DNA of 64,000 nt from an uncultured Chlorobiaceae bacterium (GTDB taxonomy: Bacteria > Bacteroidota > Chlorobiia > Chlorobiales > Chlorobiaceae), in contig CAIMPI010000016.1 of assembly GCA_903843305.1 (NCBI GenBank), positions 62,001 through 126,000 on the forward strand, in the 5' to 3' direction. This document shows, piece by piece, positions 1-64,000 of the stretch. Under the pieces are notes generated by a model, which saw nothing but the letters and a program-made list of their open reading frames with translations, ran no database searches and was not told the DNA's origin. A program made the translations under genes and the position numbers. Position 1 is the stretch's first letter, and each line of letters begins with the position of its first letter.

Positions 1-574
1 GCTCCGTGATGATATATTCGGCGTTGAAATATCTGAACATGCGATGTATCTGGATGTCAAGTCTATCCTTGCCAATAGAAGACAGGGTACTCACAAGTCA
101 AAAACGCGCGGGGAAGTAAGAGGTGGTGGCAGGAAACCATTACGTCAGAAAGGTACAGGCAATGCCCGTCAGGGTTCAAGCCGTTCTCCGCTTGCCAGTG
201 GAGGTGGAACCATATTTGGGCCCGTGCCGCATTCCTATGATCAGAAAGTGAATAAGAAGGTAAAGCTTCTTGCCCGACGCTCTGCTCTGAGTTCCAAGGC
301 ACAAGCTGGTCAAATCCTTGTGGTTGAGGACTTCAGACTTGAACAGATAAAGACCAAACCATTTGCCGATATTTTGAAAAACCTTGGCCTTTTGCAGAAG
401 AAAACCCTGATGCTGACGCCTGAGTATGATATGATTATTTCAAGGTCGGGAAGAAATATTGAGGTGCTTGACATCATGACTGCCGATAAGGCTTCAACGT
501 ATGATATTCTGCATAGTCATACAGTACTTGTTCAGAAGACTGCGCTGAAAAAAATAGAAGATACATTAGGGTAA
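1..574 (+). CDS. rplD: 50S ribosomal protein L4, 5' end cut by window edge
   Basis: The reading frame is open from base 2 ([17 protein letters not shown]...) to the stop at 572-574, so the start lies upstream; about 190 residues are visible. The internal ATG at base 44 is not the true start. L4 binds 23S rRNA early in large-subunit assembly and lines the exit tunnel. The family signature is present: a basic loop with [32 protein letters not shown] and the [13 protein letters not shown] stretch. It precedes rplW by 32 bases in the usual S10-operon order. In some bacteria L4 represses its own operon, but nothing in view tests that here. Confidence 0.96.
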
Positions 575-606
575 CCTGGAGTTTTCAAGAAAAAGGAGTT
601 AAAGAG

Positions 607-918
607 ATGATAAACCCGTTGTTGCGCCCCTTGTTGACAGAAAAAAGTACCGGGCTCACAGAGAAAAAAGGACAGTATGTCTTGATTGTTAAACCGGAAG
701 CTGACAAGAATGATATCAGGAAAGCGGTTGAGAAGAAATTCGGAGTAGAAGTAAAATCGGTACGTACGATAAACTGTCTTGGAAAATCTCGTGCTCAGAA
801 TACGAAGAGAGGCAGGATTACTGGAAAAAAGAGTGATTGGAAAAAGGCGATTATCACGCTTGCAAAGGGTCAGTCGATAGACTATTACTCAGGCACAGCC
901 CAGAAGAGCGAAGGATAG
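607..918 (+). CDS. rplW: 50S ribosomal protein L23
   Basis: This 103-residue protein has the L23 fold signature: [19 protein letters not shown] near the N-terminus and [16 protein letters not shown] in the middle. L23 sits at the tunnel exit and is the docking site for trigger factor and SRP. An AAAAGGAG ribosome-binding site lies just upstream (about 592-599). It sits between rplD and rplB in the canonical S10 order, with gaps of about 30 bases, and is cotranscribed with them by inference. Confidence 0.96.
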
Positions 919-949
919 AAATTATAAAAAGGATAGATCATACATTCAA

Positions 950-1789
950 ATGGCTATAAGGAAATTAGCGCCGGTTACGCCAGGGTCAAGATTCATGTCA
1001 TACCCTGCATTCGATGAAATCACAAAAAGTAAGCCTGAAAAAAGCTTGCTTGTGCCACTCAGTAAATCAGGTGGACGAAACAGTGCAGGCAGAAAGACCT
1101 CCAGGCATAGAGGTGGTGGGCATAAAAGACATTACAGGATTATTGATTTCAAACGCAATAAGGATGGCGTTCTTGGAACTGTTGCCGCTATAGAGTATGA
1201 TCCGAATCGTTCATCAAGAATTGCATTATTGCATTACAATGATGGAGAAAAACGTTATATTCTCGCCCCGAAAGGTTTAAATGTTGGGGACAAGGTGGAA
1301 AGTGGTGAAAAGGTCGAAATTAAGACCGGTAATACCATGCCACTAAAAAATATTCCGCTCGGTACTAATATTCATAATATCGAGATGAAAGCTGGAAAGG
1401 GTGGCCAGATTGTAAGGTCAGCCGGAGGGTTTGCAGTACTTGCTGCACGTGAAGGTGATTATGTTACTTTGAAGCTTCCTTCGGGTGAGATTCGCAAGCT
1501 CAGGGTAGAATGTCGTGCAACAATAGGTGTCGTTGGTAATACTGATCATGAAAATGTTGTTTTGGGTAAAGCTGGCAGGAGTCGCTGGCTTGGTATCCGT
1601 CCGCAAACGAGAGGTATGGCGATGAACCCTGTCGATCACCCGATGGGTGGTGGTGAAGGTAAGTCGAAATCAGGCGGCGGAAGAAAGCATCCTATGTCTC
1701 CATGGGGGCAGCTTGCAAAGGGTCAGAAGACTAGAAATAAGAAAAAGGCTTCACAGAAATTGATTGTACGGGGCAGAAACGCCAAATAA
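950..1789 (+). CDS. rplB: 50S ribosomal protein L2
   Basis: This 279-residue protein has the normal bacterial length. L2 is needed for subunit association and supports the peptidyl-transferase centre. Visible signatures are the [15 protein letters not shown] segment (about residues 56-70), the SH3-like region around [13 protein letters not shown], and the C-terminal [28 protein letters not shown] loop carrying the conserved histidine region. It sits 31 bases after rplW and 33 before rpsS. Confidence 0.97.
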
Positions 1790-1822
1790 CTATAGCGGTT
1801 AACAACAACAAGCAGAGAAATT

Positions 1823-2122
1823 ATGCCAAGATCACTTAAAAAGGGACCGTTCATTGATATAAAACTGGAAAAGCGGATCCTTGATATGAATAGCAAGGGT
1901 GAAAAGAAGGTTATAAAGACTTGGTCCAGAAGTTCAATGATTTCACCTGATTTTGTCGGTCACACCGTAGCAGTACACAATGGTAAGAACCATGTGCCTG
2001 TTTATGTGGGTGATAATATGGTAGGTCACAAGCTTGGAGAGTTTTCCCCGACAAGATCATTTCGCGGCCATGCTGGTGGTGGAAAGTCTGAAAAAGGCGG
2101 ATCTGCACCAAGAAAAAAATAA
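1823..2122 (+). CDS. rpsS: 30S ribosomal protein S19
   Basis: This 99-residue protein starts [12 protein letters not shown], the near-universal S19 N-terminus, and contains the family motif [23 protein letters not shown] (about residues 51-73). S19 lies in the head of the small subunit with S13 and contacts the A-site finger. It takes its canonical place between L2 and L22. Confidence 0.97.
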
Positions 2123-2151
2123 TCTGAATAATGCGAAAGGGTAACGATATC

Positions 2152-2511
2152 ATGGAAGCTAAAGCAATTTTACGGGATACTCCAACATCACCAAGAAAAA
2201 TGCGTCTTGTTGCAGGTCTTGTTCGTGGAAAGCAGGTGGATCTGGCGAAAGCAATTTTGCTTAACTCAACAAAGGCTGCTTCTCGGAATGTTTTGATGAC
2301 GCTCAAATCAGCGGTAGCAAATTACGCTTTGCGTAATCCGGATGAAAGGGCTACTGATCAGGAACTTTTTATCAAGGAAGTTTTTGTTGATCAAGGCGTG
2401 ACGCTGAAACGAACGCTTCCTGCTCCGATGGGTCGGGCATTCAGGATTCGGAAAAGATCGAATCATCTCACAATAGTCATTGCTAAGGTTAAAAATCCAG
2501 TAACTAAATAA
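2152..2511 (+). CDS. rplV: 50S ribosomal protein L22
   Basis: The start at 2152 gives [27 protein letters not shown], 119 residues. It is preferred over an upstream in-frame ATG at 2131 because family members begin close to the SPRKMRLV motif and an AAAGGG stretch lies about 10 bases before 2152. L22 spans all 23S domains and its beta-hairpin lines the exit tunnel; the hairpin region is seen around [24 protein letters not shown]. It is 15 bases upstream of rpsC. Confidence 0.94.
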
Positions 2512-2526
2512 AACAAGGAGAGAGCA

Positions 2527-3288
2527 TTGGGTCAAAAAGTTAATCCTACTGGATTTAGGCTTGGAATTATCAGGGACTGGGCTTCACGCTGGTATGATGA
2601 CAGTCCTGTTATTTCGGAAAAAATAAAGCAAGACCATGTTATTCGCACTTATGTTCTTGCTAGATTGAAGAAGGAAAGAGCAGGTATAGCACGCATTATT
2701 ATTGAGAGAACAACCAAGAATGTTAAGATAAATATATATGCAGCGCGGCCTGGTGCGGTTGTTGGAAGAAAAGGTGAGGAGATAAATAATCTTTCTCAGG
2801 AGTTGAGCCGTATTACTGGTAAAGAGGTAAAAATAGATGTTGTTGAGGTTGTCAAGCCTGAAATTGAGGCACAACTTATCGGCGACAATATCGCGTATCA
2901 ACTGGAGAATCGCGTTTCTTTCAGAAGAGCGATGAAGCAGGCGATTCAGCAGGCAATGCGCTCTGGTGCTGAAGGCGTAAGGATCAGATGTGGTGGCCGT
3001 TTGGGTGGTGCAGAAATTGCACGTTCTGAGCAGTATAAGGAAGGAAAAATACCTCTTCACACCATTCGTGCCAATGTTGATTATGCGAGTGTTACTGCTC
3101 ACACTATTGCCGGTACTATTGGAATAAAGGTTTGGGTTTACAAAGGCGAAGTTCTCGTACAGCGTATTGACGCTATTGAGGAGGAGGAAATGAAGAGAAT
3201 GAAAGATAGACGAAGCGATGCTGGCGCTAGAAACCGGGATACTCGAGATGGCCGTGCCAAGCGCCGCAACCGTACAAAGCGATCATAA
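2527..3288 (+). CDS. rpsC: 30S ribosomal protein S3 (TTG start)
   Basis: This 253-residue protein starts at a TTG codon, giving [14 protein letters not shown], the invariant S3 N-terminus; an ACAAGGAGAG ribosome-binding site precedes it. S3 forms part of the mRNA entry tunnel and has helicase activity together with S4. The KH domain is visible as [16 protein letters not shown] (about residues 77-92), and the C-terminal S3 domain holds [15 protein letters not shown]. The tail is long, charged and rich in Arg and Asp, as in other Chlorobi and Bacteroidetes by recollection. Confidence 0.96.
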
Positions 3289-3330
3289 TATCAAGTACCA
3301 TACAATAAGAAAACGAATGGAGTTGCCTGT

Positions 3331-3750
3331 ATGTTAATGCCAAAGAGAGTTAAATATAGAAAGACACAAAGAGGCCGGATGAAAGGCAATTCAGGTCGTG
3401 GTACATCGGTATCTTTTGGTTCCTTCGGTCTGAAAGCTGTTGAGCAGGCATGGATAACGAGTCGTCAGATTGAGGCCGCCCGTGTTGCCATGACAAGATT
3501 TATGAAAAGAGATGGTAAAATCTGGATCAGGATATTTCCCGATAAACCGGTAACTCAGAAACCTGCAGAAACTCGAATGGGTTCTGGTAAAGGTTCTCCG
3601 GAATTTTGGGTTGCTGTTGTAAAGCCAGGGAGGATCATGTTTGAGGCTGATGGAATTCCTAAAGATGTGGCTACAGAGGCTTTTAGGCTTGCAGCAAAAA
3701 AGTTGCCGATCAAGACCAGGTTTATAGTTCGTCCTGATTACGAAGATTAA
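3331..3750 (+). CDS. rplP: 50S ribosomal protein L16
   Basis: This 139-residue protein has the full L16 length. Family landmarks are [19 protein letters not shown] at the N-terminus, [26 protein letters not shown], and the [19 protein letters not shown] segment that includes the conserved Arg/Gly loop near the A site. A second Met at residue 3 is an alternative start. It follows rpsC by 42 bases and precedes rpmC by 34. Confidence 0.96.
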
Positions 3751-3784
3751 ACGAGCAATTAATTCGACACGAGGGTTACTTATT

Positions 3785-3991
3785 ATGAAAAAGTATGAAA
3801 TTGCGGCATTGAGCAAACAGGAACTGACCGAAAAGCTCAAGGAGCTTGAAGAAAGACTTGCCGATATCAATTTTTTTAGGGTTATTGAGCAGCCGCAGAA
3901 TCCAATGGTTTTCCGCAATTCGAGACGGGATATTGCGCGCATGAAAAATCGACTCCATCAACTTACGACTGCAGAAATCGGTCTTGTTTGA
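3785..3991 (+). CDS. rpmC: 50S ribosomal protein L29
   Basis: This is a 68-residue protein of two long helices, the L29 fold. Recognisable parts are the [21 protein letters not shown] start and the family-typical [19 protein letters not shown] segment. L29 lies at the tunnel exit next to L23. Its TGA stop touches an ATG at 3991 in the next gene's frame, so translational coupling to rpsQ is possible, although a later rpsQ start is favoured here. Confidence 0.95.
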
Positions 3992-4038
3992 TGGAAAGGC
4001 AAACAATAAAACGGTTTACTTACATGGAAGATAATAAA

Positions 4039-4323
4039 ATGGGCAGTGTATCTATGGAACAAAGTGCTCCAGTAAGAGGAAGAAAAAAAAGCTGGTTAGG
4101 GAAGGTTGTCAGCGATAAGATGGATAAGGCATGTATTGTTGCTGTCGAGCGTAGCGTTCAGCACCCTGTTTACAAGAAATATTTCAAGAAGACAACAAGG
4201 CTTATGGCTCATGATGAAAAAAATGAAGCTGGAATTGGTGACCTTGTGAAGGTAGTTGAGTGTAGACCCTTGAGTAAAAGAAAAAGCTGTCGTTTGGTTG
4301 AAATTATTGAAAAAGCCAGATAA
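4039..4323 (+). CDS. rpsQ: 30S ribosomal protein S17
   Basis: The S17 OB-fold core begins at [22 protein letters not shown] and continues through [19 protein letters not shown] and the closing [11 protein letters not shown] motif. Several in-frame starts exist (TTG 3988, ATG 3991, 4024, 4039, 4054). The start at 4039 is chosen because GGAAG at 4026-4030 lies 8 bases before it, giving 94 residues; no good ribosome-binding site precedes the others. Identity is certain, the exact start is not. S17 binds 16S rRNA early in assembly. Confidence 0.9.
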
Positions 4324-4361
4324 GGAAAGATTTTTATACATTTATTAAAGTTTGAAACAGG

Positions 4362-4730
4362 ATGATCCAGAAAGAAACAAATCTGGTTGTTGCCGATAAC
4401 AGTGGAGCTAAAAAAGTACGCTGTATTCATGTATTCGGCGGAACCGGGAGGCGATATGCCTCATTGGGTGATCAGATTATTGTATCGGTCAAGGCTGCAG
4501 TTCCTGGTGGTATTGTCAAAAAGAAGGATGTATGCAAAGCTGTTGTTGTTCGCTGTGTCAAGGAATCACGGAGGAAAGATGGCTCGTATATCCGGTTTGA
4601 TGAGAATGCAGTTGTTCTTCTCAATGCTCAGGGGGAGCCGAGAGGAACCCGTATCTTTGGGCCGGTAGCAAGAGAGCTTCGTGACAGAAAGTTTATGAAG
4701 ATTGTTTCTCTGGCGCCTGAAGTGTTGTAA
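4362..4730 (+). CDS. rplN: 50S ribosomal protein L14
   Basis: This 122-residue protein has the standard L14 length and sequence: [37 protein letters not shown] and [27 protein letters not shown]14 forms part of the intersubunit bridge with 16S helix 14. Its stop is only 10 bases before a tRNA-Gly gene, which interrupts the normal L14-L24 junction. Confidence 0.97.
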
Positions 4731-4740
4731 GTTGTTTCAG

Positions 4741-4813
4741 GCGGGAGTAACTCAGTTGGTAGAGTCACAGCCTTCCAAGCTGTTGGTCGCGAGTTCGAGT
4801 CTCGTCTCCCGCT
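4741..4813 (+). tRNA. tRNA-Gly (anticodon TCC)
   Basis: The cloverleaf can be read directly. The acceptor stem GCGGGAG (4741-4747) pairs with CTCCCGC (4806-4812), with T as the discriminator base at 4813. The D arm is CTC/GAG around AGTTGGTA. The anticodon stem ACAGC/GCTGT encloses the loop CTTCCAA with TCC at 4774-4776. The T arm contains GAGTTCGAGTCTC. No CCA is encoded. It lies on the same strand as, and inside, the spc ribosomal operon, 10 bases after rplN and 36 before rplX, so it is probably cut out of the operon transcript by tRNA-processing enzymes. Confidence 0.96.
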
Positions 4814-4849
4814 CATGATTTTATGAAATACTATTATACTCAGTGAAAA

Positions 4850-5092
4850 ATGAAAACAGGGATTAGAAAGGTCAAGCTGCACGTAAAGAAAAATGACTCG
4901 GTTGTCATTATCAGCGGTAATGACAAGGGAAAAGCTGGCAAGATTCTGAAAGTATTTCCGATAAAAAGTCGTGTTATTGTTGAAGGAGTAAATATCCGGA
5001 AACGTCATACGCGTCCTGCTCAGGGCCAGTCACAGGGATCGATCATTGAAAGGGAGTTTCCTATTCATTCTTCCAATGTGAAGAAAAGTTAA
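4850..5092 (+). CDS. rplX: 50S ribosomal protein L24
   Basis: This 80-residue protein is shorter than the roughly 100-residue L24 of many bacteria but keeps the KOW core: [30 protein letters not shown], then [25 protein letters not shown]24 initiates 50S assembly. The upstream context is a tRNA gene instead of the usual rplN junction. No strong ribosome-binding site is visible just before the ATG. Confidence 0.95.
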
Positions 5093-5151
5093 TTGTTTCT
5101 ACTAAATGTAAGGATGACAAAGACCATCCTGATAAACGGACAACAAACAAG

Positions 5152-5739
5152 ATGGACAAGAATAAAGAGATGACACAGCCAACTCTTTCAGTAGCAAGGC
5201 TTGAGACATTTTATAAAGAGAAAGTAACTCCAGCTCTTATTGAGCGCTTTCAGTACAAGAATGTCATGAAGGTTCCAAGACTTAAGAAAATATCGATCAA
5301 TATTGGTGTTGGAGCCGCTGCCGCAGAGCCTAAATTGCTTGAAATAGCACTTCAGGAGCTTGCCCAGATTACAGGTCAGAAACCACAGGTCCGTAAATCA
5401 AAAAAAGCAATATCAAACTTCAAACTGCGTGAAGGTCAGGCAATTGGTTGCCGTGTAACGTTGCGCCGCAAAGCCATGTATGAGTTTTTTGACCGTTTTG
5501 TAAGTCTTGCTGTTCCCAGGATACGTGATTTTCGCGGGCTCAGTGATACCAGTTTTGATGGACGCGGAAACTACACTGCCGGAGTCAGAGAGCAGATTAT
5601 ATTTCCGGAAATCGATATTGATAAAGTACCGAGAATATCCGGAATGGATATCAGTTTTGTAACTTCTGCTTCTACAGACGAAGAGGCTTACGCGCTGCTT
5701 TCGGAACTTGGAATGCCATTCAAAAAGAAGAACAACTAA
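5152..5739 (+). CDS. rplE: 50S ribosomal protein L5
   Basis: The 195-residue frame covers L5: [35 protein letters not shown], then [21 protein letters not shown] and the [27 protein letters not shown] segment. L5 binds 5S rRNA and contacts the P-site tRNA. An alternative start is ATG 5170 ([13 protein letters not shown]), which would shorten it by six residues. It is followed by rpsN after 16 bases. Confidence 0.95.
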
Positions 5740-5755
5740 TTAATTCAGAAAACAG

Positions 5756-6025
5756 ATGGCAAAAAAAAGCGTTATAGCAAGGAACGAGAAAAGAATAAAA
5801 CTTGTAGCGAAGTATGCGGACCTTCGTGCGGAATTGATTAAAGCTGGCGACTATGAAGCACTTCGCAAGCTGCCCAGGGATAGTTCGGCGACCAGAGTTC
5901 GTAATCGTTGTGTGCTGACTGGACGAGGAAGGGGTGTATATGCCAAGTTTGGACTGTGCAGGCACATGTTTCGTAAGTTCAGTCTTGAAGGAAAGTTGCC
6001 CGGTGTTAAAAAGGCAAGCTGGTGA
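5756..6025 (+). CDS. rpsN: 30S ribosomal protein S14, zinc-free (C-minus) type
   Basis: This 89-residue protein is the long S14 form: [27 protein letters not shown] at the N-terminus and [43 protein letters not shown] at the C-terminus. The four-cysteine zinc ribbon of the short form is missing; only isolated cysteines remain. S14 belongs to the head of the small subunit near S3 and S10. Its place between L5 and S8 is canonical. Confidence 0.96.
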
Positions 6026-6087
6026 GTTTGCTTGCTTGTAGATAAAGAAAGGTATTTGTTCATTTTTGAAAGTAACCAACGTTCGCT

Positions 6088-6483
6088 ATGCCTGTAACGG
6101 ATTCTATTGCAGATTATATCACCCGTATCAGAAATGCGGGAAGAGCAAAAAATAAAACAACCGATATCCCGTATTCAAAGCTTCGGGAGAACCTCTCGCA
6201 ATTGCTTGTGGAGAAAGGGTATATCAAAAGCTTTACGGTCATAACAACTGAGAAATTCCCTTTTTTGCGGATTGATCTGAAGTATACGGCACAGGGTGAT
6301 CCAGCCATCAAGGAGATTACCAGAGTCAGTAAGCCGGGTCGGCGTGTTTATGACGGAAAAGATATTAAAAAATATCTTGGTGGTCTCGGGTTGTATATCC
6401 TTTCTTCATCGAAAGGGGTTATAACAGATAAAGAGGCCAGGGCACAGGGCGTAGGTGGTGAAATCCTGTTCCGTATCTATTAA
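6088..6483 (+). CDS. rpsH: 30S ribosomal protein S8
   Basis: This 131-residue protein has the S8 N-terminal domain ([18 protein letters not shown]) and the conserved C-terminal motif [31 protein letters not shown]8 binds helix 21 of 16S rRNA and in enteric bacteria is the repressor of the spc operon; whether it does so here is not shown. It lies 28 bases ahead of rplF. Confidence 0.96.
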
Positions 6484-6511
6484 TTTATAAGCCAGAGAGC
6501 ATTAGAATACC

Positions 6512-7051
6512 ATGTCAAGAATAGGAAAAATGCCCATAACCCTGAGTAATCAGGCAAAGATTGAGATCAGTGATTTGAACATCCGGGTGTCTGGTCCTAA
6601 AGGTACTCTTGAACAGAGTCTGACGGATCAGGTAACGATTTCAGAAGAAGGGGGTCTCCTTACCGTTCTGAGAGTGGACGACAGCAAAAAGGCGAAAGCT
6701 CAGCACGGTCTTTACCGCATGCTTATCAGCAATATGGTTGATGGTGTGACTAAAGGGTTTACCAGAAAACTTGAAATTGCCGGTGTTGGGTATCGTGCAG
6801 AACTGAAAAACGATCTGCTCGCCTTAACTCTTGGTTATTCTCACATGATTTATTTCAAGGCCCCGGACGAGATCAAAATAGAGGTGCCTGATCAGGTTAC
6901 AATTCTTGTAAGCGGTATTGATAAAGCGCTTGTCGGTCAGGTTGCCGCAAAGATCCGCTCATTCAGAAAGCCGGAGCCTTATCGTGGCAAAGGAATCAAG
7001 TATGAAGGTGAAGTGGTCCGCCGCAAGGAAGGTAAGGCTGCAGGTAAGTAA
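6512..7051 (+). CDS. rplF: 50S ribosomal protein L6
   Basis: This 179-residue protein has two tandem L6 repeats. It starts MSRIGKMPITLSNQAKIEI and carries the second-repeat signature KPEPYRGKGIKYEGEVVRRKEGK near the C-terminus, with the sarcin-ricin-loop contacting region between. L6 is near the factor-binding site of the 50S subunit. It is followed by rplR in canonical order. Confidence 0.96.
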   Translation: MSRIGKMPITLSNQAKIEISDLNIRVSGPKGTLEQSLTDQVTISEEGGLLTVLRVDDSKKAKAQHGLYRMLISNMVDGVTKGFTRKLEIAGVGYRAELKNDLLALTLGYSHMIYFKAPDEIKIEVPDQVTILVSGIDKALVGQVAAKIRSFRKPEPYRGKGIKYEGEVVRRKEGKAAGK

Positions 7052-7104
7052 TGAATCAAGAGCACAAGTAGTCAGGCAATAACATTTTACAACGGTTCAA
7101 GAGA

Positions 7105-7464
7105 ATGAGTCAAATCGATAAAGCCTCCCGGAGGCAGAAAATCAAGGACAGAAGCAGAGCCAATGTCCAGGGCACGCAGTTAAAGCCGAGGCTTTGTGTC
7201 TACAGGAGTCTTTCACAGATTTATGCACAATTGATTGATGATGTGAGCGGTAGAACAATGGTGACTTCTTCAACTATGTCGAAAGATAACAAAGCTCTTC
7301 AGGGCTCAAAGTCTGAAGTTTGCCGTATTATAGGCAATCAGATCGGTCAGAAAGCACTGGCGGCAGGTATAACAAATGTAGTATTTGACAGGAATGGATT
7401 TCGTTATCATGGCAGAGTCAAGGCATTGGCTGATGGTGCGAGAGAGGCAGGACTGATCTTTTAA
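7105..7464 (+). CDS. rplR: 50S ribosomal protein L18
   Basis: This 119-residue protein matches L18, the 5S rRNA binder. It has a basic N-terminus ([29 protein letters not shown]), then [19 protein letters not shown] and the terminal [26 protein letters not shown] signature. The gene sits between rplF and rpsE. Confidence 0.96.
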
Positions 7465-7489
7465 AAATTTTTCAAAAGAGATAGCGTAA

Positions 7490-8008
7490 ATGGTGAAAAC
7501 ATCTGCAAAGAGTATCAGACCCGGTGAATTAAATCTGAAAGAGAAGCTGGTTCATATCAACAGGACTGCAAAAGTTGTTAAAGGTGGAAAGCGTTTCGGA
7601 TTCAATGCTATTGTTGTAGTTGGCGATAAAGAGGGTCATGTCGGCTACGGGCTTGGAAAGGCAAACGAAGTACAGGATGCTATTGCAAAAGGTATTGAAG
7701 ATGGCAAGAAAAATGTGATCAAGGTACCGATTGTCAAGGGGACGATACCCCACCAGATTGTTGTCAAGTATGGTTCTGCCAAGGTCATGATGAAGCCTGC
7801 CACTCCAGGTACCGGTCTTATTGCCGGTGGTGCGGTGAGAGCTGTTCTTGAGATGGCTGGTATCCACGATATTTTGACAAAATCGCTTGGTTCATCCAAT
7901 CCGCATAATGTCGTAAAGGCTGCAATAAAGGGTCTTCAGAGCATATCAGATGCCTATGATGTAGGAGAGAGACGGTCAAAGAGCCTGACTGAGGTTTTTG
8001 AAAGCTAA
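7490..8008 (+). CDS. rpsE: 30S ribosomal protein S5
   Basis: This 172-residue protein has the double-stranded RNA-binding-like N-terminal domain ([45 protein letters not shown]) and the C-terminal domain with [44 protein letters not shown]5 helps translational accuracy and mRNA helicase activity. It lies 17 bases before rpmD. Confidence 0.97.
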
Positions 8009-8025
8009 AATGAGAGAATGAGATC

Positions 8026-8211
8026 ATGAGTGAAAAGACATTAAAAATTATTCAGGTTCGGAGCGTCATTGGTGGCACGAAAAAGCAGAAAGCTACTATT
8101 CAGGCTCTTGGGCTTGGCAGGCCTAATTACAGTGTAGACAGGCAGGACAACCCTTGTACCAGAGGGCAGATCAGGGTCGTACAGCACCTTGTAAAGGTTG
8201 AGGAAGTTTAG
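8026..8211 (+). CDS. rpmD: 50S ribosomal protein L30
   Basis: This is a 61-residue L30: LKIIQVRSVIGGTKKQKATIQALGLGRPNYSV, then a short basic tail. L30 is a small 50S protein absent from some lineages. An ATGAGAGAATGAGATC leader precedes the start. It lies between rpsE and rplO as in most bacteria. Confidence 0.94.
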   Translation: MSEKTLKIIQVRSVIGGTKKQKATIQALGLGRPNYSVDRQDNPCTRGQIRVVQHLVKVEEV

Positions 8212-8245
8212 GATTTTTACTAATAGCAAGTCGGGAATTGAAATC

Positions 8246-8800
8246 ATGGATTTAAGTTCACTTCGTCCAGCAAAAGGCGCAGTAAAAAGCAAAAAGAGGG
8301 TTGGCCGCGGTCAGGGTTCAGGTAATGGAACGACGGCAGGCAAAGGTAATAATGGCCAGCAGTCGCGAAGCGGCTACAAAAGGCCTATTATTGAAGGCGG
8401 ACAGGTTCCGGTTTATCGGAGGTTGCCAAAATTTGGATTTACCCCTATTGATAAAAAACCGGTAAACACAGTAAATCTTACACAGATTGATAAGTGGATT
8501 CAGGATGGTCTGGTTGGAACCGAGATTTCCATTCTTGATATTAAGTCTCTCCTTCACGCGAGTAATGCGGATTATTTCAAGATTCTTGGTAACGGGGAAT
8601 TGGCGAGCGCGATTACAATTACCGCCCATGCGTTCAGCAAAAGTGCTGAGGAAAAAATTATCGCAGCGGGCGGCCAAGCTGTTAAGGCATTCCGTACCCT
8701 TGAGGAGGCATCAAAGGTCAGGGAGCTTCCGTTTGATGAGGCCCTCTTGAAACCAAAAGCCAAACTGGTCAAGAGAACCAAAAAATCAATCAAGCCCTGA
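8246..8800 (+). CDS. rplO: 50S ribosomal protein L15
   Basis: The ATG at 8246 gives MDLSSLRPAKGAVKSKKRVGRGQGSGNG, the typical L15 start (184 residues). An in-frame ATG at 8198 would overlap rpmD and add unrelated residues. The glycine-rich, basic N-terminal extension (GRGQGSGNGTTAGKGNNGQQSRSGYKR) and the EGGQVPVYRRLPKFGF motif are diagnostic. L15 is a late assembly protein of the 50S subunit, located just before secY. Confidence 0.95.
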   Translation: MDLSSLRPAKGAVKSKKRVGRGQGSGNGTTAGKGNNGQQSRSGYKRPIIEGGQVPVYRRLPKFGFTPIDKKPVNTVNLTQIDKWIQDGLVGTEISILDIKSLLHASNADYFKILGNGELASAITITAHAFSKSAEEKIIAAGGQAVKAFRTLEEASKVRELPFDEALLKPKAKLVKRTKKSIKP

Positions 8801-8818
8801 ATACTCTAAAAGGATGAT

Positions 8819-10150
8819 ATGAAGCTTACTGAAAGTATAAGGAACATTAATAAAATCCCTGAACTCCGTCAGAGGATTCTTTATACGCTTCTGTTGTTAT
8901 TTGTCTACAGGCTTGGTTCACACATTACCATTCCCGGTGTTGATGCGGCTGCAGTTTCAGGCGCATCACAGACACATGCCAATGATCTTTTTGGACTTTT
9001 TGATCTTTTTGTTGGTGGAGCATTTGCGAGAGCCTCGATTTTCTCGCTTGGTATCATGCCATACATTTCAGCATCAATCATTGTCCAGTTGCTTGGCGCA
9101 GTAACTCCCTATTTTCAGAAATTACAGAAGGAGGGAGAGGATGGCCGCCAAAAAATCAGCCAGATGACTCGCTACGGGACTGTATTTATCGCTATTCTAC
9201 AGTCTTGGGGGGTGAGTGTAAGTCTTTCAAGCCCGGCATCATTCGGCAAGGTTATTGTGCCTGATCCAGGTATTTTTTTCACTGTCACCGTTGTGATACT
9301 TCTAACATCGGCAACGATTTTTGTCATGTGGCTTGGTGAAAAAATTACAGAGCGAGGAATTGGAAACGGGATATCGCTTATTATTATGATCGGTATTCTT
9401 GCGCGTTTTCCTCAGGCTCTTGTCTCCGAATTTCGCTCAGTATCACTGGGAAGCAAGAACTGGATTATTGAGATTATTATTCTTGCGATGATGGCTGTTA
9501 TTGTCGCTTTCGTTGTTGTATTGAGTGTTGGTACCAGACGTATACCAGTGCAGCATGCAAAGAGGGTGGTAGGGCGTAAAGTCTATGGAGGAAGCACCCA
9601 GTACATTCCAATGAGGATCAATACAGCGGGTGTTATGCCTATTATATTTGCACAGTCCATCATGTTTCTTCCGGGTACCTTTCTTTCTTTTTTCCCTGAA
9701 AATGAGGTTATGCAGAGAATCGCAGGATTATTTGCTTACGATTCATGGTGGTATGCCCTGATGTTTGGCACCATGATTGTCTTTTTTACGTATTTTTATA
9801 CGGCTATTGCTTTTAATCCAAAGGAAGTTGCTGATACCATGCGCCGGCAGGGAGGGTTTATACCGGGTGTGCGGCCAGGCAAAAGCACTGCCGATTTTAT
9901 TGATAATATTTTGACACGTATCACCCTTCCTGGTGCTATATCACTCGCGATTATTGCAATTCTTCCGACTTTTCTCACAAAATTTGGCAATGTAACACAG
10001 GGATTTGCACAATTTTTTGGCGGCACAAGTCTTTTGATCATTGTCGGTGTTGGGCTCGATACCCTGCAGCAGGTTGAAAGCCATCTGCTCATGCGTCATT
10101 ACGACGGTTTCATGAAGTCAGGTAAAACACGGTCTCGGCAGAGCAGGTAA
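8819..10150 (+). CDS. secY: Protein translocase channel subunit SecY
   Basis: This 443-residue integral membrane protein has about ten hydrophobic segments. SecY forms the lateral-gated channel for export and membrane insertion with SecE and SecG. Landmarks are LGSHITIPGVD after the first helix (the plug region follows), LGIMPYISASIIVQLLGAVTP, GIGNGISLIIMIGI, the cytoplasmic loop RRIPVQHAKRVVG, and the C-terminal loop FNPKEVADTMRRQGGFIPGVRPG that binds SecA and ribosomes. It is 18 bases after rplO and 9 before map. Confidence 0.97.
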   Translation: MKLTESIRNINKIPELRQRILYTLLLLFVYRLGSHITIPGVDAAAVSGASQTHANDLFGLFDLFVGGAFARASIFSLGIMPYISASIIVQLLGAVTPYFQKLQKEGEDGRQKISQMTRYGTVFIAILQSWGVSVSLSSPASFGKVIVPDPGIFFTVTVVILLTSATIFVMWLGEKITERGIGNGISLIIMIGILARFPQALVSEFRSVSLGSKNWIIEIIILAMMAVIVAFVVVLSVGTRRIPVQHAKRVVGRKVYGGSTQYIPMRINTAGVMPIIFAQSIMFLPGTFLSFFPENEVMQRIAGLFAYDSWWYALMFGTMIVFFTYFYTAIAFNPKEVADTMRRQGGFIPGVRPGKSTADFIDNILTRITLPGAISLAIIAILPTFLTKFGNVTQGFAQFFGGTSLLIIVGVGLDTLQQVESHLLMRHYDGFMKSGKTRSRQSR

Positions 10151-10159
10151 TATACTTCT

Positions 10160-10957
10160 ATGATCACAATTAAAAGTGAACGCGAAATTGGGTTGATGAG
10201 AGAGTCAGGTGCGCTGGTGGCAAAGGTACTCGATATGCTTGAGATGGAATTAATGCCGGGTATGACGACCAAGCAGCTTGATTCAATGGCGGAGGCCTAT
10301 ATTCGTGATCATCATGGAGTTCCGAGCTTTTTGAATTATGTCCCTAAAAGTGATCCTGGTGTGACGCCATATCCTGCAACGCTGTGTGTTTCCATTAATG
10401 AGGAAGTAGTTCACGGAGTTCCAAGCACGAAAAGGGTTGTCAGAGAGGGAGATATTGTTTCTGTTGATTGCGGTGTCTATATGGGAGGTTATCACGGTGA
10501 TGCAGCTCGCACTTTTGTTCTTGGTATTATTGATGACAAGGTACAGGAGCTTGTTGACGTAACCCGTGAGTGTCTTGCTCGCGGAATTGCCATGGCTGTT
10601 GAAGGCAATAGACTTCATGATATTTCCTCGGCTATTGAGGATTATGCCCGTTCGTTCGGGTTCAGTGTCATAGAAAATATGGTTGGTCATGGGATTGGCA
10701 GCGAATTGCATGAGGATCCTGCGGTACCAAATTATGGAAGGAAAAACACTGGCGTGAAGCTGCGGGAGGGGATGACACTTGCAATCGAACCTATGATCGC
10801 TCTCGGAAGATCGCGTAAGGCAATCAGTCGTCGTGGAGGATGGGTTGCTGTAACAGAGGACGGAAAACCATCAGCCCACTTTGAGCATACAATTGTTGTA
10901 AGGCCCAACGAAGCAGAAATACTGACCCATACCTTTCTTGATGCTAAACGAGCTTGA
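10160..10957 (+). CDS. map: Methionine aminopeptidase, type I
   Basis: This 265-residue enzyme removes the N-terminal Met from nascent proteins. The pita-bread metallopeptidase ligands are visible: D in VSVDCGVYMGGYHGDAARTF (two Asp), His in NMVGHGIGSELHEDP, Glu in LAIEPMIALG, and the last Glu in HFEHTIVV. Substrate His is in FLNYV...NEEVVHGVP. It lacks the N-terminal zinc-finger extension of type Ib enzymes. Its place between secY and infA is common in spc operons. Confidence 0.97.
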   Translation: MITIKSEREIGLMRESGALVAKVLDMLEMELMPGMTTKQLDSMAEAYIRDHHGVPSFLNYVPKSDPGVTPYPATLCVSINEEVVHGVPSTKRVVREGDIVSVDCGVYMGGYHGDAARTFVLGIIDDKVQELVDVTRECLARGIAMAVEGNRLHDISSAIEDYARSFGFSVIENMVGHGIGSELHEDPAVPNYGRKNTGVKLREGMTLAIEPMIALGRSRKAISRRGGWVAVTEDGKPSAHFEHTIVVRPNEAEILTHTFLDAKRA

Positions 10958-10996
10958 TCGCCTATAACATACTATTGAAATAAAGGAGCAGATAAT

Positions 10997-11215
10997 TTGG
11001 CAAAAGAAGAATCAATTGAGATTGAGGGCGTTATTCTGGATGCACTTCCGAATGCGCTGTTCAAGGTAAAGCTTGAAAACAGTCTTGAGGTGCTTGCGCA
11101 TGTTTCGGGTAAAATACGGATGCACTATATCAGGATCCTGCCGGGTGACAAAGTTAAAGTCCAGATATCACCCTACGATATTACTAAAGGGCGTATTACC
11201 TACCGGTATAAATAA
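10997..11215 (+). CDS. infA: Translation initiation factor IF-1 (TTG start)
   Basis: This 72-residue S1/OB-fold protein begins at TTG (10997), with AAAGGAG at 10982-10988 eight bases upstream. Motifs are [46 protein letters not shown] and the ending [11 protein letters not shown]-1 binds the A site and modulates IF-2 and IF-3. The 109-base gap after it, before rpmJ, is the longest inside this ribosomal block. Confidence 0.96.
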
Positions 11216-11324
11216 GTGATAAAACAGGTCTCCGGTATGTTTGTTTTACTGTCAATATTTATTACATTAAAAACCTTTTCACATTTCGGATGAGTTGGTT
11301 TAATTTTTGCATGTCGGGTTTATT

Positions 11325-11441
11325 ATGAAAATATATTCTTCTATCAAAAAGCGTTGTGAGCATTGCCGCATTGTTAAGCGAAAAGGCAAGAGATATGTGA
11401 TTTGTAAAGTTAATCCCAGCCATAAGCAACGCCAGGGTTGA
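11325..11441 (+). CDS. rpmJ: 50S ribosomal protein L36, zinc-ribbon type
   Basis: This is a short gene of 38 codons: ATG at 11325 ([20 protein letters not shown]), TGA at 11439-11441. The zinc ribbon is complete, with Cys11, Cys14, Cys27 and His33 (C-X2-C-X12-C-X5-H). It lies in the canonical position between infA and rpsM. L36 is the smallest 50S protein and stabilises 23S domain contacts. A putative ribosome-binding site is weak. Confidence 0.95.
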
Positions 11442-11474
11442 TCTTCAGAAAAACAATAGAACTTTAATGAGAAT

Positions 11475-11852
11475 ATGAGGATAGCTGGGGTAAATTTGCC
11501 GTTGAATAAGCATGCTGTTATCGCATTGACGCATGTTTATGGTATTGGGAGAGCATCAGCAGAAAGTATTTTGCAGAGAGCTGGTATTGCGCCTGACAGA
11601 AAGATCTCTGAATTGAATGATGAAGAAGCGCATGCCATCAGAGAAATTATTGCCGAGGAATACAAGGTAGAGGGCCAGGCTCGTGGTGAGCAGCAGACTG
11701 CCATCAAGCGGCTGATGGACATTGGTTGCTACCGGGGACTTCGTCACCGTCGTTCGCTACCTGTTCGTGGACAGAGAACGCGCACAAATGCAAGGACAAG
11801 AAAAGGTAAGAGAAAGACTGTTGCTGGCAAGAAAAAGGCTGTCAAGAAGTAG
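11475..11852 (+). CDS. rpsM: 30S ribosomal protein S13
   Basis: This 125-residue protein starts [25 protein letters not shown], with the helix-two-turn-helix motif, and has the basic [25 protein letters not shown] tail that contacts P-site tRNA. S13 makes intersubunit bridges with L5. The last residues are lysine rich (KKKAVKK). Confidence 0.97.
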
Positions 11853-11897
11853 TAGTGTGCAGGCAAAAAATCTTAGAGACTTAAAGAGTGTAAGTTC

Positions 11898-12281
11898 ATG
11901 GCTACAATAAGCAGGAAAAAAAAGAAAGTAAAAGTTACCCCTGAAGGTGCTGTGCATATCAAGGCATCGTTCAATAATATTATGGTAACCATTACCGATG
12001 TTCAGGGCAATACGGTTTCTTGGTCCAGTGCAGGTAAAAATGGTTTCAAAGGGTCTAAAAAGAATACACCCTATGCATCGCAAGTGACTTCTGAAGCTGC
12101 TGCTAAGGAGGCTTATGATCTTGGCATGAGGCATGTCAATGTTTTTATCAAAGGCCCGGGTGCCGGACGCGATGCCGCTATACGTGCTTTGCAGGGTGCG
12201 GGTCTTGATGTTCGTACAATCAAGGATATAACACCCCTTGCGCACAATGGCTGCAGACCTCCCAAACGCAGAAGGGTCTGA
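11898..12281 (+). CDS. rpsK: 30S ribosomal protein S11
   Basis: This 127-residue protein has the S11 hallmark segments [43 protein letters not shown] and [19 protein letters not shown], and ends [19 protein letters not shown]11 lies on the platform beside the Shine-Dalgarno/anti-Shine-Dalgarno helix. It lies 37 bases before rpsD. Confidence 0.97.
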
Positions 12282-12318
12282 TTTTATATATTCATAGAAT
12301 TTCAATGAAGCAATTGAT

Positions 12319-12930
12319 ATGGCAAGATTCAGAGGATCAATAACAAAAGTATCCCGCAGGTTAGGTATTGCACTTGCACCTAAGGCTGAAAAATATCTCG
12401 AGAGACGTCCCTTTCCTCCAGGTCAGCACGGTCAGGGCCGAAAGGGGAAGGTTTCTGAATACGCTCTCCAGCTTAGAGAGAAACAGAAAATGAAATACCT
12501 TTATGGTATTCTTGAGAAGCAGTTTAGAAATTATTATCAAAAAGCAGTATCGCAGAGAGGTATTACCGGTGATAACCTTGTCAAGCTTCTTGAGCGGCGT
12601 TTTGATAACGTTGTTTTTCGTTGTGGTTTTGCTCCGTCAAGGTCAGGTGCCCGTCAGCTTGTAACGCATGGGCATCTCCTTGTTAATGGCAAGAAGGTTG
12701 ATATTCCTTCTTATATTGTTTCGCCGGGCGAAGTGATTGAGTTCCGTCAGAGAAGCAAGAATATGGGAGCTGTTACGGATTCTCTTAACAAGGCTCCTGA
12801 ATCCCGAATCCCTTCATGGATTCAGGTTGACAAGGCAAACCAGAAAGCAATTTTTCTGAGCGTTCCTGAGAGAGTGGACGTACAGGAGCCATTCAACGAG
12901 CAGTTGGTCGTTGAGTTATACTCTAAGTGA
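12319..12930 (+). CDS. rpsD: 30S ribosomal protein S4
   Basis: This 203-residue protein starts [19 protein letters not shown]. The S4 RNA-binding domain is visible at [39 protein letters not shown] (about residues 93-131). The zinc-finger cysteines found at the N-terminus of some S4 proteins are missing. S4 nucleates 16S 5'-domain folding and affects fidelity. It is directly upstream of rpoA, as in most alpha operons. Confidence 0.97.
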
Positions 12931-12958
12931 TTTTAATGAATTCTAAGGTATAAATATT

Positions 12959-13942
12959 ATGATATACCAGATGCAGATGCCTGCAAAGATAGAGGTTGAC
13001 GAAGCTTCCCATACTGATTGTTTTGGCAGGTTTATTGCACAGCCTCTCGAACGTGGTTATGGAGTGACCCTTGGAAATGTTATGAGAAGGGTTCTGCTGG
13101 CCTCACTTCCAGGAACTGCAATAACAGGGATCAAGATTGATAATATCTATCACGAGTTTACTGCCATTGAAGGTGTTCGTGAAGATGTTCCTGAAATCGT
13201 TTTGAACCTCAAGAAGGTCCGTTTCAAGTCAACCTGTAAAAGAAATTGCAAAACTTCGCTTTCCCTTGTTGGTCCGATGGATTTCACGGCTGGAGATATT
13301 GTTCCTCAGGAAGGTGAGTTTGAGGTGTTAAACAAGGAAATGCATATTGCTACGATCAATGCAGGTGTGACTCTTAATATTGATCTTTATATAGGAAGAG
13401 GTCGTGGTTACATGCCAGCCGAGGATAACAGGCCCGAAGGTATGCCGATAGGTTATATAGCCATTGATGCTATTTATACCCCTATCAGAAATGTGAAGTT
13501 CACGGTAGAGAATACTCGTGTTGGTCAGCGAACAGATTATGAGAAGATGATTCTTGATGTTGAGACAGATGGTTCTGTCAGTCCTGACGATTCAATCAGT
13601 CTTGCTGGCAAGATCATTACAGAACATGTTATGTTTTTTGCTAATTTTTCACCGACAGAAGAAGAATTTACCGAAGAGGAGTTCAAGCAGCAGGATGACG
13701 AGTTCGAGACCATGCGCAGGCTCCTTCATACTAAAATTGAAGATCTTGATCTTTCAGTTCGTTCGCATAATTGCCTAAGACTTGCCGAAATTGATACTAT
13801 CGGTGAACTGGTTTCTCACAAGGAGGATGAGTTGCTTAATTATAAGAACTTTGGCAAGAAGTCACTGACTGAACTGAAAGAGCAACTTGAGAAATTTGAC
13901 CTGAAGTTTGGTATGGATATTACCAAGTATCAGATGAAATAA
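12959..13942 (+). CDS. rpoA: DNA-directed RNA polymerase alpha subunit
   Basis: This 327-residue protein forms the alpha dimer that nucleates core polymerase assembly. The N-terminal domain carries [28 protein letters not shown] (about residues 33-60); the C-terminal domain (about 255-320) has [24 protein letters not shown] and [13 protein letters not shown], the helix-hairpin elements that bind UP elements and activators. An acidic linker ([17 protein letters not shown]) joins the two. It lies between rpsD and rplQ. Confidence 0.97.
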
Positions 13943-13989
13943 TAAGATTAGTAACTCCTTTTTTGAATTATTGAGATCAGGAAACAGTC

Positions 13990-14442
13990 ATGCGTAAAGT
14001 TAAGCCGGTAAGAAAACTCGGAAGAACCGCAGCCCATAGAAAGGCGACCCTTAGCAATCTGTCAACACAATTGCTTGTCTATAAGCGTATTGAGACGACA
14101 GAAGCTAAAGCTAAAGAGACCCGCAGGGTCGTAGAAAAGATTATTACCAAGGCTCGTAAAGGTACAGTTCATGCCCAGCGCGAAATTTTCAGGGATATCC
14201 GTGACAAACATGCAATCAGAATTCTCTTCGAAGAGATAGTTGCAAAAGTTGGTTCTCGTAATGGAGGATATACCAGGGTTATCAAACTTGCGCCACGTTA
14301 TGGTGATGCTGCTAAAATGGCGGTGATTGAACTGGTCGATTATACCGAAGCACCGTCAATAAGTCAGAAGACTGGCAAGCAGGATCGTGCAAAACGAGTC
14401 AAGGGTTCGAAGAAAACTGCTGAAGCTTCTTCCTCCGAATAA
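13990..14442 (+). CDS. rplQ: 50S ribosomal protein L17
   Basis: This 150-residue protein matches L17: [45 protein letters not shown], then [25 protein letters not shown]. The C-terminus has an extra low-complexity basic/serine tail ([16 protein letters not shown]). It is the last gene of the ribosomal block; a strong hairpin follows 21 bases after its stop. Confidence 0.96.
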
Positions 14443-14463
14443 GTCTCATTGTTGAAAACTCTG

Positions 14464-14523
14464 AAAAGCAAATAGTCATTGCCCGCATGAAGGTTTATCT
14501 GTAGGCAATGACTATTTGCTTTT
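14464..14523. terminator. Bidirectional terminator of the rplQ and rsmG transcripts
   Basis: The arms at 14464-14483 (AAAAGCAAATAGTCATTGCC) and 14504-14523 are exactly complementary over 20 bases, with a 20-base loop. The stem begins with A4 and ends with T4 on each strand, so it can act for both convergent genes. The right arm lies inside the last codons of rsmG (stop at 14495-14497 on the minus strand). Function is inferred from position and structure. Confidence 0.8.
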
Positions 14524-15160
14524 CGGAGAAAAATGGACTGATCGTGTGGATAGGATGTTGCTCTATTTTAGAGGGAAACCCGTTATGCACTTTGCCCAAA
14601 TCCAGGGCTTTCGCTATTTCGGCTTCGAGATTTCCGCCCTTGAGGCAGATCAGAATACCCTTTGGTTTCAAGAGTCTGCCGGAATAAGCGCAGAGTTTAT
14701 CGAGAGAGGTAACCTGCCTCGATAGTACCGTATCAAACGCAACACCCCTAAGTTCTTCAACCCTTGTATGTTTTGCAATGGCGTTGTTGATGCCAAGCTC
14801 TTTGATCATTTCCTTGCAGGCAGTAATCTTTTTTCCTGTAGCATCGACAAGAAGAAAATGTGATTGGGGAAAGGCGATAGCAAGCGGAATCCCGGGAAGT
14901 CCTCCTCCGGTGCCAAGATCAAGCACCTGTTCACCCTTTTTGAAGGAGTGGTAAAGTGTGATCAACAGTGAATGAAAAATATGCTTGATGATCAGTGGCG
15001 CATCTTCCTTGCGGCTGATCAGGTTAATTTTTTTGTTCCACTTTTCGAGACATTCACTGTAGTGGACCAGTTGCTTGATTGTCAATGAATCGATCTCTAT
15101 TGCCTGTTCGGCACACAAAGTCTGAAGAGTAGTCAAATTATCGTTCAGTTGTTCCATCAT
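14495..15160 (-). CDS. rsmG: 16S rRNA (guanine527-N7)-methyltransferase RsmG
   Basis: This protein of about 221 residues has the Rossmann-fold SAM motif VLDLGTGGGLPGIPLAIAFP and the downstream LLVDATGKKITAC, typical of GidB/RsmG, which methylates G527 of 16S rRNA. ATG 15160 is chosen as start because AAGGA lies six bases upstream; a TTG at 15166 and a second ATG at 15157 are alternatives. The gene converges on rplQ, and its 3' end forms part of the shared terminator. Confidence 0.93.
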   Translation of the reverse strand: MMEQLNDNLTTLQTLCAEQAIEIDSLTIKQLVHYSECLEKWNKKINLISRKEDAPLIIKHIFHSLLITLYHSFKKGEQVLDLGTGGGLPGIPLAIAFPQSHFLLVDATGKKITACKEMIKELGINNAIAKHTRVEELRGVAFDTVLSRQVTSLDKLCAYSGRLLKPKGILICLKGGNLEAEIAKALDLGKVHNGFPSKIEQHPIHTISPFFSEKQIVIAYR

Positions 15161-15340
15161 GTACAATCCTTATATAGAAGTCAGTTTATTACCTCAAAAA
15201 ACAATTTTTTGGGGTGAATGGCAAATCGGAGCGGATAATTGCCGTGATTTGTTTCTTCATTTGGGAAGAAATAATTGTAGATTCTCGTACATCTCAAAAA
15301 ATTTATGTTTTTACACAATACGGTAAAGTGATAGAATTTT

Positions 15341-16462
15341 ATGACTAATGGCCAAGGCAATCATGTTTATGCTGTTATCATGGCTGGAGGCTTTGGCAAG
15401 AAACTTTGGCCTGTGTCAAGGAAAAAAATGCCAAAGCAGTTTGTTGATCTGTATAGTGATGGGGCAATGATTTCCAAAACAGTACAACGTATCTCCGGCT
15501 TAGTGATTGAAGAGAATATTTTTATCATCACCAGCGAGTTGGGTCGTACGCTTGTCTCACAATCTCTCAATAGTTTTCCTCGTGAAAATATTATCGTTGA
15601 GCCTGCGAGCCGTAATACAGCGCCATGTATCGCTCTTGCAACTGCGCATATTAAAAAAAGGGATCCTGATGCTGTAACCATTGTACTTCCCTCGGATCAT
15701 CTTGTGCTTGATAACCATGCATTTATCAAGATTGTAGAAGCAGGCATCGAGGTGGCTCGCAACAATAAAGGGCTTGTGACCATAGGTATCAAACCCGACA
15801 GGCCAGAAACTGCTTATGGCTATATTCAGGCAAATGGAGAGCTGTTTCTTCCGCCAGCGTTTTCAGATGGTTGCGATTTCCGACTTTTCAGGGTAAAGGC
15901 TTTTGCTGAAAAGCCGGACTCTACAACGGCGGTTGAGTTTCTTGAAAGCCATGATTTTTACTGGAACAGCGGGATCTTTATCTGGCATATTGATGCAATA
16001 TCCAGAGAGTTTGAGCGCTCTATGCCCGATTTGTACAAGGATCTTCTCAATATTTATCAAAGTCTCGGCTCCGAGGTAGAGCAGAAGGTTATTGAGGATG
16101 TTTACTCTTGGATTCATCCTCTTTCTATTGACTATGGCATTATGGAGAAGGCCGAAAAGGTTTTTGTGTTGACAGGAGAGTTCGGATGGACTGATCTTGG
16201 ATGTTGGGATGAAGTTTTGAAAGTGGCAGGAAGCCAGAGTGTCCTTGTCGGACAGCAGTCCGACAGTCGTCTTTTACAGATTGACTGTGAGAATGTTTTT
16301 GTCAAGAATACCGCAAAGAAGGTTATCTGCACAATCGGTATAAAGGATTTGATCGTTGTTGAAACTGACGACGCTTTGCTTATCTGTCGTAAAGGAAGCT
16401 CCCATCGTGTGCGTGAAGTTGTCGATATACTCCGGCGTGAAGGGCTTGAAGATTACCTTTAG
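15341..16462 (+). CDS. Mannose-1-phosphate guanylyltransferase (GDP-mannose synthesis)
   Basis: This 373-residue nucleotidyltransferase makes GDP-mannose from GTP and mannose-1-phosphate for cell-surface glycans. Motifs are the N-terminal nucleotide loop VIMAGGFGKKLWPVSRKKMPKQF (residues about 13-35), IVLPSDHLV, FAEKPDSTTA and NSGIFIWH. The usual GxxGxRLWP loop has Lys instead of Arg (GKKLWP), a conservative change. The C-terminal isomerase domain of bifunctional ManC is absent; the protein ends after the left-handed helix region. It stands alone, convergent with cysS, with only three bases between the two stop codons. Confidence 0.88.
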   Translation: MTNGQGNHVYAVIMAGGFGKKLWPVSRKKMPKQFVDLYSDGAMISKTVQRISGLVIEENIFIITSELGRTLVSQSLNSFPRENIIVEPASRNTAPCIALATAHIKKRDPDAVTIVLPSDHLVLDNHAFIKIVEAGIEVARNNKGLVTIGIKPDRPETAYGYIQANGELFLPPAFSDGCDFRLFRVKAFAEKPDSTTAVEFLESHDFYWNSGIFIWHIDAISREFERSMPDLYKDLLNIYQSLGSEVEQKVIEDVYSWIHPLSIDYGIMEKAEKVFVLTGEFGWTDLGCWDEVLKVAGSQSVLVGQQSDSRLLQIDCENVFVKNTAKKVICTIGIKDLIVVETDDALLICRKGSSHRVREVVDILRREGLEDYL

Positions 16463-16465
16463 GTT

Positions 16466-17911
16466 TTAGATATCAGATTTTTCCGACCAGCTTACTCCAT
16501 CCCTTGTATCCTTGATCTCAATTCCGGCGCCCAGGAGAGAGTCACGTATCTTGTCACTGAGAGCAAAATCCTTATTATTTCTGGCATCATCCCTTAGTTT
16601 AAGCAGAATAGTCATGACCTCTTCAAGTTTTTTTCCACTCTCTTTGTTCCCGTGTTGATCATTCCGATTGAGGATGCCAAGGGTTTCCTGACCTGCATGG
16701 TCAAGCAAAGCCTCAATTCCTTTGCGGGATGTATCAGAAAGCCCTTCGTTGCGATCCAGCGCAGCATTAATGGCTTTAGCTAGTTCAAATAGCACTGCAA
16801 TGGCTACAGGTGTATTGAAATCATCATCCATCGCTTCAGAGAAGCGATGGGCGAAAGGAGCGCTATCAAATACTCCTGTTCCTGGTGGCTGTTCCAGAAG
16901 TCGCCGTTGAGTCTCACGGAGTTTTTCAAGCCCAGTCGCTGATGCTTTTATGGCAGTTTCAGAATAATCAAGTTGTGAGCGATAATGGGATTGAAGAATG
17001 AAGAATCGAATCACCAGCGGGTCGGTTTCCTTGAACAGATCCTTAAGGTTGATTGAGTTTTTCAAGGATTTACCCATTTTTATGCCATTTATAGTCACCA
17101 TATTGTTGTGCATCCAGAACCTGACATATGGTTTGCCTGTTGCCGCTTCAGCCTGTGCGATTTCGCAGTCGTGGTGAGGAAACTTATTTTCCATTCCACC
17201 GCCGTGAATATCAATGGTTTCTCCAAGGTATTTCATTGACATTGCTGAACATTCGAGATGCCAGCCGGGATAACCTATGCTCCACGGGGAATTCCACTTC
17301 ATCAGGTGCCCCTCATCTGCTTTTTTCCAGAGCGCAAAATCGGAAGGAGCTCTTTTCTCGGATCTTATACTGATTCTGATACCGGACTGCTGTGCTTCCT
17401 GATCCGTGCGCCCGGAAAGTTTACCATATCCATTAAACGATTCTACAGAAAAATAGACGTTGCCGTTTACCTCGTAAGCGTGACCGGTTTTCATCAATCT
17501 TTCAATCAGTGCAATCTGTTCGGGAATGTGCGCGGTTGCCGCTGGAGCTATATTGGGTCGGAGAACCAGAAGCTTGTCCATATCCTCATAGAAACTGCGA
17601 GTGTAGAACTGCGCAATTTCCATCGGATCTGTTTTTTCAAGATAAGCCTGCTTCATGATCTTGTCTTCACCTTCATCACCGTCATCAGTCAGGTGCCCGA
17701 CATCGGTTATGTTCTGTACATACTTTACCTGATAGCCACTCTGGCGCAGCCAGCGAACAACCACATCAAATGATACATAGCTTTTGGCGTGACCAAGATG
17801 GGCATGGCCGTAAACGGTCGGTCCGCAGACATACATGCTGACTATTCCCGGATGAAGAGGTTCAAATTTTTCCTTTGTTCTCCCCAGGGAATTATAAATC
17901 AAGAGTGACAT
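16466..17911 (-). CDS. cysS: Cysteinyl-tRNA synthetase
   Basis: This 481-residue class I synthetase charges tRNA-Cys. Visible features are the zinc Cys in MYVCGPTVYGHAHLGHAKSY with the HIGH-type signature HLGH, further zinc ligands in WHLECSAMS and FPHHDCEIAQ, and the KMSKS loop in the variant form KMGKSLKN. The C-terminal DALR-like helical domain follows (about residues 340-481). The serine-to-glycine change in KMSKS is, by recollection, common in Bacteroidetes/Chlorobi CysS. It is transcribed away from engB; the 142-base gap upstream should hold divergent promoters. Confidence 0.96.
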   Translation of the reverse strand: MSLLIYNSLGRTKEKFEPLHPGIVSMYVCGPTVYGHAHLGHAKSYVSFDVVVRWLRQSGYQVKYVQNITDVGHLTDDGDEGEDKIMKQAYLEKTDPMEIAQFYTRSFYEDMDKLLVLRPNIAPAATAHIPEQIALIERLMKTGHAYEVNGNVYFSVESFNGYGKLSGRTDQEAQQSGIRISIRSEKRAPSDFALWKKADEGHLMKWNSPWSIGYPGWHLECSAMSMKYLGETIDIHGGGMENKFPHHDCEIAQAEAATGKPYVRFWMHNNMVTINGIKMGKSLKNSINLKDLFKETDPLVIRFFILQSHYRSQLDYSETAIKASATGLEKLRETQRRLLEQPPGTGVFDSAPFAHRFSEAMDDDFNTPVAIAVLFELAKAINAALDRNEGLSDTSRKGIEALLDHAGQETLGILNRNDQHGNKESGKKLEEVMTILLKLRDDARNNKDFALSDKIRDSLLGAGIEIKDTRDGVSWSEKSDI

Positions 17912-18053
17912 CTTCTACTGTTCTGCCTTTATTATTTGCGAAGTAACGATGTTTTGTGTAAAAAGTCCGATGAAAGTTAAACATTTGGGTTTTTAACGCA
18001 AGGTTTTTAGCTTCCTTTTTTATTGCTCTTTTTTTGAGACCGCTCACTTTTGT

Positions 18054-18635
18054 ATGAAGATTACTTTTGCCGCCTTTTACATCAGCGTTTCCAACCTTTC
18101 TGGTCTGCCGGAAGAGTCATCTCCTGAAATTGTTTTTGCAGGTAGGTCCAATGTAGGCAAGTCAACCCTTCTTAACTCCCTCACGGGGGTGAAGGGCTTG
18201 GCCAAAACTAGTGCAACTCCTGGAAAAACAAGGTTGATAAACTATTTTAATATTAATAATGAGTTTTATTTTGTAGATCTTCCCGGTTATGGTTACGCGG
18301 CAGTCGGCCATGCAGAGAAGGCCGCCTGGGGTCACCTGCTAGCCTCTTATATTGAGCACAGGAGAACTATTTCCTTGATAGTGCTGCTGCTCGATTCCCG
18401 CCATCCTGCAATGCAGTCCGACAGGGCGATGATAGACTTTCTTGAGTTCCATGAACGGCCCTATGGCATTGTGCTGACCAAGTATGACAAACTCACGCAG
18501 AAGGAAAAGGTACAGACCCGGCGCATAATGGAAAGTTGCGCCACAAAAGCCAAATTTGTTGTAAATTATTCATCTTTTTCAGGCAAGGGAAAGAATGAGC
18601 TAATGGCTCACTTTGATCATTATATCTCTCAATAA
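18054..18635 (+). CDS. engB: Ribosome-biogenesis GTPase EngB (YsxC/YihA)
   Basis: This 193-residue TRAFAC GTPase acts in 50S subunit assembly. G motifs: G1 [13 protein letters not shown] (about residues 31-43), G2 region [14 protein letters not shown]3 [10 protein letters not shown]4 LTKYDKL and G5 YSSFSGKG. Length and motif order match EngB instead of the larger Era or Der families. Eleven bases separate it from purA, so the two are probably one transcript. Confidence 0.95.
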
Positions 18636-18646
18636 AAACAACCGTC

Positions 18647-19951
18647 GTGGAATCAAAAAAATTCAGGACTCCGTCTCAGTCGGCAACCGTTATTGTCGGC
18701 ACACAGTTCGGTGATGAAGGTAAAGGAAAGCTTGTTGACTATCTTTCGGAAAAGTACGATATCGTTGTTCGTTATCAAGGAGGTGCGAATGCCGGTCATA
18801 CAATCTGTTTCGATAATAAAACCGTTGTGTTACATCTGATTCCATCCGGAATATTCCACAAAAGCTGTGTTTGTGTCATCGGAAACGGGGTAGTGATTGA
18901 CCCTGTGGCGCTTCTCAATGAAATCAAACAGGTAGAGGAACTGGGTTATGAGGTTACGGGCAGGTTGTTTATCAGTCATAATGCACATCTCATCATGCCG
19001 TATCACAAACTTCTTGATTCCTTGCACGAAACGGCTCAAGGCGATCAGAAGATTGGCACAACCGGTCGAGGTATTGGCCCAAGCTATGAGGATAAGTTTG
19101 CTCGGCATGGTATTCGTGTTGTTGATCTTCTAAGCCCAGAAGTGCTGCAGGAGAAGCTCCGCGAAAATCTTGCAGCCAAGAACAAGCTTTTCAAGAACAT
19201 TTATGAGAAAGATGAGCTTGATGTTGAGCTTATGGTGCGCGAGTACGAAGAGTTCGACAAAATTATTGACCCCTATGTAACCAACACCCAGCTCTATCTG
19301 AATCGTCAACTCCAGGAGGGTAAAACAGTTCTGCTTGAGGGTGCTCAGGGCTGCTTGCTGGACGTTGATCATGGTACTTACCCTTTTGTCACGTCCTCAA
19401 ATCCAACCTCTGGAGGTGCTTGTACTGGTTCCGGCATCGCTCCGAACTATATTGGTAAGGTGATTGGTGTCAGCAAGGCCTATATGACCAGAGTTGGAAA
19501 CGGAGCTTTTCCTTCGGAACTTCTTGATGAAACAGGTGAGCTTCTTGGCAGAATCGGTCATGAATTCGGTGCCACGACAGGCAGAAAACGTCGGTGTGGC
19601 TGGATCGACCTTGTTGCCCTTCGCTATTCTCTGACGGTCAATGGTGTAACGGAAATTGCTCTTACCAAGCTTGATGTGCTGGACAGCTTTGAAGAGATCA
19701 AGGTGTGTACCTCCTATATGCTTGATGGCAAAGAGATTCACGATTTCCCGACTGATCACCAGACACTTGCGAGAGTAACCCCGGTTTATACTACCATGAA
19801 AGGCTGGATGGCCTCGAACGCTCAGGCAAGGACATTTGCTGACATGCAGCCTGAAGCAAGGAACTATGTAAATTTCCTCGAAGATGAGCTGCAGGTTCCG
19901 GTTACCTTTATTTCTGTCGGTCCTGGGCGAAAAGAGACTGTTTTCAAATAA
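18647..19951 (+). CDS. purA: Adenylosuccinate synthetase (GTG start)
   Basis: This 434-residue enzyme joins IMP and aspartate with GTP, the first step from IMP to AMP. It has GTQFGDEGKGKLVDYL with the catalytic Asp/Lys, QGGANAGHTI with the catalytic His, GTTGRGIGPSYEDKFAR, LEGAQGCLLDVDHGTYPFVTSSNPT and the base-recognition TKLDVLD. GTG at 18647 is preferred because the resulting N-terminus (MESKKFRTPSQSATVIVGTQFGDEG) fits the family. It follows engB closely. Confidence 0.96.
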   Translation: MESKKFRTPSQSATVIVGTQFGDEGKGKLVDYLSEKYDIVVRYQGGANAGHTICFDNKTVVLHLIPSGIFHKSCVCVIGNGVVIDPVALLNEIKQVEELGYEVTGRLFISHNAHLIMPYHKLLDSLHETAQGDQKIGTTGRGIGPSYEDKFARHGIRVVDLLSPEVLQEKLRENLAAKNKLFKNIYEKDELDVELMVREYEEFDKIIDPYVTNTQLYLNRQLQEGKTVLLEGAQGCLLDVDHGTYPFVTSSNPTSGGACTGSGIAPNYIGKVIGVSKAYMTRVGNGAFPSELLDETGELLGRIGHEFGATTGRKRRCGWIDLVALRYSLTVNGVTEIALTKLDVLDSFEEIKVCTSYMLDGKEIHDFPTDHQTLARVTPVYTTMKGWMASNAQARTFADMQPEARNYVNFLEDELQVPVTFISVGPGRKETVFK

Positions 19952-19969
19952 CTTTTCCAGTTTGTTGCT

Positions 19970-20290
19970 ATGGCGTTGATGGATATCGCGGTTATTCCTC
20001 TTGACAGTAAGGAGGGGAGCTTGAGCGACTTTGTCGCCGGTTTGCAGGATCTCCTGTCTGGAAGCGGTTGCAGTTACCGTCTTCATGATATGGGTACGAC
20101 CGTAGAAGGGCCAACGCCACTGCTCTTTGAGCTTGCGCTGAGGCTTCATGAGTATTCGTTCAGCCAGGGAGGAAAGCGTGTTTATACCGTCATGAAGATT
20201 GATGACCGTCGCGATCGTGCCGTTCGCCTGGGTGAGAAGACAGCTTCTGTTAAAGCCAAAATAGCCCCGATAAGCGAGTCGGGAGAGTAG
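19970..20290 (+). CDS. MTH1187/YkoF-like thiamine-binding family protein
   Basis: This 106-residue protein begins MALMDIAVIPLDSKEGSLSDFVAGLQDLL and contains YRLHDMGTTVEGP, the hallmark region of the MTH1187 (UPF0045) ferredoxin-like fold family. Members bind thiamine or a related ligand; a transport or sensing role is suspected in the family but not established. It follows purA by 18 bases, so cotranscription is likely, and a 93-base gap separates it from bchN. ATG 19979 is an alternative start. Confidence 0.8.
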   Translation: MALMDIAVIPLDSKEGSLSDFVAGLQDLLSGSGCSYRLHDMGTTVEGPTPLLFELALRLHEYSFSQGGKRVYTVMKIDDRRDRAVRLGEKTASVKAKIAPISESGE

Positions 20291-20383
20291 GGGGATTAGC
20301 AAAAATATTTTATCTTCACATTCTTTATTTCTGACCGTTGTAACGTCGGTTATTTCGGCAGTAACTCTCAATAGAAAAAAGTA

Positions 20384-21646
20384 ATGATGCAGGTTCCCGG
20401 AGATATTCAGATAATCAAGGAAGATAACGTAACGCACAGTTTTTGTGGCCTTGCCTGTGTCGGCTGGATGTATCAGAAGATTAAGGACAGCTTTTTTCTC
20501 ATACTCGGAACGCATACCTGTGCTCATTTTCTGCAAAATGCTCTTGGCATGATGATTTTTGCCAAACCGCGCTTTGGTATTGCCTTGATGGAGGAGGGAG
20601 ATCTTTCCAAGAATGAGCCTACGCTTCAGGAAATTATCAGTGAAATTAAGGCTGATCACCATCCATCCGTTATTTTTCTCCTCTCTTCATGTACACCCGA
20701 GGTGATGAAGGTTGACTTCAAGGGGCTGGCACACCATCTCAGTACTCCGGAAGTTCCGGTACTCTTTGTTCCTGCCAGCGGTCTTGTCTATAATTTTACC
20801 CAGGCTGAAGATTCTGTCCTTGCTGCACTGGTACCCTTCTGTCCCGAAGCGCCTGCCGGAGAAAAAAAGGTGGTTTTCCTCGGATCGGTCAATGATTCGA
20901 CTGCTGATGATCTCAGGGCAGAGGCTGAAGAGCTCGGTATCCCAGTCGGTGGATTTCTTCCTGAATCTCGTTTCGACAAAATGCCTGCCATTGGCCCCGA
21001 TACTGTTCTTGCTCCAATCCAGCCCTATCTTTCAAGAGTTGCTGTCAAGCTTGCCCGTGAGCGGGGATGCAGTGTTCTCCACTCCCTCTTTCCTTTTGGT
21101 CCTGATGGTACCAGAGCGTTCTGGGAGGATCTCGCCCGTGAATTTGGAATCACTATTGATCTTCGCGATCGTGAAAAAGCTGCATGGGAGAAGATTCGCA
21201 AACAAACCGATCTCTTGAAAGGCAAAAAGGTCTTTCTCACTGCAGACACTATGATGGAGCTGCCGCTTGCACGCTTTCTCCACAATGCCGGTGCTGATGT
21301 TGTTGAGTGCAGCAGCGCCTATATCATCAAGAAGTTTCATGCGCGAGAACTGGAAGCACTTGATGGCGTACGCGTTGTCGAACAGCCAAACTTTCATCGC
21401 CAGCTTGAGGATGTCAGGCGCATTAAACCTGATTTGATTGTCACGTCACTGATGACAGCCAATCCGTTTGTTGGCAATGGTTTTGTGGTGAAGTGGAGCA
21501 TGGAGTTCATGCTCATGCCCATTCACAGTTGGTCAGGAGTTATCTCTCTTGCCAATCTCTTTGTTTCACCGCTCCAGCGTCGCAGTAAGCTGCCAGCATT
21601 TGACGAAAAAGTCTGGCTAGAAGGTGTTATGCCAAGTGCCCAATAA
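20384..21646 (+). CDS. bchN: Light-independent protochlorophyllide reductase subunit N
   Basis: This 420-residue protein is related to nitrogenase NifD. With BchB it forms the catalytic tetramer that reduces ring D of protochlorophyllide in the dark. The [4Fe-4S] cluster bridging BchN and BchB is held in the family by three Cys of BchN; Cys21 or Cys25 ([10 protein letters not shown]), Cys46 (GTHTCAHF) and Cys103 (SSCTPEV) fit. It is the first gene of bchN-bchB-bchL, 39 bases before bchB. ATG codons at 20384 and 20387 are both possible starts. Confidence 0.96.
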
Positions 21647-21685
21647 TTTATTGCAAGGAAATGCAACAACAAACGTTATAGAAGT

Positions 21686-23293
21686 ATGCGCTTAGCTTTC
21701 TGGCTCTATGAGGGAACCGCCCTTCATGGTATCAGCCGAGTCACCAACAGTATGAAAGGGGTTCACACAGTCTATCACGCCCCGCAGGGCGATGATTACA
21801 TTACGGCCACCTACACCATGCTCGAAAGAACCCCGCAATTCCCTGCTTTATCCATCAGCGTCGTTCGCGGCAGAGACCTTGCGCAGGGAGTCTCACGACT
21901 TCCGACAACATTGCAGCAAGTTGATCACCACTACCATCCAGAACTTATTGTTATTGCGCCAAGCTGCAGCACCGCTCTGCTTCAGGAAGATCTCCATCAG
22001 CTTGCAGCCCATTCAGGTGTGCCGAACGAACGGCTGATGGTTTATGCGCTTAACCCCTTCAGGGTTTCGGAAAATGAGGCGGCAGATGGACTGTTTACTG
22101 AACTGGTGAAGCGTTATGCAGTCAGTCAGAAACAAACAGCAGCTCCTTCGGTGAACATTCTTGGCTTTACCTCACTTGGCTTTCACCTTCGTGCCAATCT
22201 GACCAGTATCATCCGCATGTTGCAGACGCTGGGCATCACGGTGAATGTGGTTGCTCCATGGGGAAGCAGCATCGAAGATCTCGGAAGACTTCCGGCAGCA
22301 TGGCTCAATATTGCGCCTTATCGTGAAATCGGTGTCAACGCAGCCGCATATCTTGAAGAGACGTTCGCTATGCCATCGCTCTGCGAGGCCCCTATAGGGG
22401 TTGAGCCTACTATGGCATGGCTTCGTTCTCTCCTTGAAAAACTAAATGCAATAGGAGCTGAATTGGGCGTTCCTTCTCTTACCATGCCTAATCTCAACGC
22501 ATTTTCACTTGATGGTCTCAGTGCTCCGAGTGGTGTTCCATGGTTTGCCCGCACGGCTGATATGGAGAGTTTCAGTAATAAAAAAGCTTTTGTCTTTGGT
22601 GATGCCACGCATACCGTCGGCATTGTCAAGTTTTTGCATGACGAGCTCGGGATGCAGATTATCGGTGCAGGAACCTATCTTGAGCAGCATGCCGACTGGG
22701 TGCGCAAAGAGTTGGAGGGATATCTTCCCGGAGCGCTCATGGTTACCGACCGCTTTCAGGATGTGGCCAAAGTTATTGAGGATGAAATGCCTGACCTGGT
22801 CTGCGGAACACAGATGGAGCGTCACAGTTGTCGCAAGCTTGATGTTCCCTGCATGGTTGTCTGTCCGCCAACACATATTGAAAACCATCTGCTCGGTTAT
22901 TATCCGTTTTTCGGTTTTGCCGGAGCCGATGTTATTGCTGACAGAGTCTATCTTTCATGCAAACTTGGCCTTGAAAAGCACCTCATTGACTTTTTCGGTG
23001 ATGCCGGTCTTGAGTACGAGGAGAGTGCTTCTTCTGAAGAGGTACCTGTTAGTCCGTCCGACAGTAACAAGGAGGTTTCTCAAACGGGTGTGCCAGTTAC
23101 CTCTGAGCCTCCGGTTCTTCCTGAAGATGGAGAGATGAAATGGACTGATGAGGCTGAAATCATGCTCAAGAAGGTGCCGTTTTTCGTCCGCAAAAAGGTG
23201 AGAAAGAATACAGAGAACTTCGCCCATGGTATTGGCGAGCCAGTTATCACCGTTGACGTGTTTCGCAAGGCGAAAGAGTCTCTCGGTGGATAA
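21686..23293 (+). CDS. bchB: Light-independent protochlorophyllide reductase subunit B
   Basis: This 535-residue protein is the NifK-like partner of BchN. The N-terminus [19 protein letters not shown] and Asp36 (PQGDDY), which in the family is the fourth, non-cysteine ligand of the NB cluster, are both present. Further landmarks are [12 protein letters not shown] and [22 protein letters not shown]. The C-terminal domain (about residues 485-535, [27 protein letters not shown]) is the PCP-reductase domain. A Ser/Glu-rich linker (about 450-480) precedes it. bchL follows after 36 bases. Confidence 0.96.
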
Positions 23294-23329
23294 GATTTTT
23301 CTATCAATCATATTCTTCTGTTAAACATT

Positions 23330-24157
23330 ATGAGTTTAGTCTTAGCGGTATATGGCAAAGGGGGCATTGGAAAAAGCACTACAAGCGCCAATATCTCAGC
23401 GGCACTTGCCCTGAAAGGGGCCAAAGTACTACAGATCGGCTGCGATCCCAAGCACGACAGCACCTTTCCCATTACCGGAAAACTGCAAAAAACTGTTATT
23501 GAAGCTCTTGAAGAGGTAGATTTTCACCACGAGGAGCTGAGTGCGGAAGATATTATCGAAAAAGGATTTGCCGGCATTGACTGTCTTGAAGCTGGCGGTC
23601 CGCCTGCCGGAAGCGGTTGTGGTGGCTACGTGGTTGGTGAATCTGTCACCCTGCTTCAGGAACTTGGTCTTTACGATAAATATGATGTCATCCTGTTTGA
23701 TGTGCTTGGTGATGTTGTCTGCGGCGGTTTCAGCGCTCCGCTCAACTATGCCGACTATGCTATCATAATCGCAACCAATGATTTCGACAGTATCTTCGCC
23801 GCAAATCGCCTCTGCATGGCTATTCAGCAGAAAAGCGTTCGCTACAAAGTGAAACTTGCAGGCATCGTTGCCAACCGTGTCGACTATACCACTGGTGGCG
23901 GTACCAACATGCTCGACCAATTTGCTGAAAAAGTAGGTACAAGGCTTCTTGCGAAAGTGCCCTATCACGAGCTGATCCGCAAAAGCCGCTTTGCCGGTAA
24001 AACCCTCTTTGCCATGGAAGATACCCCGGGAAAAGAGGAGTGCCTTGTGCCTTACAACGAAATTGCCGATACCCTGGTTCAGGACGAACCCATAGCATCA
24101 ATTCCTGTGCCGATCGGCGACAGGGAGATTTTTAAAATGGTTAACGGGTGGCAGTAG
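23330..24157 (+). CDS. bchL: Light-independent protochlorophyllide reductase ATP-binding subunit L
   Basis: This 275-residue NifH-like ATPase donates electrons to BchNB. It shows the deviant Walker A motif [16 protein letters not shown] (from residue 8) and the two Cys that hold the intersubunit [4Fe-4S] cluster, in [11 protein letters not shown] (about residue 97) and GDVVCGGF (about residue 131). Switch and nucleotide regions ([15 protein letters not shown]) are intact. It ends the bchNBL unit and is followed by a clear terminator. Confidence 0.97.
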
Positions 24158-24177
24158 AGGTCGTTGGTAGTACAAAT

Positions 24178-24203
24178 AAAAGGCAGCTTTCGGGCTGCTT
24201 TTT
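24178..24203 (+). terminator. Intrinsic terminator after bchL
   Basis: The sequence AAAAGGCAGC-TTTCGG-GCTGCTTTTT forms a stem of about ten pairs (one G-T) with a six-base loop, ending in a T run, 20 bases after the bchL stop. It separates the pigment operon from the unknown gene that follows. Confidence 0.8.
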
Positions 24204-24311
24204 ATTGTGACTTGTTTGCGCGATTATAAATAAAAATGGATTCCTTACATTTAATTCTGGAGCCAGAAACAACAGTTTTGTTACTTTTAAAAACCTTGTA
24301 GCGGTAACTTC

Positions 24312-25031
24312 ATGAAAGAGCTTATCATGCCATTGGTCGCACTTATTGGCGGATTGATTTCTTTATTCGTTGATTCGAAAGATAAAGGTAAACGAGGGCT
24401 TTTTGTTTTTGTTTTTGTTGCTACGGCGTTGTTGACGATCCTGTTCAATGTCCAGGAATCCGATAAGAAGGATATTGAGCTAAAAAATGCCAATAAAGAG
24501 AAGGATGAGACTCGTCGGGTTCTTCTTAATATAACAGAGCAGACTAAGGAGGTGCCAAATTTAGTTTTATGGCTTAAAAAGTTTGGCTTTACGGAAGCAA
24601 ATGCGAAGGTTGCGACCCCCGATATTGTCAACAAAGCTTTTGATGCAAACGCCTTGTATAATCAATATTTGAAACAATTCAGCCAAAGATTGGGTTCAGA
24701 CGTGACGGTGGAGTACTTTCCTAAAGATGTCGATGGAGAGAAGGTTTTCACTGCCATACGAAATGCGGGGTTGAAAGTGGTAGAAAAGCGTCCAGTACGG
24801 GATGAAGCAACCAACTCTATATGGGTAGGCGATGAGGTCCCGACTGATGACTGGAAACTGGTGAGCTTCGTTCTCCTTCGAGCTGGAGTTAACTTGGTCT
24901 CTATACGGCCTTTCAGGGATGGGACTGGTTCAAAGGCCAAACTCATCCAAGTTGGTGCGGATGCCAGCCTTATAGGTCAAGTTCCCTTGACATCCTCCCA
25001 AATAGCGACAATGCCCTCCTTGTCGAGATAA
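24312..25031 (+). CDS. Hypothetical membrane protein with coiled coil and soluble C-terminal domain
   Basis: I do not recognise this 239-residue protein. Visible parts are two hydrophobic helices (residues about 5-20, LIMPLVALIGGLISLFV, and 29-46, GLFVFVFVATALLTILF), a charged heptad-like stretch (about 48-78) suited to a coiled coil, and a C-terminal soluble domain (about 110-230). The last part has two similar halves, each pairing a VxVEYFP/LVSIRPF-type strand with an alpha segment, reminiscent of the SPOR or LytR-C folds but not provable by eye. It lies alone, between the bchL terminator and the convergent bchJ. The helix pair suggests membrane anchoring. Confidence 0.65.
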   Translation: MKELIMPLVALIGGLISLFVDSKDKGKRGLFVFVFVATALLTILFNVQESDKKDIELKNANKEKDETRRVLLNITEQTKEVPNLVLWLKKFGFTEANAKVATPDIVNKAFDANALYNQYLKQFSQRLGSDVTVEYFPKDVDGEKVFTAIRNAGLKVVEKRPVRDEATNSIWVGDEVPTDDWKLVSFVLLRAGVNLVSIRPFRDGTGSKAKLIQVGADASLIGQVPLTSSQIATMPSLSR

Positions 25032-25096
25032 AGAACGGTTTGCATTTCTAAAGCTGGCCATATCATGTTGGTTCGTTTGAGTTCCATAAGACCTAT

Positions 25097-25669
25097 TCAA
25101 ATCTCACATCGGTAAGAACACCGTATATTTCCATTTTCCTTCCGAATATCTGCCTTGATCTTAGTCTTCGGATTGATCAGCTCTTGCAAAAGGGCGGTGA
25201 AGGTGCCGAGGTAGAAGTTGCCCACGACTGGCTGGGTTGGAAAGGTTACCTTTACCGTTATTTCGGGCGGGCGGTCCATGGTGTAGGTGAACTCACCGCT
25301 TCCGGCAAAGGTCCAGGCGTTTTTGCTGATGGCAAAAAGGAAGAGCTTGAATGCAGGGCGTGGCGGGAGAACTTTTACGAATTTCTGGAAGATACCAGGA
25401 ATGCGGACTTTCAGCAGGTATCGGGCGGTCCGTTCTCCAGACTCTTGCAGGATTCTGGAGGTTGCTGTCTCGCCGATCTCTTTCTGCAGTGCTCCGACCA
25501 GTGTATGAAATTTTGCCTCTTCAACCATTTCTTTCGGGAGGTTGCCGACAAGGTACCCTTGCCCGATTTTTCGTAGCATAATTTCTGCCTTGGCTTTGCC
25601 GTAAGTTGCATCGAGAGCGGCAACGGTCTGGATGATGGAATTAGGGCCTATTTTGGATGGTGTGTTCAT
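25097..25669 (-). CDS. bchJ: BchJ, V4R-domain protein linked to 8-vinyl reduction of chlorophyllide
   Basis: This 190-residue protein has the V4R (4-vinyl reductase) domain layout: LPKEMVEEAKFHTLVGALQKEIGETATSRILQESGERTARYLL, then LPPRPAFKLFLFAISKNAWTFAGSGEF. In the older literature BchJ was named the 8-vinyl (4-vinyl) reductase. Later work assigned the reductase activity to BciA or BciB and left BchJ an accessory or substrate-delivery role. It is the second gene after the lipoprotein gene, 16 bases downstream of it, and converges on the unknown membrane protein. The V4R call is firm; the precise role is not. Confidence 0.85.
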   Translation of the reverse strand: MNTPSKIGPNSIIQTVAALDATYGKAKAEIMLRKIGQGYLVGNLPKEMVEEAKFHTLVGALQKEIGETATSRILQESGERTARYLLKVRIPGIFQKFVKVLPPRPAFKLFLFAISKNAWTFAGSGEFTYTMDRPPEITVKVTFPTQPVVGNFYLGTFTALLQELINPKTKIKADIRKENGNIRCSYRCEI

Positions 25670-25685
25670 AAAAAATGGTTTAGGT

Positions 25686-26798
25686 TTACAGTGGCTTGAT
25701 ATGTATATCGATATGGTCTGCCGACCAGTGCGTCCGTACGGTTACTTTTTCCGGATAATATCCGAATGGGTCTGCGGGTTGAAACGGGTTGATGGAGCCA
25801 GGATTCCACTGTTGTCTGAAATCAGGCTTTTTACCTCCGATGTTCGAAGGAACATAAGCACTCACGGTATAGCTGCCGGGTGGAAGGTCTGCGAACGAGT
25901 AGCGAAATGTCCCTTTCAGGCCGCGTGATGCAACTGTACGGTATGATGCTGTCGAGCTGGATGCTTCAACAATAAGATATTGACCAAAGGCAAAGCATGT
26001 GCCCGAGATACTTCCCGTTTCAGAAGTGGTTAGTGTCTGGTTGACTGTTGCAGGCTGAGTTTCTCTGTGCATTCCGGAAAGCCTGAAGAGCAGACCGGAA
26101 AAACCTGTTGGAACAAAAGTCATACTGCTCAGGCCAATTTCTTCTGATCCGGCAGTGTATTGGAAGTCATTGTTTCGATCGTTAATGGCTAAAATTCTGT
26201 ATGATCCAGTTGCAATATGTCTGAAAGAGAAAGTGCCGGAGCTTTCTGCCTGGATGATATAATCAGGCTTTCTTGTCAGCAGCTTTCCCGTTCCAGCAGC
26301 TTCTGGATGTTCGGCAAAAGCAAGTATCAGTGCATTTGTGGCGGGGGAAAAGTCTCTGTTGATGACTTTTCCATTGATTATTCCGCTATCGATAACTGCA
26401 CCAGTGGAAAATGCCGTGGAAAAAGGAGCTGGCAAGGTACGTCCATTGTTGTCCCTGAGGTTTTTGTCGAGGGTAAGTATATAGGTTTGGTTTTGTTTCA
26501 GAGCTTTTCCTGGCCTTAATTCTGCATTTTTTCCGTCAATGGTAATATCGAACTCTCCAATAGAGGGGGTAACGTGGAGTGCATTGAGCAATTGCCGTCC
26601 CGTAACGTAGTGATTAAAGGTCAGGCGAAGCCTGTTCCCTGAGGCATTAACGCTTGATGGTGCTGGATCGGAAAATATTACCTGCAACGGCGTGGAATCG
26701 GCAGGTCCACCTGAAGGTGGACGATCAGAAGCACAGCCTCCGGTAAGCCACAGCAGGAGAATGAGGAGGACGTTCATAGTGCGGGAGGTACTCTGCAT
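25686..26798 (-). CDS. Lipoprotein with N-terminal Ig-like (Big_5) domain
   Basis: This 370-residue protein starts with a lipoprotein signal (hydrophobic NVLLILLLWLTGGC, lipobox Cys at about residue 23) followed by SDRPPSGGPADSTPL, a segment common in Bacteroidetes/Chlorobi envelope lipoproteins. Residues about 37-130 resemble the Big_5 bacterial Ig-like domain (IFSDPAPSSVNASGNRLRLTFNHYV, TYILTLDKNLRDNNGR). The remainder is beta-rich, with two SFRHIATGSYRILAINDRNND / SFADLPPGSYTVSAY carboxypeptidase-regulatory-like motifs. It is upstream of and probably cotranscribed with bchJ. Function unknown; a cell-envelope location is inferred. Confidence 0.75.
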   Translation of the reverse strand: MQSTSRTMNVLLILLLWLTGGCASDRPPSGGPADSTPLQVIFSDPAPSSVNASGNRLRLTFNHYVTGRQLLNALHVTPSIGEFDITIDGKNAELRPGKALKQNQTYILTLDKNLRDNNGRTLPAPFSTAFSTGAVIDSGIINGKVINRDFSPATNALILAFAEHPEAAGTGKLLTRKPDYIIQAESSGTFSFRHIATGSYRILAINDRNNDFQYTAGSEEIGLSSMTFVPTGFSGLLFRLSGMHRETQPATVNQTLTTSETGSISGTCFAFGQYLIVEASSSTASYRTVASRGLKGTFRYSFADLPPGSYTVSAYVPSNIGGKKPDFRQQWNPGSINPFQPADPFGYYPEKVTVRTHWSADHIDIHIKPL

Positions 26799-26923
26799 GA
26801 AAACCCTTTGATCCCTTGGTAATTGAGGCTTGATTGTATCTGACCGTGAAAATTCGTAAATTAGAAACTAATGTGGTTCTATGAAAGTTTTTCATAAAAA
26901 ATTATAGATTGGTTGTCATATAG

Positions 26924-28393
26924 ATGTCCAGACGAAATTTTAAAGTTCTTTATGTCTCTGGTGAAGTTTCTCCGTTTGTAAGAATCAGTCCGCTTGCTGA
27001 TTTTATGGCATCTTTTCCTCAAGCTATTGAGGAAGAAGGGTTTGAGGCACGCATCATGATGCCGAAATACGGTACTATCAACGACAGGAAGTTCCGGTTG
27101 CACGATGTCCTGCGTTTGTCTGATATTGAAGTTCATCTGAAAGAGAAAATTGACTTGCTGGATGTCAAGGTGACGGCCTTACCATCAAGCAAGATTCAGA
27201 CATATTTTCTCTATAACGAAAAACATTTCAAACGCAACGGTCTTTTTACTGACATATATAATGGAAGTGATCTGAAAGGAAACGTCGAAAAGGTGGTTTT
27301 TTTCAATGTTGGTGTGCTTGAGACCCTGCTTCGGTTGGGATGGAAGCCTGACATTATTCACTGTCATGATTGGCACGCAAGTCTTATTCCTCTTCTGCTC
27401 AAAACAGTTTACGCCAGCCATGAATTTTTTCGGGATATAAAAACAGTTTTTACTATTCATAATATTTACCGTCAGGGTATTCTGCCCTGCAAGGCATTTC
27501 AGCGGTTGCTTCCCGATGAGGTATGTTCTGCCTTGCATTGCATCAACGATGAAGTGAATATGCTCTATACGGGTGTCGAACATGCCGACCTTCTTACGAC
27601 GACCTCGAAACGTTATGCTGAGGAAATTGTACATGATGGTCCGCAGACCTATGGGCTTGGTCGGGTTCTGGGGGAGTATCAGACAACTCTTTACGGTATT
27701 GTGAATGGTATAGATATCCGACAGTGGAATCCCTCGGCCGACAAGCTTATCAAGAAACGGTACAGTATTGAGCATTTGGAGGGAAAGCTTGACAATAAAC
27801 ATGCTCTGCTTGATGAGGCTGGACTTCCTTACCGTGAAGGTGTTCCTGTAGTAGGTGTTATTGCCAATTTTGATGAATTTCAGGGTGCTGACCTGTTGCA
27901 GCAAAGTCTTGAACAGCTTGCATCGCTTGATATTCAACTTATTATCAGTGGTTCTGGCGACAAGAAATATGAAAAAATATTTCAGGATTTTGCTTTTGCA
28001 CATCCCGACCAGGTGAGTGTTCAGACTGAATATTCTGATGCTTTTTTCCACCTTGCCATTGCGGGGTTAGACATTTTGCTTATGCCAGGCATGATTGAAT
28101 CATGCGGTATGATTCAGATGTTTGCCATGAATTATGGAACAATCCCGGTCGTTTATGCGGGGGGGGGAATTGTGGAAACCATAGTGGATCATGCCAAAGA
28201 GAGTGGTTCAGGATTTATTTTTTATGAATATACACCGGAATCTCTTGTTGGAAAGCTTTCTGAGGCTATCCAATGCTTCCACGACGAAGAGAGCTGGCCG
28301 CAGATTGTAGCTGAAGCTATGACCCGGGATTTTACATGGAAAAATTCGGCAGAAGAGTATGACCAGTTGTACCGTGAACTTCTTGAAGCATAG
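26924..28393 (+). CDS. glgA: Glycogen synthase (GT5 family) with divergent substrate motif
   Basis: This 489-residue two-domain GT-B protein resembles ADP-glucose glycogen synthase. The N-terminal Rossmann region has VLYVSGEVSPF, PDIIHCHDWHASLIPLLL, FTIHNIYRQG and LTTTSKRYAEEI; the C-terminal one has GVIANFDEFQGADLL and the acidic ESCGMIQM motif in MPGMIESCGMIQMFAMNYGTIPVV. The signature loop KTGGLGDV after SGEVSPF is replaced by VRISPLADF, which lacks the nucleotide-sugar-binding Lys. By recollection, other Chlorobium GlgA proteins share this change. It starts a long + strand gene run; gmhB-like follows after six bases. Confidence 0.85.
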   Translation: MSRRNFKVLYVSGEVSPFVRISPLADFMASFPQAIEEEGFEARIMMPKYGTINDRKFRLHDVLRLSDIEVHLKEKIDLLDVKVTALPSSKIQTYFLYNEKHFKRNGLFTDIYNGSDLKGNVEKVVFFNVGVLETLLRLGWKPDIIHCHDWHASLIPLLLKTVYASHEFFRDIKTVFTIHNIYRQGILPCKAFQRLLPDEVCSALHCINDEVNMLYTGVEHADLLTTTSKRYAEEIVHDGPQTYGLGRVLGEYQTTLYGIVNGIDIRQWNPSADKLIKKRYSIEHLEGKLDNKHALLDEAGLPYREGVPVVGVIANFDEFQGADLLQQSLEQLASLDIQLIISGSGDKKYEKIFQDFAFAHPDQVSVQTEYSDAFFHLAIAGLDILLMPGMIESCGMIQMFAMNYGTIPVVYAGGGIVETIVDHAKESGSGFIFYEYTPESLVGKLSEAIQCFHDEESWPQIVAEAMTRDFTWKNSAEEYDQLYRELLEA

Positions 28394-28399
28394 GGAGTT

Positions 28400-28990
28400 A
28401 TGGTGCAAACTATAAAGGTGCTCTTTCTGGACAGGGATGGTACAATAAATCAGGATACAGGTTCTTATATTGCATCGAGGGAGCAGTTGCAACTTATTGA
28501 CCGTGCGGATGAAGCTATCTCCCTTGCGCGGAACGCTGGATTCAGGATTGTTATTGTGAGTAACCAGGCGGGTATTGCCAGAGGTATCGCTACAATCGAG
28601 CAGGTTGAAGAGGTGAACCGTTATCTCAATGAATTACTTTCAGCTAAAAATGCCGGTTTTGACCGTTGCTATTACTGTCCGTTTCACCCTGAATATCCTC
28701 ACCCTGAATACGACCGTTTTATTGATTTTCGGAAACCGGCAACGGGGATGGTTGAGTTGGCTATCAATGATTTTTTAGCTGAAGGCTTTATTGTTGATCG
28801 GGATGCGTCGTTTTTTGTCGGAGATAAGACTCTCGATGTTGAGTGTGGTTTACGTGCCGGACTTAGGCCGGTGCTTGTTCGGACTGGTCACAATGAGGAA
28901 AAGCTCTGTTTGGAGCGGAACATCATTCCCGAATTTGTGGCTGACGATCTTTATCAAGCAGTTACGGAGTACATTCTTGTCTCTTCCTGA
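28400..28990 (+). CDS. HAD-family heptose-bisphosphate phosphatase-like protein (GmhB-like)
   Basis: This 196-residue HAD-IIIA phosphatase has the nucleophile motif FLDRDGTIN (Asp11, Asp13), motif II VIVSNQAGIARG and the acidic motif FVGDKTLDVECG. Overall it matches D-glycero-D-manno-heptose-1,7-bisphosphate phosphatase, an LPS-heptose enzyme. The zinc loop is partial: CYYCPFHPEYPHPEYDRFIDFRKP keeps one Cys/His pair but lacks the second Cys pair of the usual CxCRKP. A GGGAG ribosome-binding site lies just after the glgA stop. Substrate assignment is inference. Confidence 0.75.
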   Translation: MVQTIKVLFLDRDGTINQDTGSYIASREQLQLIDRADEAISLARNAGFRIVIVSNQAGIARGIATIEQVEEVNRYLNELLSAKNAGFDRCYYCPFHPEYPHPEYDRFIDFRKPATGMVELAINDFLAEGFIVDRDASFFVGDKTLDVECGLRAGLRPVLVRTGHNEEKLCLERNIIPEFVADDLYQAVTEYILVSS

Positions 28991-29026
28991 CCCACTTTTG
29001 CCTCTTTGCGCCAGACTTTTTCTCTC

Positions 29027-30151
29027 ATGCTGACGCTTTATGTGCACATTCCATTTTGTAAGGTGCGCTGTATCTACTGTGATTTTTTTCTTGTTACGAA
29101 TCAGATACATATCGGAGCATTTTTCAAAGCTCTTTCCCGTGAAACAACTTTCCGATCTGCTGATCTGAAAGGAAAAATGGTTGGTGCCATTCATTTTGGT
29201 GGCGGTACTCCTTCGCTTGTATCTATGCACTATCTTGCCGCATGGCTTGACGAAATTGCCGCTTTGTGCACCTTTGATCCAAATATTGAAATAGCTCTTG
29301 AAGCCAATCCTGAAGATCTCTGTAGCAAGACAATGGATGAACTCCGGGCGATCGGGATAACAAGACTCAGTATTGGCGCTCAGTCGTTTTGTGCCGAAAA
29401 GTTGAGCTTGCTTGGTAGGGCGCATACAGTCGCTGAGTCCCAAAAGGTAACTGCTGGTGCCCTCCAGATTTTTGACTCTGTGAGTATCGACCTGATATGC
29501 GGGGTTCCGGGAGAGCATCTGTCGATGTGGGAAGCCGATCTCGCTACGGCTCTGGCGTTTCGGCCCCACCATCTTTCGGTCTATATGCTCTCGGTTGAGC
29601 CGAAGACTATCCTCTATCGGAAGATAAAGCAAGGAGTGCTTACTGTTCCTGATGATGCGGTGCAAGCTACCTTTTATGAAAAAGCGATCAGTGAAGTGAC
29701 ACTTAATGGGTACAATCATTATGAGGTCTCAAATTTTTGTCTGCCGGGCCATCATTCCCGTTACAATCTTGCAAGCTGGCGGCGCGAGCCATATCTTGGC
29801 TTTGGCCCTTCTGCTCACAGTTTTCTTGTTTATGAGAAGAGCGAGATTCGTACAGCAAACGTTTCAAGCATGACTCGCTATATTGCCGCCCCCGAAAATG
29901 CTGTAGTATTTCGTGAAGAATTATCGGATGCAGAGCGGTTTACTGAGCAGGTTTTTCTATCGCTACGAATAAACAGCGGTCTTAATGTTGAGTTTTTGCG
30001 AAAAGAAAATAAATTGGGGCATCACCTTTCAGAGAATATAGACCAATTGACAGAGAGAGGATGGATTCGGCAAAATGCGGGACTCCTTTACCTTACAGAC
30101 AAAGGCTTTTTATTTGCCGATTATATTGCAGGGGCTCTTATTTTCGGGTAA
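29027..30151 (+). CDS. hemW: HemW-like radical SAM protein
   Basis: This protein of about 374 residues from ATG 29027 (MLTLYVHIPFC; an earlier in-frame ATG at 29006 is less likely) carries the radical-SAM cluster motif C11-X3-C15-X2-C18 followed by Asp-Phe. The Phe after the third Cys, where HemN has Cys, marks HemW, a heme-handling protein, instead of true coproporphyrinogen oxidase. GGGTPS, LEANPEDL and SIGAQSF are the SAM-binding motifs, and FGPSAHSF and the C-terminal winged region ERGWIRQNAGLLYLTDKG are typical. It lies 36 bases after the GmhB-like gene. Confidence 0.88.
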   Translation: MLTLYVHIPFCKVRCIYCDFFLVTNQIHIGAFFKALSRETTFRSADLKGKMVGAIHFGGGTPSLVSMHYLAAWLDEIAALCTFDPNIEIALEANPEDLCSKTMDELRAIGITRLSIGAQSFCAEKLSLLGRAHTVAESQKVTAGALQIFDSVSIDLICGVPGEHLSMWEADLATALAFRPHHLSVYMLSVEPKTILYRKIKQGVLTVPDDAVQATFYEKAISEVTLNGYNHYEVSNFCLPGHHSRYNLASWRREPYLGFGPSAHSFLVYEKSEIRTANVSSMTRYIAAPENAVVFREELSDAERFTEQVFLSLRINSGLNVEFLRKENKLGHHLSENIDQLTERGWIRQNAGLLYLTDKGFLFADYIAGALIFG

Positions 30152-30178
30152 CACAATACATCAGAGTACGTTTCACCC

Positions 30179-32821
30179 ATGACACACCGGACGATTAACC
30201 GCACAATTGCTGCCGTTCTTTTTCTTGTTGCTGAAGTTTTATATCTCCGCACCATGGCTCCTACTTTTTCGTTCTGGGATTGCGGGGAGTTTATTGCCAC
30301 GGCTTATACACTTGGAATTCCACATCCTCCCGGAGCACCGCTTTTCCTCTTGCTTGGGCGTTTCTTTTCCATGATTCCTTTTTTCAGTGATACTGGTGCG
30401 CGGGTTAACCTGATCAGTACTCTCGCCAGTGCAGCAACCATCCTTTTGACCTATCTCATCACAGTGCGGTTGATTATCCTTTACCGACAGAGTGAGCCAA
30501 ACCTTTGGAGTCCTGCTGAAAAGATATCCGCATACGGAAGCGCTGTTATCGGGGCACTGGCCCTTGCATTGTCCGACAGTTTCTGGTTTAACGCCGTTGA
30601 AGCGGAGGTGTACGCGCTTTCATCGTTCTTTACAGCTCTTGTGGTATGGCTGATTCTTCGTTGGTATGAAGAGGAGCCTGAGCCAGGTCACGAACGGTGG
30701 CTCTTGCTGGTCATGTACATTATAGGACTTTCAATCGGAGTGCACCTGCTCAGTCTGCTTGCTGTTTTTGCCGTTGCGCTGGTCTATTATTTTAAAAAAT
30801 ATGAGGTTACGTTTAAATCTTTTGCCCTGCTTATTCTTGCATCGTCAGGCCTGTTTTTTCTGATTTATGTCGTTATCATCAAAGGACTTCCGATTCTCCT
30901 GCAACTGACCTCCTGGTGGGGATTTCTTCTCTTTCTGGCGGTACTCGGCTATGCAATCTGGTATTCACACATGCATCGCAAGGCACTTATGAATACCCTT
31001 CTGATGTCGCTTTTTCTCATTATTATCGGGTATACATCCTATGGAATGATCTATGTGCGGGCGCAAGCAGGGCCCCCGATCAACGAAAACAATCCCTCAA
31101 CATCCGAGACCTTTTTTTCTTACCTCAACCGCGATCAGTACGGCGATATGCCACTCTGGCCAAGACGCTGGTCGCCGGAACCGGTGCATCAGTATTATTA
31201 CCAGCAGTATTCAAGTGACCTTGACTTTTTTCTGACCTATCAGATGCAGAAGATGTACTTCCGCTATTTTGGCTGGCAGTTTATAGGACGCGAGCATGAT
31301 ATGGAGGGGGCGAGGGTAGACTGGTCGGTTCTTTGGGGTATTCCTTTTCTTGTGGGGCTGGTTGGGGCAATAAACCATTTCAGGCGGCAGTGGAAGATGG
31401 GTCTGGTTGTTACCGCGCTTTTTGTGCTTACCGGCGCAGCGCTGGTTATCTACCTTAACCAGACAGAACCTCAGCCGAGAGAGCGCGATTACAGCTATGT
31501 TGGAAGTTTTTTTGCTTTTGCACTCTGGATTGGTATAGGAATAGAGAGTATCTGGCAATGGCTTGGGGAAAGGTTTAAGCTTACTGGCAGGAGCCCTCTG
31601 TTTTTTTCTGTACTAATGGTTGCAGCAGGCCTTTTACTGATTAATGGTCGGATGTTGCAGGCAAATTATCGTATGCACGATCGTTCAGGCAATTATGTCC
31701 CTTGGGACTGGGCCTGGAATATGTTGCAGAGCTGTGAAAAAGATGCCATTCTTTTTACCAACGGGGATAACGATACTTTTCCGTTGTGGTATCTCCAGGA
31801 AGTCGAACGCATCAGGACGGATGTGCGGGTGGTTAACTTGAGTCTTGCCAATACAGGCTGGTACCTCGATCAGTTGAAAAACAGTAGTCCTCGTGGTGCC
31901 AAGCCGGTTGCGTTCAGTTTGAGCGATGGAGAGATTGCCAGTATTACCTATGTTCCTATTGATTCAGTTGATGCAGTGCTTCCTTCATCGGCAGTCCGTC
32001 AGCAGCTTTTGCGTGAGTCACAGCTCCATGGTATTGCTCTGCCGTCCGAGCCTGTTGATACCTTGACCTGGCTGTTGAAGCCCGGATTGACCTACAATGG
32101 TCAGGGCTATCTTCGTCCACAGGATATTGCTGTTTATGAGATTCTGATGAACAACTTTTCCCGGCGGCCACTCTATTTTGCCTTGACGGTCGATCCCGAA
32201 AGCATGATAGGTCTTGAAAACTATCTGCGTCTTGACGGTCTTGCCTACAAAGTGGTACCGATTAAAAGTGCCGATCCTATGAGCTATATTGATCCGGTTG
32301 TGTTGTACAGGAACCTTATGAAGGTCTATCGTTACAGGAATCTCAATAAGGCACAGGTGACTCTTGAAGAGACATCAAGGAGGCTTTGCGGCAACTATAC
32401 ACCACTTTTTGTTCGTCTTGCCCTTGAACTGGCCTCTGATTCTGATGGAATTCTTTCCATTAAAGATTCATCCGGTGCAGAGCGGAAAGTTCGGCGAGGA
32501 ACCCTTTCCTTGCAGGTACTTGATGCTTCGGCCAAACTTCTGCCTCTGTCACAGTATCCCTTAAATCCGGAACTTGCCGGTTCGGTGATCGCCCTTTATG
32601 TCCGTCTTGGTGAAAAGCAGAAAACGTCGGCGTATATTAATTATCTTGAACAATTGGGAGTTCACTCGTCGCCAGCCTCTGACCCTCGCCTTTTTTATGT
32701 TCTTGCAAGGGCATATAAGGATGTTGGGCGGAAAGAGGAGGCGAAACGGATTGTCCAGTCACTTGCCAGGGAGCTGAATGAGCCTGATCTGATAGAAAAG
32801 TTTGAAACAATGAAGGAATAA
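30179..32821 (+). CDS. DUF2723 polytopic membrane protein, putative glycosyltransferase
   Basis: This 880-residue protein opens with the DUF2723 signature: APTFSFWDCGEFIATAYTLGIPHPPGAPLFLLLGR (about residues 27-61), with the catalytic-type Asp-Cys-Gly-Glu-Phe loop that follows the first helix in GT-C enzymes. About ten to twelve hydrophobic helices cover residues 1-500, and the C-terminal 380 residues are soluble with helical repeats. Members are abundant in Bacteroidetes/Chlorobi; a role in glycosylation at the envelope is proposed for the family, substrate unknown. It is 27 bases after hemW and 6 before lpxA. Confidence 0.85.
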   Translation: MTHRTINRTIAAVLFLVAEVLYLRTMAPTFSFWDCGEFIATAYTLGIPHPPGAPLFLLLGRFFSMIPFFSDTGARVNLISTLASAATILLTYLITVRLIILYRQSEPNLWSPAEKISAYGSAVIGALALALSDSFWFNAVEAEVYALSSFFTALVVWLILRWYEEEPEPGHERWLLLVMYIIGLSIGVHLLSLLAVFAVALVYYFKKYEVTFKSFALLILASSGLFFLIYVVIIKGLPILLQLTSWWGFLLFLAVLGYAIWYSHMHRKALMNTLLMSLFLIIIGYTSYGMIYVRAQAGPPINENNPSTSETFFSYLNRDQYGDMPLWPRRWSPEPVHQYYYQQYSSDLDFFLTYQMQKMYFRYFGWQFIGREHDMEGARVDWSVLWGIPFLVGLVGAINHFRRQWKMGLVVTALFVLTGAALVIYLNQTEPQPRERDYSYVGSFFAFALWIGIGIESIWQWLGERFKLTGRSPLFFSVLMVAAGLLLINGRMLQANYRMHDRSGNYVPWDWAWNMLQSCEKDAILFTNGDNDTFPLWYLQEVERIRTDVRVVNLSLANTGWYLDQLKNSSPRGAKPVAFSLSDGEIASITYVPIDSVDAVLPSSAVRQQLLRESQLHGIALPSEPVDTLTWLLKPGLTYNGQGYLRPQDIAVYEILMNNFSRRPLYFALTVDPESMIGLENYLRLDGLAYKVVPIKSADPMSYIDPVVLYRNLMKVYRYRNLNKAQVTLEETSRRLCGNYTPLFVRLALELASDSDGILSIKDSSGAERKVRRGTLSLQVLDASAKLLPLSQYPLNPELAGSVIALYVRLGEKQKTSAYINYLEQLGVHSSPASDPRLFYVLARAYKDVGRKEEAKRIVQSLARELNEPDLIEKFETMKE

Positions 32822-32827
32822 AATATT

Positions 32828-33628
32828 ATGCAGAGTACTATTCATCCAACAGCGATTATCGGTCAGAGTGCTGTTCTTGGGCAGGGCGTAACTGTTGGTC
32901 CCTACACGGTTATTGAGGACGATGTTGAAATAGGTGACGGCACCATGATATGGCCTCATGTACATATTGCCTCAGGTGCACGGATCGGCAACGCTTGCAA
33001 GATCTATTCCGGTGCGGTACTTGCTACTGAGCCTCAAGATCTGAAGTTTTCCGGTGAAAAAACTTATCTTTACGTTGGTGACAGGACGGTCATTCGGGAG
33101 TGCGTCACTCTTAACCGAGGCACAAAGGCGAGCGGTAAGACCGTTATCGGCTCCGATAATCTGTTCATGGCTTATGCGCATGTGGGTCATGACTGTGTGA
33201 TTGGTAATCATGTTGTGGTCGCAAATTGCGTTCCGTTTGGCGGCCATTGTGATGTTGGCGATTATGTCGTCGTAGGGGGACTTGCTGCAGTACACCAGTT
33301 TGTTCGTATCGGCCGCTTTTCAATGATTGGGGGACTCTCAAGAGTCACACTTGATGTCCCGCCGTTTGTCATGGCCTCCGGAAATGACACTTTTCGTTTC
33401 GAGGGTCTCAACGCTATCGGTCTGAAACGGCGAGGCTTTACTTCAGAACAGGTAACCTTGATCAAAGATGCCTACAGGATTCTATTTCAGTCTGGTCTTC
33501 TTCTTGCTAATGCACTTGAAAAGGTGAAATCGGAACTTTCGCCTGAACCTGAAATTCTTGAAATTCTTGACTTTTTTACATCAGGTATTCATGGCAGAAA
33601 ATTTATCAGACCGTTTAATCAACATTAA
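32828..33628 (+). CDS. lpxA: UDP-N-acetylglucosamine acyltransferase LpxA
   Basis: This 266-residue left-handed beta-helix protein (hexapeptide repeats from residue 8, e.g. IIGQSAVLGQGVTVGPYTVI) makes the first acylation of UDP-GlcNAc in lipid A synthesis. The catalytic His is in AYAHVGHDCVIGN, followed by GLAAVHQFVRIGRF and DVPPFVMASGNDTFRFEGLN, matching the family's C-terminal region. It is part of a long + strand operon; lpxH, another lipid A gene, lies at 43754. Confidence 0.93.
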   Translation: MQSTIHPTAIIGQSAVLGQGVTVGPYTVIEDDVEIGDGTMIWPHVHIASGARIGNACKIYSGAVLATEPQDLKFSGEKTYLYVGDRTVIRECVTLNRGTKASGKTVIGSDNLFMAYAHVGHDCVIGNHVVVANCVPFGGHCDVGDYVVVGGLAAVHQFVRIGRFSMIGGLSRVTLDVPPFVMASGNDTFRFEGLNAIGLKRRGFTSEQVTLIKDAYRILFQSGLLLANALEKVKSELSPEPEILEILDFFTSGIHGRKFIRPFNQH

Positions 33629-33643
33629 AATAAATGTGGCAAT

Positions 33644-34627
33644 ATGTCTCGATGGGCCATTGGTATAGATTTTGGAGGTACAGCAATCAAGGCAGGGGTA
33701 GTCAGTGAAGAGCGAGGTATTCTGATTGAAAGGAGGGTATTAACTGATACGGCATCAGGTACTGCAGGAATTGTCGCACAGCTTTCTGGAATTATTGCTG
33801 ATCTTTACCGTAAAGCTTCAAAGATAATGGAGCCGGGAGATTTTGCCGGTGCAGGAGTGGGTGCACCCGGCGCTGTCGATGTAGATAATGGGTCATTGAG
33901 CTATCCTCCAAATCTTCCCGGGTGGACTGTTTTTCCCCTTCGCGACGAACTGCAGAAGTGTCTGATGCAAAATGAAGCGCTTTCGATTTCGGTTGTTCTC
34001 GATAATGACGCCAATGTTGCGGCGTTCGGTGAGGCGATATATGGTGCAGGGCGGGAGTTCAGTGATTTTCTTATGGTGACACTTGGAACAGGTGTAGGTG
34101 GTGGGATTGTGCTGAACAGAAAACTATATCGTGGACCTCATGGTACTGCTGGTGAGGTAGGATTTATGATTATTGATTTTGAAGGCACTGGTATTCATGG
34201 GGGTATTCGGGGTACACTTGAGAGTTTTATTGGTAAAAAGGGAATTGTCGCGCATGCACGCCAAATGATTGATGGAAGTTCAACTGGCTCCTCCGTAGGT
34301 AAATTGTGTGACAATGACTATACACGACTTTCGCCACGACATCTTGAGTATGCGGCACACGAAGGAGACGAAGTTTGCCTTGCGGTATGGGACAGGGTTG
34401 GTTCTATTCTTGGCGTAGGGCTTGCTAACGTCACAGCGCTTATGGATATTAGAAAATTTGTTATTGGAGGAGGGATTTCAGCCGCAGGTAATCTTATTTT
34501 TGTTCCTGCACTTGACCAGCTTAGGCGCTCAACGCTCCCAACCATGCACGAGGGGCTCGAATTAGTACCAGCTCTTCTTGGTAACAAGGCGGGAATGTAT
34601 GGAGCTTCAGCTTTATGTTTTGGCTAA
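33644..34627 (+). CDS. ROK-family sugar kinase lacking the zinc motif
   Basis: This 327-residue kinase has the ROK phosphate loop GIDFGGTAIKAGVV (residues 5-18), the second loop LGTGVGGGIVLN and the catalytic region VLDNDANVAAFGE with the base Asp. Normally the motif GxxGExGH followed by CxCGxxGCxE holds zinc; here GTAGEVGFMI and GIHGGIRGTLESF contain neither the His nor any Cys. The nearest function is glucokinase (glucose to glucose-6-phosphate), but substrate is unproven. It follows lpxA by 15 bases and precedes comF by 18. Confidence 0.82.
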   Translation: MSRWAIGIDFGGTAIKAGVVSEERGILIERRVLTDTASGTAGIVAQLSGIIADLYRKASKIMEPGDFAGAGVGAPGAVDVDNGSLSYPPNLPGWTVFPLRDELQKCLMQNEALSISVVLDNDANVAAFGEAIYGAGREFSDFLMVTLGTGVGGGIVLNRKLYRGPHGTAGEVGFMIIDFEGTGIHGGIRGTLESFIGKKGIVAHARQMIDGSSTGSSVGKLCDNDYTRLSPRHLEYAAHEGDEVCLAVWDRVGSILGVGLANVTALMDIRKFVIGGGISAAGNLIFVPALDQLRRSTLPTMHEGLELVPALLGNKAGMYGASALCFG

Positions 34628-34645
34628 CCATACAGAAATTTGCCC

Positions 34646-35338
34646 ATGCGTCAACAACTGCTTCATCTTCTTTTTCCCCATGTCTGTCTGGTTTGCAAAA
34701 AACTTCTTCTTGCGGGGGAAGGCTACTGCTGTTCATCCTGTATGAGGGAATTTGATCATTTTAGAAGTTCTTCAGAGGCAGAAGAAATGCTTCGTCATAC
34801 CATTACTTCCCATTTTGGAGATCATTTTCCGCTTGAGCGGGGTTGGTGTCGTTATCGGTTTCACAAGAAAAGTGGGTTGCAGCAGGTGCTTCATTCCATG
34901 AAATATGAGGGCCTTTTTAACCTTGGGACAAGTTTTGGACGTCAACTTGGTGATTGGATGCTTTCCGAGGGGGACATCGGAAATATAGATTGCATTGTGC
35001 CGATTCCGCTTCACCGGCTAAAAAAAATAGAACGATCTTATAACCAGTCAGAAAAAATTGCTGAAGGGCTTGCTCAATCGTTACGACAGCCGGTATGCTC
35101 AAAATTTCTTGTGAGAAAAAGGTTTACTGTTTCGCAGACAGGTCTTTCTGCAGATGAGCGGCAGAAAAATACTGAAGGTGCATTTCTGGCAGCAAAAAGT
35201 GTTTGTGGACGTCATGTGCTTTTGGTTGATGATGTTTTGACAACCGGCTCTACGATGGCTGCTGCTGTACAGGCACTACGCGAGGGTGGGGTTGCGAAGA
35301 TCTCTCTTGCGGCTATTGCTGTCGTCGCCAAAGAGTAA
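34646..35338 (+). CDS. comF: ComF-like phosphoribosyltransferase domain protein
   Basis: This protein of about 230 residues from ATG 34646 (MRQQLLHLLFPHVC) has an N-terminal four-cysteine zinc ribbon (CLVC...CCSSC, residues about 14-35) and a C-terminal PRTase fold with the PRPP motif VLLVDDVLTTGSTM. The middle section has DCIVPIPLHRLKKIERSYNQSEKIAEGLA, the ComF consensus. In naturally competent bacteria ComF acts in uptake of single-stranded DNA; its biochemical role is unsettled. A TTG at 34640 is an alternative start. rsmE follows after 9 bases. Confidence 0.9.
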   Translation: MRQQLLHLLFPHVCLVCKKLLLAGEGYCCSSCMREFDHFRSSSEAEEMLRHTITSHFGDHFPLERGWCRYRFHKKSGLQQVLHSMKYEGLFNLGTSFGRQLGDWMLSEGDIGNIDCIVPIPLHRLKKIERSYNQSEKIAEGLAQSLRQPVCSKFLVRKRFTVSQTGLSADERQKNTEGAFLAAKSVCGRHVLLVDDVLTTGSTMAAAVQALREGGVAKISLAAIAVVAKE

Positions 35339-35347
35339 GGTGAGCCC

Positions 35348-36091
35348 ATGGAACTCTTTTATACTTCGACAGAGCATATTGATCTCAAGACGCAGCGCCT
35401 TGTTATTGATGGTGATGAGTTTCATCATCTTGTACGGGTACTCAGAAAAAAAGAGGGGGAACGGATTCTTGTGACCGATGGTAACGGTTTGCGCTGTGAG
35501 GTCAGGATTTCAGATGTTGGTAAAACCTTGCTTAAGGGAGACATTCTCAATCACACAAGACTTGATCTTCCAAAAACAGGGGTAACGGTTGCACTCTCAC
35601 TTCTCAAGGCTCCACAGCGATTTGAGCTTTTTCTGGAAAAATCGACAGAACTTGGCGTCTCCTCTATCATTCCCATGATCACGGCACGGACGCTTTCACT
35701 GTCTTCAACTGAAAAAGTCCAAGGCAAGCTCAACAGATGGAAAACTATTATGCTTTCAGCGGCGCGGCAGTCAAAGCGGTATTATTTGCCACAGCTCAAT
35801 GATCCACTCTCATTCAAAAAAGTTATTGCGCTTCAGGGTTACGATCTCAAGCTGATTCCCTATGAGGGATCAGAGACGCCTCCCGGTGTTCAATGTTCTC
35901 AAAAAAAAACACTTTTTCTCATTGGAGGTGAGGGTGGATTCACTGTTAGTGAGGTAGAGGATGCCGAGAGCGCCGGATTTTGCGAGATTTCCCTCGGGAG
36001 AACTATTCTCAGGGCTGAAACAGCCGGAATTTTTGCAGTCGCCTTTGTGCGCGCACAGCTTCTTGCAGAAGAGTGCGAGGAGTGGTTTTAA
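35348..36091 (+). CDS. rsmE: 16S rRNA (uracil1498-N3)-methyltransferase RsmE
   Basis: This 247-residue SPOUT-class methyltransferase has an N-terminal PUA-like domain (GDEFHHLVRVLRKKEGERILVTDG). The trefoil-knot SAM region is at the C-terminus (LIGGEGGFTVSEVE and the LGRTILRAETAGIFAV loop). It modifies U1498 of 16S rRNA. The exporter gene downstream begins 19 bases after it. Confidence 0.94.
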   Translation: MELFYTSTEHIDLKTQRLVIDGDEFHHLVRVLRKKEGERILVTDGNGLRCEVRISDVGKTLLKGDILNHTRLDLPKTGVTVALSLLKAPQRFELFLEKSTELGVSSIIPMITARTLSLSSTEKVQGKLNRWKTIMLSAARQSKRYYLPQLNDPLSFKKVIALQGYDLKLIPYEGSETPPGVQCSQKKTLFLIGGEGGFTVSEVEDAESAGFCEISLGRTILRAETAGIFAVAFVRAQLLAEECEEWF

Positions 36092-36110
36092 TACCAATAA
36101 AAAAACGATC

Positions 36111-37193
36111 ATGAACCTTATCAAAGCAAACCAGGTTATTCTGATTCTTCTACTCCTGTTTATTTCGGCTCTCTTTTTTGTCATGGTCCGATATTTTATC
36201 ATGGCAATTTTTCTGGCAGCTCTTTTTTCAGCTCTTGTCATGCCGGTATTTAACCGTTTTGAGCGCTGGTTCAGGGGCAACAAAAGCTTGAGTGCGGCAA
36301 TGACCATGCTTACGATGCTGTTTATCCTGGTTCTTCCCGCAGTAACTTTTCTCGGTATTGTTGTCAGACAGGGAATCAGACTAAGTCGTATTGCTGTGCC
36401 CTGGGTTCAACAGCAAATTCTGGAGCCGGTGTCATTCGATCAGAAGCTGCGTGCTCTGCCGTTTTACCCGGAACTTGAGCATTATCGTGAGAATATTCTT
36501 CAGAAGTTTGGAGAGTTTGCTGGTCAAGCGGGTTCGATGCTTTTCAATACCATATCGAATGCTACCTACTCTGCAGCAAATGACCTGTTTCTGTTTTTTA
36601 TTTTTTTTTACACCCTGTTCTTTTTTTTACGGGATGGAAAGGAGTTACTGGCCCGGATTCTCTCCTTTCTTCCCCTGACGCACACGGATCAGTATCGACT
36701 GCTTGACAAGTTTCTTTCAGTAACAAGAGCAACGATAAAAGGGAGCTTGGTAGTTGGGATTGTGCAGGGCTCTCTTGCAGGGCTGGCTCTGCATCTCGCA
36801 GGTATAGACAGTGCTCTATTCTGGGGCACCATCATGTCGCTGATTTCTATTGTACCTGTGCCTGGTCCTCCTCTTGTATGGGTTCCAGCGGTCATCTATC
36901 TTGCCGCGACCGGACAGTATCCCCAAGCCATTGGTGTTCTGCTCTTTTGCAGTATTGTAGTCAGTCAGATTGACAATATTATTCGCCCAATCCTGGTCGG
37001 GCGTGATACCCAGATGCACGAACTGCTCATTTTTTTTGGAACGCTTGGAGGTATAGGGCTCTTCGGCATTTTTGGGATCATTCTTGGCCCCATTGTTGCC
37101 GCTCTTTTCATGACAGTATGGGATATGTTCGGGGAAACCTTCAGGGAGTACCTTTCAGAACTCAAAAGCGATAGACCACCCAATCATGGATGA
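36111..37193 (+). CDS. AI-2E family (PerM/UPF0118) membrane transporter
   Basis: The start ATG 36111 gives MNLIKANQVILILLLLFISAL, 360 residues. An in-frame ATG at 35961 lies inside rsmE and is not credible. Seven to eight hydrophobic helices are visible, with the family region GIVQGSLAGLALHLAGIDSALFWGTIMSLISIVPVPGPPLVWVPAVIYL and DNIIRPILVGRDTQMHELLIFFGTLGGIGLFG. Family members export small molecules such as AI-2 or act as sodium/proton antiporters; the substrate is unknown here. It ends the long + strand run and faces a terminator. Confidence 0.88.
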   Translation: MNLIKANQVILILLLLFISALFFVMVRYFIMAIFLAALFSALVMPVFNRFERWFRGNKSLSAAMTMLTMLFILVLPAVTFLGIVVRQGIRLSRIAVPWVQQQILEPVSFDQKLRALPFYPELEHYRENILQKFGEFAGQAGSMLFNTISNATYSAANDLFLFFIFFYTLFFFLRDGKELLARILSFLPLTHTDQYRLLDKFLSVTRATIKGSLVVGIVQGSLAGLALHLAGIDSALFWGTIMSLISIVPVPGPPLVWVPAVIYLAATGQYPQAIGVLLFCSIVVSQIDNIIRPILVGRDTQMHELLIFFGTLGGIGLFGIFGIILGPIVAALFMTVWDMFGETFREYLSELKSDRPPNHG

Positions 37194-37205
37194 CCTCAAA
37201 AACAA

Positions 37206-37227
37206 AAAGCGGCCTTCCGGTCGCTTT
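37206..37227. terminator. Terminator between AI-2E exporter and ndk (bidirectional)
   Basis: AAAGCGGCC-TTCC-GGTCGCTTT forms a nine-pair stem with a tetraloop (one G-T pair). On the minus strand it is followed by a T-rich run (TTTTTGTTTTT), so it chiefly serves ndk; on the plus strand the downstream bases are less T-rich. Confidence 0.75.
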
Positions 37228-37251
37228 ATTGTTGTTCAATTTCTCTGAAGC

Positions 37252-37674
37252 TTAATTTCCTCTGACAGCCTCTTCAGTTGAGAAGAAAAAGGATGCTTCG
37301 ATGGCTGCGTTCTCATCGGAGTCAGAGCCGTGGACGATGTTCTCACCCTTGCTGTCAGCATAGAGTTTACGGACAGTGCCTTCGTCCGCCTGAGCAGGAT
37401 CGGTGGCGCCAATGACGGTGCGGAAGTCTGCAACAGCATTATCTTTCTCAAGAATCATTGGTACACAGGGACCAGAAGACATGAACTCAACCAGCTCGCC
37501 GTAGAAAGGGCGTTCGCGGTGCACAGCATAAAATTCTCCGGCAGTCTCTGTAGTGAGTCTGATTTTTTTCATGGCCACAACGCGAAAGCCAGCACGTTCG
37601 ATGTGGTTAATGACGGCACCGATAAGATTCTTGCGGACGCAATCGGGTTTCAGGATGGTCAGTGTTCTTTCCAT
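37252..37674 (-). CDS. ndk: Nucleoside diphosphate kinase
   Basis: This is a 140-residue protein from ATG 37674 ([19 protein letters not shown]); an in-frame upstream ATG at 37698 is unlikely. The catalytic His lies in [22 protein letters not shown], and [22 protein letters not shown] is also canonical. The enzyme equilibrates nucleoside di- and triphosphates in the cytosol. Confidence 0.96.
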
Positions 37675-37818
37675 GGTTGTGGATATAATATTATTCATTA
37701 CTAAAGATAAAAAGCTCGAGCGAAGATACAGAAATGCGCTGGATTATTGAAACTCGCGGGCATCTATTCCTCTTGGTTGGATCTCGTGTTTTCATGCTGA
37801 TTTATCCGATAATTTTTC

Positions 37819-38265
37819 CTACACCCCATCAATTCTCGCCAGCAGATCCTTCATAGGCTGATAAAGTATCGGCAGAAAGTCGCTATAGGCCAGCAGAACC
37901 TTTCCCGTTTCATCAACAAGCACGTATGCACGTTGCGACATGCCCAGGAAACCGAGGGCATCGTAGGCTTTTGCCACTGTTTTTTCGGTATCGCTAAGCA
38001 GGGTGAAGGGGAGCTGATTGCGTTCGGCAAAGCTTTTGTGCGAAGCACTACTGTCCGAGCTGATGCCAAGCACTGCAATGCCGCGTTTAGTGAATTCCAG
38101 GACATTGTTCCGGTAATCGCACAATTGGGCGGTACAAACCGGTGTGTCGTCGCCCGGATAAAAGATGATCAGTACTTTCTTTCCGATGAAGTCGCTGAGA
38201 GAGACGCTTTTACCTTCGGAATCGGGCAGGGTAAATGCAGGTGCTTTTGTTTTTTCTGCTATCAT
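37819..38265 (-). CDS. bcp: PrxQ/BCP-type peroxiredoxin
   Basis: ATG 38265 (MIAEKTKAPAFTLPDSEGK) gives 148 residues. The peroxidatic Cys44 is in TPVCTAQLCDYR with the resolving Cys49 five residues later (C-X4-C), the PrxQ/bacterioferritin comigratory protein pattern. It reduces peroxides with thioredoxin as donor. Upstream in-frame codons up to 38367 would add a hydrophobic N-terminus (ILLSTSVFLYFIY), which could represent a membrane anchor if translated, but the shorter form fits the family. Confidence 0.9.
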   Translation of the reverse strand: MIAEKTKAPAFTLPDSEGKSVSLSDFIGKKVLIIFYPGDDTPVCTAQLCDYRNNVLEFTKRGIAVLGISSDSSASHKSFAERNQLPFTLLSDTEKTVAKAYDALGFLGMSQRAYVLVDETGKVLLAYSDFLPILYQPMKDLLARIDGV

Positions 38266-38687
38266 GGTGAAGGCTGTTTTGGTATTGATACTCCGAGCTT
38301 CTGACAGTGTGAGCAACTTGTTCTTGTAAATGAAATATAAAAAAACACTTGTTGACAATAGTATCACTCTTTTAATGACTATAAAATAAAATATGACAAA
38401 AAAAGTCTTATATTTGAAATTAATAGTGCTGTTTAGACATTACCAGAATTACGTGAGGTGTGGTTTTGAAGATTTTTGTTTCTTGCGGCGGGAAAGGTGT
38501 ATTCTGCTTTTATTGCCTTATGTATATCTTAACTCAAAATTAATTATGAATATACTCTTTTTTTATGGTAGATGATTACTGTTTTCGCCGGCTTAAGGCT
38601 GGATGTTGTGATAAAGAAAGTTAATTGGCTATTATTCTTTTTTTAAAAAAAAGGGCTTGAGTCGTAACCAGGAATTTTGAAAGTATT
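38266..38687. other. 422-base AT-rich gap between bcp and nifS
   Basis: No gene, RNA or repeat could be recognised. The stretch is AT-rich and should carry the divergent promoters of bcp and the nifS-nifU-miaB unit. A 60-codon frame on the plus strand at 38393-38575 has no family resemblance or good ribosome-binding site and is not annotated. Confidence 0.4.
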
Positions 38688-39890
38688 ATGGCAGACATGA
38701 AGGTTTATTTTGATCACAATGCCACAACACCACTGCACCCGGAGGTGAAAAAGGAGATGATCGCGGGGATGGAGATGTTTGGTAATCCTTCCAGCATGCA
38801 CGCTTATGGGCGTGAAGCGAGGGCAAATATTGAAGATGCCCGCCGGAAAGTGGCTGATTTTATCGGGGCGAAAGAGAATGAAATTATCTTTGTAGGAAGC
38901 GGGTCGGAAGCAAACAATACTGTGCTTTCGCTTTTTGTATGCTCTTCCAGCCAGTGTATTCCGGGATCAAGACGCGGCACTATCATTACAACCAAAATTG
39001 AGCACCCCTGTGTTCTTGAGACATCCGAGTGCCTTGCTCATCAAGGCGTAAGGGTAAAATACCTTAATGTTGATCGATACGGTAAAATTGATCTCGATCA
39101 GCTTGCAGGTATGCTCGGAGATGATGTCGGTCTTGTCTCCGTCATGATGGCAAACAATGAGATCGGCACCTTGCAGGATATAGATGCCATTACAAAAATG
39201 GTTCATGAAAGCGGCGCTTATATGCACACCGATGCCGTACAGGCAGTTGGGAAGGTTCCTGTTGATGTTCGAAAGCTCGGTGTTGATTTTCTAACTATTT
39301 CTGCCCATAAGATATATGGTCCAAAAGGGGTCGGAGCGCTTTTTGTAAAACAGGGTATTCCCTACTGCCCGTTAATCAGGGGAGGTCATCAGGAGCGGGG
39401 CAGGCGCGCTGGAACCGAAAATACTTTGGGTATTCTCGGTATGGGAAGAGCGGTAGAGATGAGAATGATCGAAATGCCGGAAGAAGAGGAACGGTTGCTT
39501 CTTTTGAAGCAGGCACTGAGAAAGGGTATTGAGGAGAGTATTGATGATATTTATTTTAACGGTCATCCAACCGATGCTCTTGCCAGTACGCTCAATGTTT
39601 CGTTTACCGGAGTGGAAGGAGAGGCTATATTGCTCTATCTTGATCTTGAGGGCATTGCTGTTTCTACAGGATCGGCTTGTGCATCAGGTTCTCTGGATCC
39701 CTCTCATGTTCTTCTGGCGACGGGTGTTGATGCAGAACTTGCTCATGGTTCGATCCGGTTCAGCATGGGACGCGAAACTTCAATGCAGGAAGTTGAGTAT
39801 CTGCTCAACGTTTTGCCGCCAATAATTAAACGAATCAGAAACATGTCAACGGCATATATTAAAGGAGGATTGCATGCTACAAGCAGGTGA
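38688..39890 (+). CDS. nifS: Cysteine desulfurase, NifS/IscS type
   Basis: This 400-residue PLP enzyme draws sulfur from cysteine for Fe-S cluster assembly. It starts MADMKVYFDHNATTPLHPEV. PLP Lys lies in DFLTISAHKIYGPKGVGALFV, the cofactor His in TTKIEHPCVLE, and the catalytic Cys loop is SACASGSLDPSHVL. The short-loop form and the N-terminal FDHNATTP point to the NifS/IscS class, not SufS. It overlaps nifU by 17 bases, indicating translational coupling. Confidence 0.93.
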   Translation: MADMKVYFDHNATTPLHPEVKKEMIAGMEMFGNPSSMHAYGREARANIEDARRKVADFIGAKENEIIFVGSGSEANNTVLSLFVCSSSQCIPGSRRGTIITTKIEHPCVLETSECLAHQGVRVKYLNVDRYGKIDLDQLAGMLGDDVGLVSVMMANNEIGTLQDIDAITKMVHESGAYMHTDAVQAVGKVPVDVRKLGVDFLTISAHKIYGPKGVGALFVKQGIPYCPLIRGGHQERGRRAGTENTLGILGMGRAVEMRMIEMPEEEERLLLLKQALRKGIEESIDDIYFNGHPTDALASTLNVSFTGVEGEAILLYLDLEGIAVSTGSACASGSLDPSHVLLATGVDAELAHGSIRFSMGRETSMQEVEYLLNVLPPIIKRIRNMSTAYIKGGLHATSR

Positions 39891-40485
39891 GTGGGCATAT
39901 AGTGAAAAATTGAAAGAACATTTCATGAATCCCAAAAATATTCTTCAGGGTGAGAATACCGATGATTTTGATGGTGTAGGAATGGAGGGTAATTTGCAGT
40001 GTGGAGACCAGATGATGGTCGTTATCAAGGTCGACAAGGCAAAAGAGATTATTACCGATTGCCAGTGGAAAACCTACGGATGTGCCAGTGCGATTGCCAG
40101 CACCTCGGTTCTTTCTGAAATGGTCAAAGGCATGACGCTTGATGATGCGTTTCATATTTCACCCAAAGAGGTTGCTCTGGAACTCGGAGGCCTTCCGGAT
40201 CACAAGATTCACTGTTCTGTGCTTGGCGACAAGGCATTGCGTGCCGCCATTAACAATTATTATACCCGCAATGGCCAGGAGGACAAGGTTAAGCAGGAGC
40301 AGGCCAAGGTGATTTGCCAGTGTATGAACATTACTGACCATGATATTGAAGATGCGGTGCTTGAAGGGGCGCGCACCTATTTTGAACTTCAGGAACGCAC
40401 CAAGTGTGGTACTGTCTGCGGCCAGTGCAAGGAGGAATCTGAGGCGCTGCTTGAAAAATACAAGCACATACATTTTGGTGCATGA
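39874..40485 (+). CDS. nifU: NifU-like Fe-S scaffold with BFD-like domain, lacking the Nfu domain
   Basis: This 203-residue protein has two domains. Residues about 1-130 form an IscU-type scaffold with Cys in [19 protein letters not shown] and [11 protein letters not shown]. Residues about 145-195 form a [2Fe-2S] BFD-like domain with CQCMN and CGTVCGQC. The third, C-terminal Nfu domain of full NifU is absent. The gene lies in the order nifS-nifU-miaB, with the start inside the end of nifS. It probably builds clusters for the Fe-S enzymes of this region. Confidence 0.9.
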
Positions 40486-40486
40486 G

Positions 40487-41818
40487 ATGATGAGGGCAGA
40501 AAGAGGTAACACCTTTTTTATCCATACCTTCGGTTGTCAGATGAACCAGGCGGATTCCGGAATTATAGCATCCCTTCTCCAGGAGGAGGGATATGTTCCT
40601 GTGGAACATGAGGCGGAAGCAGGGATTGTTCTGCTCAATACCTGTGCGGTGAGGGAAAATGCGGTTGATCGTATTGAGCATTTTTTACAACGACTTCATG
40701 GTCAGAAAAAAAGAGATAAAGGCTTGATTGTCGGAGTAGCCGGATGTATTCCACAGTACCAGAGGGAAAAGATGTTTTCACTCTATCCGGCGATCGATTT
40801 TCTTGCTGGTCCAGACACTTATCGTACCATTCCCTCACTTGTCGAGCAGGTTCGGAGTGGTGGAAAGCTTTCGTCATTGGAGTTCAACTCTGCAGAAACT
40901 TATGAAGGTGTTGAGCCAGTGCGGCAGGGAGCGATCAGTGCCTTTGTTCCTGTCATGAGAGGTTGCAATAATATGTGTGCCTATTGTGTCGTGCCATTTA
41001 CCCGAGGTCGTGAACGCAGCCAGCCTTTTCGTTCGGTTATTCTTGAAGTACAGAAGCTTGTTGCTTCCGCTTACAAGGAGATTACTCTGATTGGGCAGAA
41101 TGTCAATTCCTATTGTGATGCTGAAGAGGGATATGATTTTGCAGCGTTGCTCGAAGCCGTAAGTCGTGAAGCGCCATCACTCAGAATCAGGTTTACGACA
41201 TCGCATCCCAAAGACATCTCCGAATCACTTGTCCGCACAATTGCTTCCCGTCCGAATATCTGCAATTCTATACATTTGCCGGTGCAGTCCGGTTCATCAA
41301 GAATGCTTGGTCTCATGAATCGCGATCATACCATTGAGGAGTACAGGGACAAAATCACCCTGATTCGTTCAGTGATTCCAGATGTGGCGCTTTCTACTGA
41401 TATTATAGCCGGATTTTGTGGAGAGCAGGAGGAGGATCACCAGGCATCGCTTGATCTTCTTAGCGATATCCGGTTTGACTCAGCCTACATGTTCTTTTAC
41501 TCAACCAGACCAGGAACTCTTGCCGCCAGAACGCTTGAGGATGATGTGCCGGAACCGGTCAAAAAACGGCGTTTGCAGGAGATTATCGATCTTCAGAACC
41601 GCATTTCTGGTGAACTTTTTCATGAAGCGATCGGCACTGTTGTTGAAGTGTTGGCCGAATCCGAAAGCCGGCGCTCTTCCGAGCAGCTCATGGGACGGAC
41701 GGCAGGCAACAGGGCTGTGGTTTTTGATCGGGAGAACTATCAGCCGGGTGATCTGCTGAACGTCATCATTACTGGTGCAACATCAGCAACTCTGACAGGA
41801 AGGCCTATACACCCTTAA
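40487..41818 (+). CDS. miaB: tRNA-2-methylthio-N6-dimethylallyladenosine synthase MiaB
   Basis: This protein of about 443 residues from ATG 40487 (or 40490) has the three MiaB domains: an N-terminal UPF0004 domain with [20 protein letters not shown] and VAGCIPQ cysteines for the second cluster, a radical-SAM CX3CX2C at [21 protein letters not shown], and a C-terminal TRAM domain. It adds the methylthio group to i6A37 of tRNA. It starts two bases after the nifU stop; a Met-Met pair begins the frame. The upstream in-frame codons overlap nifU and are rejected. Confidence 0.95.
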
Positions 41819-41956
41819 ATTTAAGCATAAGTGAATTCCGGAGTCCTTCTCTTTATTTCGGAGTTTTTTATCTGGTGTGGTATTTGTAAATTCCCGTTCT
41901 GAAACACCTGAATTATTTAAACGGCCCTGAGTTGGGCTTCCGAGAGAAGTATAAGT

Positions 41957-42964
41957 ATGCCAGTTCCCGTAAAACTTGGGTTGATCGATAAAGTAAGAGC
42001 ACATCTTGAATTGCTTGATCCTGTCACCTGGATCAGCGTTTTTCCATGTCTTGCCGGAGGTGTTATGGCATCAGGCGCCATGCAGGGCACAGTTCACGAT
42101 TATCTTCTTCTTCTTGCTGTTTTTTTGATGTTTGGTCCTCTTGGCACCGGCTTCAGCCAGTCCGTCAATGACTGTTTTGATCTTGAACTGGACCGCGTCA
42201 ATGAGCCATCCCGTCCGATTCCTTCAGGTCGTCTGAGCGAGAAAGAGGGGTTATTGAACAGCATTATTGTTTTGTTGCTTGCTATCGGCACTGGATTGTT
42301 TCTGTGGATCCATATTGGGGGAATAAGGGGTTTGGTAATACTGATCTCAATATTGGTGGCTCTCTTTGTTGCTTATATCTATTCAGCACCACCTCTCAAA
42401 CTGAAAAAAAATATTCTTACATCGGCGCCTGCAGTCGGTTTTTCTTATGGTTTTGCTCCTTTTTTGTCTGCAAATGCTTTGTTTGGCGAATTACGTCCAG
42501 AGGCATTATGGCTTGCCAGCCTGAATTTTTTTATGGCGGTTGCCCTGATTATTCTGAATGATTTCAAATCGGCTGAAGGCGATAAAGAGGGTGGAATGAA
42601 GTCACTGACGGTCATGATAGGTGCAAGAAATACCTTTTTGGTATCTTTTATGATCATTGACATGGTTTTTGCTGTTATGGCTTACCTTTCGCTTACTTGG
42701 GGATTTATGATCCCTGCAATTTTTGTGTTGATTGGTCTTTCCCTGAACATGGTTATTCAGGTGAAGTTGTTACGTGATCCAAAGGGTGGATTATCCTTTG
42801 TGACTGGAGCGGTTGAAGATGGATTTGGCAATGCAATCGGAAAAAGTGACGTACAGGAACACAATACCTTTTTGAGGTTTCAGGTCATCAACAATATTTT
42901 GTTTTTAGTTAATAATCTTCTTGTGGCTGGTATGGTTGGCATGAAATACATTCACAGATTCTGA
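41957..42964 (+). CDS. bchK: Bacteriochlorophyll synthase, probably BchK (BChl c)
   Basis: This 335-residue polytopic UbiA-family prenyltransferase attaches an isoprenoid tail to bacteriochlorophyllide. The prenyl-diphosphate motif is NDCFDLELD (N71-D72-x2-D75-x3-D79), followed by NEPSRPIPSGRLS; the second Asp-rich motif is NDFKSAEGDKEGGMKSL. About nine helices are visible. Green sulfur bacteria have three such synthases (BchG, ChlG, BchK); BchK is chosen from the neighbouring kinase and cruC-like gene, a gene order I recall from Chlorobaculum tepidum. The subtype is inference. Confidence 0.72.
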   Translation: MPVPVKLGLIDKVRAHLELLDPVTWISVFPCLAGGVMASGAMQGTVHDYLLLLAVFLMFGPLGTGFSQSVNDCFDLELDRVNEPSRPIPSGRLSEKEGLLNSIIVLLLAIGTGLFLWIHIGGIRGLVILISILVALFVAYIYSAPPLKLKKNILTSAPAVGFSYGFAPFLSANALFGELRPEALWLASLNFFMAVALIILNDFKSAEGDKEGGMKSLTVMIGARNTFLVSFMIIDMVFAVMAYLSLTWGFMIPAIFVLIGLSLNMVIQVKLLRDPKGGLSFVTGAVEDGFGNAIGKSDVQEHNTFLRFQVINNILFLVNNLLVAGMVGMKYIHRF

Positions 42965-43018
42965 TATTTTAAATAATTCCTTTTTACAGGAGCGTAACTC
43001 TTAACTCATGGTGGCGCT

Positions 43019-43732
43019 ATGGATACTCTGCAGTCAACATTCTTTTCGCTGCCGGTGGTGTGGCATAATGCACTGGTTACTCTTCTGACCTTCATCTATG
43101 TTTTCAGCGTGCCTCCTCTTATGGATTACCTGGTGACCAATCACTCGCTTCCAAGGGATATCAGCCGAAAAATCACCCATATCTGTGCCGGATCGGCCAT
43201 TATTTTTCTTCCGCTTTTTGTGGATGGAGGCTGGTCACAGTATCTTAACATTACCGTTTTTGCCGTCTGGACACTTTTGCTGATTCAGAAAGGGCTGTTT
43301 GCTGCCGATGATGACCAGGCAGTGAAAACCATGACCCGTACTGGTGACAAGCGTGAACTGCTCAAAGGGACACTTTATTTTGTGATTGTTGCCATGATCT
43401 GTGGTACCATCTACTACAAACAGCCTGCAGGGGTTCTGGCAATGGCCATGCTTGGCTGGGGTGATGGTCTGGCACCGATAGTCGGTACCCGTTATGGGAA
43501 AATGAAATACCATGTGCTCAGTGATAAAAGTGTTGAGGGAAGTCTTGCTTTCCTCGTTGGCAGTCTTGCTGCAGGCCTCTTTTTTTCCCATCTCATTGTT
43601 CCTGAATCGTTTAATGTTGGAAAAATTGTGGTTATTGCTCTGATTGCAACCCTTGTCGAAGGAGTCAGTCCCAAGGAAGTTGATAACCTGACCATTCCTC
43701 TTGCAGTAATTGCTGCTTCCCGTTTTTTGTGA
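43019..43732 (+). CDS. Phytol/dolichol kinase-like membrane protein
   Basis: This 237-residue polytopic protein belongs to the CTP-dependent isoprenol kinase family (VTE5/SEC59/DGK1). Recognisable parts are SRKITHICAGSAIIFL and the catalytic-type GWGDGLAPIVGTRYGKMKYHV and KSVEGSLAFLVGSLAAGLF. It is 55 bases after bchK. The pairing suggests it phosphorylates phytol or farnesol to regenerate the tail donor for the synthase; this is inference from context. Confidence 0.75.
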   Translation: MDTLQSTFFSLPVVWHNALVTLLTFIYVFSVPPLMDYLVTNHSLPRDISRKITHICAGSAIIFLPLFVDGGWSQYLNITVFAVWTLLLIQKGLFAADDDQAVKTMTRTGDKRELLKGTLYFVIVAMICGTIYYKQPAGVLAMAMLGWGDGLAPIVGTRYGKMKYHVLSDKSVEGSLAFLVGSLAAGLFFSHLIVPESFNVGKIVVIALIATLVEGVSPKEVDNLTIPLAVIAASRFL

Positions 43733-43753
43733 GATGAACTAAAGAGGGAGGAA

Positions 43754-44485
43754 ATGTCGGCAATTTATTTCATAAGTGACATTCATTTAGGTCTTCAGGA
43801 CGAAAAAAGCGAGCAGCTCAAGCTGGACAAAATCGAACGACTTTTTGCCACGATCAAGGCGGAAGGTCGTTCTCTCTATATGCTTGGAGATATTCTTGAT
43901 TACTGGATGGAATTTCACCATGTTATTCCAAAGGGATTTACCAGATTTTTTTGTTTGTTGTCCGATCTTGTGCGCCACAACATTAAGGTCGTCTATGTTG
44001 CGGGAAACCATGATTTTTATCTTGGTCGTTTTTTTGATGATGAGCTCGGGATCAAAACGGCCTATGGTATGCATGAACTGCTTCTCGACGGTCGTAAATT
44101 TGTGATTGCCCATGGCGATGGTTTGGGGAAAGGTGATTTCAGCTATAAGCTTTTTGCACGTTTTATCAGGAACCGCTTCAACATTTCTTTTCTGTCAGGG
44201 ATGCATCCAGATCTGGCTATTGGTATCATGAAAGGTTTATCACAGTTGAGTCGAGCGCATAAACCTGTGAACCTTGTTTTTGAAACTGATCGTTTGTTAA
44301 ACTTTGCAGAATCATTGGCCGCTGAAAAAGAGTTTGATTATTTTGTTTGTGGTCATAATCATGTTAAGGGCGTAAGGGAACTTTCATCTGGAGCCAGCAA
44401 GTATATCAATCTCGGAACGTGGATTGACGGCAGTTCACCTTATGGAGTGTTCAAGAATGGATTTTTTCAGCTCATGGAGCTATAA
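43754..44485 (+). CDS. lpxH: UDP-2,3-diacylglucosamine diphosphatase-like metallophosphoesterase
   Basis: This 243-residue calcineurin-type phosphatase has the metal motifs YFISDIHLGL, LGDILDYWMEF, YVAGNHDFYLG, AHGDGLGKGD and CGHNHVKG. The pattern fits LpxH, which cleaves UDP-2,3-diacylglucosamine to lipid X in lipid A synthesis. The residue pattern after SDIHLG differs from E. coli, and an LpxH2-type homologue is possible. It follows the kinase gene by 21 bases. Confidence 0.82.
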   Translation: MSAIYFISDIHLGLQDEKSEQLKLDKIERLFATIKAEGRSLYMLGDILDYWMEFHHVIPKGFTRFFCLLSDLVRHNIKVVYVAGNHDFYLGRFFDDELGIKTAYGMHELLLDGRKFVIAHGDGLGKGDFSYKLFARFIRNRFNISFLSGMHPDLAIGIMKGLSQLSRAHKPVNLVFETDRLLNFAESLAAEKEFDYFVCGHNHVKGVRELSSGASKYINLGTWIDGSSPYGVFKNGFFQLMEL

Positions 44486-44512
44486 CGTTAATAATTATAG
44501 ATAGTTTTTGTT

Positions 44513-45397
44513 ATGAGTAATGTAAACAAGGTGCTGAAACTTGGGCTGCCGAAAGGGAGTTTGCAGGATTCAACCATTGATCTCTTTGCGCAGGCAGGAT
44601 TTCATTTTTCTGTTCAGAGCCGTTCATATTTTCCTTCCATTGATGATGATGAGCTGGAAGCTATACTCATCAGGGCACAAGAGATGGCCCATTACGTTGA
44701 ATTAGGTGCTTTTGATGTTGGTCTGACCGGTAAGGACTGGATTATTGAAACGGATGCTGACGTTGTAGAGGTTGCTGACCTTGTCTATTCAAAAGCATCA
44801 ATGAGGCCGGTACGCTGGGTGCTTTGCGTTCCGGAGAACTCAACAGTCATGTCGGTTAAAGACCTTGAAGGCAAGCATATTGCTACTGAAGTCGTCAATA
44901 TTACAAAGAAATACCTTGCCAGAAACGGGGTCAATGCTTCGGTTGAATTCAGTTGGGGCGCTACAGAAGTCAAACCACCGGATCTTGCTGATGCTATTGT
45001 TGAGGTGACAGAAACAGGCTCTTCACTCAGAGCAAACAAGCTGAGGATTGTTGATACTATTCTTGAATCCAATACAAAACTGATTGCCAACAAAAATTCC
45101 TGGAATGACCCATGGAAAAGGGAAAAGATTGAGAATATGGCTATGCTGTTGCTTGGCGCCATTAATGCCCAAGGTAAAGTAGGGCTGAAAATGAATGCTC
45201 CGAAATCTTCTCTTGACAAGATTATTGCCATCATTCCAGCCTTGCGTCAGCCGACTATTTCCAGCCTTGCTGAAGAGCAGTGGGTGGCGCTTGAGGTTAT
45301 CGTTACGGAAAAAATTGTACGCAAACTGATCCCGGAGCTGAAACGTGCCGGTGCTGAAGGTATTTTTGAGTATAATATCAATAAACTGATCGACTGA
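44513..45397 (+). CDS. hisG: ATP phosphoribosyltransferase, long form
   Basis: This 294-residue enzyme catalyses the first step of histidine biosynthesis. Motifs are [34 protein letters not shown], the PRPP-binding region [14 protein letters not shown], and a C-terminal ACT-like regulatory domain (from about residue 215) that marks the long, HisZ-independent form. A terminator follows 27 bases later. It lies apart from other his genes. Confidence 0.95.
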
Positions 45398-45424
45398 AAG
45401 AGTTCTCCATACTTATGAACCATC

Positions 45425-45450
45425 AGGCTGTCCGGGAGGGCAGCCTTTTT
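45425..45450 (+). terminator. Intrinsic terminator after hisG
   Basis: AGGCTGTCC-GGGA-GGGCAGCCT forms a nine-pair stem (one T-G) followed by T5. It ends just before the start of the glycosyltransferase gene at 45461, so that gene needs its own promoter or read-through. Confidence 0.8.
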
Positions 45451-45460
45451 TATCGTTATC

Positions 45461-46600
45461 ATGCTGTTTTTCTATCAGATACTGGTACTGTTGTTATTAC
45501 TGGTATTTCTGGGAATTGTGCTGAGAAACCTGGTTGACCTTCCCGGTATACCGACAAGCACTCCACAATCAGGACCCTTTGTTTCAGTTCTGGTGCCTGC
45601 CCGTAATGAAGCGCTGAATATTGAGCGATGTGTGCGTTCGCTTTTGCTGCAGGACTACGGAACATTCGAGATTCTTGTCCTTGATGACGGCTCAACTGAT
45701 GCAACGCCGGAGCTGTTGCTTTCTCTTGTCGGTGAGTCGGGTGGGCGCCTGCGCTCTCTTAAAGGTGAAGCGCTTCCTGAGGGATGGCATGGCAAGTCAT
45801 GGGCTTGTTTTCAGCTTGGACGTCAGGCTAAAGGTGAATTGCTGCTTTTTACCGATGCTGATACCATTCACAAGCCTGATGCACTTCGTCGTTCCGTAGC
45901 GGCCCTGCAGGCATCCAGAGCCGACATGCTTTCTTTGACACCGTACCAGGAGCTTGGCTCATTCTGGGAAAAGCTTGTAGTGCCGATGGTCTATTTTATT
46001 CTTATGTGTTTTCTGCCTCTTCGGCTTGTCCGTACTAACCCGAACCCGGCGTTCAGTTTTGCCAACGGTCAGTTTATTCTGTTCCGTAAGGATTTGTATG
46101 AAAGCATCAACGGTCATGCTGCCGTCAAGGGCAATATTGTTGAAGATGTATGGCTTTGTATGGCGGTGAAAAAAGCAGGTGGCACTGTTGCTGCGTTTAA
46201 TGGTACTGATTTGGTCAGTTGCAGAATGTATCGCAATGGCAAAGAGGTTTGGGATGGGTTTTCAAAAAATCTTTTTGCTGGTCTCGGGTACAAGACACCT
46301 GTTTTTTTTGCCATGATTGTCATGACGGCATTATTGTACATTGCTCCGTATGCGTTTCTCTTCTGGTCGCTGTGGACAGGAGAGTTCAGCGTCTCACTTT
46401 TCTGGCTTCCACTTTCGCAGGTCGCTGTTGTTCTGCTCAGCAGGATCATTATTGCGATTGTATTCCGTCAACCACTTTTGGCAGTGCTTTTTCATGTTTT
46501 CTCCCTGACAGTATTGATTGCTATAGCCTTTAACTCGTTTTTCAGTATAAAATTTGGCAAAGGTGCCTCATGGAAAGGCAGGAACTACAATTTTTCCTGA
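45461..46600 (+). CDS. cruC: GT2 glycosyltransferase, probable chlorobactene glucosyltransferase CruC
   Basis: This 379-residue membrane-linked glycosyltransferase has an N-terminal helix (residues 1-22), a GT2 core with VSVLVPARNEALNIERC, VLDDGSTDATP and the DxD motif LLFTDADT, and C-terminal helices (about 285-370). By recollection of gene order in Chlorobaculum tepidum (bchK and cruC close together) and by overall form, it is a candidate CruC, which glucosylates chlorobactene in chlorosomes. A general GT2 function cannot be excluded. Confidence 0.65.
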   Translation: MLFFYQILVLLLLLVFLGIVLRNLVDLPGIPTSTPQSGPFVSVLVPARNEALNIERCVRSLLLQDYGTFEILVLDDGSTDATPELLLSLVGESGGRLRSLKGEALPEGWHGKSWACFQLGRQAKGELLLFTDADTIHKPDALRRSVAALQASRADMLSLTPYQELGSFWEKLVVPMVYFILMCFLPLRLVRTNPNPAFSFANGQFILFRKDLYESINGHAAVKGNIVEDVWLCMAVKKAGGTVAAFNGTDLVSCRMYRNGKEVWDGFSKNLFAGLGYKTPVFFAMIVMTALLYIAPYAFLFWSLWTGEFSVSLFWLPLSQVAVVLLSRIIIAIVFRQPLLAVLFHVFSLTVLIAIAFNSFFSIKFGKGASWKGRNYNFS

Positions 46601-46720
46601 CAGAGGAGAGAATTCGGGGAAGGTGATATTTTTTTTTAAATTGCACGATAAAAATCAGTATCTCCAATCTGGCGATCTGTTGCAGGCAAAAGAGTATCAA
46701 TTCAAACAAGAGTAGTACTT

Positions 46721-47671
46721 ATGGGTTTCTTATCGAACATATTCGGGAAAAAGGAAGTGGAGCTCAAACTCCCAAAGGTTATTGAGGATGTCAATCTTAT
46801 AAAGACTATGGAAGGTCATCTTGACCGCGTCTTGGGCGTGAAATTCAGCTCTGACGGCAAAAAACTTGTCAGTGGCAGTTTTGACGAAACAGTAATGCTG
46901 TGGGATGTGGAGTCCGGTCAAAGCCTGATCACCATGAAAGGACATGATACCTGGGTTGAGTGCATTGATTACAGCCGCGATGGCAAACGGCTTGCCAGTG
47001 GAAGTACCGACAGTACGGTAAGAATCTGGGATGCTGCGACCGGTCAATGTCTGCATTTGTGTAAAGGCCATGATACAGCGGTACGTATGGTTGCGTTCAG
47101 CCCGGACAGTAAGGTTGTGGCGAGCTGTTCACGTGATACTACAATTCGGCTCTGGGATGTCGAAACCGGAAAAGAGTTGTCAAGGATTCTCGGTCATAAA
47201 TCATATATTGAGTGCCTTGCCTACAGCCATGATGGCACAAGGCTTGCAAGCTGCGGTGAAGAACCGGTCATAAAAATCTGGGATGTTGAAACGGGCAAAA
47301 ATATTGCCAATTACAAGACAGACGACAGGCTTTCACATGCCTTGGCTTTCAGTCCTGACGACAAGCTTATTGCTTTTTGTGGACGAGATGCTCTGGTCAA
47401 GATTCTTGATGCCGCAAGTGGAGAGATTATCAAGGTTCTTGAGGGTCATCAAGACGCAGTGCGGAGTGTCTGCTTTACTCCTGACGGCAAAAAAGTTGTT
47501 AGTGCGGCAAATGATGAGTCGGTCAGGTTGTGGGACATAGAGTCAGCCAAGCAGCTCCACCTCTATCGTGGTCATGTTCTCGAAGTGCAGTCAGTTGATG
47601 TTTCTCCTGACGGCAAAATAATTGCAAGCGGAAGCGATGACCGGAAAATAAAGCTCTGGGGAATCGTGTAG
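46721..47671 (+). CDS. Seven-blade WD40 repeat protein
   Basis: This 316-residue protein is made almost wholly of seven WD40 repeats, each with a GH-like start and WD end (e.g. LDRVLGVKFSSDGKKLVSGSFDETVMLWDV). The fifth blade is degenerate, lacking GH and reading ILD for WD. The N-terminus MGFLSNIFGKKEVELK has no signal peptide, so a cytoplasmic scaffold is likely. WD40 proteins act as interaction platforms. The partner is unknown; the gene stands alone, between cruC and csp. Confidence 0.85.
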   Translation: MGFLSNIFGKKEVELKLPKVIEDVNLIKTMEGHLDRVLGVKFSSDGKKLVSGSFDETVMLWDVESGQSLITMKGHDTWVECIDYSRDGKRLASGSTDSTVRIWDAATGQCLHLCKGHDTAVRMVAFSPDSKVVASCSRDTTIRLWDVETGKELSRILGHKSYIECLAYSHDGTRLASCGEEPVIKIWDVETGKNIANYKTDDRLSHALAFSPDDKLIAFCGRDALVKILDAASGEIIKVLEGHQDAVRSVCFTPDGKKVVSAANDESVRLWDIESAKQLHLYRGHVLEVQSVDVSPDGKIIASGSDDRKIKLWGIV

Positions 47672-47703
47672 TCGCCGTGTATTTTTGGTTTTACAGTATT
47701 TTG

Positions 47704-47734
47704 AGGCTCTTTATGAGAGCTTGAAGTTTTTTTT
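47704..47734 (+). terminator. Weak terminator candidate after the WD40 gene
   Basis: AGGCTCT-TTATG-AGAGC makes a short imperfect stem, followed after six bases by T8. It lies 33 bases after the WD40 stop. Confidence 0.45.
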
Positions 47735-47896
47735 GTCAATTGTAAAAAAGTAGTCTAAACTGTAAAACTTCCTTTTTGAATTAGCGTAAAGTAAGTAAAT
47801 TAATTTCACAAGAAATAAATTCGTTTTTGAGCGCTTCATGTCGAGGTTGCTCATTGTAACGCCAAGTTTAACTGGCAAAAATAAAAAGAGGTAGAT

Positions 47897-48106
47897 ATGG
47901 GTACTCAGGTTGAAGGAACTGTCAAATGGTTCAACGAAGAAAAAGGTTACGGCTTTATTGAGCAGAAAGGCGGAAAAGATGTTTTTGTGCATCACAGCGC
48001 CATCAATGGCACTGGGCGCAAAACGCTTGTGGAAGGCCAGAAAGTTATGATGGAAGTAACTCAGGGAGCAAAAGGCCTTCAGGCTGAAGATGTAACTCCT
48101 CTTTAA
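47897..48106 (+). CDS. csp: Cold-shock domain protein (CspA-like)
   Basis: This 69-residue single cold-shock domain has RNP1 KGYGFIE and RNP2 DVFVHHSAI (residues about 18-24 and 30-38). It binds single-stranded RNA and DNA as a chaperone or antiterminator. A strong AAAGAGG ribosome-binding site precedes it. The 225-base space upstream is long for this region, as expected for a csp gene with a regulated leader. Confidence 0.95.
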
Positions 48107-48154
48107 ATTATTGTCGTTTTGTCCGGTTAACTGGCAGACGTTGATTATGACACA

Positions 48155-48196
48155 AAAAACAGAGGGCGCATCACTATGCGCCTTTTGTTTTTTTAA
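48155..48196. terminator. Terminator after csp
   Basis: GGCGCAT (48165-48171) pairs with ATGCGCC (48176-48182) around CACT. The stem extends with the flanking A-rich and T-rich runs (ACAAAAAACAGAG, CTTTTGTTTTTTT) to more than 15 pairs. It can act in both directions and ends 15 bases before the next gene. Confidence 0.8.
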
Positions 48197-48210
48197 CCAG
48201 CAATTGAGTA

Positions 48211-48945
48211 ATGACCGATGAACCAGACCTGATTCCAGGCATCTACATCTATTGCGACCGCTGGTGTGAGCGTTGTGCATTTACATCACGTTGCCTTCAG
48301 TTTCGTCTTGAAGCTCAAGAGAATGTTAGCGGTGGTACGTTACAGAATTTTGACGCATTGAACGTGACGTTCTGGCTGGAGATTGGTGAGGCATTGGTGC
48401 AGGCAATGCGTCTGATCAGGGAAATTGCGGCCAATGAGGGTATCAAACCCGACGATTTGCAGAATGAAACAGTGTTTTCAGAACCTCCTGTGAGTCACTA
48501 TCGTGATGCCCGTGAACATCCCTGTGCCAGCGCGGCCCTTATTTATGCTGGTATGGTCAACGATTGGTTTGCAACTGTCGATGAGTTTTCTGAAACGGAA
48601 GAGTCACTTTTGACGAATCCTCCGCACACTCTCGATGAACCTATACGGGTTATAAGGCACTACCAATATTTTCTCTATCCCAAAATAGTTCGGGCAGTTG
48701 AAGGACGTCTTGGTAAACAGGTTTCGACAAGCGCTGAATTGGAGACTGATGCCTGTGGAAGCGCCAAAGTAGCCTTGATTGCCATTGATCGCTCTCTTGC
48801 TGCCTGGAGCGTGCTGTACGGCGAGTATCCTTCTCAAGAAGACAGTACCATTTCGATTCTGCTTCATCTTGACCGGCTGCGCCGGGCTCTTGAAGTTGTT
48901 TTCCCTGATGCTCGCGCATTTATCCGCCCGGGACTCGATGGGTAA
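48211..48945 (+). CDS. Conserved hypothetical with N-terminal four-cysteine motif
   Basis: I do not recognise this 244-residue protein. The N-terminus has Cys15-X3-Cys19-X2-Cys22-X5-Cys28 (IYCDRWCERCAFTSRC), well placed for an Fe-S cluster or zinc. The rest is mostly helical and acidic. The first three Cys copy the spacing of radical-SAM enzymes, but no SAM-domain motifs (GGE, GxIxGxxE) follow, so that function is not supported. It lies between csp and the DUF4438 gene, on the same strand. Confidence 0.65.
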   Translation: MTDEPDLIPGIYIYCDRWCERCAFTSRCLQFRLEAQENVSGGTLQNFDALNVTFWLEIGEALVQAMRLIREIAANEGIKPDDLQNETVFSEPPVSHYRDAREHPCASAALIYAGMVNDWFATVDEFSETEESLLTNPPHTLDEPIRVIRHYQYFLYPKIVRAVEGRLGKQVSTSAELETDACGSAKVALIAIDRSLAAWSVLYGEYPSQEDSTISILLHLDRLRRALEVVFPDARAFIRPGLDG

Positions 48946-48987
48946 TATCTCTTTTTACTTTCTGATCATCACTATCAACCATAAGTT

Positions 48988-49881
48988 ATGTTGAACACAA
49001 ACGAACAAAAACTCGTAGAGTTTCTCCTGCAATGCCAGCCGGGACAACCGAAAACCAGAGGTACCTGGGAGGTTGACCATAATGGCAACCCTTTTCTTCT
49101 TCCTGCAATCGGCGGTATTACCCTTAATGTTCAGGTTGGCGATCCAGCATTTGGCTGGCAGGGCGACCACATTGAGCCAGGCGTGAGCTGCACCGCTGAT
49201 ACCATGAAACCCTTTGAGCATCCCAATGTTGGCCTGCAGATATTCTCCTGTGCTGGCAATACAGCGACTGTCGCCACTGGTGAGGCCAAAGGGGCTGTTG
49301 GTCGAGTTCTCGGTCACCACGGTGGCTCAGAGCATGTGATTGTCGATTTTGAGCGCGACGTCAAGGAAAAGCTGCTTTACAGCGACACCATCATCATTCG
49401 TGGCAAAGGTCAGGGATTGAGACTCACCGATTATCCTGATATTGCCCTGTTCAATCTTGATCCGACTCTGCTTCATGCCATGAAGATCCGGGAAATTGAG
49501 GGAGGTGTGCTCGAAGTGCCGGTCACTACCATTGTGCCAGCAGTCTGTATGGGCTCCGGCATCGGTTCAGCCCATGTCGCCAAAGGAGATTACGACATCA
49601 TGACCAGCGATTCCGATACCGTCCAGGAATACGGGATCAACAAGATCCGTCTCGGTGACTTTGTCGCTTTGCTCGACCACGACAACCGTTATGGCAGAGC
49701 ATACCGCAAGGGTGCCATTACTATTGGTATTGTTATCCACAGCGACTGCCTCGAGGCTGGACACGGGCCAGGCGTTACGACGCTGATGACCTGTGCCTCT
49801 CCGCTCATCAAGCCGGTTATTGATCCGGCGGCCAATATTGCAGACATGCTTGGGATTGGTACAACGTTGAAAGGTAATTGA
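48988..49881 (+). CDS. DUF4438 family protein
   Basis: This 297-residue protein matches the DUF4438 family by overall form: [86 protein letters not shown] and [26 protein letters not shown]. The several His/Asp/Cys-rich loops suggest a metal- or ligand-binding enzyme; the function is not known to me. It is the last gene before the restriction-modification island. Confidence 0.75.
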
Positions 49882-49890
49882 GAGAGCCTG

Positions 49891-49925
49891 TTTTGGCCAG
49901 TTATTATATTTATTTCTGGCCAAAA
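49891..49925. repeat. Inverted repeat TTTTGGCCAG/CTGGCCAAAA at the left edge of the RM island
   Basis: Two perfectly complementary 10-base arms (49891-49900 and 49916-49925) are separated by 15 AT-rich bases; a further TTTGGCCAA lies at 49944-49952. A TTTTTT run follows at 49932-49937. It may be the DUF4438 terminator, an operator for hsdM, or both. TGGCCAGTT recurs at 55266-55274, just before hsdR. Confidence 0.6.
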
Positions 49926-50011
49926 TTGCTATTTTTTCTCAAGTTTGGCCAAGTATAAACCGAAATTCTTGCAATCAAACAGGTTAAGCACCCCGACAAC
50001 AACAGCCACAC

Positions 50012-51994
50012 ATGGAGCAAGTTCAACTCAACTGGATCGCAAACTTTATCTGGGGCATTGCGGACGATGTGTTGCGCGACCTCTATGTTCGGGGCAAATA
50101 CCGCGACGTGATTCTGCCAATGACCGTGCTGCGGCGGCTCGACTCGGTGCTTGAGCCAACCAAGCGGGACGTGATCGAGTTGAAAGCTTCGCTCGACAAG
50201 GCGGGTATTATCCATCAGGATCAAGCCTTGCGGCAGGCCGCCGGGCAAGCCTTTTACAATACCTCAAAATTTAACCTGCGCGATCTTCGTGCCCGTGCAA
50301 GCCAGCAACAGCTTAAGGCCGACTTTGAGGCTTACCTTGATGGCTTTTCTCCGAATGTTCAGGATATTCTCGAAAACTTTGAGTTTCGCAACCAGATTCC
50401 ACGTCTTTCGAAGGCTGACGCTCTTGGAACGCTGATCGAGAAGTTGCTCTCGTCCGACATTAACCTGAGTCCCTATCCAGTCCTGAACGGTGACGGTTCA
50501 ATAAAACATTCCGGTCTCGACAACCATGCGATGGGTACCATCTTTGAGGAGCTTATCCGTCGCTTTAACGAGGAGAACAACGAAGAGGCGGGCGAACACT
50601 GGACACCGCGTGACGCTGTCAAGCTCATGGCAAAGCTGATTTTTCTGCCAATTGTTGATGTTATCCAGTCGGGAACCTATCTCCTTTATGACGGAGCCTG
50701 TGGTACCGGCGGCATGTTGACCGTTGCCGAAGAGACCTTGCGGGAACTTGCCACAGCGCATGGGAAACAGGTTTCAACCTACCTCTACGGTCAGGAGATA
50801 AACGCCGAAACCTACGCCATCAGCAAAGCCGATCTGCTGCTCAAGGGCGAAGGCGAAGCGGCGGATAATATTGTCGGCGGGCCCGATTACTCAACACTCT
50901 CCAACGATGCTTTTCCATCTCGCGAGTTTGACTTCATGCTCAGCAATCCACCCTACGGCAAAAGCTGGAAAGGCGACCTCGAACGGATGGGCGGCAAACA
51001 GGGCATCAAGGATCCCCGATTCATCATTGAGCACGCTGGCGACCCTGAATATTCGCTGCTTACCCGTTCAAGCGACGGGCAGATGCTCTTTTTGGCCAAC
51101 ATGCTCAGCAAGATGAAGCACGAAACCAGACTTGGCAGCCGAATTGCCGAGGTGCACAACGGCAGCTCACTCTTTACTGGTGATGCCGGTCAAGGTGAAA
51201 GTAACATCCGCCGCTGGATTATCGAAAACGACTGGCTTGAGGCTATTGTTGCCTTGCCGCTCAACATGTTCTACAACACCGGTATTGCCACCTACATCTG
51301 GGTACTCAGCAATCGAAAGCCCGCACACCGCAAAGGCAAGGTGCAGCTTATCGACGCTACGCAGTGGTACAAGCCACTCCGCAAAAACCTCGGCAAAAAG
51401 AACTGTGAACTCTCCGAAGAGGACATTCAGCGCATCTGCGATTCCTTTCTCGCCTTTGAGGAAACCGAACAATCGAAAATCTTCCCCAACGCCGCCCTTG
51501 GCTACTGGAAAGTGACAGTCGAGCGGCCACTCCGCCTCAAAGGGATTGACCCCGAGCGAGTCTACTCACCCAAAGAGATCAAGTCACTCAAAGAGAGCGC
51601 CGGGCGGGGGAATGATGCTCCGCCGGTCATCAAAAAGATCTACAAGAGAGGCACTCATCCCGATCCGCTGAAAGGGCTCTTTACGGCCACCATCCAAGGC
51701 AAAAGCGTCGTTGTGGAATACGAGCCAGACCCCGACCTGCGCGATACCGAGCAGGTGCCGCTCCTTGAAGAGGGAGGCATTGAGGCCTTCCTCAAGCGTG
51801 AAGTGTTTCCCTACGCTCCCGATGCATGGTACACTGCGGAGAGTGTCAGGATTGGTTATGAAATCAGCTTTACCCGATATTTCTACAAACCAAAACCCTT
51901 GCGCACTCTCGAAGAGATCAGCGCCGATATCCTTGCGCTGGAGCAGGAGAGCGAAGGCTTGCTCAGCGAGATTATTGGAGGAGGCGCCGGGTGA
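50012..51994 (+). CDS. hsdM: Type I restriction-modification methyltransferase subunit HsdM
   Basis: This 660-residue N6-adenine methyltransferase is the modification subunit of a type I system. The N-terminal helical domain (NFIWGIADDVLRDLYVRGKYRDVILPMTVLRRLD) is followed by SAM motif I YDGACGTGGML (Asp227) and the catalytic NPPY at residues 312-315 (SNPPYGKSWKG). The C-terminal portion carries target-subunit contacts and is longer than in E. coli HsdM (about 530). It opens the island, with an inverted repeat upstream. Codon use appears more GC-rich than in the flanking photosynthesis genes. Confidence 0.95.
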   Translation: MEQVQLNWIANFIWGIADDVLRDLYVRGKYRDVILPMTVLRRLDSVLEPTKRDVIELKASLDKAGIIHQDQALRQAAGQAFYNTSKFNLRDLRARASQQQLKADFEAYLDGFSPNVQDILENFEFRNQIPRLSKADALGTLIEKLLSSDINLSPYPVLNGDGSIKHSGLDNHAMGTIFEELIRRFNEENNEEAGEHWTPRDAVKLMAKLIFLPIVDVIQSGTYLLYDGACGTGGMLTVAEETLRELATAHGKQVSTYLYGQEINAETYAISKADLLLKGEGEAADNIVGGPDYSTLSNDAFPSREFDFMLSNPPYGKSWKGDLERMGGKQGIKDPRFIIEHAGDPEYSLLTRSSDGQMLFLANMLSKMKHETRLGSRIAEVHNGSSLFTGDAGQGESNIRRWIIENDWLEAIVALPLNMFYNTGIATYIWVLSNRKPAHRKGKVQLIDATQWYKPLRKNLGKKNCELSEEDIQRICDSFLAFEETEQSKIFPNAALGYWKVTVERPLRLKGIDPERVYSPKEIKSLKESAGRGNDAPPVIKKIYKRGTHPDPLKGLFTATIQGKSVVVEYEPDPDLRDTEQVPLLEEGGIEAFLKREVFPYAPDAWYTAESVRIGYEISFTRYFYKPKPLRTLEEISADILALEQESEGLLSEIIGGGAG

Positions 51995-52006
51995 AATTGA
52001 TTGTTT

Positions 52007-52098
52007 CTACCAACATGCTATGCCTACGGCATTTAAAAGATGGAATGCTTGTATCTTGCGTTTTGTCTTTAAGCTCCGTAGGAGCGGCATGTTGGTAG
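52007..52098. repeat. 92-base structured palindromic element
   Basis: The outer arms CTACCAACATGC (52007-52018) and GCATGTTGGTAG (52087-52098) are perfect 12-base complements. Inside, two small hairpins are present, ATGCC-TAC-GGCAT (52020-52032) and GCTCC-GTA-GGAGC (52073-52085), each with five pairs and a three-base loop. The inner TTAAA (52033-52037) pairs with TTTAA (52068-52072). The element sits between hsdM and the RhuM-like fragment. The matching architecture with different stem sequences suggests selection on structure, as in REP/MITE-type repeats or a structured RNA. Confidence 0.75.
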
Positions 52099-52128
52099 CC
52101 CTATGAGGAATTTACAATACAGCAACCG

Positions 52129-52314
52129 TTGTGTATGAGAACTCTTGAAAACCGCTTTTCCGACTCTTTTTGTAGCGAAAAAAATGTCTCTGCACTGCAG
52201 AGACAATTGAGTTGGATCGGTCGGTACTTCCAGAACATTTACAGCGAGGGTGAACTGACCCGGCAGGCAACTGTTCAGGATTTCTTGACAGTTCGTAGCG
52301 AGGGGCTGTCATGA
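52129..52314 (+). pseudogene. RhuM-like N-terminal fragment coupled to hsdS
   Basis: This 61-residue frame contains IGRYFQNIYSEGELTRQATVQDFLTVRSEG, resembling the helix region near the N-terminus of RhuM-family proteins (NIxEEGEL followed by a x(F/Y)LTxxxxG motif). The rest of the family domain is missing. Its TGA stop overlaps the hsdS ATG by four bases (ATGA), so it could still be translated and couple hsdS expression. It may be a remnant or a small coupled gene; the family link is by eye only. Confidence 0.5.
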
Positions 52315-53720
52315 TGAATGAGCTGAAGCCTTATCCGGCATACAAGGATTCCGGGGTGCCTTGGCTGGGGGAGGTGCCGGAGCATTGGGTTCTTCTACGC
52401 ATGAAGACTCTGTTGCGTGAACGGGTGGAGAAGGGTTTTCCTGATGAACCTTTGCTTGCTGCCACTCAGACAAAGGGTGTTGTACGGAAGGAACAGTACG
52501 AGAATAGGACAGTTCTTGCTTTAAAGGACTTACATCTTCTCAAACTTGTTCGGTGTGGTGATTTTGTCATCAGTCTCAGGTCGTTTCAAGGTGGTATTGA
52601 GTTTGCCAGAGAGCAGGGGATTATCAGTCCTGCATATACGGTTTTATATCCGAATAACCTGCAAAATCAAGCTTTTCTTGCTTGGCTTTTTAAATCAAAG
52701 CCTTATATCGAGAATCTTTCCCTTTTTGTAACGGGTATTCGTCAGGGGCAGAATATCGACTACGAAAAGTTAAGCCGTTCAGCTTTAATCGTGCCAACAC
52801 TTCTCGAACAAGCCGCAATTGTCCGCTTCATCAATCATGCGGAGAGGCGAATCTGTCGCTTTATCCGTACCAAGCTGAAACTGATAAAGCTGCTGGAAGA
52901 GCAGAAACAGGCTATCATCCACCAAGCAGTTACTCGCGGCCTTGATCCCAACATTCGTCTCAAACCCTCCGGTGTCGAGTGGCTCGGCGATGTGCCGGAG
53001 CATTGGGAGGTGAGGAAATTGCGTTCACTTTTCAAGCTGCATGGTAGTGGGACAACTCCGCTTGGAGATGATTATTATGGTGGGGATGTCTCTTGGGTTA
53101 TGACTGGTGATTTACAGGATCGAGTGCTTTCCAGAACAAAGCGAACAGTTACTGACAAGGCATTGAATGAGGTAAGTGCGTTGCGCTTGTATCCTGCGGG
53201 ATCACTTTTAGTTGCAATGTACGGGGCTACCATTGGCAAAACAGGTATCTTGTCTATGGATGCTTGCACCAATCAAGCTTGTTGCGTTTTAGCAGAGCCA
53301 CGAGAGGACGGAAATGTTGTTTATTTTCAGGCAGTTGTGAATATCGCACGCCCTGAGTTGGTACGGCAGAGTTATGGTGGCGGTCAACCGAATATTAATG
53401 CAGATGTTGTTCGGTCACTTCGTATTCCAGTTCCTCCTAAAGCAGAGCAACACATTATTGTCGAGCAGCTTAAAGTGAAGGGAACATTTTTAGATGAAGC
53501 TGTTGCCCAAACTCAGCGAGAAATCTCCCTCATACGCGAATACCGCACCCGCCTGATAGCAGATGTGGTGACTGGCAAGCTTGATGTGCGTGAAGCAGCA
53601 GACAGGCTTCCCGTTGAAAGCGATGAGTCGGAGCTGGTGGATGAGGTTGAAACCCTGACCGAAGGTGACGAAGAGGTGGTTGACGGCCTTGAGGCTATAA
53701 CTGAGGAGGTGGAGGTATGA
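52311..53720 (+). CDS. hsdS: Type I restriction-modification specificity subunit HsdS
   Basis: This 469-residue protein has the duplicated HsdS design: two target-recognition halves, each opened by the same phrase (SGVPWLGEVPEHW at residue 14 and SGVEWLGDVPEHW at about 221), each followed by a variable domain and a conserved helix (LLEEQKQAIIHQAVTRGL; ISLIREYRTRLIADVVTGKLDVREAA). The sequence recognised cannot be read from the protein. The C-terminus is acidic. Its stop overlaps the next gene by four bases (ATGA). ATG 52314 is an alternative start. Confidence 0.92.
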   Translation: MMNELKPYPAYKDSGVPWLGEVPEHWVLLRMKTLLRERVEKGFPDEPLLAATQTKGVVRKEQYENRTVLALKDLHLLKLVRCGDFVISLRSFQGGIEFAREQGIISPAYTVLYPNNLQNQAFLAWLFKSKPYIENLSLFVTGIRQGQNIDYEKLSRSALIVPTLLEQAAIVRFINHAERRICRFIRTKLKLIKLLEEQKQAIIHQAVTRGLDPNIRLKPSGVEWLGDVPEHWEVRKLRSLFKLHGSGTTPLGDDYYGGDVSWVMTGDLQDRVLSRTKRTVTDKALNEVSALRLYPAGSLLVAMYGATIGKTGILSMDACTNQACCVLAEPREDGNVVYFQAVVNIARPELVRQSYGGGQPNINADVVRSLRIPVPPKAEQHIIVEQLKVKGTFLDEAVAQTQREISLIREYRTRLIADVVTGKLDVREAADRLPVESDESELVDEVETLTEGDEEVVDGLEAITEEVEV

Positions 53721-55183
53721 CAGGTATTCGAAGCAATGACTATCTTGCTGGTCTGGTTCGCGAGCTTTGCAAGTTGCCGTGCGAGACGGAGTGGATTGAG
53801 TTTAAAGGGAGCAATAAACATCCCCAGGAGATAGGGGAGTATCTCTCAGCGCTGGCAAACGCTGCGGCCTTGAATGGCAAAGCCAATGCCTACATGGTTT
53901 GGGGAATAGAGGATCAAACACACAATTTGGTTGGGACAGACTTTTTGCCATCTGCTGCAAAAAAAGGCAATGAGCCACTTGAGAGCTGGTTGCTTCGGCT
54001 TCTCAAGCCAAAGATTCATTTTACCTTTTATGAACTGCAAATTGATGGCAAGGCGATAGTTCTTCTGGAGATTGGTCGTGCTTTCCGTCATCCTGTGCGT
54101 TTTCAGAGTGAGGCCTTTATTCGTATCGGTCAGGTGAAAAAGCCGCTCAAGGATGCTCCTGAACGTGAGCGGGAACTGTGGCGCATTCTGGATCAGACAC
54201 CGTTTGAGAATTTATTGGCGATGGAGCGTATTTCATCCGATGAGGCCTTGCGTTTGCTTGATTATTCAGCCTATTTTGATTTACTGGAACAGGCGTTGCC
54301 TTCAGGTCGGGACGGAATTCTTGATGCACTGAAGCGGGATAATCTGATTCGAACTTGTGAAGCTGGCGGTTGGGATATTACCAATCTTGGGGCAATTCTT
54401 TTTGCCAATAAGCTCTCTGATTTTCATGCTCTCAAGCGTAAAGCATTACGGATTATCCTGTACCGTGGTATGGGACGTACCAGTACCTTGAAGGAGAAGG
54501 AGGTGATAACAGGTTACGCCAGTGGGTTTTCCAGCATGATTGCCGATCTGGACAATATTTTGCCATCGAACGAAATTATAGGGCAAGCCCTGCGAGAGAA
54601 GGTAACAATGTATCCTGAACTTGCTGTCCGTGAACTTGTGGCGAATGCTCTTATTCACCAAGACTTTTTTGCATCGGGCGCTGGGCCGATGGTTGAAATT
54701 TTTGATGATCGTATCGAGATTACCAATCCCGGTGAACCCTTGGTGGATACTCAGCGTTTTGTCGATACTCCGCCAAAATCACGGAATGAGGTACTGGCCT
54801 CTATGATGCGCCGGTTTCGTATCTGTGAAGAGCGAGGCAGTGGTATTGACAAAGTGATTGCTCAGGTCGAACATTACCAACTGCCAGCGCCACTCTTTGA
54901 AAGACCACAGGGTTTTACAAGAACAGTCTTGTTTGCTCATAAATCGCTTGCAGTTATGGACAGGGCTGAGCGTGTGAGAGCCTGTTATCTGCATGCTTGT
55001 CTCAAATATGTCAGTAGAGAGTTCCTGACGAATACATCTCTTCGGCAAAGATTTGGTGTTGAGGAGAAAAATAAGGCTGCTGTGTCACGCTACATTCGGG
55101 AAGCAGTAGATGCAGAAGTCATAAAACCTTTCAATGAAGATGCTTCGCGGAAGTTGATGAAGTATGTGCCTTACTGGGCCTGA
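53717..55183 (+). CDS. AlbA_2 / Schlafen-like domain protein with histidine-kinase-like ATPase fold
   Basis: This 488-residue protein is not an Hsd subunit. The N-terminus (residues about 15-135: ETEWIEFKGSNKHPQEIGEYLSALANAAALNG, YMVWGIEDQ, FIRIGQVKKPL) is an AlbA_2/Schlafen-type putative nucleic-acid-binding domain. The middle (about 290-400: LAVRELVANALIHQDF, FDDRIEITNPG, ERGSGIDKVI) has the ATP-lid elements of the HATPase_c_4 fold often annotated as ATP-dependent DNA helicase (RecG-related) or transcriptional regulator. A winged-helix-like tail follows. The ATGA overlap with hsdS indicates coupled expression; the role in the restriction system is unknown. Confidence 0.8.
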   Translation: MTGIRSNDYLAGLVRELCKLPCETEWIEFKGSNKHPQEIGEYLSALANAAALNGKANAYMVWGIEDQTHNLVGTDFLPSAAKKGNEPLESWLLRLLKPKIHFTFYELQIDGKAIVLLEIGRAFRHPVRFQSEAFIRIGQVKKPLKDAPERERELWRILDQTPFENLLAMERISSDEALRLLDYSAYFDLLEQALPSGRDGILDALKRDNLIRTCEAGGWDITNLGAILFANKLSDFHALKRKALRIILYRGMGRTSTLKEKEVITGYASGFSSMIADLDNILPSNEIIGQALREKVTMYPELAVRELVANALIHQDFFASGAGPMVEIFDDRIEITNPGEPLVDTQRFVDTPPKSRNEVLASMMRRFRICEERGSGIDKVIAQVEHYQLPAPLFERPQGFTRTVLFAHKSLAVMDRAERVRACYLHACLKYVSREFLTNTSLRQRFGVEEKNKAAVSRYIREAVDAEVIKPFNEDASRKLMKYVPYWA

Positions 55184-55186
55184 ATC

Positions 55187-55206
55187 TTAATTGATGGCTA
55201 ATTGAC
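55187..55206 (+). repeat. Direct repeat, copy 1 (upstream of hsdR)
   Basis: TTAATTGATGGCTAATTGAC recurs with two changes at 55276-55295. Each copy also contains an internal TAATTGA duplication. The pair brackets the space between the AlbA_2 gene and hsdR. Confidence 0.6.
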
Positions 55207-55275
55207 AGCATGGCTGAAATGCCTGCTACCGAAAAATGTAACCTGTTGATAGTAAACAAGATATCTGGCCAGTTT

Positions 55276-55295
55276 TTAATTGATGGGTAATTGAT
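55276..55295 (+). repeat. Direct repeat, copy 2 (upstream of hsdR)
   Basis: TTAATTGATGGGTAATTGAT differs from copy 1 by two bases. It lies 14 bases before the hsdR start codon and just after CTGGCCAG, so it may belong to a promoter or operator of hsdR or may be left by a deletion or insertion. Confidence 0.6.
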
Positions 55296-55309
55296 AACCG
55301 CGCTATCCT

Positions 55310-58300
55310 ATGACTACCGATACCAGTGAACGGGGCCTTGAGCGGCTGATCTGCACGGCGCTGACGGGCCATCCCTGTGATTCGTCGCCGACGGGCGAAA
55401 TGCAGGATCGGCCAGCGACTTATGGTGTCGGCTGGATTGGCGGAATGCCGGAGGCCTATGATCGTGAATATTGCGTCGATCTTGTGCAGCTCACTCTTTT
55501 TCTGCGCGATACCCAGCCTGAAATGGCTGAAGCCATTGGTCTTGACACTGACGGCCCTATTCGACGCAAATTTCTTGCCCGTCTTCAGGGCGAAATCAGC
55601 AAGCGGGGCACCATCAACCTGCTTCGTCATGGTCTCAAGCATGGCGCTCACCATATTGACCTTTTTTACGGCACTCCATCGCCGGGCAATAGCAAGGCTC
55701 AGGATCGCTATAGCGCCAACCGTTTCAGTGTCACCCGCCAGTTGCGTTACAGCCGCGACGAGACGCAACGGTCGCTTGATCTTGGGCTCTTTATCAACGG
55801 TTTGTCGGTGGCGACCTTCGAGTTGAAAAACAGCCTTACCAAGCAGAACGCCGAGGATGCGGTTCAGCAGTACCGGCGAGATCGCGATCCGCGTGAGAAG
55901 CTCTTTGAGTTTGGTCGCTGCATTGTTCATTTTGCGGTGGATGATCATGAGGTACGTTTTTGCACGCACTTGAAGGGCAAAGCATCGTGGTTTCTTCCTT
56001 TCAATCTTGGTTGGAATGACGGCGCTGGCAATCCGCCCAACCCCAACGGTCTGAAGAGCGACTATCTCTGGAAGCAGATCCTCACCCGTGATGGGCTTAC
56101 CGATATTATTGAGAACTATGCCCAGGTTGTCGAGAGCAAACACGAGAAAACCGGCAAAAAGAGCGCCATGCAGGTGTGGCCACGATTCCACCAGCTTGAT
56201 GTGGTGCGCAAGCTGCTGGCTGATGCTGCTGCAAACGGCGCTGGTCGTCGATACCTTATCCAGCACTCGGCGGGAAGCGGCAAGTCCAACTCCATTGCCT
56301 GGCTTGCTCATCAATTGATTGGGCTTGCCAAAGATGATACACCTGTTTTTGATTCCATTATTGTTGTGACTGACCGGCGGCTCCTTGACCAGCAGATCCG
56401 CGATACCATCAGGCAGTTTGCGCAGGTTGGCGCGACGGTTGGCCACGCGGAACGGTCGGGCGACTTGCGCAGATTCATTACCGAAGGGAAGAAAATCATC
56501 ATCTCAACGGTACAGAAGTTTCCCTATATCCTTGATGAAATTGGCAGTGAGCAGCGGGGGAGGCACTTTGCCATCATTATCGATGAGGCGCATTCAAGTC
56601 AGGGAGGACGAACCTCTGCGGCAGTGTCAATGGCTCTTGGTATGGCTGGCGCTACGGAGGAAGAGGAGGGTACGGAGGATAAGATCAACAGGTTGATGGA
56701 GGCCAAAAAGCTGTTGCCCGGAACGAGCTATTTTGCATTTACCGCCACCCCAAAGAACAAGACGCTGGAGATTTTTGGCAACCCGGTTCCCCAGCCTGAT
56801 GGCACGGTTCGGCACAGACCGTTCCACAGCTATACGATGAAGCAGGCCATCCAGGAGGGGTTTATTCTTGATGTGCTCAAGTACTACACACCGGTTTTGA
56901 GTTACTACAAACTCTCCAAAACAGTTACCGACGACCCGAAGTTCGACACCAACCGGGCAAGGAAGAAGCTGCGCCGCTACGTTGAAGGCCACGACCATGC
57001 CATCAGGCTCAAGGCCGAGATTATGGTTGACCACTTTCATGAGCAGGTGCTTACGCCAGGCAAGATCGGAGGAAAGGCGCGGGCAATGGTGGTCACAAGC
57101 GGGATAGAGCGGGCGATTCAGTACTACCACGCCATCAGCAATTACCTTGTCGAGCGAAAAAGTCTCTGGAAGGCCATTGTTGCCTTTTCGGGTGAACACG
57201 ATTATGGCGGCACAAAGGTAACGGAGGCTTCGCTGAACGGCTTTCCCTCATCTCACATTTCCGATGAAATCCAGAATGATCCTTGGCGGTTTCTCATCTG
57301 CGCCGATAAGTTTCAGACAGGGTATGATGAGCCGCTGCTCCACACGATGTATGTGGACAAGGTGCTCTCGGGTATCAAGGCAGTGCAGACGCTCTCTCGC
57401 CTGAACCGCGCTCATCCGCAGAAGCACGATGTTTTTGTGCTCGATTTTATGAACGATGCCGACTCGATCCAGAAGGCTTTTGCCGACTATTATCGTACCA
57501 CAATTCTCTCTGATGAGACGGATCCTGACAAACTGCACGATCTCAAGGCGATGCTTGATGGCTATCAGGTGTATGCCGACACCGAGCGGGATACTATGGT
57601 AGAACTCTATCTCAATGGTGCTGACCGTGACAAGCTTGACCCGATTCTTGATGGTTGTGTTGCGGTGTATCTGTCGCAGCTTGATGAGGATGGTCAGGTG
57701 GACTTCAAGGGCAAGGCAAAAACATTTACCCGGATGTACGGTTTTCTTGCACAGATTCTTCCCTATACCAATGCCGAGTGGGAGAAACTTTCGATTTTTC
57801 TCAACTTTCTTGTACCAAAACTGCCTGCGCCAGTTGAAGAAGATCTCTCGAAAGGGATTCTCGAAGCGATTGACATGGAGAGCTATCGTGCTGAGAAGCA
57901 GGCGATGATGCATATTTTGCTTCCTGATGCCGATGCGGAGATTGAGCCCATTCCATCAAGCGGAGGAGGGCGCAAGCCTGAGCCGGAACTTGATCTGCTC
58001 TCGAATATCCTCAAAACCTTCAACGACCAGTTTGGCAATATCTCATGGTCAAATGTTGACAGGATCCGCCAGAAAATTATCGGTGAAATTCCCGAGCGTG
58101 TTGCTGCCGATTCAGCCTATCAAAATGCCATGAAAAACCCCGACAAGCAGAATGCCCGTATAGAGCACGACAAGGCGCTGGGGCGTGTGATCGTCTCAAT
58201 GATGAAGGATGACACCGAGCTCTTCAAGCATTTTACCGATAACGACTCGTTCAAGCGGTGGATGATGGATACGGTGTTCGGTTTGACCTATCAGGAACCG

Positions 58301-58312
58301 GAGTATCAGTAA
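55310..58312 (+). CDS. hsdR: Type I restriction endonuclease subunit HsdR
   Basis: This 1000-residue translocating nuclease has the normal HsdR length. An N-terminal nuclease region carries the PD-(D/E)xK-type core FELKNSLTKQNAEDAVQQYRRDR (about residue 170). The superfamily 2 motor has Walker A HSAGSGKSNSIAW (about 318-330), DEAH at about 424, TATPKNKTL and the motif VI region TLSRLNRAHP. It is not fused to HsdM. The gene follows the AlbA_2 gene by 126 bases that contain the direct repeats, so it may have its own promoter. Confidence 0.96.
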   Translation: MTTDTSERGLERLICTALTGHPCDSSPTGEMQDRPATYGVGWIGGMPEAYDREYCVDLVQLTLFLRDTQPEMAEAIGLDTDGPIRRKFLARLQGEISKRGTINLLRHGLKHGAHHIDLFYGTPSPGNSKAQDRYSANRFSVTRQLRYSRDETQRSLDLGLFINGLSVATFELKNSLTKQNAEDAVQQYRRDRDPREKLFEFGRCIVHFAVDDHEVRFCTHLKGKASWFLPFNLGWNDGAGNPPNPNGLKSDYLWKQILTRDGLTDIIENYAQVVESKHEKTGKKSAMQVWPRFHQLDVVRKLLADAAANGAGRRYLIQHSAGSGKSNSIAWLAHQLIGLAKDDTPVFDSIIVVTDRRLLDQQIRDTIRQFAQVGATVGHAERSGDLRRFITEGKKIIISTVQKFPYILDEIGSEQRGRHFAIIIDEAHSSQGGRTSAAVSMALGMAGATEEEEGTEDKINRLMEAKKLLPGTSYFAFTATPKNKTLEIFGNPVPQPDGTVRHRPFHSYTMKQAIQEGFILDVLKYYTPVLSYYKLSKTVTDDPKFDTNRARKKLRRYVEGHDHAIRLKAEIMVDHFHEQVLTPGKIGGKARAMVVTSGIERAIQYYHAISNYLVERKSLWKAIVAFSGEHDYGGTKVTEASLNGFPSSHISDEIQNDPWRFLICADKFQTGYDEPLLHTMYVDKVLSGIKAVQTLSRLNRAHPQKHDVFVLDFMNDADSIQKAFADYYRTTILSDETDPDKLHDLKAMLDGYQVYADTERDTMVELYLNGADRDKLDPILDGCVAVYLSQLDEDGQVDFKGKAKTFTRMYGFLAQILPYTNAEWEKLSIFLNFLVPKLPAPVEEDLSKGILEAIDMESYRAEKQAMMHILLPDADAEIEPIPSSGGGRKPEPELDLLSNILKTFNDQFGNISWSNVDRIRQKIIGEIPERVAADSAYQNAMKNPDKQNARIEHDKALGRVIVSMMKDDTELFKHFTDNDSFKRWMMDTVFGLTYQEPEYQ

Positions 58313-58341
58313 GCGGGGAAGTCTGCTGTTCATCGTTGCGC

Positions 58342-58374
58342 CACAAAAAGAAAAACCCCCCGTACAACGGAGGG
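58342..58374 (-). terminator. Terminator of bchE, also facing hsdR
   Basis: On the minus strand CCCTCCGT-TGT-ACGGGGGG (one mismatch) is followed by TTTTTCTTTTT, a good intrinsic terminator about 30 bases after the bchE stop. On the plus strand the same stem lies 44 bases after hsdR but is not followed by a long T run. Confidence 0.75.
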
Positions 58375-58404
58375 CATTCTTGTTTCAGTATAACCATCAG
58401 CAAC

Positions 58405-60045
58405 TCAGCAGTTGCGTACCGTCGAAGAGTTACGATCTTTGATGGTGCTCTCGTCGAATTCGTCCCAGTTGTGCTCGTCGTGCTCGCGCTGGTAACCGGC
58501 CTCTTTCAAGCCGAAGCTCATGTCGGCTACCATTTCCGGACGCAATTCCTTAAGGTTTTTCACCTCTGCCTCTGTCAGAATTCTCGACTTGTCGAAGCCA
58601 AGGTCGATCTCGATCTTGCGGTTCTTGGTCTTGACGCGGTCGATGTCGTAGAAGCGCTTGGTAATGGTGGTCTGTGCAAACGCCTTCAGACAGCCAAGCA
58701 TGTATTTGCGGACATAAGGGTCCCTGATCCAAGGGTAGCTGAAGAAGGTTTTGCGTGCATAGAAGCGTGCATACGATTTCAGCACAAGTTTCAGTACATC
58801 CTCGCGTTCCATGTTATCCGGCTTGATGATCGGTGTCACAAAGTTGTAGCGGGAGTAATCACGCACTTCCACCCTGTCGCCAAGTTCCTTGAAGAGGTCC
58901 GAGAAAGGCCATGGTGTATAAATGGTCCAGTTGGCCATATCGGGATCCCAGTCCTTGCAGAGCTGGTAGGTTTCTTCAATGGTTTCAGGGGTTTCATGTT
59001 CAAGACCCATAACAAACTGGGCTTCTGCCACGATTCCGTTTTTCTGCAATAGCTTGATAGCAAGCTTGTTCTCTTCAATGGTGGTCTCTTTGCGGAAGCG
59101 GTTCAGGTTCATCTGGCTGGCAGCTTCGGTACCAAGTGAAACGTGGACAAGGCCTGCCTTGCGGAAGAACGGCAGGAGATCAGCATCGCGCATGATATCG
59201 GTTACGCGAGTGTTGATACCCCAGGTAACGTCAAGTTTGCGGTCGATAAGCTCCTGGCAGAGCGAGACAAACTTCTGTTTATTGATAGTTGGTTCTTCAT
59301 CAGCCAGAATGAAAAAGCCTACATTGTACTTTTTCACCAGAACTTCAATTTCATCGACAAAGGTTTTTGGGCTGCGTGCGCGGTACCGGCGCCAGAACTG
59401 CCATTGTGAGCAGAAGGTACAGGTAAAGGGGCAGCCTCTGGCAAAGTTTGGAACCGCAAGACGGCAGCCGAGGGGGGTATAAATATATTTATCCCAGTCG
59501 TAAAGGCTCCAGTCGGGGCTGAGGGTATCAAGATCCTCAATAACCGGATGTGCAGCCGTAGCGAACACTTTGCCGTCGTCGTCGATATAGGCGATGCCGG
59601 TAATCTCCCCCCGGTTCTGTTTATCGGTTCCAGCGGCGATCTCCTTAATAAGGTTCACCGTCACCTCTTCACCTTCACCACGGACAACGTAATCGGTTTC
59701 AGGCGCTTCGCTCAATACCTGCGGGTACATGAAGGTTGAGTGGATACCGCCCATGATTGTTCTGATCTTCGGATTCACCTTCTTGGCAAGCTTCATGATT
59801 GCCTGTGCCTTGAAAATCGAAGGGGTGATATTGGTTGTCATTACCACATCCGGCATGTTTTTGCGGATGATCTCCTCAATCTGGTCGTCAGGAATGTCTT
59901 CGGCCATGGCGTCAACAAATTTCACCTGATCGAATCCCGCTTGCTTAAGCGCGCCACCGATATAGGCGACCCAGCTTGGCGTCCAGTTACCGGCAATTTC
60001 GGCTCCACCTGAATGGTAATTTGGTTGAACCATCAGTATTTTCAT
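58405..60045 (-). CDS. bchE: Anaerobic Mg-protoporphyrin IX monomethyl ester cyclase BchE
   Basis: This 546-residue radical-SAM enzyme forms the isocyclic ring E with oxygen taken from water. The N-terminal domain (MKILMVQPNYHSGGAEIAGNW) is the B12-binding-like fold but lacks a DxHxxG motif, as in other BchE. The SAM cluster Cys are 205, 209 and 212 in RGCPFTCTFCSQW. The C-terminal part (about 400-546) is the family-specific domain. A GGAGG-like site precedes the ATG at 60045. It is transcribed after bchM (146-base gap) in the order bchH-bchM-bchE. Confidence 0.95.
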   Translation of the reverse strand: MKILMVQPNYHSGGAEIAGNWTPSWVAYIGGALKQAGFDQVKFVDAMAEDIPDDQIEEIIRKNMPDVVMTTNITPSIFKAQAIMKLAKKVNPKIRTIMGGIHSTFMYPQVLSEAPETDYVVRGEGEEVTVNLIKEIAAGTDKQNRGEITGIAYIDDDGKVFATAAHPVIEDLDTLSPDWSLYDWDKYIYTPLGCRLAVPNFARGCPFTCTFCSQWQFWRRYRARSPKTFVDEIEVLVKKYNVGFFILADEEPTINKQKFVSLCQELIDRKLDVTWGINTRVTDIMRDADLLPFFRKAGLVHVSLGTEAASQMNLNRFRKETTIEENKLAIKLLQKNGIVAEAQFVMGLEHETPETIEETYQLCKDWDPDMANWTIYTPWPFSDLFKELGDRVEVRDYSRYNFVTPIIKPDNMEREDVLKLVLKSYARFYARKTFFSYPWIRDPYVRKYMLGCLKAFAQTTITKRFYDIDRVKTKNRKIEIDLGFDKSRILTEAEVKNLKELRPEMVADMSFGLKEAGYQREHDEHNWDEFDESTIKDRNSSTVRNC

Positions 60046-60191
60046 CGGTCTCCATCCTCCAGATATTTATTACAAAAAGTGATTCACGTGCGAAACAACG
60101 TAAACTTCGACTGGCCTATAATGAAAAAAGCCATTGTCCTGTAATTTACAATTAATTTATAGAATTTTCATAGGGTTTTCGTTCAACACAT

Positions 60192-60890
60192 TTACTTGTG
60201 TGATGCGTTCATCAGCATGGTATGATAAAATCCAAAGCTGATCTTTTCCCTGGATTTTACTTGCATACCTGCAGTGACCATTGCTTTCTGCATCTGTTCG
60301 TCACGGATCATCTGTATGGTTGTGCGGCGCTCTTTTTTGGGAAAATAGCCGCCAATCCAGTGCTGGAAAGCAAGAATTTTATTATAAGGCGCATAAGTGA
60401 AAATAATCGAGCCTTTTGTCAGGCTGCTCAGGTTCTGGAAAGCCTGGGCAAACCCCTCTGCAGGGTAATGGATCAGAACATCAAAGCAGACGACGGCGTC
60501 GTAAGTTCCGCTTACTGATTCGATGGCATTAACCTCGAAATCAATGTTTTTTTGTACTCCCTGCTTGATGGCTTCAGCTTTTGCCTTGTCCACCATCTGA
60601 GAAGCAATATCGACCGATTTTACCTTGTATCCCTCTTTGGCAAGCCTGATGCTGAAAAGTCCTGTTCCGCAGCCAGCATCAAGCACGGTCGCACCTTTTG
60701 GCAGCCCGAGTTGCTGTAGCCAGTCGAATGCCTTGTCCATCATGACGGCATGGCCCTGACGGACAGTATTGCGTACGGAAGAGAGTTTATCGTCCCCGTA
60801 TATTGATGCCCATCGCTGAAAGCCCTGGCCGTTGAAATATGAACGGAGCATTTTCTTGTGTTCTTCAGCATTGAATGTGGAACTGCTCAT
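60192..60890 (-). CDS. bchM: Mg-protoporphyrin IX methyltransferase BchM
   Basis: ATG 60890 ([24 protein letters not shown]) gives 232 residues; an upstream in-frame Met at 61010 would overlap bchH and is rejected. Motif I for SAM is [28 protein letters not shown] and the C-terminal [16 protein letters not shown] fit BchM. The enzyme methylates the C13 propionate of Mg-protoporphyrin IX, the product of BchH chelatase and the substrate of the BchE pathway. It starts 58 bases after the bchH stop. Confidence 0.95.
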
Positions 60891-60948
60891 GATATAAGTT
60901 TTGACGGTTGTGTTTTTTGACTCTTTACAATATCGTGTTGCAGGTGGT

Positions 60949-63900
60949 TCAATGATGAACCCCCTCAATTCTTGATTCAAGATCAGCGTAGAGCTCCTGC
61001 AGCTCTTCAATGGTGCTCTCTTCAGCTTCCCAGAATCCTCTGGAATGAGCTTCGAGTAGTCTTCGGGTCATCGACATCGTTGCATGAGGGTTAAGGCTGG
61101 CAAGTCGTTCAAGCATTGCTTTGTCATGCAAAAAAGTTTCATTGAACTGATCATAGGTCCAGTTTTTTACTGCCGAAGCCGTGGCGCTCCATCCATAGGT
61201 GTTGCTGAGATGCGATTCAATCTCCCTTACTCCCTCATAGCCGTGCTCAAGCATGGCTTCATACCATTTAGGATTTAACAACTTGGTTCGTGACTCAAGT
61301 GAGACCATCTTTTCAAGTGAACAAATGCGTTGTTTTTTTCCTGTGCCATCAATATCTCCAACCATCACCTTTGGCTTAGCCTTGCTGAGGTATTCCACGG
61401 TTTTTGAAACTCCGCCAAGATACTCATAATAATGATCAATATCCGAAATTCCGATCTCGTAGCTGTCAATATTCTGGAAGGTGAGGGTGACATGTTGTAG
61501 TGCGCAGCGAAGTGCTTCGGGGCATTCCTGCCACTGTCCGTCGGGGCTTACTGCAAAACTTTTGCGGCTGACAAAGGCTTCGGCAAGCTGGTTATCCTCT
61601 TCCCAGGTACTGCTTTCAACCAGATGGTTAACATTTGCCCCATAGTTTCCTGGTGCATTTGAATAGACCCTGTTGGAGGCCTCCTCAAACGAGCAGCCTC
61701 TCTCGGCTATCTCCTGCAGCACATGTTTTCGTATGAAGTTCATCTCACAGGGTTCATCAGCCGCTGCAGCCAGACGGGCCGCCTTGTCGAGCAGTCTGAC
61801 CTGCACGGAGAGGAGATCCCGGAAAATACCGCTGATGGTCATGACGACGTCAATGCGGGGACGTCCAAGTTCAGCAAGCGGGACAAGCTCAACATCCCCG
61901 ATTTTGCCCAATTCATCGGTTTTAGCCTTTACACCCATAAGCGCCAGTGCCTGGGCAACCCCTTCTCCATCGCTTTTCAGGTTATCAGTTCCCCAGAGGA
62001 TAAAGGCTATGGACTCAGGGTTCTCTCCACTCTCTTTTCGATACTGTAAAAGCAACTCTTCAGCCGAGAGCTTTCCGGCCTGCTGTGCGAAAGTTGTGGG
62101 AATAGTGTAAGGATCGAGGCTGTGAATGTTTCGGCCTGTTGGCACAATGTCAGGGTTCCGAACGAGGTCATTGCCCGGAGAGGGAGGGGTGTACTTTCCC
62201 TCAAGAGCGTGCAAAACAGCCTTCAGTTCGATGTTTTCAGCAAGATTCATGAGGACGACATTCAGGAACTGCCACAGTCGATTGAGTTCTGCAGGTTTGG
62301 TGCCAGCTTCGTGGTGCAGATAGTTATCGGCCTCCTCTTTTCTGACAATAAAACTTCCTTCCAGCAGTTTCGACATTGGCAGAGTGCTGTTTGTAGGGAA
62401 GTGCCCAGTAAAGCGCTTGATGGCTTCACGACTTATTGTTGATAGTTGTTGCCATTTTTGTTGAGCTTCCCTGTCAGATCCAAGATTGTCCACCAACTGA
62501 TTGTAATCGTAGCCGAGGTGAGTGCTTATAAGCTCGGGCAGGGATTTTCCATCAAGCTCTGGACGGCTGTGCTCTGCCAGAAGTGACAGATGATCACTGA
62601 CGCTTTCCGGTGAAGGAGCTTCACCCATGATATGCAGGCCGAGAGGGATCATTCGTTCCTCGATGCTGTATAACTCACTATGCAGTCGGGTGACATACTC
62701 TTCAGCAGGCTTGTCATCCTGGCTGCCTTCAATTTCGAGAGTAACTGCAAGTTCTCTGATCGCTTCAAATACTTCTTGCGAAGGTGAGTTTCTGAAGCTT
62801 GCAACCAGATCCTTGAGTTTTCGCAGTCCTTTGTAAAGTCCGGCATGTTCCAATGGTGGCGATAAGTAGCTCACCAGTGTAGCGAATCCCCGGCGTTTGG
62901 CAATGGCTCCTTCACTTGGGTTATTGACGCAATAGCAGTAAAAGTTTGGCAGGTTGCCGATAAGTCTTTTTGGCCAGCAGGAACTTGAAAGCCCTACTTG
63001 TTTGCCGGGCATGAACTCAAGGGCGCCATGGGTGCCGAAGTGCAGCACAGCATCGGCATCGAAGCACTGTTCAATCCAGGTGTAAAATGCTGCAAAAGCA
63101 TGGTTCGGAGCAGCATCTTTTGCCATGAGCAGGCGCATCGGGTCGCGTTCGTAACCGAAACTTGGCTGTTGTCCGATAAAGATGTTGCCAAGTGAACAGC
63201 CGAGAATATGAAAACGGGTACGGTCATTGAGAATTTCACCGGGAGCATCACCCCAGAAAGGTTCGATTTTCTCATAGGCGGTGAAAAGCTTGCGGTACTC
63301 CTCAACAGGTAAATGCGACTCAACATTCCCGTCGGTTCCATAGATCAGACGGTTTCCTTCCAGCAGGCGATCTCGCAGTGCCTCAGTTGTCTCTGGTACT
63401 TCAACATGGTATCCTGAGGCTTTCATTTCCAGCAAGAGACGGTGAAGGCTCTCAAAAACATTGAGGTATGCCGCAGTACCGGCATTGCCAAGATTAGGAG
63501 GAAAATTAAAGAGGATAATGGCAATTTTTTTGTCTGCCGGATTTTTTCCCTGCAATCTGAGGAGTCGCTGCACTCGAGCGGTAATGATGCGAATCTCCTC
63601 TTCAAGTGGTATGGTGCGGTCACTTTCGTTCTCGGTGCCAGCGTAAATCAGCGGTTCAATGGAGCCGTCTAACTCGGTGACAGCTACACTCAGTGCAGTT
63701 TGAAGAGGTGTAAGGCCAAGATTGCTTTCTCGCCATTGTTCTATGGGCTGAAATGAAAGTGGAATAAGGTTCAGGCATGGGACATCAAGCTTTTTCAGCA
63801 CGACGACCGCTTCTGCTGCCTTGTTTTCAGCTGGACCGCCAACGAGTGAAAAACCAGTGGAATTTATTAACAGTGATGGTTTCAGTGCGCCGGGAGTGTC

Positions 63901-64000
63901 AGGATCAAAAAAACGTTCAAGAGCGGGTCTGAAATCGAGGCCGCCACTGTAGGCTATACAGCTTTTTATCCCTTTTGATTCGAATGAGCGAACCAGATAG
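60949..64000 (-). CDS. bchH: Magnesium chelatase large subunit BchH, 5' part beyond window
   Basis: The frame is open from the right edge ([20 protein letters not shown]...) to the stop at 60949, giving about 1016 visible residues of a protein normally around 1200-1300. The chelatase (cobaltochelatase/BchH) core is clear: [54 protein letters not shown], and the C-terminal [21 protein letters not shown] and [13 protein letters not shown]. It binds protoporphyrin IX for Mg insertion with BchI and BchD. Green sulfur bacteria carry three paralogues (BchH, BchS, BchT); the link to bchM and bchE favours BchH. Confidence 0.92.

Follow-up and report, generated by a model that had tools for sequence, protein, structure and literature searches.

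Is the 92-bp palindrome between hsdM and hsdS a structured RNA or a mobile repeat of the REP or MITE kind, and, if mobile, which enzyme moves it? The first-pass annotation of this 64,000-nucleotide stretch of Chlorobiaceae DNA (the window) posed the first of these questions and left the decision to copy number. Its description of the palindrome held. The outer stem was perfect over 12 bp by direct reverse-complement comparison, CTACCAACATGC (52007-52018) being the exact reverse complement of GCATGTTGGTAG (52087-52098). Each arm contained a five-pair hairpin of its own, with stems that differed between arms (ATGCC-TAC-GGCAT at 52020-52032; GCTCC-GTA-GGAGC at 52073-52085), and Pfam agreed with hsdM upstream and hsdS downstream (Table 1). 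Folded as single-stranded DNA, positions 51990-52115 reached -23.2 kcal/mol (z = -4.95), a value matched by none of 200 dinucleotide shuffles; the predicted minimum fold held the outer stem and both hairpins, and the spacer added a further stem.

Table 1. Features of the palindrome and of the genes next to it (positions in the window).
Feature	Position	Strand	Remark
Complete REPIN-like doublet, 92 bp	52007..52098	-	GC-rich-half-first genus consensus reads on the - strand
Half-element B: tail CTACCAACATGCT + hairpin ATGCC-TAC-GGCAT	52007..52032	+	model R1 match, E 2.5e-8
Half-element A: tail CTACCAACATGCC + hairpin GCTCC-TAC-GGAGC	52073..52098	-	model R1 match, E 8.8e-9
Spacer between halves, self-complementary	52033..52072	.	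exceeds that of the usual 77-bp doublet
hsdM (HsdM_N + N6_Mtase)	50012..51994	+	Pfam; stop 12 bases before the element
59-aa ORF, overlaps hsdS start	52135..52314	+	between element and hsdS
hsdS (Methylase_S)	52311..53720	+	Pfam

The 59-aa ORF had no Pfam match; in a genus-mate (G073), a shorter frame with a similar C-terminal sequence filled the hsdM-hsdS gap. An AlbA/RecG-like gene and then hsdR followed downstream of hsdS. A transcript of the hsdM-hsdS gap could form a strong hairpin, with a putative effect on hsdS expression.

The window genome (2.59 Mb, 55 contigs, Chlorobiaceae) contained 62 half-elements at E <= 0.05 with model R1, a covariance model that covers the tail and hairpin of one half-element. 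They were arranged as 16 inverted doublets (32 halves) and 30 singletons. Among the 17 close pairs, 16 were inverted with tails outward and spaced 51-69 bp, one was direct, and none was tail-inward. Identity among doublets was 97% in the best pairs (median 84%), which would fit a largely old set of copies with some younger members. A direct sequence search of the same genome gave 36 matches, full-length or partial, of which the weakest were at chance level.

Related copies were present in genus-mates, and the named records sharing an exact 26-mer were mostly Chlorobiaceae MAGs. Exact 26-mers were also found in Chitinophaga, an Ignavibacteria MAG and a Bacteroidetes MAG, and the covariance model detected at least one copy of the unit in 176 of 395 sampled phylum genomes; the relatives elsewhere that the first-pass annotation had mentioned are therefore real. 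Plasmid and phage collections held nothing similar to the window copy.

Alignment of 40 doublets gave the consensus CTACCAAYATGCC[GCYCC TNC GGRGC]TTGAAAACAA..GAGCATTTTCTTAA[ATSCC GTA GGSAT]GRCATRTTGGTAG, in which the unit is a tail and a hairpin, CTACCAAYATnn[GCYCC-TNC-GGRGC], and the doublet is two such units inverted. The commonest doublet length was 77 bp, the window copy reaching 92 bp because of its longer spacer. The 40 doublets had CTAC at the 5' end and GTAG at the 3' end, with nine bases between GTAG and the hairpin; the GT[AG]G that known REPs have at the 5' foot of the hairpin was absent there, GTAG lying at the far 3' end instead. In the same alignment 93.3% of cells were paired, 9 of 21 pairs had changed on both sides, and the covariation score was reached by none of 500 shuffles. 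Sliding the partner by 1-3 columns lowered pairing to 34-44%. Pairing percentages are somewhat inflated, because rows were preselected (tails with <= 3 mismatches, >= 4 of 5 hairpin pairs). A pair count for half-elements was discarded as circular, its rows having been chosen for perfect stems. A single copy with neither homologues nor compensatory changes, which the first-pass annotation had named as the outcome that would count against its reading, was thus not what was found: the element was multicopy, had homologues, and showed compensation on alignment of its copies.

The element was a multicopy extragenic palindrome, as REPs and REPINs are, intergenic position having been checked for the window copy and the polymorphism loci. 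By pair orientation, fold and covariation it was also an inverted doublet with a spacer, forming one hairpin.

Many copies of the doublet lay within a longer imperfect palindrome (GAGGGGGG..TTCTTTG / AAACCAGCATAACCCGCCCCCCTCT). The 100-200 bp round the doublets at L005, L007, L009, L014, L015, L025 and other loci likewise formed a conserved, imperfect palindrome longer than the doublet itself (CCGTTACCACAAGAAAAA..GAGGGGG / CCCCCCTCTTTTTC..), which is possibly a larger composite element.

A structured non-coding or cis-regulatory RNA, with covariation produced by selection on the RNA, would also account for a strong fold, for covariation and for an intergenic place inside an operon. However, no Rfam family matched at its gathering score, copies lay on both strands, including between convergent genes, presence differed among relatives, and the copies included decaying singletons and long tandem arrays, all of which makes this explanation exceedingly improbable. 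Two Rfam matches, mir-9261 and MIR5638, were far under the gathering score and were taken as chance.

Presence of the element was polymorphic within the genus. At a conserved convergent gene pair (G000:C33:4697), it was absent in 17 of 20 aligned genus genomes; the carriers were the window genome with a half, G018 with a full doublet and G053 with an eroded half. No target duplication was evident at this locus, where the flanks were too divergent to place junctions. The hsdM-hsdS gap of G073 contained no element and was about 230 bp shorter than in the window, so that the difference exceeds the element alone, and this comparison yielded no clean junction. With 62 half-elements and insertion polymorphism, the choice left to copy number falls on a mobile, REP-like repeat.

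Insertion polymorphism, small size, many copies and terminal inverted repeats (CTACCAAC) would equally suit a MITE of an ordinary DDE insertion sequence. Yet partnerless halves were as common as paired ones (30 singletons vs 32 halves in doublets), the conserved hairpins were internal, the linked transposase (below) was of the HUH/Y1 type, and no target duplication was evident at the aligned locus, within the limits set by its divergence. A DDE-driven MITE is accordingly a very unlikely explanation. We regard the window feature as very likely a non-autonomous, REPIN-like mobile palindrome that is, or once was, spread by a subclass-1.2-type Y1/HUH transposase, an enzyme to which an activity on the unit is here ascribed from linkage and analogy.

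The unit was linked to a transposase gene across Bacteroidota/Chlorobi. In one genus genome (G015), a Y1 gene (ORF at C1:487369-487827, minus strand) lay inside an array of ~15 doublets, and one more copy adjoined the gene on its other side. This array (L083, G015:C1:484500-488500) was a tandem one with a period near 190 bp, resembling a BIME cluster. Across the phylum, linkage was assessed at 30 loci, which were the 30 best matches to one query and not a random sample. With a strict rule, fixed before the flanks were inspected, 17 units were found in 11 of 30 loci, vs 0.023 in shuffles. With a loose rule, set after inspection, 22 of 30 loci had units within <= 250 bp (44 units) and 12 of 30 had them on both sides, vs a shuffled mean of 0.175 units and no both-side loci in shuffles; no unit was found at the remaining 8 of 30. 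None of the 26 other Y1 loci of the genus, used as controls, had a unit within 250 bp. By eye, the flanks of the 30 loci had the same architecture. A Y1 gene between two inverted repeat copies, the arrangement that defines a REPtron, was found for the subclass-1.2-like enzyme only, orientation being read by eye. Lineage-specific unit variants clustered round their own gene: in G223 all 7 copies lay within about 2 kb of it, and in G192 3 of 4 lay near it. In G073 and G353 units lay beside the Y---Q--HH enzyme genes.

The Y1 gene in the G015 array encoded a 153-aa HUH/Y1 transposase with the motif Y---Q--HH, which was present, in place of Y---NP, in 29 of 30 enzymes at the best-matching phylum loci. 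The enzyme scored 95.5 bits against PF01797 (Y1_Tnp), 41.7 bits against NCBIfam REP_Tyr_transpos (below the cut-off of 80) and 66.7 against the IS200 model (above the cut-off of 55). Among PDB entries it matched ISDra2 TnpA (E 3e-9; entry 2xm3, which we take to be this protein). By NCBIfam scores and motif, it was not a class-2 RAYT. The first-pass annotation had proposed looking for a linked RAYT or transposase: a linked transposase does exist in relatives, and it is a Y1 enzyme with the subclass 1.2 signature instead of a class-2 RAYT. Y---Q--HH is the signature of TnpAY1 subclass 1.2 (PMC6006769), and its presence in 29 of 30 loci places the enzymes there by motif and not by the clustering used in that study. 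Members of subclass 1.2 are described as generally without typical terminal structures and as not sharing IS properties (PMC6006769); here, hairpin units lay <= 250 bp from 22 of 30 genes.

Homologues of the enzyme at E <= 0.001 were present in 180 of 395 sampled phylum genomes, with up to 9 matches per genome. The element occurred in 89 of 97 genomes with a close homologue (E < 1e-35) vs 87 of 298 others (odds ratio 27; Fisher p about 3e-29), counts and statistics both ignoring phylogeny. Counts were made among at most about 18 matches listed per genome, and the enzyme and element panels were assumed to be the same 395 genomes (same draw). Chlorobiaceae were an exception, as most of their genomes with five or more copies, the window genome included, were without the enzyme gene. 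The enzyme is thus unnecessary for keeping copies, because most element-bearing Chlorobiaceae do without it. The window genome had no match to the enzyme at E <= 0.001, unlike a REPtron, where the cognate enzyme is in the same genome. Because its own genome is without such a gene, the window copy is probably an orphan, as are probably the other copies of this genome. Some other enzyme could have moved the copies in the Chlorobiaceae clade.

A class-2 RAYT could be that mover, the subclass 1.2 link elsewhere then being a separate system. Besides being without a subclass-1.2-like gene, the window genome has two other Y1 genes, both class-2-like, and one of these (ORF at 1129) had a degenerate doublet (L030:88-164) upstream, at a distance of about 960 bp. 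However, no unit occurred at the 26 control loci mentioned above, the L030 gene goes with a different palindrome, and the one element array that surrounds a Y1 gene in the genus does so for a Y---Q--HH enzyme (G015), units also lying beside the enzyme genes of G073 and G353. We consider a class-2 mover improbable. The two class-2-like genes of the window genome were rejected as partners, neither having flanking units.

At L030 (G000:C41:40-3285; 765-995 and ORF 1129-1854), the class-2-like RAYT frame contained a palindrome-like sequence, aatgccgagctggagctcggcgttcccggg, and two partial duplications of the RAYT gene region lay upstream. This palindrome appears to represent a second REP family that has entered the gene for its own transposase, an arrangement reported for subclass 2.4 (PMC6006769).

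For the subclass-1.2-like enzyme, which we favour as the mover of the unit, a single-strand mechanism may be proposed by analogy with IS608, ISDra2 and RAYTs (PMC8266576). The element consists of two inverted units with tails outward, each made up of the CTACCAAYAT tail and then the five-pair hairpin with its three-base loop. The Y1 enzyme would recognise hairpin and tail on single-stranded DNA, its tyrosine would cut next to them, and the enzyme would rejoin the cut strand elsewhere; binding, cleavage and movement of the unit are all ascribed to it on this analogy. The enzyme gene is itself flanked by copies of the unit. As has been argued for REPINs (PMC3116915), a doublet would be the folded unit that moves as a whole, and singlets would arise by decay.

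The element shares with REPINs (Bertels and Rainey 2011, PMC3116915) inverted doublets with a spacer that form one palindromic fold, the coexistence of doublets and singlets, clusters and scattered copies, and a link to a Y1 transposase. REPINs, however, have GT[AG]G at the 5' foot of the stem and a class-2 RAYT, whereas here a five-pair hairpin was accompanied by a long CTACCAAYAT tail with the GTAG complement at the far 3' end, and the linked enzyme was of class 1. In REPtrons and RAYT-REP systems (PMC2817692, PMC8266576), as here, inverted repeat copies flank the transposase gene, stems show compensatory changes, and copies are concentrated near the gene in some genomes; their REPs are GT(A/G)G-headed, in contrast with the present units, and the present enzyme scored under the RAYT and over the IS200 cut-off. 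The element is REPIN/REPtron-like in its working and is kept outside the known REP families, because there is no GT[AG]G at the 5' foot and the enzyme is not a class-2 RAYT.

TnpAY1 subclass 1.2 (PMC6006769) agrees with the linked enzymes in Y---Q--HH, in similarity to IS200/IS605 transposases and in a Bacteroidetes distribution, but the genes here were framed by a hairpin unit that was also repeated in the genome. The GTAG- and CGTC-tagged palindromic superfamilies (PMC3733652) resemble the unit in being short palindromes outside genes that commonly form inverted dimers and end in a tetranucleotide tag. CGTC repeats were reported from Chlorobi and Bacteroidetes; their stems have 8-9 bp, whereas the present stems have five pairs and a CTAC-starting tail. 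IS200/IS605 elements (IS608, ISDra2) likewise have a Y1/HUH enzyme, as judged by sequence, and subterminal hairpins, but their ends are not inverted repeats, whereas most copies here had no gene and many were inverted doublets. The open-licence literature, searched for the hairpin sequence and for Chlorobi and Bacteroidetes REPs, contained no description of the repeat; an earlier description elsewhere is possible.

REPs and their transposases have so far been described mainly with GTAG-headed repeats. We think it likely that the present units form a REP system that spans the phylum and does not depend on class-2 RAYTs, with CTAC-headed units, a polarity opposite to that of GTAG REPs, and a subclass 1.2 Y1 transposase as the probable mover. 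A very common and apparently undescribed hairpin repeat of Bacteroidota/Chlorobi is now tied to a transposase subclass for which neither ends nor substrate DNA had been known, and one kind of small hairpin that recurs between genes in these genomes would thereby be explained. The link points to more than one origin of REP-like systems from single-strand transposases, and oligonucleotide substrates for a cleavage assay can be taken directly from the unit.

At many of the Bacteroidota Y1 loci L132-L157, the outer tailed units were accompanied by a second, inner hairpin pair near the start and stop of the gene, for example TGTGCC-GTTA-GGTACA upstream and TGTACC-TAC-GGCACA downstream.
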